NCBI GenBank assembly: GCA_937967615.1
Contig: CALCMJ010000158.1
Location: 1 to 36,899 of the forward strand
Direction of reading: 5' to 3'
Source: an uncultured Saprospiraceae bacterium
GTDB lineage: Bacteria > Bacteroidota > Bacteroidia > Chitinophagales > Saprospiraceae
DNA length: 36,899 nt
Below are positions 1 through 36,899 of this stretch, one piece after another. Each line of letters begins with the position of its first letter. Positions within the stretch are counted from its first letter, which is position 1. Below the pieces are notes generated by a model. That model ran no database searches. It was not told where the DNA came from and saw nothing but the letters and a program-made list of their open reading frames with translations. Both the position numbers and the translations under genes were made by a program.

Positions 1-153
1 CGTCCTCGACTGGTGTCGAGGTTCCTTCACTTGAAAGTCCATTTAGGACTTTCCTCACTACGTGAAAAGTCCTGGTCTTAGTTCACCATGTTCAGTCAAG
101 CCGCCTTTTTTATAAATCCTTTCAAGGGAAATCTTGAAGAGCTTTAGCTTTTT
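1..153. repeat. Structured repeat, copy 1 (hairpin-rich)
   Basis: First of two near-identical copies with a 186 bp period. It holds a perfect 7-bp stem (CCTCGAC 4-10 / GTCGAGG 15-21, loop TGGT) and a perfect 8-bp stem (GAAAGTCC 33-40 / GGACTTTC 46-53). The second stem is enclosed by TTCAC 26-30 / GTGAA 62-66. A later TTCAAG/CTTGAA stem lies near 121-138. Only this copy has AAAGTCC at 66-72, which can pair with GGACTTT and so compete with the 8-bp stem. No open reading frame was seen. It could be a REP-like intergenic element or a structured RNA. The array may continue left of the window. Confidence 0.75.
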
Positions 154-186
154 AAAGAATCAATGTACAGGCTAGTCTTGGCCACC

Positions 187-322
187 CGTCCTCGACTGGT
201 GTCGAGGTTCCTTCACTTGAAAGTCCATTTAGGACTTTCCACACTACGTGAAACGTTCAGTCAAGCCGCCTTTTATATATAAATCCTTTCAAGGGAAATC
301 TTGAAGGGCTTTAGCTTTTTAT
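187..322. repeat. Structured repeat, copy 2 (hairpin-rich, internally deleted)
   Basis: Second copy of the element at 1-153. The first 54 bases match copy 1 exactly. It keeps both hairpins (190-196/201-207 and 219-226/232-239) and the outer TTCAC 212-216 / GTGAA 248-252 closure. It lacks about 23 bases that copy 1 has after the GTGAA arm, which removes the alternative-pairing strand. Conservation of the stems while a linker is lost suggests the folded parts matter, but this is inference. The 33 bases between the copies (154-186) are unique. Confidence 0.75.
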
Positions 323-570
323 AGGTGTACCTAAATATCACTTATGAAAGCTCTTAAAACAACATCTAATGATATTCACTATTTTGTAGTTGTATCTTAG
401 CCTTATCTCTCTCAGTCTGGTTCATGCTCCAAAATTGTAATATACACGTCATTTTACAGATACATATGAATTAATTTTTGCCTTCTTATAGGGTAAGCTG
501 TTCTTATATTGTCATTAGTATATACAAACCACAAACTCCCTTCTTTATTTTATTGCATACCCCTTAATAC
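323..570. other. Gene-free leader between the repeats and the first gene
   Basis: AT-rich stretch with no convincing open reading frame on either strand, no tRNA-like fold and no TAnnTTTG promoter match. It probably carries the promoter of the gene at 623, but I cannot place it. Confidence 0.5.
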
Positions 571-589
571 GTTCAAATACGATTTGAAC
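571..589. promoter_or_regulatory. Palindrome upstream of the T9SS gene (operator candidate)
   Basis: Perfect inverted repeat with 8-bp arms, GTTCAAAT (571-578) and ATTTGAAC (582-589), separated by ACG. It ends 33 bases before the start codon at 623, a position typical for a repressor or activator site. There is no T-run after it, so a terminator is unlikely. The cognate regulator is unknown. Confidence 0.45.
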
Positions 590-622
590 ACACACACGTA
601 ATGGACATGTAAAGTTTAATAT

Positions 623-1711
623 ATGAAGACTAAAAATAAAATTCAAAAAATTAGTAGATATGCAGCTAGCGCTTCTGCATTGTTACTAGGAACTCAAGCA
701 GACGGAGCAATAGTAACAAATGATATAACAGATTTATGTTTTGAACCTACAACTATAGGGGAAACACTCGCATTGGATATAGATGGGGATGGTGTAAATG
801 ATGTTAGCCTGTTTGCATATGATCCATCTTTTGACGATGTGTTTATTCTTCTTACTGGAAATGCCATCGGAATCGAGGAATCAGGGACCACTTTATTGTT
901 CCCTTCATTAATAGATGTTGATTTTGATTGTGTGAACAGTCTTTCAGGTTCATCAGGGACTATTCATACGCTTGGTGTTGGTGCACATGGTTTTGCACCA
1001 GTACTATTTAATATTAATGGTGCAGAGCACTTAGGAGTTGTAGAGCTTACCACTGTAGCCGGAACAGGATCTCAATCTGATGACGTAAGAAAAGTAATTG
1101 TACATAGTTTTACCTATAATGATGTACCTGCAGTGGATGATGCATGTTTTGTTTCACCTCCTGCACTTAGTGTAGAGTTAGCAAAGTTTGATGCTTATGG
1201 AATAGATAACAAAGTTGTACTTGAATGGATGACCATCAGTGAAATTAACAACGAGGGGTTTGAAGTTGAAAGAAGTATAAACGGAAATACCTGGGAAAGA
1301 ATTGGGTTCGAAATCGGAAAAGGCACTACAAACGTTGAAACAAAGTATTCTTGGATTGATGAGGATCCATATGCTCCACAAGCATATTACAGATTGAAAC
1401 AAATGGACTTCAATGGAGAATCTACTTATTCTCCTATATTGTCAGTAAACATTAATAAAGTTGATTCAAAGCTAGAACTTTTAGCATTTCCAAATCCAAC
1501 ACTAGACTACTTGTCTTACAACTTGCCAAATGTGAGTTTAAAAGACCATGAAGTAAGTATATGGACAACAGAAGGAAAACTCGTTGTATCAAAAACAATA
1601 CAAGATCAAGGAATTAGAGTCCTGAACTTAACAAACATGGAGAATGGAACTTATATTTTAAATGTAAAAATGGAAGGCAATAATTATAGTAAATTAATTG
1701 TAAAGCAATAA
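623..1711 (+). CDS. T9SS type A sorting domain-containing secreted protein
   Basis: Predicted secreted or cell-surface protein of 362 residues. The N-terminus has basic residues followed by a modest hydrophobic stretch ending near residue 29, a pattern common in Bacteroidota exported proteins that begin with a KISRYAASASA-like segment. Residues about 50-65 hold the acidic DIDGDGVND motif, resembling a calcium-binding EF-hand or type-3 repeat loop. Residues about 183-275 form the beta-sandwich region that often precedes T9SS tails (LEWMTISEINNEGFEVERS, then YYRLKQMDFNGE). Residues about 286-362 are a type A sorting domain with the PNP motif and a final GTYILNV...KLIVKQ strand. The protein should cross the inner membrane by Sec and the outer membrane by T9SS. 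The middle region matches no enzyme I recognise, so its activity is unknown. The gene stands alone, with a likely terminator after it. Confidence 0.85.
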   Translation: MKTKNKIQKISRYAASASALLLGTQADGAIVTNDITDLCFEPTTIGETLALDIDGDGVNDVSLFAYDPSFDDVFILLTGNAIGIEESGTTLLFPSLIDVDFDCVNSLSGSSGTIHTLGVGAHGFAPVLFNINGAEHLGVVELTTVAGTGSQSDDVRKVIVHSFTYNDVPAVDDACFVSPPALSVELAKFDAYGIDNKVVLEWMTISEINNEGFEVERSINGNTWERIGFEIGKGTTNVETKYSWIDEDPYAPQAYYRLKQMDFNGESTYSPILSVNINKVDSKLELLAFPNPTLDYLSYNLPNVSLKDHEVSIWTTEGKLVVSKTIQDQGIRVLNLTNMENGTYILNVKMEGNNYSKLIVKQ

Positions 1712-1737
1712 ATTTTAAATTGTATCAGAAAAACTTG

Positions 1738-1765
1738 GTAATAGAATTATTGCTTTTTTTTTTTT
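1738..1765 (+). terminator. Probable intrinsic terminator
   Basis: A short stem (1738-1743 with 1748-1753, one G-U pair, loop GAAT) is followed directly by twelve T residues (1754-1765). It lies 26 bases after the stop of the T9SS gene and just before the next start at 1776. The stem is weak but the T-run is long, so termination is plausible rather than certain. Confidence 0.5.
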
Positions 1766-1775
1766 ATTTTAAAGA

Positions 1776-2300
1776 ATGAACAAGAAGCTCTATTTTTTAG
1801 CAATAATCCCGCCGGACGAAATATCTGCTGAACTCACGAGCTTTAAGAAAGAGGCCAAAAATTTATATTCTTCTAGCCATGCTTTGAATTCTCCTCCACA
1901 TGTAACCCTAGTGCCACCTTTCTGGATGGGTCATATCCTAGAGGCCAAATTGCGAAAATCTATTCAAGAATTGAACATGAATAAGCTTGAATTTGAAGTC
2001 CACTTAAATGGATTTAATTATTTCGAACCAAACGTTTTGTTTGTAAATATTGAAGAATCTAATAGTCTATTGAAGTGCCATGAGTCAGCAAAACAATGTG
2101 TAGAAATCATAATAGAAGAACCTATTAAAATGAATCATCCATTTCATCCACATATTACAGTTGCTTTCAAAGATTTAAGTCCCGCTCTTTTAAAGGATGC
2201 ATTTTTGCACTTTAAAGAAAAAGCTTTTTATAGCCAATTTGCTTTTGAAAATATCAGACTTCTTAGCTACAATGATAACGCTTGGGAAATTATTCAATGA
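1776..2300 (+). CDS. 2H phosphoesterase / 2'-5' RNA ligase (LigT-like) family protein
   Basis: A 174-residue protein of the 2H phosphoesterase superfamily, which acts on 2',3'-cyclic or 2'-5' phosphodiester bonds in RNA or nucleotides. Both catalytic HxT motifs are visible: HVTL at residues 42-45 and HITV at 126-129. The spacing and total length are normal for single-domain members. There is no signal peptide, so it should be cytosolic. The opening segment (LYFLAIIPPDE) is the usual first strand of the family. Its stop lies 11 bases from the stop of the nucleotidyltransferase operon on the other strand, so the two sets converge. The substrate cannot be deduced. Related enzymes degrade 2'-5' oligoadenylates or cyclic phosphates, which makes the neighbouring nucleotidyltransferases interesting but does not prove a link. 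Confidence 0.85.
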   Translation: MNKKLYFLAIIPPDEISAELTSFKKEAKNLYSSSHALNSPPHVTLVPPFWMGHILEAKLRKSIQELNMNKLEFEVHLNGFNYFEPNVLFVNIEESNSLLKCHESAKQCVEIIIEEPIKMNHPFHPHITVAFKDLSPALLKDAFLHFKEKAFYSQFAFENIRLLSYNDNAWEIIQ

Positions 2301-2311
2301 ACTGAATATGT

Positions 2312-3061
2312 TTAAACTGTATTATTTTGAATGTAGATTATACAGTTGACAAGCACGGCTAAATCTAAACTACTAATTCGTTCAGAGTTTGGAGGGAAGA
2401 TTGGGCTAAATGCTTTTTTATACTTATAGAATTTATTCAATTCTGGAGCGAATTCAGTTAAGTGCTTTTCAATTAATGCTTGGAAATCTTTGTGGTCTAC
2501 AAGCCCTTCATAAGATTTCCAACTATCTACACTGCTGGATTCAAATTCTTTGAAATGTAAATATCGGCGTACAATAGCATCTATGTTAGCAACAAAATCA
2601 GTCATAGATCTTCCTAGAAATAATTTTGTTTGAGCTTGGATAAATTCTTTGCGATGAGAGATGATTTCTTGGTGCGATGGCATTTGACTGTTTTCAATTA
2701 TCTTTTTGATGCCTTCAAAGACTAGACTTTTTTTAAGACAAATGCCATGAATACACATGTTTAAATACATTTGGTGGCCTTGCATCATTTGACTAAGATA
2801 ATTTGAAACAGTATTGAAACTAAGAGCGATTTGTTGATTAGAACTTTCCTGTAATTCTGCGCATAAAGTTTTTACTTTTTGAAGCAAATTCATGTCAGAA
2901 TAATCTAGTAATAGCATGATATCTATATCGCTATTTTTATTTGCAGTTTGTGTTGCTACGCTTCCATATAAAATAAACGACTTAATATTTTGACTGGCCA
3001 GTTCGTCTATTTTTTTACTTAACTCTTGAGCAACTGCAGTTTTTATTTTTGATTCTTCCAT
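2312..3061 (-). CDS. Nucleotidyltransferase-fold protein (array member 4, last)
   Basis: A 249-residue protein with an N-terminal minimal nucleotidyltransferase (pol beta-like) domain. GS is at 33-34 and SDID at 44-47, so two metal-binding aspartates (D45, D47) are present. The following strands show no clear third acidic residue; a serine/asparagine segment (SFNTV) occupies that place. A GICLKKSLVFEGIK segment is shared with its three upstream paralogues. The C-terminal half (about 130-249) is predicted helical and lacks a motif I can name. It differs from its siblings in having Q where they have G in GSxxxG[TS]A. It is the last gene of a four-gene minus-strand operon, 7 bases after the gene at 3069. 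There is no signal peptide. The product it makes or the target it modifies is unknown. Confidence 0.75.
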   Translation of the reverse strand: MEESKIKTAVAQELSKKIDELASQNIKSFILYGSVATQTANKNSDIDIMLLLDYSDMNLLQKVKTLCAELQESSNQQIALSFNTVSNYLSQMMQGHQMYLNMCIHGICLKKSLVFEGIKKIIENSQMPSHQEIISHRKEFIQAQTKLFLGRSMTDFVANIDAIVRRYLHFKEFESSSVDSWKSYEGLVDHKDFQALIEKHLTEFAPELNKFYKYKKAFSPIFPPNSERISSLDLAVLVNCIIYIQNNTV

Positions 3062-3068
3062 ATTCCAG

Positions 3069-3854
3069 TTAATCTTGAACAGATTTTTGGCTATCCTTAT
3101 TTATAAATTCGATACATTCTAAGAGTTCAATAAAATTACATGGGGGTAAAGTGTCTAAAACATCTAAGTCAAAGCCTAATGGTTTGACTTCGTCACTAAG
3201 TTTAAAGAATGCAATTACACTATTTGAATATTGAGGGAGGAATTTTTTAATCGTAGGCGCATAAGCTTCTCTTTGAATGACAGTTTGGTATTCTTCCCAA
3301 CTGTCAAGGCTCATTGATTGAACTAACTTTAAATCTAAGTATTTGAGAATTGTTATGCGTATTCCCGTACATAGCTTAACCAGGGATCCTAAAAATAAGT
3401 CTTGTACGCGCATATGGGTATCTGTTGCATTCTTAATAATCAGTTCTTTTTTTGAGGGTAATGAATTTGCGCTAACAATTGATTTAAAGCCTTCAAAAAT
3501 ATTACTATTCAAAAGACACTTTCCTTTGAGTACAATGTGCATGTGGTAGTGGTTTCCTTCAGTTATTTCTTTTAAGAATTCAGAAACTACCTTAACATTA
3601 ATAGTGATGTGAATTAAAGTTCTGTTTTGATATTCCAAAATCCTTTCCCTTAATTTAGTCATGAATTTTCTCTCAGTAAAATCAACGAGAAGCATTATGT
3701 CTATGTCACTCTGTGCATTGGCCGTTCCCAAGATTGTTGATCCGTAAATAATAAAAGCTTGAGCAGGGTGGGGGCTAAGTTCCTCCATATGATTGCATAT
3801 TTTTTGTGCAATTGCAAATCTTTTTTTGCTTTCATCATTCATGTATAATTTCAT
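3069..3854 (-). CDS. Nucleotidyltransferase-fold protein (array member 3)
   Basis: A 261-residue paralogue with the same two-part build. FIIYGST and SDIDI give GS at 38-39 and aspartates at 50 and 52, followed by the strand TINVKVV where an acidic third ligand would be expected. The segment GKCLLNSNIFEGFK corresponds to the common GICLL-S-F-GLK signature. The C-terminal helical half contains a SLDSWEEY stretch similar to VDSWKSY in member 4, so members 3 and 4 are probably each other's closest relatives. The start used overlaps the upstream gene by 20 bases. A second ATG four codons later (MNDESK) would cut this to 8 bases and is equally plausible. The overlap suggests translational coupling. 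The function is unknown beyond the fold. Confidence 0.75.
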   Translation of the reverse strand: MKLYMNDESKKRFAIAQKICNHMEELSPHPAQAFIIYGSTILGTANAQSDIDIMLLVDFTERKFMTKLRERILEYQNRTLIHITINVKVVSEFLKEITEGNHYHMHIVLKGKCLLNSNIFEGFKSIVSANSLPSKKELIIKNATDTHMRVQDLFLGSLVKLCTGIRITILKYLDLKLVQSMSLDSWEEYQTVIQREAYAPTIKKFLPQYSNSVIAFFKLSDEVKPLGFDLDVLDTLPPCNFIELLECIEFINKDSQKSVQD

Positions 3855-4587
3855 TTGTATTTTGAAGAATAATGTTTAGAATTTTAAGTATGTCGATTAA
3901 ACTGAATTCAGAGCTTGCGCTTAAATTGTAAGAATTGTTTTTAAAGTTTTCAATATTCGCAATACTAATATTAAATGCACTTATAGACTTTGGTAAGTGT
4001 AGTTCTCTGGAAGCTTGAGTTTTACTGAATAATTCAAGGTATTGAAGAATTGGGTTTTTTTGTAAAAATTGAAGTTTTATAAAGTCATCTAACAAATTTT
4101 CAAATTCAGCAATAAATTCAGGCATTACAGTTTTAAGAATAGCAGCTGATCTAATTTGAATACCTTGAGAATGGACTTTTTCTAGTGAAGCTTGAATTGG
4201 TTTTGGAGATGCTTTTAGAAAATGCTTTAATCCTTTAAATACAGTGCTATTCAATTGACAAATCCCATCAGCCAAAATAAAAAAATATAGAGGCTCTTTT
4301 CTTATCAAGTTTTCCAAAAATTGAGTTACTGTCTTGATGTTTATTGCAATTTCTAGATTATATTTTTGTTCAAATACGTTTTTGACCTTTTCCAAATGAG
4401 ATACAAATTGGTTCGTGGTGACATTTACTAATATTTGAATGTCAAGATCACTTTGTTCCGTTGCTGTTCCTTGAGCAGTAGAGCCATAGACGATAAAGCA
4501 TTGCAAAGTTGACTTTTCAAATTTCTGCACTACCAAGAGAATTTGATTTGCAATTTTAATTCTGTTTATAGAATGCACCGTACTCAT
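3835..4587 (-). CDS. Nucleotidyltransferase-fold protein (array member 2)
   Basis: A 250-residue paralogue. The motif FIVYGSTAQGTATEQSDLDI places GS at 35-36 and aspartates at 47 and 49. The next strand reads AINIKTV, again with Asn/Lys rather than Asp/Glu. The signature GICQLNSTVFKGLK is kept. The C-terminal half is the most divergent of the four and is rich in Asn, Lys and Phe. Its start overlaps the stop of the gene at 4584 by four bases (ATGA type), and its end overlaps the next gene, so all four are likely made from one transcript. It has no signal peptide or membrane segment. It could be active, or a regulatory subunit of a hetero-oligomer; the sequence does not decide. Confidence 0.75.
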   Translation of the reverse strand: MSTVHSINRIKIANQILLVVQKFEKSTLQCFIVYGSTAQGTATEQSDLDIQILVNVTTNQFVSHLEKVKNVFEQKYNLEIAINIKTVTQFLENLIRKEPLYFFILADGICQLNSTVFKGLKHFLKASPKPIQASLEKVHSQGIQIRSAAILKTVMPEFIAEFENLLDDFIKLQFLQKNPILQYLELFSKTQASRELHLPKSISAFNISIANIENFKNNSYNLSASSEFSLIDILKILNIILQNTNEIIHE

Positions 4588-5351
4588 TTCAATTCACTTG
4601 TTTTCTTTAATATGTGACGCATGCATTTTAAAAGCTCAATTAAATTGAAACCATGCTCAGCATTTAGTGTTTGCGAAATGGTATTTATATTTTTATTGTA
4701 ACTCAAAAAATTATCAAGACAGTTGCTGTAATTTGGAAGAAGTTCATTAATAGTTGGCATATGTTTAGAAGAACGTTGAATGGAAATCTCTTGCTCTTCC
4801 CAAGTTCGATATTCATTTTCTAGCACTTTTTTAAAAGCGAGAAACTGGAATACACTCAAACTACAATCACTGTTAAAGTTTATTAGCCTTTGTGTGAAAA
4901 GTTCTTCAGACCAATTTTGGACTTCTTTTCTCACTTTATCTTCTATGACAGCTCTTTTGGGAAGTTTTTTTGTGTGTACTAAACTCTTTAAGTTCTTAAA
5001 CATTGAACTCTCTAAAAGACAGATTCCATTTAAAAACATCAAGACATGAAAGCTGTCTCCTTGCACTAATTCTTCAATAACGAAAGAAGGTGTTTTAACA
5101 TTTACAACGATCTTGACACCACTTTTTTGTTGGATTTCCCTAAGTATTAGTTCAGTTTTACTTTGCAGAAGTACGCTTGGATTGTCTGAGATGATCTGGA
5201 TATCAATATCACTTGTCTTTTTTGCTGAACCTATGGCAACTGAACCATAGACTATAAATGCTTGGATCGTCTTGGGGTAAGCAGAAACTAATCTGTGACA
5301 AAGTGCTTTTGCCAAATTAAGACGAATGGATGTGTGTTCATGAGTTTCCAA
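4584..5351 (-). CDS. Nucleotidyltransferase-fold protein (array member 1, first)
   Basis: A 255-residue first gene of the four-gene operon. FIVYGSVAIGSAKKTSDIDI gives GS at 36-37 and aspartates at 48 and 50. The following strand is VVNVKTP, and the shared signature is GICLLESSMFKNLK. The C-terminal half is helical and carries LPNYSNCLDNFL, matching LPQYSNSVIAFF in member 3. This shows that homology extends through the whole protein, not only the catalytic fold. The promoter must lie in 5352-5481, shared with the divergent gene at 5482; I see no perfect TAnnTTTG on this strand. Kanamycin-type and HEPN-linked MNT enzymes share the N-terminal motif, but no HEPN RxxxxH motif is evident here, so a toxin-antitoxin role is not supported. 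Confidence 0.75.
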   Translation of the reverse strand: METHEHTSIRLNLAKALCHRLVSAYPKTIQAFIVYGSVAIGSAKKTSDIDIQIISDNPSVLLQSKTELILREIQQKSGVKIVVNVKTPSFVIEELVQGDSFHVLMFLNGICLLESSMFKNLKSLVHTKKLPKRAVIEDKVRKEVQNWSEELFTQRLINFNSDCSLSVFQFLAFKKVLENEYRTWEEQEISIQRSSKHMPTINELLPNYSNCLDNFLSYNKNINTISQTLNAEHGFNLIELLKCMRHILKKTSELK

Positions 5352-5481
5352 AATCCAGATATTAATTTCTCTTTAATGCAAATTAAGGATAGTTTTCAAA
5401 ACTCAGGCTAATTCCCATTTTATATCCCTATTCTTTTGAAATTCTAACTGCAGCTATTCACCAATTGTTAACTTTACATTT

Positions 5482-5943
5482 GTGAATTCAAAATTAATCA
5501 TAGAGCTTGTCTGGATAGTATTTACAGTGATTTTCTGTATACTTATACTCTTACCTATATATGGTAGTTTAGGTAGAGACTATCCCTTTTACCTTGAAAA
5601 CATTATATTCATAATAGCGAGTGTAACTTTTATTCGTTACATTTTCTTACTTAAGTATCATTGGATAGCAAATACCACTAAACCCAAAATTGCGCTTATA
5701 TTCCTGTCTATTCCTATAATTATGTACATGGTTGATAATATCTATGACTTTCAGGCATTTTTGGATGAACAAGGACTATATACTATTCTTGATAAACTTT
5801 CAGTAGAAAAGCAAAGGTCTTTAGGATCATATATTAAAACTCAAATGATATTTTTCTGGACAGCAGCGGTAATATCCTCTGTGCTGCTACCCATTAGAAT
5901 GATTATTTCACTTTGGAGACAGCGAAACCGAGGAACAGTTTAA
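5482..5943 (+). CDS. Small four-helix membrane protein, unknown function
   Basis: A 153-residue hydrophobic protein. Four likely transmembrane segments lie at about residues 5-27, 36-56, 66-84 and 118-141, with short loops between them. No conserved catalytic motif was recognised. The start codon is GTG; the first in-frame ATG lies far downstream, so GTG is the better choice. It ends one base before the start of the GT39-like glycosyltransferase and is almost certainly co-transcribed and co-translated with it. This suggests an accessory role in the same membrane glycosylation step, for example subunit or lipid-carrier handling. That role is inferred from position only. Confidence 0.65.
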   Translation: MNSKLIIELVWIVFTVIFCILILLPIYGSLGRDYPFYLENIIFIIASVTFIRYIFLLKYHWIANTTKPKIALIFLSIPIIMYMVDNIYDFQAFLDEQGLYTILDKLSVEKQRSLGSYIKTQMIFFWTAAVISSVLLPIRMIISLWRQRNRGTV

Positions 5944-5944
5944 G

Positions 5945-7417
5945 ATGGATAGCAAAATAAAATACTTGCTCTATTCACTGTATGCATTGCTTATCTACTT
6001 TACACTATTTCATCATATAGGAAGACATCCAATAAAAACTTGGGATGAATCTCTGTTTGCGTGTAGAGCATTATACATGGCAGATAATAATGCCTATATG
6101 CCTAACTTCAATGTACTGGATAAAGTCTTACCAGATCATAGAAACACAAAACCACCCTTTAGCACTTGGATACAAGCAGCGTCATTTAAAATTTTTGGAC
6201 TTAGCGAACAGGCACTCAGAATTCCTATGGGGATTATACTCATCTTATGCTTTTTATATACTATTAATTTTTCGAGGAGGCAGTTCCATGAACCAATGTA
6301 TGGGATACTCTTGTCAATAATATTATTAACTAGTGTTGGCTTCATGCGAGATCATATGGCAAGATTTGGTGACCAAGATGTGGCGTTCGCAGCATATAGT
6401 TTTTTATCTATTCTCTTTTTTTATTTGTTCTGCGAATATGATAAATTGAAGGATCTAGCTCTATTTACCTTTTTTTCTATTGCGGCATTACTTACGAAGA
6501 ATTTACTAAGTCTAGTCTTAATACCTGGTTTTATATTGTACGCTCTGTATAAGAAAAAGTTACTTATGCTGTTAAGGCGAAGCTCAACCTATGTTGCTGC
6601 ATTTGCATTATTAGCCTCTTATATTTTTACTATTCTATTTCTGGAAAATGCCTACCCAGGTTTTTTTGAACGAATGTGGGACTATGAATTATTTGGACGA
6701 TACAATAAAACGATAGAAGGTCATTCAGGAGGCTTCTTCTATGTTTTAGATATATATTTTTCAGATTATTATTCACCGTGGTTTGTATTTGCTTGGACAA
6801 TACCTTTTATATTTTTTAATAAAGAAAACAGCAAGAAGAAAAAAGATTTGGCTGTTTGCATGCTACTGTGCTACCTTTCCTACTTTGTAATCGTGTCGTT
6901 GTCTAGTACAAAAACTGCATGGTATTTTGCGCCACTCTACATGATAAGTTCCTATCTAATTGCCATGGGGATGGTAAACATCTATCACATGTTACGCAGC
7001 TTAAATCAAGAAGATTCAGGTTTGAAATACACAATGCTAATTATGTTCATTTTTCTTACTGCGTATGCATTTTATAATGTGCTAAACAAAGTTTCTTATA
7101 ATCCAGAATCGGAAGTTAAAGATGAACAATATGTACTCTTCCTTGAGCATGTTGAAAGAACTAAGCCGAGTCTAAAACAATTCTCTATTATTGATAATAA
7201 CTTTGGTGCTAGCCCATATTTCTATTCTCAAATGTTTAATAGGAATAAAGATTATGAGATCACAGTGAAAAGAGGGGGAGATAGAGATAAAGGGGAAATC
7301 GTAATGGTATGTCTTAATAATGCCATGAATCCAATTAAGCGTAGATACCATGTTAACATGATAGATTCTTTTAAGTATTGTCGATTAATGGAAATTGGTG
7401 AAGAAAAGAAAGAGTAG
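5945..7417 (+). CDS. GT39/ArnT-like polytopic glycosyltransferase
   Basis: A 490-residue inner-membrane protein of the GT-C fold. It should transfer a sugar from a polyprenyl-phosphate donor to a lipid or protein on the periplasmic side. The first periplasmic loop has the hallmark acidic pair in KTWDES (D34, E35) and, further on, NTKPPFSTW (residues 68-75), both typical of the dolichyl-phosphate-mannose protein mannosyltransferase / ArnT family. About ten or more hydrophobic segments follow, then a soluble C-terminal tail of about 110 residues. It directly follows the small membrane protein at 5482 and converges with the polytopic protein at 7420 (2 bp gap). The acceptor, whether lipid A, lipoprotein or surface glycan, cannot be told from sequence. 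Confidence 0.8.
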   Translation: MDSKIKYLLYSLYALLIYFTLFHHIGRHPIKTWDESLFACRALYMADNNAYMPNFNVLDKVLPDHRNTKPPFSTWIQAASFKIFGLSEQALRIPMGIILILCFLYTINFSRRQFHEPMYGILLSIILLTSVGFMRDHMARFGDQDVAFAAYSFLSILFFYLFCEYDKLKDLALFTFFSIAALLTKNLLSLVLIPGFILYALYKKKLLMLLRRSSTYVAAFALLASYIFTILFLENAYPGFFERMWDYELFGRYNKTIEGHSGGFFYVLDIYFSDYYSPWFVFAWTIPFIFFNKENSKKKKDLAVCMLLCYLSYFVIVSLSSTKTAWYFAPLYMISSYLIAMGMVNIYHMLRSLNQEDSGLKYTMLIMFIFLTAYAFYNVLNKVSYNPESEVKDEQYVLFLEHVERTKPSLKQFSIIDNNFGASPYFYSQMFNRNKDYEITVKRGGDRDKGEIVMVCLNNAMNPIKRRYHVNMIDSFKYCRLMEIGEEKKE

Positions 7418-7419
7418 AG

Positions 7420-8853
7420 TTAATCTTTCCAAGGGACTTTATCAACTCTCGAGTACTTTTGTTTAGGTAAATTAAAATACTTAGGATTAAGACCTACGTT
7501 TTGGTAAAATGCTAACATGTCATATTCACGTTCTAAGAATTCCTCTACCTTCTTTCCATCATAATCCACAAAAATAGAAGCATTTTCCATAGTCTTATCC
7601 AATGCAGATAGCATAATTGTCTCGTGAGGAAATTCGTAAGGATACCATAATTTATCCCAATCAAATCTATCAAGTTTTACCAAGGTTTTACTACTTCCTT
7701 TTTCTAACTGAGATGTCATTAATTCCTTTTGTAAAATGTGTCTTTGTTTGAAGAAAGTATGTTTAGAGAAAATTTGGGCGTAACATAAGATGATAAGTGT
7801 ACTTAACATTATAAGACTTAGCTTCTTTGACTTGTTCAATTCTATGGCTTTAATAATTGCTAGTCCCCATATCATACCTAACATAGCAATGTACCCATCT
7901 ATCATTATATATAGATCAGCTCTTAAATAGGAATGCGATAGAATGATTAAAATGATTAACCCAGTCGTAGCTGTCAATAATAAGCTGACGGATAGGAGTT
8001 TCAAATGTCGTATTAGTAATAGAAGAGCAACTATAAAACCTATGAGGGCAATGCTGATATGATTAAATGCATAATCTTGAATAATAGTAAAAACATAATA
8101 ATCTTTTGTATTGGAAAAAACAACTGGAAAGTCCTGGATTAAATTCACTTTATTACTTTCATATCCATCATCCATAACATTTTTGAATCTCAAAAAGAAA
8201 GTAAATAAGACCATTCCGATATGGCCGTAATTCCAAAAATCCAGCCATCTGTTTTTATCAATTACGTTGTACGAGAGCATTGCTAACAGAGGTACAATTA
8301 TTACTGGATGGATAATATAGAGCCAAGCGCAAAAGATAAATACAATGCAAGTTGATATCCATTGATTGTGCCATGAAATTTTATTTTTTTCGATGGAAAT
8401 CCAATTGAATAATGTTGTGCCAACCGCTATAGCAAATGTTATTTCTGTATGACCAGCGTAAAACTTATATCGCATGGTCAGAATTAAAGCCAGAACAAGT
8501 AGAATTCCTCCTTTTGCTGTTTTAAAAACATAAACGTTTATTAGGAATAATAAATAGAACCATATCCCAAAAATCAAGGAATAAGAAGACATTACTGTCT
8601 TTAAGGAAGCGCCCATTTTAATTAACAAGAGGGGCAGCCACTGGGTAAAATAACTAATATGCCTGTTATGTTTGACAAAGACCTCTTCAAAGTTGATCAT
8701 ATGAAAGGTGTAGTACGCTGCATCACTGTTAATAAGCCTTTCTTTATAGAAAATTATAGTGAAAAGGATATATACAACAAAGCTTAGATGGCCTAATAAA
8801 ATTAAGCTTCTATCCATGCTTTTAGAGTATATGTCTTGTTCAATAATTTTCAT
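7420..8853 (-). CDS. Polytopic membrane protein, possible GT-C glycosyltransferase
   Basis: A 477-residue protein with roughly ten transmembrane segments from residue 17 to about 365 and a soluble C-terminal region. Just after the first membrane helix it has NSDAAYY (D44), which resembles the acidic residue of the first extracytoplasmic loop in GT-C enzymes. A weak HTEIT segment lies between later helices. There is no clear family motif beyond that, so the glycosyltransferase reading is inference supported by neighbours: a GT39-like enzyme convergent at 2 bp and a divergent flippase-like gene 69 bp away. It could also be an O-antigen polymerase-like or other membrane protein. Confidence 0.6.
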   Translation of the reverse strand: MKIIEQDIYSKSMDRSLILLGHLSFVVYILFTIIFYKERLINSDAAYYTFHMINFEEVFVKHNRHISYFTQWLPLLLIKMGASLKTVMSSYSLIFGIWFYLLFLINVYVFKTAKGGILLVLALILTMRYKFYAGHTEITFAIAVGTTLFNWISIEKNKISWHNQWISTCIVFIFCAWLYIIHPVIIVPLLAMLSYNVIDKNRWLDFWNYGHIGMVLFTFFLRFKNVMDDGYESNKVNLIQDFPVVFSNTKDYYVFTIIQDYAFNHISIALIGFIVALLLLIRHLKLLSVSLLLTATTGLIILIILSHSYLRADLYIMIDGYIAMLGMIWGLAIIKAIELNKSKKLSLIMLSTLIILCYAQIFSKHTFFKQRHILQKELMTSQLEKGSSKTLVKLDRFDWDKLWYPYEFPHETIMLSALDKTMENASIFVDYDGKKVEEFLEREYDMLAFYQNVGLNPKYFNLPKQKYSRVDKVPWKD

Positions 8854-8922
8854 ACTTTGAATTCCGAATCAATTATAAGAAAAGATATCTTCAATTTAGA
8901 AAGTTGAGTATTATACAGGCAC

Positions 8923-9786
8923 ATGGAAGCAGATATTAATAAGGCAGGGAAGGGGAAAAAGATAGCAATGAATGTATTGAAAATTACGCTTTCAATACTA
9001 GCTGTTTACTTGATTAGCAGAAAAGTAAATTTAAATGAGGTTGCCGTCCATTTTAAAAGTATAAATGTGTTCTACGGGGTACTAGCAATTTTTTCCTTTT
9101 TTATTTCAAAGATAATATCAGCATTTCGATTAAACTCTTATTATAAGACGCAAGACATAATCGTTGATGAAAAAATTAATACCAAATTGTATTTTAATTC
9201 TATGTTTTATAATCTTTTTATACCCTTGGTAGGAGGAGAGGCATATAAGGTAATGTGGTTGAGAAAAAATTATAATGCAGAATATAAATCCTTGATTTGG
9301 AGTGCACTATTGGATAGAGGAAATGGTCTAGTTGCTCTTATTATATTATCTATTCTCTTTTTCAATTTTTATGATAATGGATTTGATTGGAGTGTCTTAA
9401 CATGGGCAATCATTCCAGTAGTTCTATTAGGATCACTTTTTGTCCACAAGCTTTTTTTTAAGAGCTGGTTGCCAGCATTCAATAAGACTACACTATTATC
9501 AATCATAGTTCAGGTTCTGCAAGTAGTTACCATCTTTTTACTCATTAGAGCCATTGGACTAGAGTCAAAGAACCTTGAATATATTTTTATCTTTTTAGTT
9601 TCCTCTTTCGCATATATACTTCCTTTTTTAGGTGCCAGAGAGTTAGCATTCGTTTATGGAGCAGAATATCTGCAACTAGACAATGAGATTTCATTGACTC
9701 TAAGTTTGCTTTTTTATCTAGTCATTGCGTTTAATTCTTTACTAGGCGCAATCTTCTTTTTCATTCCAATTCAAAAACAAAAATAA
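8923..9786 (+). CDS. Flippase-like / lysylphosphatidylglycerol synthase TM-domain protein
   Basis: A 287-residue integral membrane protein of the YbhN/AglD2-type family (LPG_synthase_TM). After a basic N-terminus it has a first helix (residues 17-32) and several further helices. The family's central motif is visible as LFIPLVGGEAYKVMWLRKN at about residues 98-116, followed by ALLDRGNGL. Stand-alone members lack the catalytic acyl-tRNA domain of MprF and are thought to move or help process lipid-linked molecules. The gene diverges from the polytopic protein at 7420 and lies 2 bases ahead of an AhpD-like gene, with which it is probably co-expressed. The substrate is unknown. Confidence 0.8.
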   Translation: MEADINKAGKGKKIAMNVLKITLSILAVYLISRKVNLNEVAVHFKSINVFYGVLAIFSFFISKIISAFRLNSYYKTQDIIVDEKINTKLYFNSMFYNLFIPLVGGEAYKVMWLRKNYNAEYKSLIWSALLDRGNGLVALIILSILFFNFYDNGFDWSVLTWAIIPVVLLGSLFVHKLFFKSWLPAFNKTTLLSIIVQVLQVVTIFLLIRAIGLESKNLEYIFIFLVSSFAYILPFLGARELAFVYGAEYLQLDNEISLTLSLLFYLVIAFNSLLGAIFFFIPIQKQK

Positions 9787-9788
9787 AT

Positions 9789-10133
9789 ATGTCACAAGTA
9801 AATGAATTTAATAGTTACCGAGAGAAAATGAACGAACGTATTCTCTCCCAAGACAATAAGGTGCTAAAACGTTTCTTTAGCCTTGATAATCAAGCATACC
9901 AAGCAGGTGCTTTGGATGTAAAAACAAAAGAACTGCTAGGCCTTGTAGCGTCAATGGTTTTGCGTTGCGACGATTGCATTAAGTATCATTTAGGAACAAG
10001 CTATGAAATTGGAGTTTCAAAAGATGAAATGTTCGAAGTACTTTCTATTGCCAATCTGGTAGGAGGTTCAATCTGCATCCCACATACGCGCAGAGCTGTT
10101 GAATATTGGGAAGAACTTGAATCAATCAGCTAA
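9789..10133 (+). CDS. Carboxymuconolactone decarboxylase / AhpD-like protein
   Basis: A 114-residue cytosolic protein with the AhpD core. E48 is followed by C60-x-x-C63-x3-H67, the Glu/CxxC/His arrangement used by AhpD-type peroxidase-reductases for proton relay and disulfide chemistry. The length matches single-domain CMD proteins, which form trimers or hexamers. It starts 2 bases after the flippase-like gene and its end overlaps the convergent GT2 gene by 8 bases. A role in thiol-dependent redox reactions is likelier than ring decarboxylation because of the CxxC. Why it sits inside a glycan cluster is unclear. Confidence 0.88.
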   Translation: MSQVNEFNSYREKMNERILSQDNKVLKRFFSLDNQAYQAGALDVKTKELLGLVASMVLRCDDCIKYHLGTSYEIGVSKDEMFEVLSIANLVGGSICIPHTRRAVEYWEELESIS

Positions 10134-10854
10134 ATAGTATTTTAGCGAAGGACCATGATTCATTTACTAGTAGCTTGAGACTTACTTCTGATAGCTGAAT
10201 GCCTTTTCTCAGGTCTACTAGGACTGGGTTCACCTTAATGTGCTTTAATCTATTGACTTTTCTCAAGAATTCTAAGTCCACAAGAAATCTGTTAGTTTTA
10301 GTTTCTAGGAATATTGGTTGAATATCTTTTTGGAATGCCTTTAAGCCACATTGGGTGTCATATGCTGGGAGCCTAAGCACAGTTTTAATTGTAGTTTTAA
10401 GTATGCTAGAAATCCATGCTCTATTTTTTGGAATTGATTCGTAATATGTCTTGTTCCGTTTACCTACTGCAATAGAACAATCTGTTTCCTGAACGTTTTT
10501 AATAATTTGCTTCATCGATTCTAAAGTATAAGGAAAGTCAATATCCGTATATAGAATTATTTCTGATTTTGCGATGTGAACTCCTGTTCTTAGAGCAGCA
10601 CCTTTTCCTCTATTTTTTTTGTGCTTAAGAAAGCTTAAGTTTTTTATGTTTTGTTGAAGAAAATTAATTTTTGGTTGGAGAGATTCAGCAGAACCATCAT
10701 CAACAATAATTAAATTCAAACTATAATCTTTTAATTCTGCATTTAATGCATTAAATCTCTCCAGTACTGTTTTTTCCCAGTCAGAAACAGGATTATAGGC
10801 GGGTAATATTATATCTAATGTATTCAGTCTTATTTTATTTGGATTGAATAACAC
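10126..10854 (-). CDS. Family 2 glycosyltransferase (dolichyl-phosphate glucosyltransferase-like)
   Basis: A 242-residue GT-A enzyme. It has the usual start DIILPAYNP, the nucleotide-binding VDDGS (D52-D53), the NRGKGAALRTG segment (residues 81-91) and the metal-binding DID at 104-106. QCGLKAF further on is typical of polyprenyl-phosphate hexose synthases. It should load a sugar onto undecaprenyl phosphate at the cytosolic face, which would supply the GT39-like enzyme nearby. There are no C-terminal membrane helices. The only reasonable start is GTG at 10854, and it lies inside a perfect 22-bp palindrome (10847-10868). The 3' end overlaps the AhpD-like gene. Confidence 0.85.
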   Translation of the reverse strand: MLFNPNKIRLNTLDIILPAYNPVSDWEKTVLERFNALNAELKDYSLNLIIVDDGSAESLQPKINFLQQNIKNLSFLKHKKNRGKGAALRTGVHIAKSEIILYTDIDFPYTLESMKQIIKNVQETDCSIAVGKRNKTYYESIPKNRAWISSILKTTIKTVLRLPAYDTQCGLKAFQKDIQPIFLETKTNRFLVDLEFLRKVNRLKHIKVNPVLVDLRKGIQLSEVSLKLLVNESWSFAKILFS

Positions 10855-10868
10855 AATGTTGTGTTATT
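10847..10868. promoter_or_regulatory. 22-bp palindrome across the GT2 start codon
   Basis: Perfect 10-bp arms (AATAACACAA 10847-10856 and TTGTGTTATT 10859-10868) with a TG centre. The GTG start of the minus-strand GT2 gene lies inside it. It also lies 49 bases upstream of the plus-strand -7 motif at 10917. It could be a protein-binding operator, or an mRNA hairpin hiding the start codon, although a 2-base loop favours DNA-level recognition. Confidence 0.5.
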
Positions 10869-10916
10869 GATACTTACTTTAACAAATACTGGAATTTATA
10901 TATAACAGAATATAAC

Positions 10917-10924
10917 TATATTTG
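10917..10924 (+). promoter_or_regulatory. Bacteroidota -7 promoter element (TATATTTG)
   Basis: Perfect match to TAnnTTTG, the -7 element read by Bacteroidota primary sigma factors. It lies 17 bases before the ATG at 10942. A -33 TTTG is only partly matched (TTTA at 10895-10898). The position would give a short leader and supports the ATG rather than the upstream TTG as the start of the barrel gene. Confidence 0.55.
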
Positions 10925-10941
10925 ATGATAAATTGAGAGTG

Positions 10942-11871
10942 ATGAAACATAGAATCAAGATAAATTTATTATTAGTATTCCTAGCATTTTCTACGCTTGG
11001 AATAAGTCAAACACATGAATTTTCTGGACTGCTTGGATTTTCCAGTTATGAGGGAGATATCAATAAACGCGATTTATTCTTACCACAAGAATCTCATTTT
11101 TCTTTTGGGCTCCAATACAAAAAGTATCTCAATAAAAATTTTTACGGAAGTTTAAATTTTCATTACGGTGCTATTTCGGGAGATGATAGGAATTTTGAGG
11201 ATAGAGCACAGTGGAATAGAGTTTTGAGTTTTTCAAGTCCAGTTACAGAATTGTCCGTTCAATTTGAATGGCTTTTAAATGGAAGAGAAGTGATGTACGT
11301 TTATGATATTGAAGGAACTAAGCACAAGTGGAATGCAATAGATTCTCTTTCTACAGTGTATAACAAGTCAGGTGAAAAATTAGATCGCTTTGGAAATTTC
11401 TTTGCGGATAGAGACAAAGACGGAAATTTGCGCGTGAAAGACCCAGATGGGAATATCACAATTTATAATCGAAATTTTGAAATCTTAGAAGAAATTTACC
11501 CTAAACGATTCACGCCATATATTTTAGTAGGACTAGGCTTTTCGTTTTTTAGTCCAGAAACGGATGGCTTAGTTAGTGAAGGTGATAATATAGATCCAGA
11601 AACGCTACCCAATGTTTATAAGAACACGCATTTTACAGTGCCAATTGGCGGTGGGCTTAGATATGATTTTAGTCCAAGGCATGCAATAAGTCTAGAGGCT
11701 GCTTATCGCTATCCATTTACAGATTATATTGATGGAATATCTGATTCAAGAGACCCGGATGATAATGATTGGTACTTAATAGCTGGCTTAAGGTACAGCT
11801 ACAAAATGGGCTTCAAGAAGAAGTACATGCATGAGGATTTAGAAATTATGGAACAATTTAGACGTCGCTAG
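10942..11871 (+). CDS. PorG/DUF6089-like outer-membrane beta-barrel protein
   Basis: A 309-residue protein. The chosen ATG gives a clean Sec signal peptide (basic start, hydrophobic core, cleavage near SQ at about residues 22-23). A TTG at 10933 would only add three residues. The mature protein opens with GLLGFSSYEGDI, the DUF6089 hallmark of a Gly/Tyr strand followed by GD, then alternating beta strands. A central loop (about residues 130-180) is rich in Asp and Gly repeats (DRDKDGNLRVKDPDGN). It ends with a typical barrel strand region (YLIAGLRYSYKMGF) and a short basic tail. PorG, a T9SS component, belongs to this family, and T9SS cargo is encoded here. Whether this copy is PorG itself or a paralogue is uncertain. 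Confidence 0.75.
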   Translation: MKHRIKINLLLVFLAFSTLGISQTHEFSGLLGFSSYEGDINKRDLFLPQESHFSFGLQYKKYLNKNFYGSLNFHYGAISGDDRNFEDRAQWNRVLSFSSPVTELSVQFEWLLNGREVMYVYDIEGTKHKWNAIDSLSTVYNKSGEKLDRFGNFFADRDKDGNLRVKDPDGNITIYNRNFEILEEIYPKRFTPYILVGLGFSFFSPETDGLVSEGDNIDPETLPNVYKNTHFTVPIGGGLRYDFSPRHAISLEAAYRYPFTDYIDGISDSRDPDDNDWYLIAGLRYSYKMGFKKKYMHEDLEIMEQFRRR

Positions 11872-12392
11872 GATTTAGATTTCAGTATTGAGTTTTTAAT
11901 ATGTCCTAGGTGGTGTTTTCCATGCCATGCATAAACTGCCAATGTTTTATCTAATTGCCATCGTCGGCTAGTTTCTGGATGAAAGAAACCTTTCTGAAAA
12001 TCTTCGGCACTCATATTTTTTAATACTGTTGTTAAACGTGCATGCAAAGCTTCAATGAGTTTCAGTGACAAGTTGATATCACCATACTTTGCTTCTTGTT
12101 CTTTTGCCCATACCTTCTCATCGTACGCTTTTATTGTTGGTTCATCTTCAGTTAAGCTCCATTTAAATCTTAGGTAACTGTTCATATGTGAATCCGCAAG
12201 GTGGTGCACAACTTGGCGTGCTGTCCATCCTCCATCTCTATATGGAGTATCTAAAGCGATTTCGCTTACAGAAGAACAAATTTCATTTAATTGCGAGGGT
12301 AATTGGGCAATATCTTGAATCCATGTATGAATGACGTCAGTGTTTATTTCTTTGGCCAATTCAAATTTCCCGATTGGATATCTTTCATCCAT
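11868..12392 (-). CDS. YfiT/DinB-family putative metal-dependent hydrolase or thiol transferase
   Basis: A 174-residue four-helix-bundle protein of the DinB superfamily, YfiT branch. Metal-binding histidines are visible in VVHHLADSH (63-64) and in WHGKHHLGHI (157-164). The surrounding sequence, including ADSHMNSYLRFKWSL, closely resembles YfiT. The Bacillus relative uses a divalent metal and has been linked to bacillithiol S-transfer. Some Bacteroidota make bacillithiol, so the same role is possible here but not shown. The gene converges with the PorG-like barrel gene, overlapping it by four bases at the stops. Confidence 0.85.
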   Translation of the reverse strand: MDERYPIGKFELAKEINTDVIHTWIQDIAQLPSQLNEICSSVSEIALDTPYRDGGWTARQVVHHLADSHMNSYLRFKWSLTEDEPTIKAYDEKVWAKEQEAKYGDINLSLKLIEALHARLTTVLKNMSAEDFQKGFFHPETSRRWQLDKTLAVYAWHGKHHLGHIKNSILKSKS

Positions 12393-12467
12393 ATTTCCTT
12401 TTTTAGATTATTTAGGGTCTAAATTCTAGGGTTTCCCCTGAATTTCTGGAAAAAACCCATTTTATTT

Positions 12468-12493
12468 TAAGAAACAGTATTAAGAAACAGTAT
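12468..12493. repeat. 13-bp perfect tandem duplication
   Basis: TAAGAAACAGTAT occurs twice head to tail (12468-12480 and 12481-12493), 33 bases ahead of the start at 12526. It may be a slippage event or paired regulator half-sites in the promoter region of the DUF1800 cluster. Confidence 0.6.
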
Positions 12494-12525
12494 CTTATCA
12501 ATGAGTGGAACAAATTTACAATTTT

Positions 12526-13275
12526 ATGTCTCAAAGGTTTTACATTATCTTAGTATTCGTTGTGTTTACTTGTATGGGTCTTCACTCGCAGTGTTTTCCA
12601 GATCGTCACAACACTAGTCCTGATGAAGCGTGGTTATCATGTCTTCCTAGCACAAGTCCAAATCCAGAAAGAGGAGTATCCCATTGGATCATGTATGACT
12701 TAAGTCAAATTCAAGAGTTAGGTGAAACCATATTTTGGAATTATAATACTCCGGGAAATCTATCTAATGGAATACAAGAACTTACTTTGGATATATCAGT
12801 AGATGGTTTGAATTGGGAAAATGCTGGAAGTTTTACCCTAGACGAACCCGTTGGGACATCGTTTTATGAAGGTGATGTGGGGCCTGACCTAAGTGGCTCA
12901 AGTGCAAGATTTATTTTACTTACTGCGCTATCCAACTATGGTGGAGATTGTTTTGGTTTAGCTGAAATTAAAATAGGTGTTGGAGATTTAGTATCAAATA
13001 TTGCAGAGGAAGAAATTGATAAGCTTTCATTAAAAGTTTCTCCAAACCCAGCACGTGATTTTATTCAGTTAGATATAGGTAGCAATTCAGAAGTTGAGTG
13101 CATTTTAACGATTACAAATAGTTTAGGGCAGCAAATGTTAACAAAAGAAAGGAAGATTCCTAGTAGTTCTTTCAGGGAATATATAGATATTAGTGTATTC
13201 GTTTCAGGGGTATACCTAATATCCATTCAGAATAGTACAAGCATTTCCACCATTGAATTGATTATTACAAAATGA
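12526..13275 (+). CDS. Secreted discoidin-like protein with T9SS type A sorting domain
   Basis: A 249-residue protein from the ATG at 12526. A GTG seven codons earlier is possible but spoils the signal peptide, which here runs to about residue 21 (LHSQ). Residues about 22-155 form a beta-sandwich resembling F5/8-type C (discoidin) domains: CFPDRHN, a SHWIMYDL strand, WNYN, DISVDGLNWENAG, then CFGLAEIKI. Such domains usually bind glycans or lipids. Residues about 170-249 are a T9SS sorting domain with VSPNPARDF and GVYLISI. It opens the DUF1800/DUF1501 cluster and is translationally coupled to the next gene (ATGA overlap). A close paralogue without the T9SS tail lies at 18426. Ligand and function are unknown. 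Confidence 0.8.
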   Translation: MSQRFYIILVFVVFTCMGLHSQCFPDRHNTSPDEAWLSCLPSTSPNPERGVSHWIMYDLSQIQELGETIFWNYNTPGNLSNGIQELTLDISVDGLNWENAGSFTLDEPVGTSFYEGDVGPDLSGSSARFILLTALSNYGGDCFGLAEIKIGVGDLVSNIAEEEIDKLSLKVSPNPARDFIQLDIGSNSEVECILTITNSLGQQMLTKERKIPSSSFREYIDISVFVSGVYLISIQNSTSISTIELIITK

Positions 13276-15080
13276 GAAACATGAGAATAATATGTTGCTT
13301 TTTACTTGCTCTTTTGGGATTGCAACTCAATTCGCAGATTTATACTGACTATTTGGGAGCAGGTCATTCAGAAGGAATGACAGTGACTTCGAGTGACGAA
13401 TCTGCCAATGGCGGGTCCATAAATACTGTAAATGGTGTAGGATTAGATGCAAAAATGTTTGAAGCTTCCCGGTTTATAGCACAAGCTTCTTTTGGAGGAT
13501 CAAAAGTAGAAATTGAAGACTTAGCTCTTACACTCGATTTTGAAGCTTGGATTGATGAACAATTTGCATTGCCTCAAACGGATTTTTTATTGACTACAGA
13601 AGAAGTTTGGGATACGGTTTTGTTTCACAGACTTGCAAATGGTTATGACCCAGCGGATGTTTCTGTTCATGGGCCCAATCATGTAGTATGGAATTACAGC
13701 TGGTGGCAGGCTCTGATGGATGGCGATGACCAATTAAGACAAAAAGTAGCGTATGCCTTAAGCCAAATTCTTGTAATTTCTAATGAATCTGATTTAAGAG
13801 CATATGGTTTTGCAGTTGCATCGTACTACGACCTCTTAATGGATAATGCTTTTGGAAATTTTGAGGATCTACTCTTAGACGTGACACTTAGTGTGCCGAT
13901 GGGCTTTTATCTAAGTCACCTCAATAACCCGAAAGAGGACCTAGAAGAAAACATTCATCCAGACCAAAATTACGCTAGAGAGATTATGCAATTGTTTACA
14001 ATAGGTCTCTATGAGTTGAACAATGACGGAAGTAGAAAAAAGGATGGCAATGGCGACGATATACCTACTTATGACAATAGTGACATTGTAGAACTTGCAA
14101 ATGTCTTTACTGGTTTGGGACCAGGAGGAATCATGGATTTTGTTACATGGACAGATGTTCCACAATTTGGGATGAATATATACGGTATAGACAAGACGAT
14201 TCCAATGGTGATGTATGAGAACTTTCATGAAACTAAAGAGAAAGTGATTTTTGGAGGTGATTTAACTATACCAGCGAATCAAGCAGGAATGACTGACATT
14301 GAACAAACCGTGAATTATTTATTTAATCATGCGAATACGGGTCCTTTTATCAGCAGATTTTTAATACAGCGTTTGATTAAATCAAATCCAACTCCAGGCT
14401 ACATATCACGAGTTGCTGATGTTTTTAATAATGATGGGAACGGAGTAAGAGGAGATATGAAGGCAGTTATTAAAGCAATTTTGCTAGATGAAGAGGCGAG
14501 AGAATGCGCTCCAATGCAAGATGAATTTGCACCAAGATTACGGGAACCTGTGACTAAATATGTACATATTTCAAAAGCGCTTGCCTTAAATAGTCCTTTT
14601 GGTAGATATTGGAACAGTAGTATTAGTTTCTTAGATAATACTAAACAGATGACTTTATACGCACCAACGGTCTTTAACTTTTACTTACCTGATTATCATC
14701 CAGTAGGCTTATTGTCAGATAATGATTATAACGCACCGGAATTTTTCATACATAATACTTCTACAGCGACAGGATATATTAATCAGGTTTACACTTGGAC
14801 TATCTGGGATAACTACTTGTATAGTTGGGAAGATGCCTATGGGGATATTGATGTGGACCTTATAACAGATGAGTTACATCCCTTCGCATATGAACCAGAA
14901 AAGTTAATAAACGAATTAGATATTAGATATACACATGGTCAATTAACGGATGAAACCAGATCGATTTTAAGGACTGCTATTGAAGGCGTTCCACTATCAT
15001 GGTCAGATGTTGAATGGAAGAGGACTCGTTTAGCCCTCTATTTGTTGTTTATTTCACCAGACTATAACATAATGCGTTAG
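13272..15080 (+). CDS. DUF1800 family secreted protein (paralogue 1)
   Basis: A 602-residue protein with a Sec signal peptide ending near residue 22 (NSQ). A short N-terminal motif follows (GAGHSEGMTVTSS), shared with the two paralogues. Then come the DUF1800 blocks: FEASRFIAQASFG, LRQKVAYALSQILV, HPDQNYARE (229-237) leading into IMQLFTIGLYELN, VFTGLG, and LRQ/R-rich C-terminal helices ending NIMR. There is no T9SS tail or membrane helix, so a periplasmic or otherwise secreted location is likely. The DUF1800 family has no established reaction and is commonly encoded next to DUF1501 proteins, as here. The start codon overlaps the stop of the discoidin-like gene by four bases, strong evidence for a shared transcript. 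Confidence 0.88.
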   Translation: MRNMRIICCFLLALLGLQLNSQIYTDYLGAGHSEGMTVTSSDESANGGSINTVNGVGLDAKMFEASRFIAQASFGGSKVEIEDLALTLDFEAWIDEQFALPQTDFLLTTEEVWDTVLFHRLANGYDPADVSVHGPNHVVWNYSWWQALMDGDDQLRQKVAYALSQILVISNESDLRAYGFAVASYYDLLMDNAFGNFEDLLLDVTLSVPMGFYLSHLNNPKEDLEENIHPDQNYAREIMQLFTIGLYELNNDGSRKKDGNGDDIPTYDNSDIVELANVFTGLGPGGIMDFVTWTDVPQFGMNIYGIDKTIPMVMYENFHETKEKVIFGGDLTIPANQAGMTDIEQTVNYLFNHANTGPFISRFLIQRLIKSNPTPGYISRVADVFNNDGNGVRGDMKAVIKAILLDEEARECAPMQDEFAPRLREPVTKYVHISKALALNSPFGRYWNSSISFLDNTKQMTLYAPTVFNFYLPDYHPVGLLSDNDYNAPEFFIHNTSTATGYINQVYTWTIWDNYLYSWEDAYGDIDVDLITDELHPFAYEPEKLINELDIRYTHGQLTDETRSILRTAIEGVPLSWSDVEWKRTRLALYLLFISPDYNIMR

Positions 15081-15093
15081 AAAAAAACAAAAA

Positions 15094-15121
15094 GAAAGAA
15101 TACGTTAAATTCAATTCTTTC
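15094..15121. other. Intergenic hairpin between DUF1800 genes 1 and 2
   Basis: Perfect 8-bp stem GAAAGAAT (15094-15101) / ATTCTTTC (15114-15121) with a 12-base loop, 14 bases after the stop of the first DUF1800 gene. No T-run follows, so it is more likely an RNA-processing or stability hairpin than a full terminator. Confidence 0.4.
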
Positions 15122-15202
15122 AGGGTATCTACTGATAAAAGAGTGCCTTAAACTTTTTATTTTGTGAGACATTCTTGCAAACTCAGACTAAAAGACATCT
15201 AT

Positions 15203-16981
15203 ATGAGAAAATTATTCACCCTATTTTTCTGTTTTATACTAAGCTTGTGCAATGCGCAGATTTATACAGATTATATTGGCGCAGGTCATTCAGATGGTAT
15301 AATAGTTACTTCAAGTAACGAGTCTGGAGGCGGATCTGCTCAAAGCACAGTTGATGGAGTAGGGATGCAAGCAGATTTGTTTGAGGCGTCTCGTTTTTTA
15401 GCGCAATCAACATTTGGTTATACAAAAGCAGAAATCGAAGCTCTTGCAGTAGATTTAAATTTTGAAGGATGGATAGATACAGAATTTACTAAGCCCCAAA
15501 CAGAGTACTACAATAAGGTGCAGGATATCTGGGCTGAAATTCTTCAGCTAAAACAAGATGCAGGAGAAGATATCACAGATATATTTGGCCCTTATGCACT
15601 CCATTTCAATTATACTTGGTGGCAGAATGTGATGGATGGTGATGATCAATTGAGGCAACGTGTCGCGTATGCCTTAAGCCAGATTCTTGTTGTCTCAAAT
15701 GAATCAGACATAAGAGACCACGCTGAGTCAAGCACTTCATATTATGATGTTTTAATGTCGCACGCATTTGGAAACTATCAAGATTTACTATTGGATGTAA
15801 CCCTCTCCGTTACTATGGGTTATTATTTGAGTCATTTAGACAACCCAAAAGAAGACTTAACTGAAAATATACATCCAGATCAGAATTATGCAAGAGAAAT
15901 TATGCAATTGTTTTCCATTGGTTTATATGAATTAAACTTGGATGGAACAAGGAAGAAAGATGGAGACGGCAATGATATACCTACTTATGACCAAGAAGAT
16001 ATTGTAGAAATGGCCAATGTATTTACTGGTTTAGGAGCGGGTGGAATTGAGGACTATGTAGACTGGACTACAGAGCCATATTTTGGCATCGGTTTTTGGT
16101 CTGCAAGTAAAACTGAGCCTATGGTCATGTATGAAGACTTTCACGAAACTAAGGAGAAAGTTCTTTTGAAGGATGTCACGCTTCCAGCAAATCAACCAGG
16201 GATGCTTGATATTGAACAGGCTGTAGAATATTTATTTAACCATGAGAATACAGGCCCATTTGTTTCTTATCGTTTAATTCAAAGGCTTGTAAAGTCAAAT
16301 CCAACGCCAGCATATGTAGAAAGAGTTGCAACCGTGTTTAATAATAATGGTTCAGGGGTAAGAGGAGATATGAAGGCAATTATTAAGGCTATCCTTTTGG
16401 ATGCGGAAGCAAGAGAATGTGCACCTATGCAAGATGATTTTGCACCAAGGTTACGCGAGCCTGTTCTTAAGTATACACAGCTCGCTAAAGGATATGATAC
16501 AGAAAGCCCATTTGGGAGGTATTGGAATAATGGATACAATTATAATGAAGAAGCAAAACAAGCACCCTTATGGTCTCCTTCTGTTTTTAACTTTTACCTA
16601 CCTGATCATTTTCCAGTAGGCCTGTTATCCGGAAATGGATTAGCTGCTCCAGAGTTTAAATTACATAATACACAAACAGCGACAGGTTACATAAACTCTG
16701 CGAATTTGTGGACAATTTGGGATAACCTAATGTATAGTTGGGAAGGGAATTATGGAGATGTGAATATAAAATTGTTAACTGGTGATTTAGAAAGTATTGC
16801 AGACGAGCCTGAAAAGCTAATTAATGAAATAGACATCAGAATGACCCACGGTCAAATGACTGATGAAACTAGAACAATAATCAGAGATGCTATTACTCCA
16901 ATAACATGGAATAACTGGGAAAGGACCCGATTAGCTATGTACTTGACATTAATTTCTCCGGACTATAACATAATGAAATAA
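15203..16981 (+). CDS. DUF1800 family secreted protein (paralogue 2)
   Basis: A 592-residue protein from the ATG at 15203. An upstream GTG at 15164 would place 13 charged residues ahead of a good signal peptide (MRKLFTLFFCFILSLCNAQ), so I prefer the ATG. The mature N-terminus repeats IYTDYIGAGHSDGI, nearly the same as paralogue 1. All DUF1800 blocks are present: FEASRFLAQSTFG, LRQRVAYALSQILVVS, HPDQNYARE from about residue 224, and VFTGLGAGGIEDY. The protein ends NIMK. It is the closest relative of paralogue 1 and probably arose by tandem duplication. The DUF1501 gene follows 20 bases later. The reaction is unknown. Confidence 0.87.
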   Translation: MRKLFTLFFCFILSLCNAQIYTDYIGAGHSDGIIVTSSNESGGGSAQSTVDGVGMQADLFEASRFLAQSTFGYTKAEIEALAVDLNFEGWIDTEFTKPQTEYYNKVQDIWAEILQLKQDAGEDITDIFGPYALHFNYTWWQNVMDGDDQLRQRVAYALSQILVVSNESDIRDHAESSTSYYDVLMSHAFGNYQDLLLDVTLSVTMGYYLSHLDNPKEDLTENIHPDQNYAREIMQLFSIGLYELNLDGTRKKDGDGNDIPTYDQEDIVEMANVFTGLGAGGIEDYVDWTTEPYFGIGFWSASKTEPMVMYEDFHETKEKVLLKDVTLPANQPGMLDIEQAVEYLFNHENTGPFVSYRLIQRLVKSNPTPAYVERVATVFNNNGSGVRGDMKAIIKAILLDAEARECAPMQDDFAPRLREPVLKYTQLAKGYDTESPFGRYWNNGYNYNEEAKQAPLWSPSVFNFYLPDHFPVGLLSGNGLAAPEFKLHNTQTATGYINSANLWTIWDNLMYSWEGNYGDVNIKLLTGDLESIADEPEKLINEIDIRMTHGQMTDETRTIIRDAITPITWNNWERTRLAMYLTLISPDYNIMK

Positions 16982-17001
16982 GCATCCATAAAAAGAAAGA
17001 T

Positions 17002-18399
17002 ATGAACGAAATGAATAATTTAGGAAGAAGAAAATTTATTAAGCAAACAAGTTGCGCAGCTATAGGTACAACAACTTTGTTTAGTACTTTGGTTAACTTA
17101 AAAACGATGAATGCTGCAGCCATTTCCAACTCTGCTGTTTTTGGAGGTGGAGGTTATAAGGCACTCGTTTGTATTTATATGGGTGGAGGAAACGATTCCT
17201 ATAATATGCTTATGCCAAAGCAAGATAATAATGAATATAATATCTACGCTACTTCTAGGTCAAATCAGGCAATACCACAAGCTGATATCCTTGCACTAGA
17301 TGGATCTAATTATGGAATCCATCCCATGTTGCCAAATATCCAAGGGATGTATAATGATGGGGATGTTGCATTTGTGTCAAATGTAGGCACACTCATTGAA
17401 CCTGTAGATCAGGCATCATATTATGATGGAAGTGCAGCTCTACCCTTAGGCTTATATTCTCACGCAGATCAATCGCAACAATGGCAAACGTCTGTGCCAC
17501 ACGATAGAACTGCAGTAGGATGGGGAGGAAAGATTGCAGATCTCATGCAGTCACAAAATACAAATCAGGATATCTCATTGAATATTTCTTTGGCTGGGAA
17601 TAACGTCTATCAGACAGGAAACGATACTTCTGAATTTACAGTACACCCAACCAATGGAGCTATCCTTATTAATGGTTATGGAGGTTCAGGTACATTCAGT
17701 GGCTTGCGAACACAAGCAATTGATGATATGATTGAAGCAAATTATCAGGATTTGTTCAAGAAAACTTACATGGATATTGTGAAGGTTTCTAGAGACGCAA
17801 ATATTCAATATGCGGACGCAATAGATAATGTAACTTTGAATACGGTATTCTCAGATAACCCTCTAAGTACACGTCTGGAATTAGTAGCAAAAACTATAGC
17901 AGCTAGAGATACCCTGGGAATGACAAGACAGATTTTCTTTGTAGACTTTGGATCATGGGATCATCATGATGAATTACTTAATTCACAAGCAGAGCAATTT
18001 GATTGGATGAATTTTGGACTAAAAGAATTTAGAGATGCGTTGAATGAATTGACCGTTTTCGATTGTGTGACAACATTTTCTCTATCTGAATTTTCAAGAA
18101 CCTTAAGTTCAAACGGAAATGGAACTGATCATGCTTGGGGCGGAAATGTATTCCTTATGGGTGGTGAAGTTATAGGTGGAAATATTTATGGCAATTATCC
18201 AAATTTAGAACTAGGTTCAACTATTGATGTAGGAGGTGGCGTCCTGATACCTGAAGTATCATGCGATGAATATTTTGCTGAGCTATCAAGGTGGTTTGGC
18301 GTTACGCCAAGTGAATTATCAACCATATTCCCAAACATTGGAAATTTCTATGATGTAAATTCTAGTGCAAACCCAATTGGATTTTTACCATTTGTATAA
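17002..18399 (+). CDS. DUF1501 family protein with twin-arginine signal
   Basis: A 465-residue protein. The N-terminus LGRRKFIK (R9-R10), followed by an alanine/threonine-rich hydrophobic stretch to about residue 42, is a twin-arginine signal, so it is likely exported folded. The DUF1501 family is related to the sulfatase/alkaline phosphatase superfamily. Characteristic blocks are visible: YMGGGNDSYNML (60-70), the FGSWDHHDE segment (316-324, with D320, H321 and H322) and GTDHAWGG (374-381). These Asp/His clusters may be a metal site, suggesting hydrolase-like chemistry, but no activity is established for the family. It lies 20 bases after DUF1800 paralogue 2 and 26 bases before a discoidin-like gene. 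The DUF1800-DUF1501 pairing is recurrent in bacteria. Confidence 0.88.
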   Translation: MNEMNNLGRRKFIKQTSCAAIGTTTLFSTLVNLKTMNAAAISNSAVFGGGGYKALVCIYMGGGNDSYNMLMPKQDNNEYNIYATSRSNQAIPQADILALDGSNYGIHPMLPNIQGMYNDGDVAFVSNVGTLIEPVDQASYYDGSAALPLGLYSHADQSQQWQTSVPHDRTAVGWGGKIADLMQSQNTNQDISLNISLAGNNVYQTGNDTSEFTVHPTNGAILINGYGGSGTFSGLRTQAIDDMIEANYQDLFKKTYMDIVKVSRDANIQYADAIDNVTLNTVFSDNPLSTRLELVAKTIAARDTLGMTRQIFFVDFGSWDHHDELLNSQAEQFDWMNFGLKEFRDALNELTVFDCVTTFSLSEFSRTLSSNGNGTDHAWGGNVFLMGGEVIGGNIYGNYPNLELGSTIDVGGGVLIPEVSCDEYFAELSRWFGVTPSELSTIFPNIGNFYDVNSSANPIGFLPFV

Positions 18400-18425
18400 T
18401 CTTTTAAGTTTAAAAAAACACCATT

Positions 18426-19319
18426 ATGAGAAATAAGATTTTTGCGGTTTTGATATGCGTATTCGGCTATAATTTGGCAATGACGCAATGTTTTCCTAAC
18501 CGCCATAATGCAAATGAAGATGCGAGTTGGCTTTCATGTACGACAAGTCCTAATCCAAACCCAGACAGAGGGGATACCCATTGGGTGTTATATGAGTTAG
18601 ATGATGTCTATGAGTTTTACAACCTAACGGTATGGAATTATAACCACGTATATGATAATAACAATGGCGTTTCTGAAGTAATAGTAGATGTTTCTGTAGA
18701 CGGTGTGACCTGGGTGGAAGCAGGTATTTTTAATGTACTGCAATCTGATGGGAGTAGTTTTTATCAAGGTGAGATGGTAGGTTCTTTAGGTGGACGTACC
18801 GGGCAATATGTTCTCATTACAGCAGTAGAAAATCACGGAGGAGCTTGTTTTGGAATGAGTGAGATTAAAATAGAATTAGAGCCATCAACACTATTAACTG
18901 ATATCACACCATCACTAACAATGTTACCAACTGTTATATCTGGAATTGCAGATCTGTATTGGACAGTAAAAATTCAAGAATTGGAGAACGGTCCTACTTC
19001 AGGAAATATAACAGTTATTATTCCCAAAGATGGAAGACTAACATTTGATTGGGATGCAACAGGTACCAACATTGGGCCATTTTCAGTTGATAATAGTATT
19101 TGGACTTACGACAGCTCCAATGGTGGTTTTCATATATGGACTTCAACATTGCCTATACAAAGCCAGTCAAGTCAGACATTTGGTTTTATAGCATCTTATG
19201 ATCCAGAAGGAACTACAGGGGTGACTTCTATTACTGCTACAATTCTTTCTGGTAGTGGTAATGAGTCAAATTTAAATAATAATATTGATGTAGAAACTTT
19301 GAGCTTTTTCTCAAACTAA
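18426..19319 (+). CDS. Secreted discoidin-like protein with C-terminal DUF11-like domain
   Basis: A 297-residue protein with a signal peptide to about residue 20 (AMTQ). Its N-terminal half is a paralogue of the 12526 product: CFPNRHN, a THWVLYEL strand, WNYN, DVSVDGVTWVEAG, CFGMSEIKI. The C-terminal half (about 160-297) is different. Instead of a T9SS tail it has a beta-rich segment resembling DUF11/conserved-repeat domains (ITPSLTMLPT, VIIPKDGRLTFDW, NNNIDVETLSF). Without a sorting signal it may stay periplasmic or be tethered by partners. It follows the DUF1501 gene by 26 bases and is followed by a strong hairpin, so it probably ends the first transcript. The ligand is unknown. Confidence 0.75.
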   Translation: MRNKIFAVLICVFGYNLAMTQCFPNRHNANEDASWLSCTTSPNPNPDRGDTHWVLYELDDVYEFYNLTVWNYNHVYDNNNGVSEVIVDVSVDGVTWVEAGIFNVLQSDGSSFYQGEMVGSLGGRTGQYVLITAVENHGGACFGMSEIKIELEPSTLLTDITPSLTMLPTVISGIADLYWTVKIQELENGPTSGNITVIIPKDGRLTFDWDATGTNIGPFSVDNSIWTYDSSNGGFHIWTSTLPIQSQSSQTFGFIASYDPEGTTGVTSITATILSGSGNESNLNNNIDVETLSFFSN

Positions 19320-19338
19320 TATAAGTTCCAATTATTCC

Positions 19339-19390
19339 ATAGTCCAATTGAGTTAGAGCTATTGTTATGTAACAATTCCTCTAGGACTAT
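19339..19390. terminator. Nested hairpin, probable terminator
   Basis: Three coaxial perfect stems: ATAGTCC 19339-19345 / GGACTAT 19384-19390, TAGAG 19354-19358 / CTCTA 19379-19383, and ATTGTTA 19361-19367 / TAACAAT 19370-19376. A TTATTT run follows on the plus strand. It begins 20 bases after the stop of the discoidin-like gene and ends 20 bases before the next start, so it may end one transcript. The innermost 16-bp palindrome could instead be an operator for the third DUF1800 gene. Confidence 0.55.
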
Positions 19391-19410
19391 TTATTTAAAC
19401 TATTACTTGT

Positions 19411-21198
19411 ATGACTACTTCCAGATTCATTCAAACTGTAATCATTTACTTGAGTTTTATTTCTATGCTGACTAGCCAATCTTTTATTGGGGCTGGAAAT
19501 GATGTTGGTATAATCGTAAGCAGTAGTAGCGAGGAGGGTAATGGCTTAGCGCAGAATACAGTGAATGGAAAAGGAATGGATGCAAGATTATTTGAAGCAT
19601 CAAGATTTTTATCGCAGGCTGGATTTGGTGCATCTAAAGAAGATATTGAGTCTTTAGCCCTTGATCTTGATTTTGAAGCCTGGGTCAATAATCAATATAA
19701 TTTACCAATAAGTCTGTATTCAACAAAGCTGGATGAGATTTGGGCAGAAGTAGTTCAAGGGAAGCTGGATTCCGGTGTTCCAGAAGAAGATATATATGGT
19801 CCTGAAGCGGTACATTTCAATTATGTATGGTGGCAGAATGTTATGGATGGGGAAGATCAATTAAGACAAAAAACAGTTAACACTTTAAGTGAAATAATTG
19901 TTGTGTCTGTGCATTCTCAAATTTGGGGATTTGCTGAGGGCTTGGCATCGTTCAATGATATTTTTGCAAATCACGCATTTGGAAATTATAAAGACATAAT
20001 GCAAGAAGTAAGTTTGCACCCAGTTATGGGGTACTATTTAAGTCATTTAGATAACCCGAAAGAAAACATTGAAGAGAATATACATCCTGATGAAAACTAT
20101 GCTAGAGAAATAATGCAACTCTTTACAATAGGATTGTATGAACTAAACTTAGATGGAACTAGAAAAAAGGATGCAGACGGATTAGATATCCCTACTTACA
20201 ATAATGATGACGTTAAAGAGCTTGCAAAAGTGTTTACAGGTTTAGGTGGAGGAGGGATTGAGGATTATGTTGACTGGACAACAGAGCCATATTTTGGATT
20301 AGGTTTTTGGGGAGTAGATAAAACTGTCCCTATGCTTATGTATCCTGATTTTCATGAAACATCTGAAAAGGTTTTACTAGGCACGGATACAATTCCAGCT
20401 GACCAAGATGGAATGTTGGATATTGAACAAACGGTAGACTTTTTATTCAATCATGATAACGTTGGACCATTTCTTGCGCAGCGATTCATTCAAAGATTTA
20501 TTAAATCAAATCCAAGCAAAGAATATGTTGCAAGAGTAGCTACTGTGTTTAATGATAATGGTGAAGGGGTTAGAGGAGATATGAAGGCTTTTATTTCGGC
20601 CATATTATTAGACAGCGAGGCACGTGATTGTGCTCCTATGCAAAATGATTTTAGTGCGCGCTTACGAGTACCTATTTCTAAATATACACAAGTTGCCAGA
20701 GCTGTAGATTTAGACAGCCCATTAGGAAGATATTGGAATCATGGATACAGCTATTTTCAAGCCACATGGCATCATCCTATGTGGGCACCTAATGTGTTTA
20801 ACTTTTACTTACCTGATTATTCCCCTATAGGTCTTTTATCAGATAATAACATTTTTGCTCCAGAGTTCCAATTGCATAATACGCAGCTAGCGACTTCATA
20901 TATAAATGAAATTGCGGACTGGACATTATACAATAATTTCATGTATAGTTGGGAAACACAGTATGGAGACCCACAAATAAAATTGGATAGAACACATCTC
21001 AAAATTTTGGCTGAAGAGCCAGAGAAACTATTGAATGAACTCGATATCTTATTTACTCATGGCCAGTTAACAGACGAAACAAGGACATATATCCGCACAG
21101 CCTTAGAAGGTTTAATCTATAACGATATAATGTACGACAGGGTGAATATGGCTTTGTCTTTGCTTTTGATTTCTGCTGATTATAATATTATGCGCTAA
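19411..21198 (+). CDS. DUF1800 family secreted protein (paralogue 3, divergent)
   Basis: A 595-residue protein with a signal peptide to about residue 23 (MLTSQ). The common N-terminal motif is shortened: SFIGAGNDVGIIVSSS replaces the IYTDYxGAGHS opening. HPDENYARE starts at about residue 225. Where paralogues 1 and 2 read KVAYALSQILV it reads KTVNTLSEIIV, and the following NESD is replaced by VHSQ, so a conserved helix has changed. The end NIMR is kept. It is separated from the upstream genes by a strong hairpin and probably has its own promoter. It converges with the lipoprotein metallopeptidase gene at a 2-bp gap. It may act on a different partner or substrate from the other two. Confidence 0.86.
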   Translation: MTTSRFIQTVIIYLSFISMLTSQSFIGAGNDVGIIVSSSSEEGNGLAQNTVNGKGMDARLFEASRFLSQAGFGASKEDIESLALDLDFEAWVNNQYNLPISLYSTKLDEIWAEVVQGKLDSGVPEEDIYGPEAVHFNYVWWQNVMDGEDQLRQKTVNTLSEIIVVSVHSQIWGFAEGLASFNDIFANHAFGNYKDIMQEVSLHPVMGYYLSHLDNPKENIEENIHPDENYAREIMQLFTIGLYELNLDGTRKKDADGLDIPTYNNDDVKELAKVFTGLGGGGIEDYVDWTTEPYFGLGFWGVDKTVPMLMYPDFHETSEKVLLGTDTIPADQDGMLDIEQTVDFLFNHDNVGPFLAQRFIQRFIKSNPSKEYVARVATVFNDNGEGVRGDMKAFISAILLDSEARDCAPMQNDFSARLRVPISKYTQVARAVDLDSPLGRYWNHGYSYFQATWHHPMWAPNVFNFYLPDYSPIGLLSDNNIFAPEFQLHNTQLATSYINEIADWTLYNNFMYSWETQYGDPQIKLDRTHLKILAEEPEKLLNELDILFTHGQLTDETRTYIRTALEGLIYNDIMYDRVNMALSLLLISADYNIMR

Positions 21199-21200
21199 GT

Positions 21201-21692
21201 CTACTCTTCGTAGAAAAATAATTCATCAAGATAGTACTTCCTGTTGTTTGCATTGTATAGGGTAGTGCAAGTTCCCGTCCCACTTCTCATGATACTCAAG
21301 CAATGACCATTTTGGTTTTCTGCTTCTCTGTGTCCTCTTGCAAGCACGCAATGACCTAGCTCATGAAATACTACCATTTCCTTAAGCATCTTGCTGGAAT
21401 TTTTCCAAAAGCTTTTGTCAATGGTAATGCGATTAGGTAGATTGGAATTGTAATGACAAATTCCCGCGACATTCTCTTGATGAATTTCTTCGATCGATCC
21501 AGTGAGTTCAAATTCACTTAAATCCATTTCTACACCACGGGTAACAGCTGCGTTTTCAAATGCAATAAAGAATTCTTTTAATTCAATATCAATGTTTGAA
21601 AGATCGTCAGTGGATTCGTCAGGCAAAGAATTTTCTGGAAGGCAAGAACAAAGAAAGAGGGATAGGTAGGAAAGACAAATTAATGTACGCAT
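21201..21692 (-). CDS. Putative lipoprotein zinc metallopeptidase
   Basis: A 163-residue protein with a short signal sequence ending in a lipobox-like LCSC (C17), so it is probably a lipoprotein. HELGH at 110-114 gives two zinc ligands and a catalytic glutamate (E111), with a further histidine at 121. SIM at 133-135 resembles the Met-turn of metzincins. The third histidine is seven residues after the second rather than the six of the classic HExxHxxGxxH, so it belongs to a related but distinct group. Several cysteines (79, 115, 131, 142) may form disulfides. It converges with the third DUF1800 gene. The substrate is unknown. Confidence 0.75.
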   Translation of the reverse strand: MRTLICLSYLSLFLCSCLPENSLPDESTDDLSNIDIELKEFFIAFENAAVTRGVEMDLSEFELTGSIEEIHQENVAGICHYNSNLPNRITIDKSFWKNSSKMLKEMVVFHELGHCVLARGHREAENQNGHCLSIMRSGTGTCTTLYNANNRKYYLDELFFYEE

Positions 21693-21881
21693 AGCTTAAA
21701 TTTTTATAATGAACTAATTGTAAAGTATATCTTTCTATATGTGCAATTTGGACTTATAACGTATTCTGAGGTCTGTATTATTATTCATATTTGATTTATT
21801 TTTTAAAAACTCCAATTTGAAATGAAATTCTAAGTGGAATAATGGATGACAAATGGCAATTTATGATTATCATGAGCTTAT

Positions 21882-21902
21882 TAGCAATGCCACATATTGC
21901 TA
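21882..21902. promoter_or_regulatory. Palindrome upstream of the TetR gene (operator candidate)
   Basis: TAGCAAT (21882-21888) and ATTGCTA (21896-21902) form a perfect inverted repeat with a 7-base spacer, ending 43 bases before the tetR-like start. Size and position fit an autoregulatory TetR-family operator. No other palindrome of this quality lies in the 253-base gap. Confidence 0.5.
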
Positions 21903-21945
21903 TTATTTCTGTATTTTGGCTTGACGTAAATGAGAAGAGTGTAAT

Positions 21946-22623
21946 ATGAATACTGCTAAAAAAAATCTTAAGGAGGCTAAACTTATAAGTGCAGCAGAAG
22001 AAGTTTTTGCTAAGATGGGATTTAAGAATGCCAAGATGGAGGACATTGCGGCTGCTGCTGGGATTACAAAAGTGACTCTCTATTCTTATTTCCAGAGTAA
22101 GGAAAACTTGTATATGGCTGTAACGTACAAAGCAGTGCAAAGTCTAATAGACAAGTATTACGAAACCATTGATCAGTACAAAGCAGAGCCAGGAATTGAA
22201 TCAAGTACTGCCCTTGTAAAATGCTTTATGGACTTTTGTGAGGATAACTTTTTATATTCAGAAGCACTTTTAGATTATTTTGCCTTGATTAGGTCTTCAG
22301 CAAATGGAGAGGATGAGTCAAAAATGCCAGAATCGCTCAAAGAATCTATCTACTTTCAAAAAATAAAAAATATTCATAACCTTCCTTTTAAACTTGCTGC
22401 TAAAGAATTGGAACGGGGGCAAGCAGATGGAAGCATTTCTCCTGATCTAGATGTAATGGTAAATACACTCCATGCTTGGTCAATTGTGATTGGGTATGCT
22501 AAAATCATTTCAGCATCTGGAGAGAATAAGTCACCTATTTTTAATATCAATCTGGAGAAAATTAAATCACTGAATTTACAACTTACCAGAAGTGCCTTGC
22601 AGGGACATTTCAAGTTGTCATAG
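21946..22623 (+). CDS. TetR/AcrR family transcriptional regulator
   Basis: A 225-residue regulator. Residues about 10-57 form the TetR DNA-binding domain: LISAAEEVFAKMGF, then MEDIAAAAGITKVTLYSYFQSKENLY with the recognition helix near 40-48. The rest is a helical ligand and dimer domain of ordinary length, with no recognisable ligand signature. It lies 22 bases upstream of the S9 peptidase gene and is probably co-transcribed with it. The palindrome at 21882-21902 is a candidate binding site. TetR proteins usually repress their own operon until a small ligand binds; a peptide-derived or envelope signal would fit, but this is inference. Confidence 0.92.
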   Translation: MNTAKKNLKEAKLISAAEEVFAKMGFKNAKMEDIAAAAGITKVTLYSYFQSKENLYMAVTYKAVQSLIDKYYETIDQYKAEPGIESSTALVKCFMDFCEDNFLYSEALLDYFALIRSSANGEDESKMPESLKESIYFQKIKNIHNLPFKLAAKELERGQADGSISPDLDVMVNTLHAWSIVIGYAKIISASGENKSPIFNINLEKIKSLNLQLTRSALQGHFKLS

Positions 22624-22644
22624 TTAATTCCTAAATTAATAATT

Positions 22645-24855
22645 ATGAAAATCTTACTTAATCTTCTTTGTGCCTTAATTGTTAGCATACCATTAATTGG
22701 GCAAGAGAAAATTTCATTGGAAGGGATATGGAAAGATTATGATTATGTGTCTAAATCAGTTCCTGGCTTTAGATTTATGAATGATGGGAAACATTATACT
22801 CGCTTAGAAGATAATGTAATAAAAAAGTACGACTTGACAACTGGTGACTTTGTTGCTGATATTCTTGACGGGGCTACCTTGAAGGATATGAATGGGTTTG
22901 ATGGAAAAATCAACAGTTATAGGTTTAATGGAGACGAAAGTCAAATTATTCTTGCCTCAGAAGTAGAATCAATTTACAGGAGGTCTTCCAAGGCATTTTA
23001 TTTTAAGTACGATAGAAAGACACAAGACTTGAAGTCTATAAGAGATGGAGATAAGATCATGTACGCTACACTCTCTCCTGATGGGAATCATGTTGCTTAT
23101 GTGTTTGATAATAATCTTTATTATTTAAATCTGGTATTTGGTACTACTACTGCAATAACAAAAGACGGTCAATTTAATAAGATAATAAATGGTGCTACAG
23201 ATTGGGTGTATGAAGAGGAGTTTGCATTTGCCAAAGCTTTTTATTGGTCGTCAGATAGTAAGAAGCTTTCTTATTTACGTTTTGATGAAACTGAGGTGAA
23301 GGAGTTTACAATGACAAATTATAAAAATGGCGTTTATCCAGAATATGTGACATTTAAATATCCGAAAGTAGGAGAAGCAAATGCTAAAGTTTCTGTACAT
23401 ATTTATGATCTATCAAAAAAACGATCACAGGACGTGGATATGGGAAATATGGATGACATGTATATACCTCGCGTAAAGTGGACAAATGATCCTAACAAAC
23501 TTTGCGTTTTTAAGATGAACAGACATCAAAATCACCTCGAGTTATTTTTAGCGGACGCAAATAATGGGAGTACATCATTGTTGATAGAGGAAAAGAATAA
23601 ATATTACATTGATATAACTGATGATTTGAATTTTCTTGATGATGGGAAGCACTTTGTTTGGACAGACGAGACAAGTGGGTACAAGCAGGTGTATGTATAT
23701 GATATGAAAGGAAACAAAGTTGCTGAAATAGATACTGGTGATAAAGAAGTCACAAACCTATATGGAGTAGATGAAGAAAGGAAGAAAGTGTATTATCAGA
23801 TTGTCGGAGATACTCCAATGGAAAGGAAGATTTGTTCTGCGAATTTGGATGGTAAGAATATAAAGATTCTTCAAGATAAAGATGGTTACAATAGTGCGCA
23901 GTTTAGCAGTAATTATGATTACTATGTTTTAAACTATAGTAATATCAATGAACCGCCTAGCTATGTAGTTTATAGTAATAGTGGTAAGGTGGTTAGGCAA
24001 ATAGAAACAAACGAAAAACTCAAAGAAAAAATGACAGGCATGGCCTTGGGTGAAGTTGAGTTTTTTGACTTTACAACTTCTGAGGATGTTACGCTTAATG
24101 GTTACATGATGAAGCCAAATGACTTTGATCCGAATAAAGAGTATCCCGTGTTTATGTATCTATATGGAGGCCCTGGTAGCCAACAAGTAACGGATTCATG
24201 GAAGGGGCAAAATTATTGGTGGTTTCAAATGTTGCTGCAGGAAGGATTTATAGTGGCTTGTGTAGACAATAGAGGTACAGGCGGCAGAGGAGAGGAGTTT
24301 AAAAAAATGACGTACCAAAACCTTGGGCACTACGAAACGATTGATCAAATAGAGGCCGCTAAGTACCTAGGTGCACAATCATACATAGATAAGGATCGCA
24401 TTGGGATCTTTGGTTGGAGTTATGGTGGCTATATGTCTACGCTCTGCTTGTTAAAAGGAAATGATGTTTTTGACGCGGCTATAGCTGTTGCTCCAGTAAC
24501 CAGCTGGAAATGGTATGATACTATTTACACAGAAAGGTACATGCGCACACATGCTGAAAACGAATCAGGTTATGAGGACAATAGTCCGGTTAACTATGCT
24601 GATCAATTAGAAGGAGATTATTTACTTGTCCACGGAATGGGCGATGATAATGTACATTTTCAGAATACAGCAGAAATGGCGAATGCATTAATCTCTGCAA
24701 ACAAGCAATTTGATACCTATTATTATCCAAATAGAAATCACGGAATTTATGGTGGAGTAACTCGTCTTCATCTTTACCAAAAGATGACAAATTTCCTAAG
24801 AGAGAACTTGTATAAAAAAGACGAGGTTCAAAAAGACAAGCACATAAGGCCTTAA
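22645..24855 (+). CDS. Dipeptidyl-peptidase IV-like S9 family peptidase
   Basis: A 736-residue exported serine peptidase. The signal peptide runs to about residue 20 (LIGQ). Residues about 60-470 form the beta-propeller of the DPP-IV N-terminal domain, including DWVYEEEF, the Glu-Glu pair that recognises a free peptide N-terminus in this family. Residues about 520-730 are the alpha/beta-hydrolase domain. The triad is S592 in GWSYGGY, D667/D668 in MGDDNVHF and H699 in NRNHGIYGG. It should cleave Xaa-Pro or Xaa-Ala dipeptides from peptide N-termini in the periplasm or at the surface, helping peptide nutrition. It probably forms an operon with the TetR gene. It converges with the receptor gene at a 4-bp gap. 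No key residue is missing. Confidence 0.93.
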   Translation: MKILLNLLCALIVSIPLIGQEKISLEGIWKDYDYVSKSVPGFRFMNDGKHYTRLEDNVIKKYDLTTGDFVADILDGATLKDMNGFDGKINSYRFNGDESQIILASEVESIYRRSSKAFYFKYDRKTQDLKSIRDGDKIMYATLSPDGNHVAYVFDNNLYYLNLVFGTTTAITKDGQFNKIINGATDWVYEEEFAFAKAFYWSSDSKKLSYLRFDETEVKEFTMTNYKNGVYPEYVTFKYPKVGEANAKVSVHIYDLSKKRSQDVDMGNMDDMYIPRVKWTNDPNKLCVFKMNRHQNHLELFLADANNGSTSLLIEEKNKYYIDITDDLNFLDDGKHFVWTDETSGYKQVYVYDMKGNKVAEIDTGDKEVTNLYGVDEERKKVYYQIVGDTPMERKICSANLDGKNIKILQDKDGYNSAQFSSNYDYYVLNYSNINEPPSYVVYSNSGKVVRQIETNEKLKEKMTGMALGEVEFFDFTTSEDVTLNGYMMKPNDFDPNKEYPVFMYLYGGPGSQQVTDSWKGQNYWWFQMLLQEGFIVACVDNRGTGGRGEEFKKMTYQNLGHYETIDQIEAAKYLGAQSYIDKDRIGIFGWSYGGYMSTLCLLKGNDVFDAAIAVAPVTSWKWYDTIYTERYMRTHAENESGYEDNSPVNYADQLEGDYLLVHGMGDDNVHFQNTAEMANALISANKQFDTYYYPNRNHGIYGGVTRLHLYQKMTNFLRENLYKKDEVQKDKHIRP

Positions 24856-24859
24856 TGTA

Positions 24860-27640
24860 TTAGCCTCTTGTTATCATCATACGTCTACCTCCAGGACCAG
24901 AATTGCCTTGGCCTAAACCTTTTATATTGTATATGAAGCTGAGCATATAATATCTACCTAAAGATTGTATGCGTTCTTCTTCTATGTAGTTTAAACTACT
25001 TGTTCTAGAGATGCCTAAGTTTTGGTTAAGAATATCAAAAACAGAGAGTTTAAATTCTCCTCTATTTCCTTCCATAACAAAGATTGAAGTACTTGCTTTC
25101 CAAATAGGCACATATTGTTCATTTGCAAAATCCTGTCCTGAATAGATGTTAAAATCAAAGTTGGTTTCTAGACTCCATTTTTCATTGGGAGTAAAGATGA
25201 TATCAGTGAAGTAATTTTGATCCTTATAATTTTGATTTCTGTCATCGCTTTCAGAATACAAATTATTCGTAAAATTCCATTTAGTTCCTATGGTAAAATC
25301 TATTATATCTTTTGATCTGTTTTCTAGAGTGATACCAACTCCATTTGTAATTCGATTAACATTGTTTTTTCTGGTATTGATAAAAACAATGCTTTTTTGA
25401 TAACGATTGCTTAGGCTCAATCTCATCTTAGCACCTATAGAACGCAAAGGGCTCGAATAACTAAGGCTTGTTCTTGTGCTCAAGTCAGAATCTATATTTA
25501 TAGGTCTGCTTATCTGTCTAAATTGCTCGTCTACAATTGTCTCATTTGTGATTTTATTTTTTGTATACGTTGCTGTGAAGAATCCAAAAATACTTCTAAA
25601 ACTGAATTGGTCCCATTTGATATAGTTTGTACGAAACGTGTGTCTGTATTCAGGTTGTAAGCCTGGATTCCCTTGATAGATATTTAATGGGTCAGTGTTG
25701 TCAGTTATGGGTTGCAATTGGTCTAAAGAAGGCTCTCTTACATTTGTGTTGTATCTCATGTTTATATGATGGCCTCTCATAAATTCATATCGATAAGTTA
25801 CTCTAGGTAAAAAGCTTTTATTGTTAAATCTTATGTTGTTCTGTGCATCTTGTAATTCTCCATCCAAATTTGATATTTGATAATTAGCTTCTAAAGTTAA
25901 AGAGGTTTTTTCTGTATTCAGATGGTAGCCAAGTCCAAATCGATTATAGATATAATCTCGGACATAATTATTACTTAGATCTGTATTCCCAAATTGGAGT
26001 TGGTCAATAATGTCAAAGACGTCCCTGTCTAATACTGTATTATAGTCTTGAATTCTGTAATTAAATTCTAGGTATCTATTGTTCCCTAATGGCTCTACAA
26101 AAGAGCTGCGAAATTGGTATGACTTGTCACGATCATTTTGCACTTGTCGTTGTAAAAGATTTTCTATAGTTTTCTTCCCAGAATCTTCAGGCAGAAATAT
26201 ATTTTCTGAGATAAGCTTCCCGAGAAAATCATTCTCAGCATTATTTAGAGAAGTATTGAATGTAAAGATTCTTTTTTTGACGGAGCCAAATTTTTTCTTG
26301 TAAGTTAAGGATCCTGAAACGTCGTAGTTGTCAATGTCAGATTGGTAGGCCCTATCTCCTGTGTTTTCCAAAATGTTTGCATTCGATCTGAGTTCACTCA
26401 AATTTAGTGACTCAAGGTCTGCTCTATTGAAGCTCAGGTTGCTTGATATAGTAAAGTTCTGAGAAGAGTCAATTTCGTGATCAAATTTAAGGGAAAGTTT
26501 ATTATTCAGATTTGAAGAAGATTGATTGGACGTATCTTTAGAATAAAAGACGTCATCTCTTCTTATAAATGTTTCTCTATCTGTTGTTCTATCAATTGTA
26601 TTTTCTATAGAATTAACAAAATAGCTTACATTCAGATCTGTCTTTTCTGCAAATTCATAATTCATATTTAGACCACCCGCAGCAGTGTTTACAAATCCAT
26701 TACTAAGGCCCTGGCTGATAGGTACATCACCTTGCCCTAATCGTATTCTATTTGAGCCACCGCCAAATCCTCCCAGAGAACTCATAAAATTCATGTATTC
26801 TCCCACAGAAAATCCTTGATCGTTCACATTATTCAAATTGCCAATACTGGACATTTGGAGTTTAGGACTAAACCTATTAAGTGAAAGACGTCCATTGTAG
26901 CGTTCATCTGTTCCATATCCTGCTTCCACAGTTCCAAAATATCCTTGTTTGTGATCTTCTTTTAGTTCCAGATTCATCGTTTTCTGACGTTCTCCATCGT
27001 CAATGCCAGAAAATTCTGCCATCTCTGACTTCTTGTCAAAGACTTCAACTTTGTCAATTGCTTTGGCTGGAAGATTCTTTGTAGCAATCTTAGGATCTTT
27101 TCCAAAAAACTCTTTTCCATCAACGAGTATTTGTTGTACTTCTTCTCCTTGTGCTATTATGGTTCCATCACTTTCAACTTCTATACCTGGCATCTTTCTA
27201 AGCAAATCTTCTACAACATCATTTGGCTGTGTTTTAAATGCATCTGCATTATATACCAATGTGTCATTTTTTACAATGACGGGAACTCGTTCTCCTTCAA
27301 TAATTACATCATCTAATTGATTAAGGGTAGGGGCTAGGAGTAATACTCCAGCATCTAAGTCTTCAGTAAGTTCTATAGCCTTGGTCAACTGTTTGTAACC
27401 CAGATAAGTTATTTGTAACAAGTAATTCCCAGATTCAATATCTTGAATCTTGAATTCTCCATCATTGTTTGATAAAGCAAAATTGACATAGACTGAGTCA
27501 GTCGCATTTAGAACAACAACGGTTGCATTTGGTAAAGTCTCTGTACTTGTTGCATCTTGAATTACACCAGATAAGTCAAATGATTGCGCACTGATATAAT
27601 TACAAAACCCTAGGAGAGCAAACAGTAGTATTTTTTTCAT
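24860..27640 (-). CDS. TonB-receptor-like outer-membrane beta-barrel protein with CarboxypepD_reg domain
   Basis: A 926-residue outer-membrane protein. The signal peptide runs to about residue 19 (SAQ). Residues about 22-105 are a carboxypeptidase-regulatory-like domain (LSGVIQDATSTETLPNATV, YLLQITYLGYK). A plug-like region follows at about 110-225 (VVEDLLRKMPGIEV, QQILVDGKEFFGKD). Then comes a long beta-barrel of the OMP_b-brl_3 type to the C-terminus. No clear TonB box was found. The C-terminus is glycine/arginine-rich (GPGGRRMM) rather than ending in an aromatic residue. It follows a GLPGLI gene by 40 bases on the same strand, a recurrent Bacteroidota pairing whose substrate has not been settled. 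Confidence 0.88.
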   Translation of the reverse strand: MKKILLFALLGFCNYISAQSFDLSGVIQDATSTETLPNATVVVLNATDSVYVNFALSNNDGEFKIQDIESGNYLLQITYLGYKQLTKAIELTEDLDAGVLLLAPTLNQLDDVIIEGERVPVIVKNDTLVYNADAFKTQPNDVVEDLLRKMPGIEVESDGTIIAQGEEVQQILVDGKEFFGKDPKIATKNLPAKAIDKVEVFDKKSEMAEFSGIDDGERQKTMNLELKEDHKQGYFGTVEAGYGTDERYNGRLSLNRFSPKLQMSSIGNLNNVNDQGFSVGEYMNFMSSLGGFGGGSNRIRLGQGDVPISQGLSNGFVNTAAGGLNMNYEFAEKTDLNVSYFVNSIENTIDRTTDRETFIRRDDVFYSKDTSNQSSSNLNNKLSLKFDHEIDSSQNFTISSNLSFNRADLESLNLSELRSNANILENTGDRAYQSDIDNYDVSGSLTYKKKFGSVKKRIFTFNTSLNNAENDFLGKLISENIFLPEDSGKKTIENLLQRQVQNDRDKSYQFRSSFVEPLGNNRYLEFNYRIQDYNTVLDRDVFDIIDQLQFGNTDLSNNYVRDYIYNRFGLGYHLNTEKTSLTLEANYQISNLDGELQDAQNNIRFNNKSFLPRVTYRYEFMRGHHINMRYNTNVREPSLDQLQPITDNTDPLNIYQGNPGLQPEYRHTFRTNYIKWDQFSFRSIFGFFTATYTKNKITNETIVDEQFRQISRPINIDSDLSTRTSLSYSSPLRSIGAKMRLSLSNRYQKSIVFINTRKNNVNRITNGVGITLENRSKDIIDFTIGTKWNFTNNLYSESDDRNQNYKDQNYFTDIIFTPNEKWSLETNFDFNIYSGQDFANEQYVPIWKASTSIFVMEGNRGEFKLSVFDILNQNLGISRTSSLNYIEEERIQSLGRYYMLSFIYNIKGLGQGNSGPGGRRMMITRG

Positions 27641-27680
27641 TGCGGTAGTTCTAGATTGCCAAACACGAAATAATGTGGTA

Positions 27681-28430
27681 TCAATTGCGACGCCTAAAGA
27701 TTTTATTTTTCCTTCCTTTTCCTCCCCATTCGGCTTCCATTTCTTTCATTTTTTCTTCTCGCAATTTTTGATACTCCTCTTGACTTATTTCTTTGCCCTC
27801 TGTAGGTTGCACGATTAACCCTTCTTCAAGTTTGTCTAATAAAATATCTTGGGCAGTAATTTGTCGCATTCCGTCATCAATGTCTACGTGCAGAATTAAT
27901 CCTGGTAGGCCACTATATTTTCCTGGACCTGCGGACACAGGAATCATGGGTGTAAACCATACCTCTATTTGGGTAGTAGAATCTTGGAAGCTTGCTTTTT
28001 GGCAAAGATATGATCCTACTTGTTTTTGTTCTCCAGTGATTTTCCATTTAAAATCTTTAGGAGTGCCAGAAATTAAGAATTGCTTGCCAAAAAGATCTTG
28101 AGAAGATTTTGTCAATTTCTCTGTAAGGTTAGTGTAGACTTGTGTTTTATTCCCGCCTCCACGCATGAACCCACGGCGTCCTCCTCTTCTAAATTCATTC
28201 TCTTTCTTTTCTTCTGCTTTTTTAGTGTAAAAGGTCTCTTCTTTGGTGAAGTAGAGAAGATGATTTGAGCTTCTGAATTCAGGAATATTCGCTTTCATTG
28301 CTTCCATTTCTGGAGGCAAATTTTTGTGGATATTTATTTTATCCTCATATACGATAGTGCCTTCTAAAGCTTGTGCTGTAGAAGCAATTGCAAAGCTGGC
28401 AAAAAGGCAGGTAATAATAAATGATTTCAT
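27681..28430 (-). CDS. GLPGLI family protein with Arg-Gly-rich segment
   Basis: A 249-residue secreted protein with a signal peptide to about residue 20 (STAQA). The family-naming GLPGLI motif is exact at residues 174-179 (YSGLPGLILHVD), preceded by the usual WFTPMIPVSAGPGKY block. An unusual basic, glycine-rich segment (RRGGRRGFMRGGGN, residues 81-94) interrupts the N-terminal half after a KKENE-rich helix, and the C-terminus is also basic (GRKNKIFRRRN). It lies directly upstream of the receptor gene at 24860 and is almost certainly its partner. The family's function is not established; a periplasmic or surface partner of the barrel is the natural inference. Confidence 0.9.
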   Translation of the reverse strand: MKSFIITCLFASFAIASTAQALEGTIVYEDKINIHKNLPPEMEAMKANIPEFRSSNHLLYFTKEETFYTKKAEEKKENEFRRGGRRGFMRGGGNKTQVYTNLTEKLTKSSQDLFGKQFLISGTPKDFKWKITGEQKQVGSYLCQKASFQDSTTQIEVWFTPMIPVSAGPGKYSGLPGLILHVDIDDGMRQITAQDILLDKLEEGLIVQPTEGKEISQEEYQKLREEKMKEMEAEWGGKGRKNKIFRRRN

Positions 28431-28554
28431 AGATAGATTTTTACATAGCTTAGACTGTGGAAATCCCCAAAAGTTTAATACTATATAAATATGAATCTTT
28501 ATTTACGAATCTTTTCGTATTAAAATGAATTTAACATTAGATTAAGAGCCGTAA

Positions 28555-30312
28555 TTATCTCTTTATAAAGCTTTCTATGGTTGATTCTTGGCCTGAGCGA
28601 ATAATCATATTGTACATACCTACCGGCAAATTACTTATATCAATAGATTGCCCAGCGTTCACTTGACTCTTAAGCTCCCTCTTACCAAGAAGATCAAAAA
28701 TTTCAATCGTCATGTCTTCATGAATTGCATTTGAGTATACTGTAATGAATCCATCCGCAGGATTTGGTGCTATTCTTAGCTTGCTATTTGTATTTGAAAT
28801 TTGGATAATGTCAGAATACTTGTAATCTCCATTATAGTCAACTTGCTTTAATTTGTAATAGCTATGTGCAGCTGATACAGCTTTGTGCGTATATGTGTAA
28901 TCTAATTCTTGAGTACTATTACCTGCTCCCGTAACTTTTGCTATCTCCTTAAATTTCTTTCCATCTGTAGAATGCATGATAGCAAAGTAATCGTTATTTA
29001 TTTCTGCTGCGGTAGCCCAGCTCAATACGTTATTTTCATCTTTTCTCTGGCCTTCAAATTTTAAAAGATCTACAGGTAAGGTAAAAGTTGTTCCCGACGC
29101 AAAGAAAGTTGAAAATGACGATACGACTATACGTACCCACCAATCTCCGTCGAGACCATGTTCGTTACTAGATATTTGAGTAATTTCAGAACCAACACCA
29201 CTAAAGGCACCTGTACACCCTACATCAGTTTTTGAAAAATTAAGATCTTCGATAGAAGTAATGCTAGGGTCTGCAGCCTGTAGGTCAGCAAAATCCTCCG
29301 CAGTAAAATAGAACATGATACATACATCAGATGTAGGTTGAAATTCTGGAGTTATAGAAATATCTCTATTTATGTAGGCTGTTCCATTGTAAAATCGTGT
29401 AGTGGAACTTGTATATAATTCTACCTCTGTCAATCCAAGTTCATTGCCATCTGCTTCTATTGTGCAAACAATATTTCCATCATTATCTAAAAAATTTGCT
29501 TTGTAGGTATTTCCTTGGGCATCAGAAATTTCTACAGGATCTATGGTTTGACATTCGTCTAAGGTTCCTGGGGCTATTGTTGCAAAGGAACAGAGCTCAA
29601 TAACATTCGTAAAATCAGTGCAAGGTGGTGCGTTGTCAATATATACTGCAGAGGGAGCTAAAAATTCACAAACAAGATCAGTGGTACAACCCCCCATGCC
29701 GTAATTATAAGATAAACCCAGAAAGTCTTGTCCATATTCTATGACATTGTCTACAGCAGTCATATCCCCAAAGGAGGAATTGTCCGAAAAACCTAGCCCA
29801 CCCACAGTCTTTAGATTTTCCAAACCCTCAAGTGATGTTAAATCATCACAGTCTGTAACCCCCAAAGATACTCCAACGTATTCTAAATTTTCCAAACCTT
29901 GCAGGTTTGTGATAAGTCTTAAATCAGTAATAGTAACATATTCAGTAACCGAATTTAGAGAAGAAAGTCCCTGCAACCCAGTTAATTCCCATAATTGCCA
30001 CAGGTATAAATATCCACCTATTGACTCTAGGTTTGAAAATCCATCTAAGTTCGTTAAGTAGATAAGACGCTCTAAGTAGAGATTTCCTGTTATTGATGTT
30101 ACATTTGCAAAGCCATCCACGTTAGTGATGTCAAACACATCATACATTACAAGATTACCATCAATATTTGTGCAATTAGGATAGTCAATTATGAATGCGT
30201 CAACCTCAGCTTGGGATTCAAAGTGGAAATCTGGGGGGCATTGCGCATTCAGTGCGGAAGAAATGCTAAGAAGACAAAATACAAGAAGTATTGATGAGTA
30301 GAAGTGTTTCAT
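28555..30312 (-). CDS. T9SS-exported protein with 24-residue leucine-rich repeats
   Basis: A 585-residue surface protein. The signal peptide runs to about residue 23 (LNAQ). Residues 66-161 hold four perfectly phased 24-residue repeats of the form (D/Q)G(F/L)xx(L/V)xx(I/V)...L(T)xL, starting at 66, 90, 114 and 138, with degenerate units before and after. They resemble receptor-L/BspA-type solenoids that bind proteins or glycans. A beta-rich region follows (about 230-410), then the sandwich domain seen before T9SS tails (LLKFEGQ..., VLSWATAAEINNDYF, YYKLKQVDYNGDYKYSD). A type A sorting domain lies at about 510-585 (RIAPNPADGF, GMYNMII). The related domain in the 623 product shows that the two share a tail architecture. 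The binding partner is unknown. Confidence 0.85.
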   Translation of the reverse strand: MKHFYSSILLVFCLLSISSALNAQCPPDFHFESQAEVDAFIIDYPNCTNIDGNLVMYDVFDITNVDGFANVTSITGNLYLERLIYLTNLDGFSNLESIGGYLYLWQLWELTGLQGLSSLNSVTEYVTITDLRLITNLQGLENLEYVGVSLGVTDCDDLTSLEGLENLKTVGGLGFSDNSSFGDMTAVDNVIEYGQDFLGLSYNYGMGGCTTDLVCEFLAPSAVYIDNAPPCTDFTNVIELCSFATIAPGTLDECQTIDPVEISDAQGNTYKANFLDNDGNIVCTIEADGNELGLTEVELYTSSTTRFYNGTAYINRDISITPEFQPTSDVCIMFYFTAEDFADLQAADPSITSIEDLNFSKTDVGCTGAFSGVGSEITQISSNEHGLDGDWWVRIVVSSFSTFFASGTTFTLPVDLLKFEGQRKDENNVLSWATAAEINNDYFAIMHSTDGKKFKEIAKVTGAGNSTQELDYTYTHKAVSAAHSYYKLKQVDYNGDYKYSDIIQISNTNSKLRIAPNPADGFITVYSNAIHEDMTIEIFDLLGKRELKSQVNAGQSIDISNLPVGMYNMIIRSGQESTIESFIKR

Positions 30313-30556
30313 AATAAGTGGTTTAGTTGCTTGGAAATATGGTCTTGCTATTAAATAGTTCTATGATTTAGAAAAAAGTAAACCTGAAAGAGTCATAAAT
30401 TCTATCATTAAAAGATGCGTAGAAAACTGATAATATTTATGGAGACTTAGTAATTAGAGCATATTTTATTGATAAATGTGGATTCTGAGTAGAATTTGAA
30501 TTTGATTTAGTATTTGCATAGTAGATCTTTTCCATGCTTCATTTAGATTGTACTCG

Positions 30557-30564
30557 TATATTTG
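30557..30564 (+). promoter_or_regulatory. Bacteroidota -7 promoter element before smpB (TATATTTG)
   Basis: Exact TAnnTTTG match 8 bases before the ATG at 30573. Transcription would begin within a few bases of the start codon, so the mRNA may be nearly leaderless. It argues against the upstream in-frame ATG at 30534, which lies before the element. The rest of the gap from 30313 holds no gene. Confidence 0.5.
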
Positions 30565-30572
30565 CAAACTGT

Positions 30573-31028
30573 ATGACGAAGAAAGTTGATATAATTAAGA
30601 AGCGAGCTAAGTACGAGTATACCTTTCTTCAATCCTTTGAGGCTGGTATTGTCTTGCAGGGGACTGAGGTAAAGTCTATCAAATCAGGGAACGCCAACCT
30701 ATCAGATGCATATTGTATTTTCAAAGGAGATGAACTGATTATTAAAAGTCTTTTTATAGGAGAATATGAATTAGGGAATATCAATAATCATGAGACGCGT
30801 CAGGATAGGAAATTATTGCTTAGAAAAACTGAATTAAAAAAGCTTCACAAGAAGATGAAAGAAAAGGGTTTTTCTGTGGTTCCATATAAAATGTATATGA
30901 CAGATCGCGGGTTTATCAAATTAGAAATTGCATTGGCTCAGGGTAAGAAAGCATATGATAAACGGGATACTATAAAAGACCGAGATAGCAAGAGAGATCT
31001 TGATAGAATTAAGAAGATGAACCAATGA
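30573..31028 (+). CDS. smpB: SsrA-binding protein SmpB
   Basis: A 151-residue RNA-binding protein that delivers tmRNA to stalled ribosomes for trans-translation. The family blocks are clear: KKRAKYEYTFLQSFEAGIVL, the GTEVKSIKSGNANLSDAY segment, NHETRQDRKLLL, and the basic tail KKAYDKRDTIKDRDSKRDL that reaches the decoding centre. The ATG at 30573 gives the normal length (about 150). An ATG at 30534 adds 13 residues with no family similarity and lies upstream of a -7 promoter motif, so I reject it. It converges with the MutS-like gene (10 bp between stops). No tmRNA gene is visible in the window. Confidence 0.96.
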   Translation: MTKKVDIIKKRAKYEYTFLQSFEAGIVLQGTEVKSIKSGNANLSDAYCIFKGDELIIKSLFIGEYELGNINNHETRQDRKLLLRKTELKKLHKKMKEKGFSVVPYKMYMTDRGFIKLEIALAQGKKAYDKRDTIKDRDSKRDLDRIKKMNQ

Positions 31029-31038
31029 TTCTTATAAT

Positions 31039-32826
31039 TTAATCATCCATATTTATTCCTATACTCTCCATCAACTTTGTTGCATTGAAACTTTTACTCA
31101 CTCCTTTTTTTACGGTATAATCAAATGAGAGTTTGTCATCTATCACATCTACTTCAAAGCAAATATTTTCCAGCTGCCCATTAAGCACATCTTCCAATTT
31201 GGCGAGTTCTAAATCATGGGTGGAGATGAGTCCTGCGCCATGAGATTGTAAGAGCTGTTTGATCAAAGCCTTGGAACCTTTATGCCTATCATCTGTATTT
31301 GTTCCCTTTAGTATTTCGTCTATGAAAAAGTAATTGTCATTACTTGCTTGTACTTCTTCCAAAACCATTTTCAGTCTTAAGAGCTCAGCATAAAAGCCTG
31401 AAGCGTCTTTAGATAGGTCATCCTGAGTGCGCATGCTACTTAGGACTTGCAGGATAGGAAGTTGTAATGCGCTTGCGCAAACCCTTGATCCGCAATAGGC
31501 AAGGACCATGTTCATGCCAATGGTGCGTTGAAAAGTACTTTTCCCAGCCATATTAGAGCCTGTGATGAGTTTTATATGTTGTTTTACAGCTAAGTCTATC
31601 GTATTGCAAATACGTTTGTCTTCAGCAATGAGAGGATGGCCAATGTTATGACAAGCAATAGCTTCTCCACCAATACGAGGGAATGTCCATGTGCTATTAT
31701 TAAACCCAAGATTTGCTAGGGATTGTAGAAATTCAAATTCTGCAAGTGAGTCAGTCCAAGCATTTATTTCTTCTTTGTTTTTTTCTTTCCATTGTTCTAA
31801 GAGAAAAGTAAAATGTATATCATACAGAGTTAAAATATTGAATATAGCGCCGAAGAAATTATTTTTTATATCTATTTGATCCAAGTACCAAGTCATTTTT
31901 TTTAATTTCTTGGAAGCTTTTTCACCACTTAGAAATTGTGATTGCAAATGGTTTAAGTTCTCAGATGTAAACGTGCCATTCTCAATTTCTTCAATCAAGG
32001 AACTATAGGAGGAGATATATTTTAAACTATGCTCTGATAGATTCTGCATCTCATTTATATGGTTTGCATATTTTCTTTGAAGAAGTATGGAAGGGAGGAA
32101 GGCAAGCAGAGCAAGGTACCAAGGCACATAGTAGCAAAGTAGAATACATGCTGCCAAAGCAAGGATAGGTAAGCCGAATCGCATAATTGCAATTATGTTG
32201 TTGTTCATGAATAGGGAAGGGCTTTCTTTCCACTTAGTAAGTGCTTTTTCGTCGAGTGCTTCATCCTTGCGTTGTAGATCATAGGCCATAAATCCCTGTC
32301 TCCAATCAAGTAGAGTTTCAAGTTCAGTTACGGATTCTTGATTAGCTAGGATTTCTTCTTTTGAAATTGGTTTTGATAGTCTATCTGCAATCTTTTTGCG
32401 ACCATAACGAGTGCAACTTCTCTCTAGATATTGGTAAAGAGAATTTTCTCCAAAGATATCCAAGTCAGAAGTGTAGGGATGTAGATTATTTAAATAGCGT
32501 TCGCCTGAATATCTAAATGGGCGGAGATCTTTTAAGAATGATTTTTCATTTTCATTGATTTTTAGAATAGCCTCAGTCTTTTCTTTTTCTCTAGTAATCT
32601 TGTCGTGTGTTCGCATAATCTTGACAAACACAAAAGCAGAAACGTAAATGGCTAAGATTCCCAGTATTTTATTATTTGCAAAAGCAAGAATAACTATTGC
32701 AATAAGCGCGAGGAAACTAAATAGTCTGATCAAACTCCAAAGCCTGTGCTTAGATTTTTGAGTAAGAAGAATTCTTCCATATTTTTCTATCTGATTCTCG
32801 TATTCCTGAATTGCCTGAGTGTACAT
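31039..32826 (-). CDS. Membrane-anchored MutS-family ATPase
   Basis: A 595-residue protein. Two hydrophobic segments lie near the N-terminus (about 33-50 and 53-70) and another pair near 205-248, so the protein is membrane-bound, unlike classical MutS. The C-terminal MutS domain V is intact: Walker A GSNMAGKST at 423-431 (K429), Walker B with FFIDEILKGTNTDDRH, and a STHD segment for the H-loop. The mismatch-recognition domain I and the Smr endonuclease of MutS2 are missing, so mismatch repair is unlikely. Members of this group are annotated as MutS-related proteins of unknown role. A strong palindrome sits 44 bases upstream. It converges with smpB. Confidence 0.85.
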   Translation of the reverse strand: MYTQAIQEYENQIEKYGRILLTQKSKHRLWSLIRLFSFLALIAIVILAFANNKILGILAIYVSAFVFVKIMRTHDKITREKEKTEAILKINENEKSFLKDLRPFRYSGERYLNNLHPYTSDLDIFGENSLYQYLERSCTRYGRKKIADRLSKPISKEEILANQESVTELETLLDWRQGFMAYDLQRKDEALDEKALTKWKESPSLFMNNNIIAIMRFGLPILALAACILLCYYVPWYLALLAFLPSILLQRKYANHINEMQNLSEHSLKYISSYSSLIEEIENGTFTSENLNHLQSQFLSGEKASKKLKKMTWYLDQIDIKNNFFGAIFNILTLYDIHFTFLLEQWKEKNKEEINAWTDSLAEFEFLQSLANLGFNNSTWTFPRIGGEAIACHNIGHPLIAEDKRICNTIDLAVKQHIKLITGSNMAGKSTFQRTIGMNMVLAYCGSRVCASALQLPILQVLSSMRTQDDLSKDASGFYAELLRLKMVLEEVQASNDNYFFIDEILKGTNTDDRHKGSKALIKQLLQSHGAGLISTHDLELAKLEDVLNGQLENICFEVDVIDDKLSFDYTVKKGVSKSFNATKLMESIGINMDD

Positions 32827-32869
32827 GCCGCGAAGATAATTGAAATCTAGATATCCTTACTTTATCCTA

Positions 32870-32890
32870 TATGTAAACTAAGTTTACATA
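32870..32890. promoter_or_regulatory. 21-bp perfect palindrome upstream of the MutS-like gene
   Basis: TATGTAAACT (32870-32879) and AGTTTACATA (32881-32890) around a single A. It lies 44-64 bases upstream of the minus-strand start at 32826, a normal operator position. No T-run follows on either side. The one-base centre suggests a dimeric protein site rather than an RNA hairpin. The regulator is not in the immediate neighbourhood. Confidence 0.6.
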
Positions 32891-32942
32891 ATACCCCAGT
32901 GATTAAACAAATTCCTAGAGGCAAGGGGCAATTTTTTTCTCT

Positions 32943-32983
32943 TCTAGCTATAGTTTCTGAATCCTTATAAGGATTTAGCTAGA
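32943..32983. terminator. Nested palindrome downstream of the metalloprotease gene
   Basis: The outer stem TCTAGCTA 32943-32950 / TAGCTAGA 32976-32983 encloses the perfect 16-bp palindrome AATCCTTA/TAAGGATT (32960-32975). It lies 52-92 bases past the stop of the minus-strand gene at 33035. On that strand it is followed by purines, not a T-run, so it may be a weak or factor-assisted terminator or a processing site. Confidence 0.4.
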
Positions 32984-33034
32984 GCTGAACAGAGTTACTA
33001 GAGGGAGAGGAATGGAGTGAAGCTCAAGATTGGC

Positions 33035-33796
33035 TTATGCACGGTTTAAATCAGTGATGATCTTACTCATTAAGTAGGTGCGGTATTTCATCGCATGTTT
33101 TTTCATTTTATGCAGCTGTTGCTTGGTAAAGCTAGATACATTTGCACCATATGCCATGTGATTCATGTTTATCTCAGACGCATTTCTAAGTCCCATTTGA
33201 TATTTGTCACCTGGACCTAATTCCCAAGGGTGTTTAAGACCAAGGAAATGTCCTACTTCATGTACAAGGGTAGTCATATCTTCAAGGCCTTGATATGCAA
33301 TGTAGATTCTGTCAAACTTTGGGCTATTTGTTGCGTAGGTTTCTTCTCTCATCTTTAGCCTTGGGGTAAAGCCCATAAGTGCAGCTGAGGAGTTTTCTTC
33401 GCAATAGGTATCAAAAATATAGACGTTAATGCCTCCTTTTTGCTCGAGCGGTCGTACAAGTTCATTTATATCTGCGTGCGCTCCTTTCCTGAAATTATGG
33501 TATAAATCTGGCAGATAGGCCCCTTCAGAGTCCATAAAAATCTCATTGAGTTCAAATAAAATTTCACCTTCAAACTCTTGATTCAGAAATTCAATATTCT
33601 CTCCAATTTGTAATGGAACCTTAGTGTCTAAGTTTTCTCTGCCCATCATGTAAAAATTTACATTTAGGACTGGAGTTTGTTTAGGAGCAAAGCTCTGATT
33701 TGCTGGGGTAAAGGCGGAAAATGAGAAAAAGAGGAGAGTAGCTGCTATGCAGAAATTGGGAAATTTAATTTTACTAATTGCCTGTTTGATACTCAT
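33035..33796 (-). CDS. Secreted metzincin-like zinc metalloprotease
   Basis: A 253-residue protein. A basic N-terminus is followed by a hydrophobic core (about 15-30) ending near SAFTPAN, a Sec signal. The zinc site HEVGHFLGLKH at residues 179-189 matches HExxHxxGxxH exactly (catalytic E180). NHMAYG about 35 residues later gives the Met-turn, so the fold is metzincin. The best fit is the pappalysin-like M43 group, or a bacterial relative. There is no T9SS tail or propeptide with a clear cysteine switch, so it may act in the periplasm or be released by another route. It stands alone, flanked by structured intergenic sequence on both sides. The substrate is unknown. Confidence 0.85.
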   Translation of the reverse strand: MSIKQAISKIKFPNFCIAATLLFFSFSAFTPANQSFAPKQTPVLNVNFYMMGRENLDTKVPLQIGENIEFLNQEFEGEILFELNEIFMDSEGAYLPDLYHNFRKGAHADINELVRPLEQKGGINVYIFDTYCEENSSAALMGFTPRLKMREETYATNSPKFDRIYIAYQGLEDMTTLVHEVGHFLGLKHPWELGPGDKYQMGLRNASEINMNHMAYGANVSSFTKQQLHKMKKHAMKYRTYLMSKIITDLNRA

Positions 33797-34163
33797 TGAT
33801 ACTGTAACCGTATGAAAGATGAAATTATTGTATGGTTTAAATTAAACTTATTTAAATAGATACTGCATTGCATTTCCAGCTTAAAATGGCTTGATTTTGT
33901 GATTTTTGTACTGTCAAGAGATATTAGTGGTACTAAGTACCGGACTAGCGATGCGAAAGGGTCTTAGAGCCTGAAAGGCCGAGCGAAAAGCGAGCCCTGT
34001 AGCGTAGCGACCCTCAGAGCTGAAAGGTCTGAGGGTAGGCCCCTCTTAAATTATCATATAAGATATATCATGAACTATGCAAAGGGGAATAAAGATGATG
34101 CAAATAGAATCCTGCGGTCAAATAATGACTAGGGGATAAGAATTTAAGTATGCTTTATGATGA
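33797..34163. other. Gene-free interval holding a structured element
   Basis: This 367-base gap separates the metalloprotease from the anti-sigma/barrel gene. It has a 13-bp AT-only-loop palindrome (GTTTAA/TTAAAC at 33835-33847) near the protease start, then the GC-richer element at 33929-34045. The last 118 bases are plain AT-rich sequence with no reading frame that I can support. Confidence 0.6.
33929..34045. repeat. GC-richer structured intergenic element (REP-like)
   Basis: The base composition changes abruptly here from AT-rich to GC-rich. It contains GGTAC/GTACC (33929-33933/33937-33941) and a perfect 8-bp stem CCCTCAGA 34011-34018 / TCTGAGGG 34028-34035 with a TGAAAGG-type loop. An imperfect earlier copy of that hairpin lies around 33962-33983 (TTAGAGCC-TGAAA-GGCCGAG). 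Short TAGCG motifs recur between them. No protein is encoded. It could be a dispersed palindromic repeat or a small structured RNA; other copies elsewhere in the genome would settle this. Confidence 0.55.
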
Positions 34164-35579
34164 CTACAGTCTGTATCTAGCTCCTAGGGTCAAAGATGTT
34201 TTATCAAGATTATCTTCATTAGGGCCTACGGAATTCAGGAAATGGTTATTGTAGCTTAACATTGCATAAAGGCCCATTTTGTCACTGAAGTTCTTTTGTA
34301 GTCCAAGTCCAATGTTTGCTTGCAGGAAAATATTGTCTGTGAAAGAACCACGTTGCAAAAGTCCAAAAGGATATCTCTTGTTAGGTGTAATGTCTGCTAG
34401 GCTTTTAATATCTCCTCTAATGTCTGGTTTTACTTCATTTTCTCGTGTGCTCGTTTCAAATGGATAATCAGCAGTAAGAATAGCATTTACATGTAAGCCA
34501 AATTGTGCAAAGCCAGACCACGAACCAACATTGATGAAGTGAAATTTAAGGTTGAGTGGAACTGTAATGTATGTAAACGAAATATTCTCAAGACTGGATT
34601 CTAAAATGTTACTTACAATCCCACCGGTAATAATGTTTACTTCTTGCGGATTGTATTTGATGCTAGAATAATGTAATCCAGTGCCTATTTCTACACCTTC
34701 AGCTCTTAGGTCATAATTTACGCCACCGCTAAAGCCTGCTGCTAAATTGCTATAAGGCGCGGTTTTATATAGGTGGTCAATAGGTGTGTTAATCAAGTTA
34801 TTATCAAAAGAAGCCTGCATGGATAGCCACGCTTCTGCTTCAGGAGTCTCTGCAGGTAACACAGAGATAAGATTCTCAGGTTTAGGATTTATGTCATTCC
34901 TTGTAGCAATATCTAGTTCCATGTTCAAGGATGCTAGGTAAGGAATTTCAATTAATGCATTCTGTTGCTTGCTGTTATTCAAAGTAGAGATAGAGTTTGT
35001 ACTTTGAGCAAGAGGATTGTCAACGAGAAGATTTATGTTTTGTGTAGTTGCTGATTCATCTGCTATCCAGGTGTTCTGGGTCTGGGCTACTTCTTGAGCA
35101 TTGATAGCGATGTCGTAATGCGTCCCTACAATATTCTTATTAATTTGTTTTTTCTTAATGCTTTGAATAGGCTTTACCTGTGTAAGGTTAATTTTTTGGA
35201 TGGAAGTATTGAGTGCTATGATTTTTTTATCAAAATTAAGTGACACAGGTACTGGTAGTTTCTGGGCAAATGTAATCAAGAGTAAAAGGAAGATTACAAG
35301 TTCAAAAGACTTTGAGGAATAGAGATTCTGAATATAGAGCGCCTGTGTCTCTAATCTTTCTTTGAGTAAAAGCCAGTGGGAGGATTTAAATGAAACCTTT
35401 AGGTTATTCATTTTGGTATGCACTTCAGCGTCAAGCTGATCATTGATTGTTTTTTCATATTCCGGTCCTAATTCAGAATCCAATCGTTTGCTAAAATCCT
35501 CCCAGGCATTATTACTGGAGTCCATTCTCATGGATTCCATTTTATCTTTGATTATATTATCAAATCTGTCCTTAGTCAT
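34164..35579 (-). CDS. Putative anti-sigma factor fused to an outer-membrane-type beta-barrel domain
   Basis: A 471-residue protein. Residues 1-90 are soluble and contain an internal duplication: KM-x11-W-x5-RL occurs at 13-33 and again at 56-76, suggesting two anti-sigma-type modules. One transmembrane helix (about 92-109) follows, then a Ser/Thr/Asn-rich linker (about 110-270). The C-terminal region from about 275 has alternating barrel strands (AAGFSGGVNYDL, VEIGTGLHYSS, LNLKFHFINVG) and ends LTLGARYRL. Its start overlaps the sigma-factor gene by 8 bases, the standard arrangement for an anti-sigma partner. A single chain with an inner-membrane helix and a porin-like domain is an odd topology, but it recurs in Bacteroidota annotation. 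Confidence 0.75.
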   Translation of the reverse strand: MTKDRFDNIIKDKMESMRMDSSNNAWEDFSKRLDSELGPEYEKTINDQLDAEVHTKMNNLKVSFKSSHWLLLKERLETQALYIQNLYSSKSFELVIFLLLLITFAQKLPVPVSLNFDKKIIALNTSIQKINLTQVKPIQSIKKKQINKNIVGTHYDIAINAQEVAQTQNTWIADESATTQNINLLVDNPLAQSTNSISTLNNSKQQNALIEIPYLASLNMELDIATRNDINPKPENLISVLPAETPEAEAWLSMQASFDNNLINTPIDHLYKTAPYSNLAAGFSGGVNYDLRAEGVEIGTGLHYSSIKYNPQEVNIITGGIVSNILESSLENISFTYITVPLNLKFHFINVGSWSGFAQFGLHVNAILTADYPFETSTRENEVKPDIRGDIKSLADITPNKRYPFGLLQRGSFTDNIFLQANIGLGLQKNFSDKMGLYAMLSYNNHFLNSVGPNEDNLDKTSLTLGARYRL

Positions 35580-36129
35580 TTCTGTGTATCATTCTAATTG
35601 CGAGAATTTCTTTCAATTTCTTTCTTGCTTTTACAAGATTTGATCTTGAAGTACTTTCTGTAATTTTTAAAATCTCAGCTACTTCTCTGTGTGAATACCC
35701 TTCAATAATGTATAAATTAAATACTGTTCTGTAAGCAGGAGATAATTCCTGCAGTGCATCCATTATCTCTTCAGCGGCCATTTCAGAAATCACAGATGGA
35801 TCTAGTGAACTGACACCATATGCGGTATCAATAGATTCTGTGCGTTTCCGAGCTTTTTTTCTGTAGAGATCAATGGCAGTATTTACCATTATCCGACGTA
35901 TCCAGGCTTTGAGAGAAGTACCACTGTTGTACTTTGAAATATTCCTAAAAACCTTAATAAAACCTTCATGGAGGATGTCGAGTGCTTCCTCTTTATCATT
36001 GGCGTATCGCATACAGACTGGGAACATCATAGAGTAGTGATCTTCATAGATCTTCTGTTGCGCCCACTTTTCATTGCGGACACATGCCTCTATAAAATCC
36101 TTTTCGTCAAAGTTGTATACGAAATCCAT
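35572..36129 (-). CDS. ECF-type RNA polymerase sigma factor
   Basis: A 185-residue sigma-70 family protein of the extracytoplasmic-function group. Region 2 spans about 25-92 (KIYEDHYSMMFPVCMRY, then EEALDILHEGFIKVFRNI, then LKAWIRRIMVNTAIDLYRK). Region 4 spans about 122-175 (ALQELSPAYRTVFNLY, GYSHREVAEILKITESTSRSNL). The short linker and missing region 3 are normal for the group. Its stop overlaps the start of the membrane-anchored barrel protein, which probably restrains it. It likely answers an envelope or growth signal, with targets unknown. The start leaves a 206-base divergent gap to parC in which no clear TAnnTTTG element was seen. Confidence 0.93.
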   Translation of the reverse strand: MDFVYNFDEKDFIEACVRNEKWAQQKIYEDHYSMMFPVCMRYANDKEEALDILHEGFIKVFRNISKYNSGTSLKAWIRRIMVNTAIDLYRKKARKRTESIDTAYGVSSLDPSVISEMAAEEIMDALQELSPAYRTVFNLYIIEGYSHREVAEILKITESTSRSNLVKARKKLKEILAIRMIHRND

Positions 36130-36335
36130 CCATTAAATTTATCAGGATTTATGCGAACATTTCAATTTTATAACGCTTTTAAGCTTTTATTTGCTGCTTC
36201 TTACGAAATAGTTAATAAAGCTGGGCCTCAGTTTTTTTATATAATCCTATGAATTATGTATTTTCGTATGTTTTTCAGCGAGTAATACATTAGGTATTTA
36301 TCGTATATGAGATTTGTAAGAAGAAAGCAGATAAA

Positions 36336-36899
36336 ATGGCAAAAGGAGAAAATATAAAAGAGGGATCATTAGAGGGGATGTACAAGGAATATTTCTTGGA
36401 TTATGCGTCCTATGTAATCTTAGAAAGAGCTGTGCCCTCAATAGAAGATGGATTTAAGCCAGTGCAAAGAAGGCTCCTGCATTCTATGAAAATGATAGAT
36501 GATGGGAGATTTCATAAGGTGGCAAACATTATAGGGCAAACAATGCAATATCATCCACATGGAGATGCTGCAATTGGTGCTGCATTAGTGAATTTAGGTC
36601 AGAAAGATCTTTTGATAGATTGCCAGGGGAACTGGGGGGATACAAGAACGGGAGATTCCGCTGCAGCATCTAGATATATAGAAGCACGACTTACAAAGTT
36701 TGCTTTGGATGTTGTGTTCAATCCACAGACAACGGAATGGCAGCTGTCTTATGATGGAAGGAAGAAGGAGCCTATCAATTTGCCTGTAAAATTCCCTATG
36801 GTACTTGCTCAAGGGGTTGAGGGAATTGCTGTAGGATTATCAACAAAAATATTACCGCACAATTTTATAGAACTTATAAAGGCGAGTATAAAAACTCTG
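36336..36899 (+). CDS. parC: DNA topoisomerase IV subunit A (5' part; runs off the window)
   Basis: The first 188 codons of a type IIA topoisomerase A subunit, open to the window edge. The breakage-reunion domain is clear: YKEYFLDYASYVILERAVP, DGFKPVQRRLLHSM, QYHPHGDAAIG (72-81), and AASRYIEARL with the catalytic tyrosine Y114 next to R113. GIAVGLSTKILPHNF follows. The sequence pattern (QRRLLHSMKMIDDGRFHKVANIIGQTM is split across these blocks) fits the Bacteroidota ParC type rather than GyrA. It should decatenate daughter chromosomes together with ParE. The start ATG follows a purine-rich leader. The C-terminal part lies outside the window. Confidence 0.93.
   Translation, partial: MAKGENIKEGSLEGMYKEYFLDYASYVILERAVPSIEDGFKPVQRRLLHSMKMIDDGRFHKVANIIGQTMQYHPHGDAAIGAALVNLGQKDLLIDCQGNWGDTRTGDSAAASRYIEARLTKFALDVVFNPQTTEWQLSYDGRKKEPINLPVKFPMVLAQGVEGIAVGLSTKILPHNFIELIKASIKTL

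Follow-up and report, generated by a model that had tools for sequence, protein, structure and literature searches.

The window analysed here, a 36,899-nucleotide stretch of an uncultured Saprospiraceae genome, carries on its minus strand four consecutive genes: gene 1 (4584-5351, 255 aa, with a TTG start), gene 2 (3835-4587, 250 aa), gene 3 (3069-3854, 261 aa) and gene 4 (2312-3061, 249 aa). Gene 1 encodes a nucleotidyltransferase domain followed by a helical C-terminal half, and the other three share this two-domain architecture. Genes 1 and 2 overlap by 4 bp, genes 2 and 3 overlap by 20 bp, and a gap of 7 bp separates genes 3 and 4; they are thus, as the initial annotation had it, four intact full-length reading frames (249-261 aa) in a row with overlapping or nearly abutting ends. 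They probably form one operon, whose products would be made together; promoter and terminator scans at the operon did no better than shuffled sequence. The same neighbours flank the operon in both genomes of the genus that carry it, this one and a second, L014. Convergent with the operon, on the plus strand, lies a gene for a 2'-5' RNA ligase/LigT-like phosphoesterase (1776-2300; Pfam 2_5_RNA_ligase2, E 2.8e-20), which adjoins the operon in both species (L014 8747-9286) and also occurs without it in other genera (18 of 60 relatives). Divergent from the operon, also on the plus strand, is a gene for a 153-aa hydrophobic protein, probably a membrane protein (5482-5943; L014 counterpart 5126-5587), which is widespread in the family (38 of 60 relatives). 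An empty site was not found: in those other genera where matches to both flanking genes were obtained, the two lie on different draft contigs (2 of 8 regions read).

The four genes are paralogues, as had been proposed, at 20-30% identity. With the gene 4 protein as query against its own genome, the other three were matched at E 1.9e-34, 6.8e-23 and 1.0e-15; they are 20-28% identical to it in the multiple alignment, and pairwise alignment gives 24-30% across all paralogue pairs. The N-terminal half is a polymerase-beta nucleotidyltransferase domain of the MNT type. Pfam NTP_transf_2 is above its cut-off in all four window proteins (24.7-32.1 bits against 21), and the putative metal/NTP-binding motif GSX10DXD is exact in all eight proteins of the two species (in the window, on the minus strand, at 5202-5246 in gene 1, 4441-4485 in gene 2, 3699-3743 in gene 3 and 2921-2965 in gene 4). 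The GS and the two Asp of SDxD reported for every copy are thus confirmed, and the G, C, S, F and K of the GICLL-S-F-GLK signature said to be common to all do not vary among the eight proteins. An AlphaFold2 model was made of the gene 3 protein only (mean pLDDT 84.5, pTM 0.54, 8 sequences). Residues 6-131 of this model match ANT(4')/kanamycin nucleotidyltransferase with Z 11.5 (117 aligned, 3.5 Å), with which the match to AadA (Z 10.8) is tied, and residues 7-117 match the MNT antitoxin 8xeo with Z 10.5 (100 aligned, 3.0 Å). A match to 3c18 spanning most of the model (Z 10.0, 182 aligned) was set aside for its rmsd of 17.5 Å.

The usual third metal-binding acid is missing from this domain. In genes 1-4 the corresponding column reads, window protein first and L014 orthologue second, Val/Met, Ala/Ala, Thr/Thr and Ala/Ala, so that the acid is absent in 8 of 8. 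Its absence had been noticed correctly, but not its position, since the profile-aligned column lies two residues before the Asn/Ser singled out at the time. The gene 2 protein and its orthologue carry a Glu two residues before the column, alone among the four copies. The column was fixed by mafft together with a profile-profile comparison because the profile-HMM alignment was blank there in 34 of 63 rows. In the same alignment 30 of the 63 relatives by nucleotidyltransferase domain likewise lack the acid, 8 of these 30 having an acid two residues earlier, where the mafft register is uncertain by two residues; thus, its absence is not decisive for membership of the superfamily. It does bear on activity: the second Mg2+ of MntA is described as being held by D39, D41 and D71 (PMC7641770), and since the third ligand, D71, holds Mg2+ there, its loss argues for low activity here.

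The C-terminal halves are helical in all four proteins, as had been stated, but resemble one another less than was claimed: they are 13-27% identical among the window paralogues (mean 19.8%), against 24-34% for the N-terminal halves (mean 31.5%). A separate model of the C-terminal half matched no fold in the PDB (best Foldseek E 3.0; best VIA Z 3.8); HEPN and KNTase_C chains are not among the matches listed for this model, which does not exclude these folds. Pfam HEPN, KNTase_C and AadA-type families have no match at E <= 0.1 in any of the eight proteins. Against a HEPN profile the C-terminal half scores 14.9, within the range of 100 shuffles (maximum 17.2); against the C-terminal half of an archaeal family discussed below it scores 21.7, a narrow margin over the shuffle maximum of 19.0, over 18 columns. 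The HEPN RNase motif Rx4-6H does not occur in any of the window's four proteins, and its single match in the eight falls inside the nucleotidyltransferase motif of the gene 2 orthologue (L014 6477-7229). This lack of a HEPN motif had been taken to mean that the operon is not of the HEPN-MNT kind. The absence stands, but the conclusion does not, because HEPN domains fused to nucleotidyltransferases are described as typically free of the RNase motif (PMC3710099) and the best-scoring full-length relatives of the operon proteins are archaeal MNT-HEPN fusions. The C-terminal half may descend from a HEPN domain, although the direct evidence for this is weak and the link runs through the archaeal family only.

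The second genome carries all four genes as 1:1 orthologues in the same order, without stops and 57-68% identical: L014 5713-6480 for gene 1 (161 of 255 residues identical), 6477-7229 for gene 2 (143 of 250), 7216-7995 for gene 3 (177 of 259) and 8001-8750 for gene 4 (162 of 249). The four diverged copies have thus been retained intact, as the initial annotation supposed, and the uninterrupted L014 operon rules out decaying copies; the stop codons seen inside two matches are the genes' own last codons. Between the two species, dN is 0.22-0.34 across the four genes; in two of them dN is 0.28 and 0.34 against dS of 2.0 and 1.4, and in the other two dS is saturated and not computable. The two halves are not equally constrained in every copy (p = 0.0007 for heterogeneity): gene 3 has the most conserved C-terminal half of the four (N/C identity 60/75%) and gene 2 the least conserved one (68/49%). 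This uneven constraint suggests that the four products may be non-equivalent subunits; for the distinct substrates or hetero-oligomer proposed in the initial annotation it is the only support, and an indirect one.

The family is genus-restricted in the samples searched, with two species known. No further full-length relative was found in samples of 398 family, 395 phylum and 395 class genomes, where at most six first-look candidates per genome were scored, so that a distant relative of low rank may have escaped; beyond the two genus members, these samples gave MNT-domain matches only, and those that extend past about position 120 have in-frame stops. A scan of genome contigs seeded by two short peptide patterns returned 17 loci, of which L014 alone is full length; L018 aligned to residue 167 and the remaining loci no farther than residue 134. 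Among viral contigs a single-paralogue query found no relative, and the eight-row alignment found two MNT-domain matches (L083 and L084); in L083 the ORF after the MNT gene resembles HEPN on visual inspection. PHROGs gave weak matches only.

When the family profile was run against 66 loci, the best-scoring and longest matches were to three Woesearchaeota proteins (L015, L017 and L023; E 2e-14 to 6e-17; profile positions 9-158, 8-222 and 7-220). Compared profile to profile, the operon family and this archaeal family align over 132 columns, covering the nucleotidyltransferase domain and the following helix (Prob 98.6, E 1.1e-15). By profile comparison the C-terminal half of the archaeal family is a HEPN domain (E 1.9e-8; score 52.6 against a maximum of 19.2 in 100 column shuffles), and sampling of its phylum showed the fusion in 147 of 148 genomes. 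These proteins probably correspond to the DPANN cluster cls.004259/NEQ050, which is described as 'MNT fused to HEPN' (PMC6393860). Like the operon proteins, the archaeal fusion (~270 aa) keeps GSx..DxD, has the same domain order and similar size, and, in the three rows that were compared, has a non-acidic residue at the third-ligand column. It differs in its blocks LDLYWAVIDxAHAALM and FYxxSKxIxHRE, which are missing from the operon proteins, in not being a tandem of four, and in being phylum-wide where the operon is found in one genus. Four MNT subgroups were chosen by hand, and the one in which Ser (also Thr or Asn) mostly takes the place of the third acid scored best against the family (E 1.5e-18 versus 3.8e-14 to 3.1e-12), a score favoured by its also being the largest and most diverse; at 7 of 10 of its loci, a Pfam HEPN gene adjoins the MNT gene.

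A further candidate relative is a 233-aa bacterial nucleotidyltransferase-like protein found at L018 and L022, which has the same two-part layout. By BLASTP, the L018 protein matches the gene 4 protein over residues 17-167 at 26%, and by profile-profile comparison this type matches the operon family with E 2e-6 over 147 columns, that is, beyond the nucleotidyltransferase domain; thus, the archaeal fusions are not the sole candidates for closest kin. It differs in having DxN in place of DxD and a C-terminal half that is not measurably related to that of the operon family (12.2, within shuffles, maximum 16.1). It found no PDB relative, gave no significant Pfam match (best NTP_transf_2, E 0.028) and was not recognised as HEPN, and a reverse search of 296 phylum genomes returned no further member, only gene 4 of the window. 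This comparison slightly lowered our confidence, already short of even, in the reading favoured below.

We tentatively favour, as possible rather than probable, the reading that the operon is a genus-restricted, domesticated family of MNT-HEPN type, expanded to a set of four that would bind NTP and might also transfer NMP. Duplication of one ancestral gene would predate the divergence of the two sampled species, and the resulting four proteins would have become non-equivalent. Each N-terminal domain may bind Mg-NTP through GSX10DXD, and the helical halves may pair the subunits and present the substrate, with no RNase role. Because none of the four has the usual third metal ligand, NMP transfer, if any, would be weak or would depend on a base from another source. 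Assembly into a single complex, the binding of NTP and transferase activity are all predictions, the oligomeric precedent being HepT/MntA, which is described as a hetero-octamer (PMC7641770). In a stronger form, which we regard as doubtful, four incomplete MNT-type subunits would hetero-oligomerise, share active sites across their interfaces and act on one substrate, gene 3 having a mainly helical role and gene 2, with its acid near the place of the third ligand, a mainly catalytic one.

Four other explanations have to be weighed. The proteins may be independent small-molecule nucleotidyltransferases like ANT(4'), AadA or Lnu, alone or homodimeric, each adenylylating a different compound, for instance an antibiotic, a sugar or some other metabolite, with the helical half as the substrate pocket. 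Their size of ~250 aa, their two-part layout and the best N-terminal structural match, ANT(4') at Z 11.5, agree with this, as do tandem duplication followed by divergence, which fits substrate diversification, and C-terminal halves that diverge the most among the paralogues. However, all curated ANT and Lnu models of NCBIfam stay far below their cut-offs (at best 21.6 bits against 350), the third acid is missing in all eight where AadA uses E87 (5lpa is listed as an E87Q mutant), and independent enzymes would not need their gene order kept in both species; we consider this unlikely. To a similar degree unlikely is a catalytically dead nucleotide-binding scaffold, a complex that would regulate, or would sense NTP or RNA, but carry out no transfer reaction. 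Inactive proteins of this fold do exist elsewhere, such as the eukaryotic NF45/NF90, and human OASL has no synthetase activity; the third acid is absent throughout. Yet all eight proteins retain GS and the two Asp of DxD, which is unexpected for a dead enzyme. MNTs lacking the third acid are also frequent among the relatives, where a HEPN gene often accompanies them, and one copy, gene 2, keeps its nearby Glu.

It is quite improbable that the operon is a relative of HEPN-MNT (type VII) acting as a toxin-antitoxin or anti-phage module of several genes, in which one protein would be the toxin and the rest modifiers. The best PADLOC matches are indeed to PDC-S09 and PDC-M05A (best per protein E 2e-11 to 2e-8), and PDC-M05 is described as pairing a nucleotidyltransferase with a HEPN-domain protein, its antiviral role unconfirmed (PMC12988326); these matches, however, are confined to the nucleotidyltransferase domain. 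In addition, the HEPN RNase motif is missing, Pfam HEPN has no match in the 14 other window proteins scanned (4 neighbours and 10 more), no mobile-element setting was noticed in the part of the window examined, and the neighbours are the same in both genomes. That the genes are selectively neutral leftovers of tandem duplication is hardly credible. The operon is known from one genus only, within the samples searched, but the paralogue split predates the species split (24-30% versus 57-68% identity), all eight frames are open, dN lies well below dS in the two genes where both were computed, and the intact second copy in L014 contradicts it.

If the four products of the favoured domesticated MNT-HEPN-type family do assemble, they would amount to a bacterial nucleotidyltransferase whose four subunits are non-equivalent paralogues, and would also offer a test of the idea that HEPN-MNT toxin-antitoxin modules have been tamed into substrate-modifying enzymes, as put forward in PMC3710099. 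Otherwise the operon would be a well-ordered case of lineage-specific expansion. It also enlarges the set of MNT-type proteins without the usual third metal ligand.

The initial annotation knew of no named system with this four-gene layout, and none was found in the searches made of open-licence papers. Curated CBASS CD-NTase cyclase models reach at most 13.9 bits against a cut-off of 200, in one of the four proteins. Hailong HalB shares the nucleotidyltransferase domain and aligns structurally over 84 residues at Z 9.7; two of the four proteins match its NCBIfam model, at 17.3 and 18.8 bits where the cut-off is 190. ANT(4') and AadA share the length of ~250 aa and the succession of nucleotidyltransferase domain and helical half, and are the best structural matches of the N-terminal half; they differ in a C-terminal half that is not recognised here and in the third acid. 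HepT/MntA, the type VII HEPN-MNT system, consists of two separate proteins, whereas the operon has no separate HEPN gene among the window proteins scanned; the third Mg ligand D71 given for MntA, and the RX4HXY motif given for HepT (PMC7641770), stand against operon proteins without the third acid, and the NCBIfam MntA model is not reached (24.4-32.8 bits against a cut-off of 60). What the operon proteins have in common with MntA is an identical GSX10DXD spacing and the MNT fold, matched at Z 8-10.

Four minus-strand open reading frames make up the operon (4584-5351, 3835-4587, 3069-3854 and 2312-3061, from gene 1 to gene 4), and in that order neighbouring frames overlap by 4 bp, overlap by 20 bp and are separated by 7 bp. 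Pfam NTP_transf_2 scores above cut-off in all four proteins; with one of them as the query, the other three are found in the same genome (assembly of 3.79 Mb, 83% complete) at E 1.9e-34 to 1.0e-15, together with a fifth, weak match on contig C98 (E 0.008). The gene map and these within-genome matches agree with the initial annotation, which described four tandem paralogues with overlapping or near-abutting ends. All four genes, with order and neighbours unchanged, recur in a second species of the genus at locus L014 (CALIAU010000002.1, uncultured Saprospiraceae bacterium), and the full set is present in 2/2 genomes sampled from the genus. Orthologues share 161/255, 143/250, 177/259 and 162/249 residues, and in the same comparison paralogues are 24-30% identical to one another. 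Four neighbouring genes are similarly conserved (91/174, 323/487, 113/153 and 331/477), which means that the operon's rate of evolution is unremarkable. Its dN is 0.22-0.34; dS could be computed for two genes (2.0 and 1.4) and was saturated for the other two. The earlier view that diverged copies are retained is borne out by this intact one-to-one set in kept order, which shows no decay. Judged from the sequences, the tandem of four genes is genuine and ancient, has stayed intact and is under selection.

The common neighbours of the window and L014 are, on one flank, a gene for a hydrophobic protein of 153 aa and one for a PMT_2-type glycosyltransferase-like protein and, on the opposite flank, a LigT-like gene and a secreted-protein gene; of 60 relatives, 38 carry the 153-aa gene and 18 the LigT-like gene. 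The LigT/2'-5' RNA ligase-like gene (1776-2300) stops 11 bp short of gene 4, and in L014 the two overlap by 4 bp; it is convergent to the operon, thus joint transcription is not implied. Elsewhere in the window, the contig edge (1-321) carries a direct repeat (1-154 and 187-321, 84% identical) with no further match in its own assembly, and at 13272-18399 two tandem DUF1800 genes precede a DUF1501 gene and themselves come after a gene whose product bears a Por secretion tail.

The copies differ in how their two halves are constrained. Between the species, the N- and C-terminal halves are 60% and 75% identical for 3069-3854, 68% and 49% for 3835-4587, 70% and 61% for 2312-3061, and 66% and 61% for 4584-5351; this heterogeneity is significant (Q = 17.0, p = 0.0007) for one species pair and a cut that we chose from the alignment, behind residue 117 in 3069-3854. 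The pattern supports distinct roles among the four copies, short of proving a complex.

The GSX10DXD spacing is exact in all eight proteins of the two species. Past the NTase core, the residues invariant in all eight are G, C, S, F, K, P and a late I; we infer that the G marks the usual MNT domain end, and the F and K are also present in the bacterial NTase-like proteins of L018 and L022. In profile alignments with acid-keeping MNT groups (V-D-L and I-D-V types), the third acid directly follows a conserved Ile; the corresponding kind of ligand in MntA is D71 (PMC7641770). At this column the four orthologue pairs have V/M, A/A, T/T and A/A, in line with the missing third acid of the initial annotation, which saw Asn/Lys/Ser at the expected site; the gene 2 pair (3835-4587 and its orthologue) has a Glu two residues earlier. 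A mafft alignment of 63 non-archaeal relatives, which are search hits and not a fair sample (L083 and L084 are identical over the printed stretch), has D or E in 31, neither in 30 and a gap in 2, and an acid lies two residues earlier in 8 of those 30. Taken together, the alignments indicate that the acid is truly missing from its canonical position, yet that this is common among relatives, and 3835-4587 may keep a substitute acid.

In the family sample, 20/398 genomes match the eight-sequence profile at E <= 1e-4; only the two genus members match at full length, and the remaining matches end by model position 115. The phylum sample (38/395) and the class sample (18/395, with a wider profile that took in archaeal relatives) gave full-length matches only in the window's own genome; the samples partly overlap, so their counts are not additive, and at most six candidates were scored per genome. 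Among 66 re-searched loci, the best-scoring and farthest-matching are three Woesearchaeota proteins. They belong to a 270-aa MNT-HEPN fusion family present in 147/148 sampled genomes of its phylum, mostly with two matches each; among the matches listed, the second copy often lies inside a longer frame of ~550-660 residues, and that of L116 (961-2874, 637 aa) has two NTase domains by eye. The archaeal fusion loci L113-L146 show strongly conserved blocks, and the fusion rows compared have no acid at the third-ligand column. This family is probably the DPANN MNT-HEPN fusion of house-keeping context reported in 2019 (PMC6393860).

The C-terminal half of the archaeal family is HEPN by profile comparison, and the operon family aligns with the archaeal one over 132 columns (E 1.1e-15). 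Between the C-terminal halves alone the score is weak (21.7, where 100 column shuffles reach at most 19.0; 21.5 versus 17.8 for a slightly shorter cut), and the operon half against a HEPN profile (14.9) does no better than shuffles (17.2). HEPN ancestry of this half is thus plausible, by position and by precedent. The second candidate kin is the 233-aa protein of L018 (7971-8672) and L022 (7986-8687), with DxN replacing DxD: BLASTP aligns the L018 protein and the 2312-3061 protein over residues 17-167 at 26%, and the two-row profile matches the operon family over 147 columns (E 2e-6); its C-terminal half alone does not rise above shuffles. The two proteins, 47% identical and hardly recognised by Pfam, come from unrelated-looking records in which the gene order is the same: by eye, one neighbour encodes a secreted protein with a glycine-rich tail and the other a LemA-like protein.

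AlphaFold2 modelled the 3069-3854 protein from eight sequences with mean pLDDT 84.5 and pTM 0.54, which leaves the domain arrangement uncertain. Residues 6-131 match ANT(4') best (Z 11.5), followed by AadA (10.8), the 8xeo MNT antitoxin (10.5) and HalB (9.7), where matches within 1 Z are tied. Modelled alone, the C-terminal half is almost all helical (pLDDT 84.7, pTM 0.69); Foldseek gave it nothing below E 3.0 and VIA no Z above 3.8.

The initial annotation set HEPN-MNT aside because no HEPN motif was visible. The Rx4-6H motif is indeed absent from all four operon proteins; as a ground for exclusion this does not hold, because Anantharaman et al. (PMC3710099) describe HEPN domains fused to MNT as typically without RNase residues, acting as substrate-binding or regulatory halves. 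We therefore prefer a tamed MNT-HEPN. We examined ten MNT loci of a hand-picked group whose third-acid column carries no acid but mostly Ser. At seven of them an adjacent gene matches Pfam HEPN (E 1e-13 to 1e-21); the neighbour of L067 has no HEPN match, L061 has no neighbour within limits and L083 gave no call. Ser or Thr at this column beside an adjoining PF05168 HEPN gene is seen at L026, L032, L037, L052, L057, L073 and L076, and HEPN-MNT pairs that lack this canonical acid seem to be common. By curated models, the operon proteins fall outside the HEPN-MNT toxin-antitoxin pairs, ANT/AadA, HalB and CD-NTase; they are best filed as a variant of the MNT-type nucleotidyltransferases in which a helical half is fused to the NTase domain, and this fusion is probably of MNT-HEPN descent.
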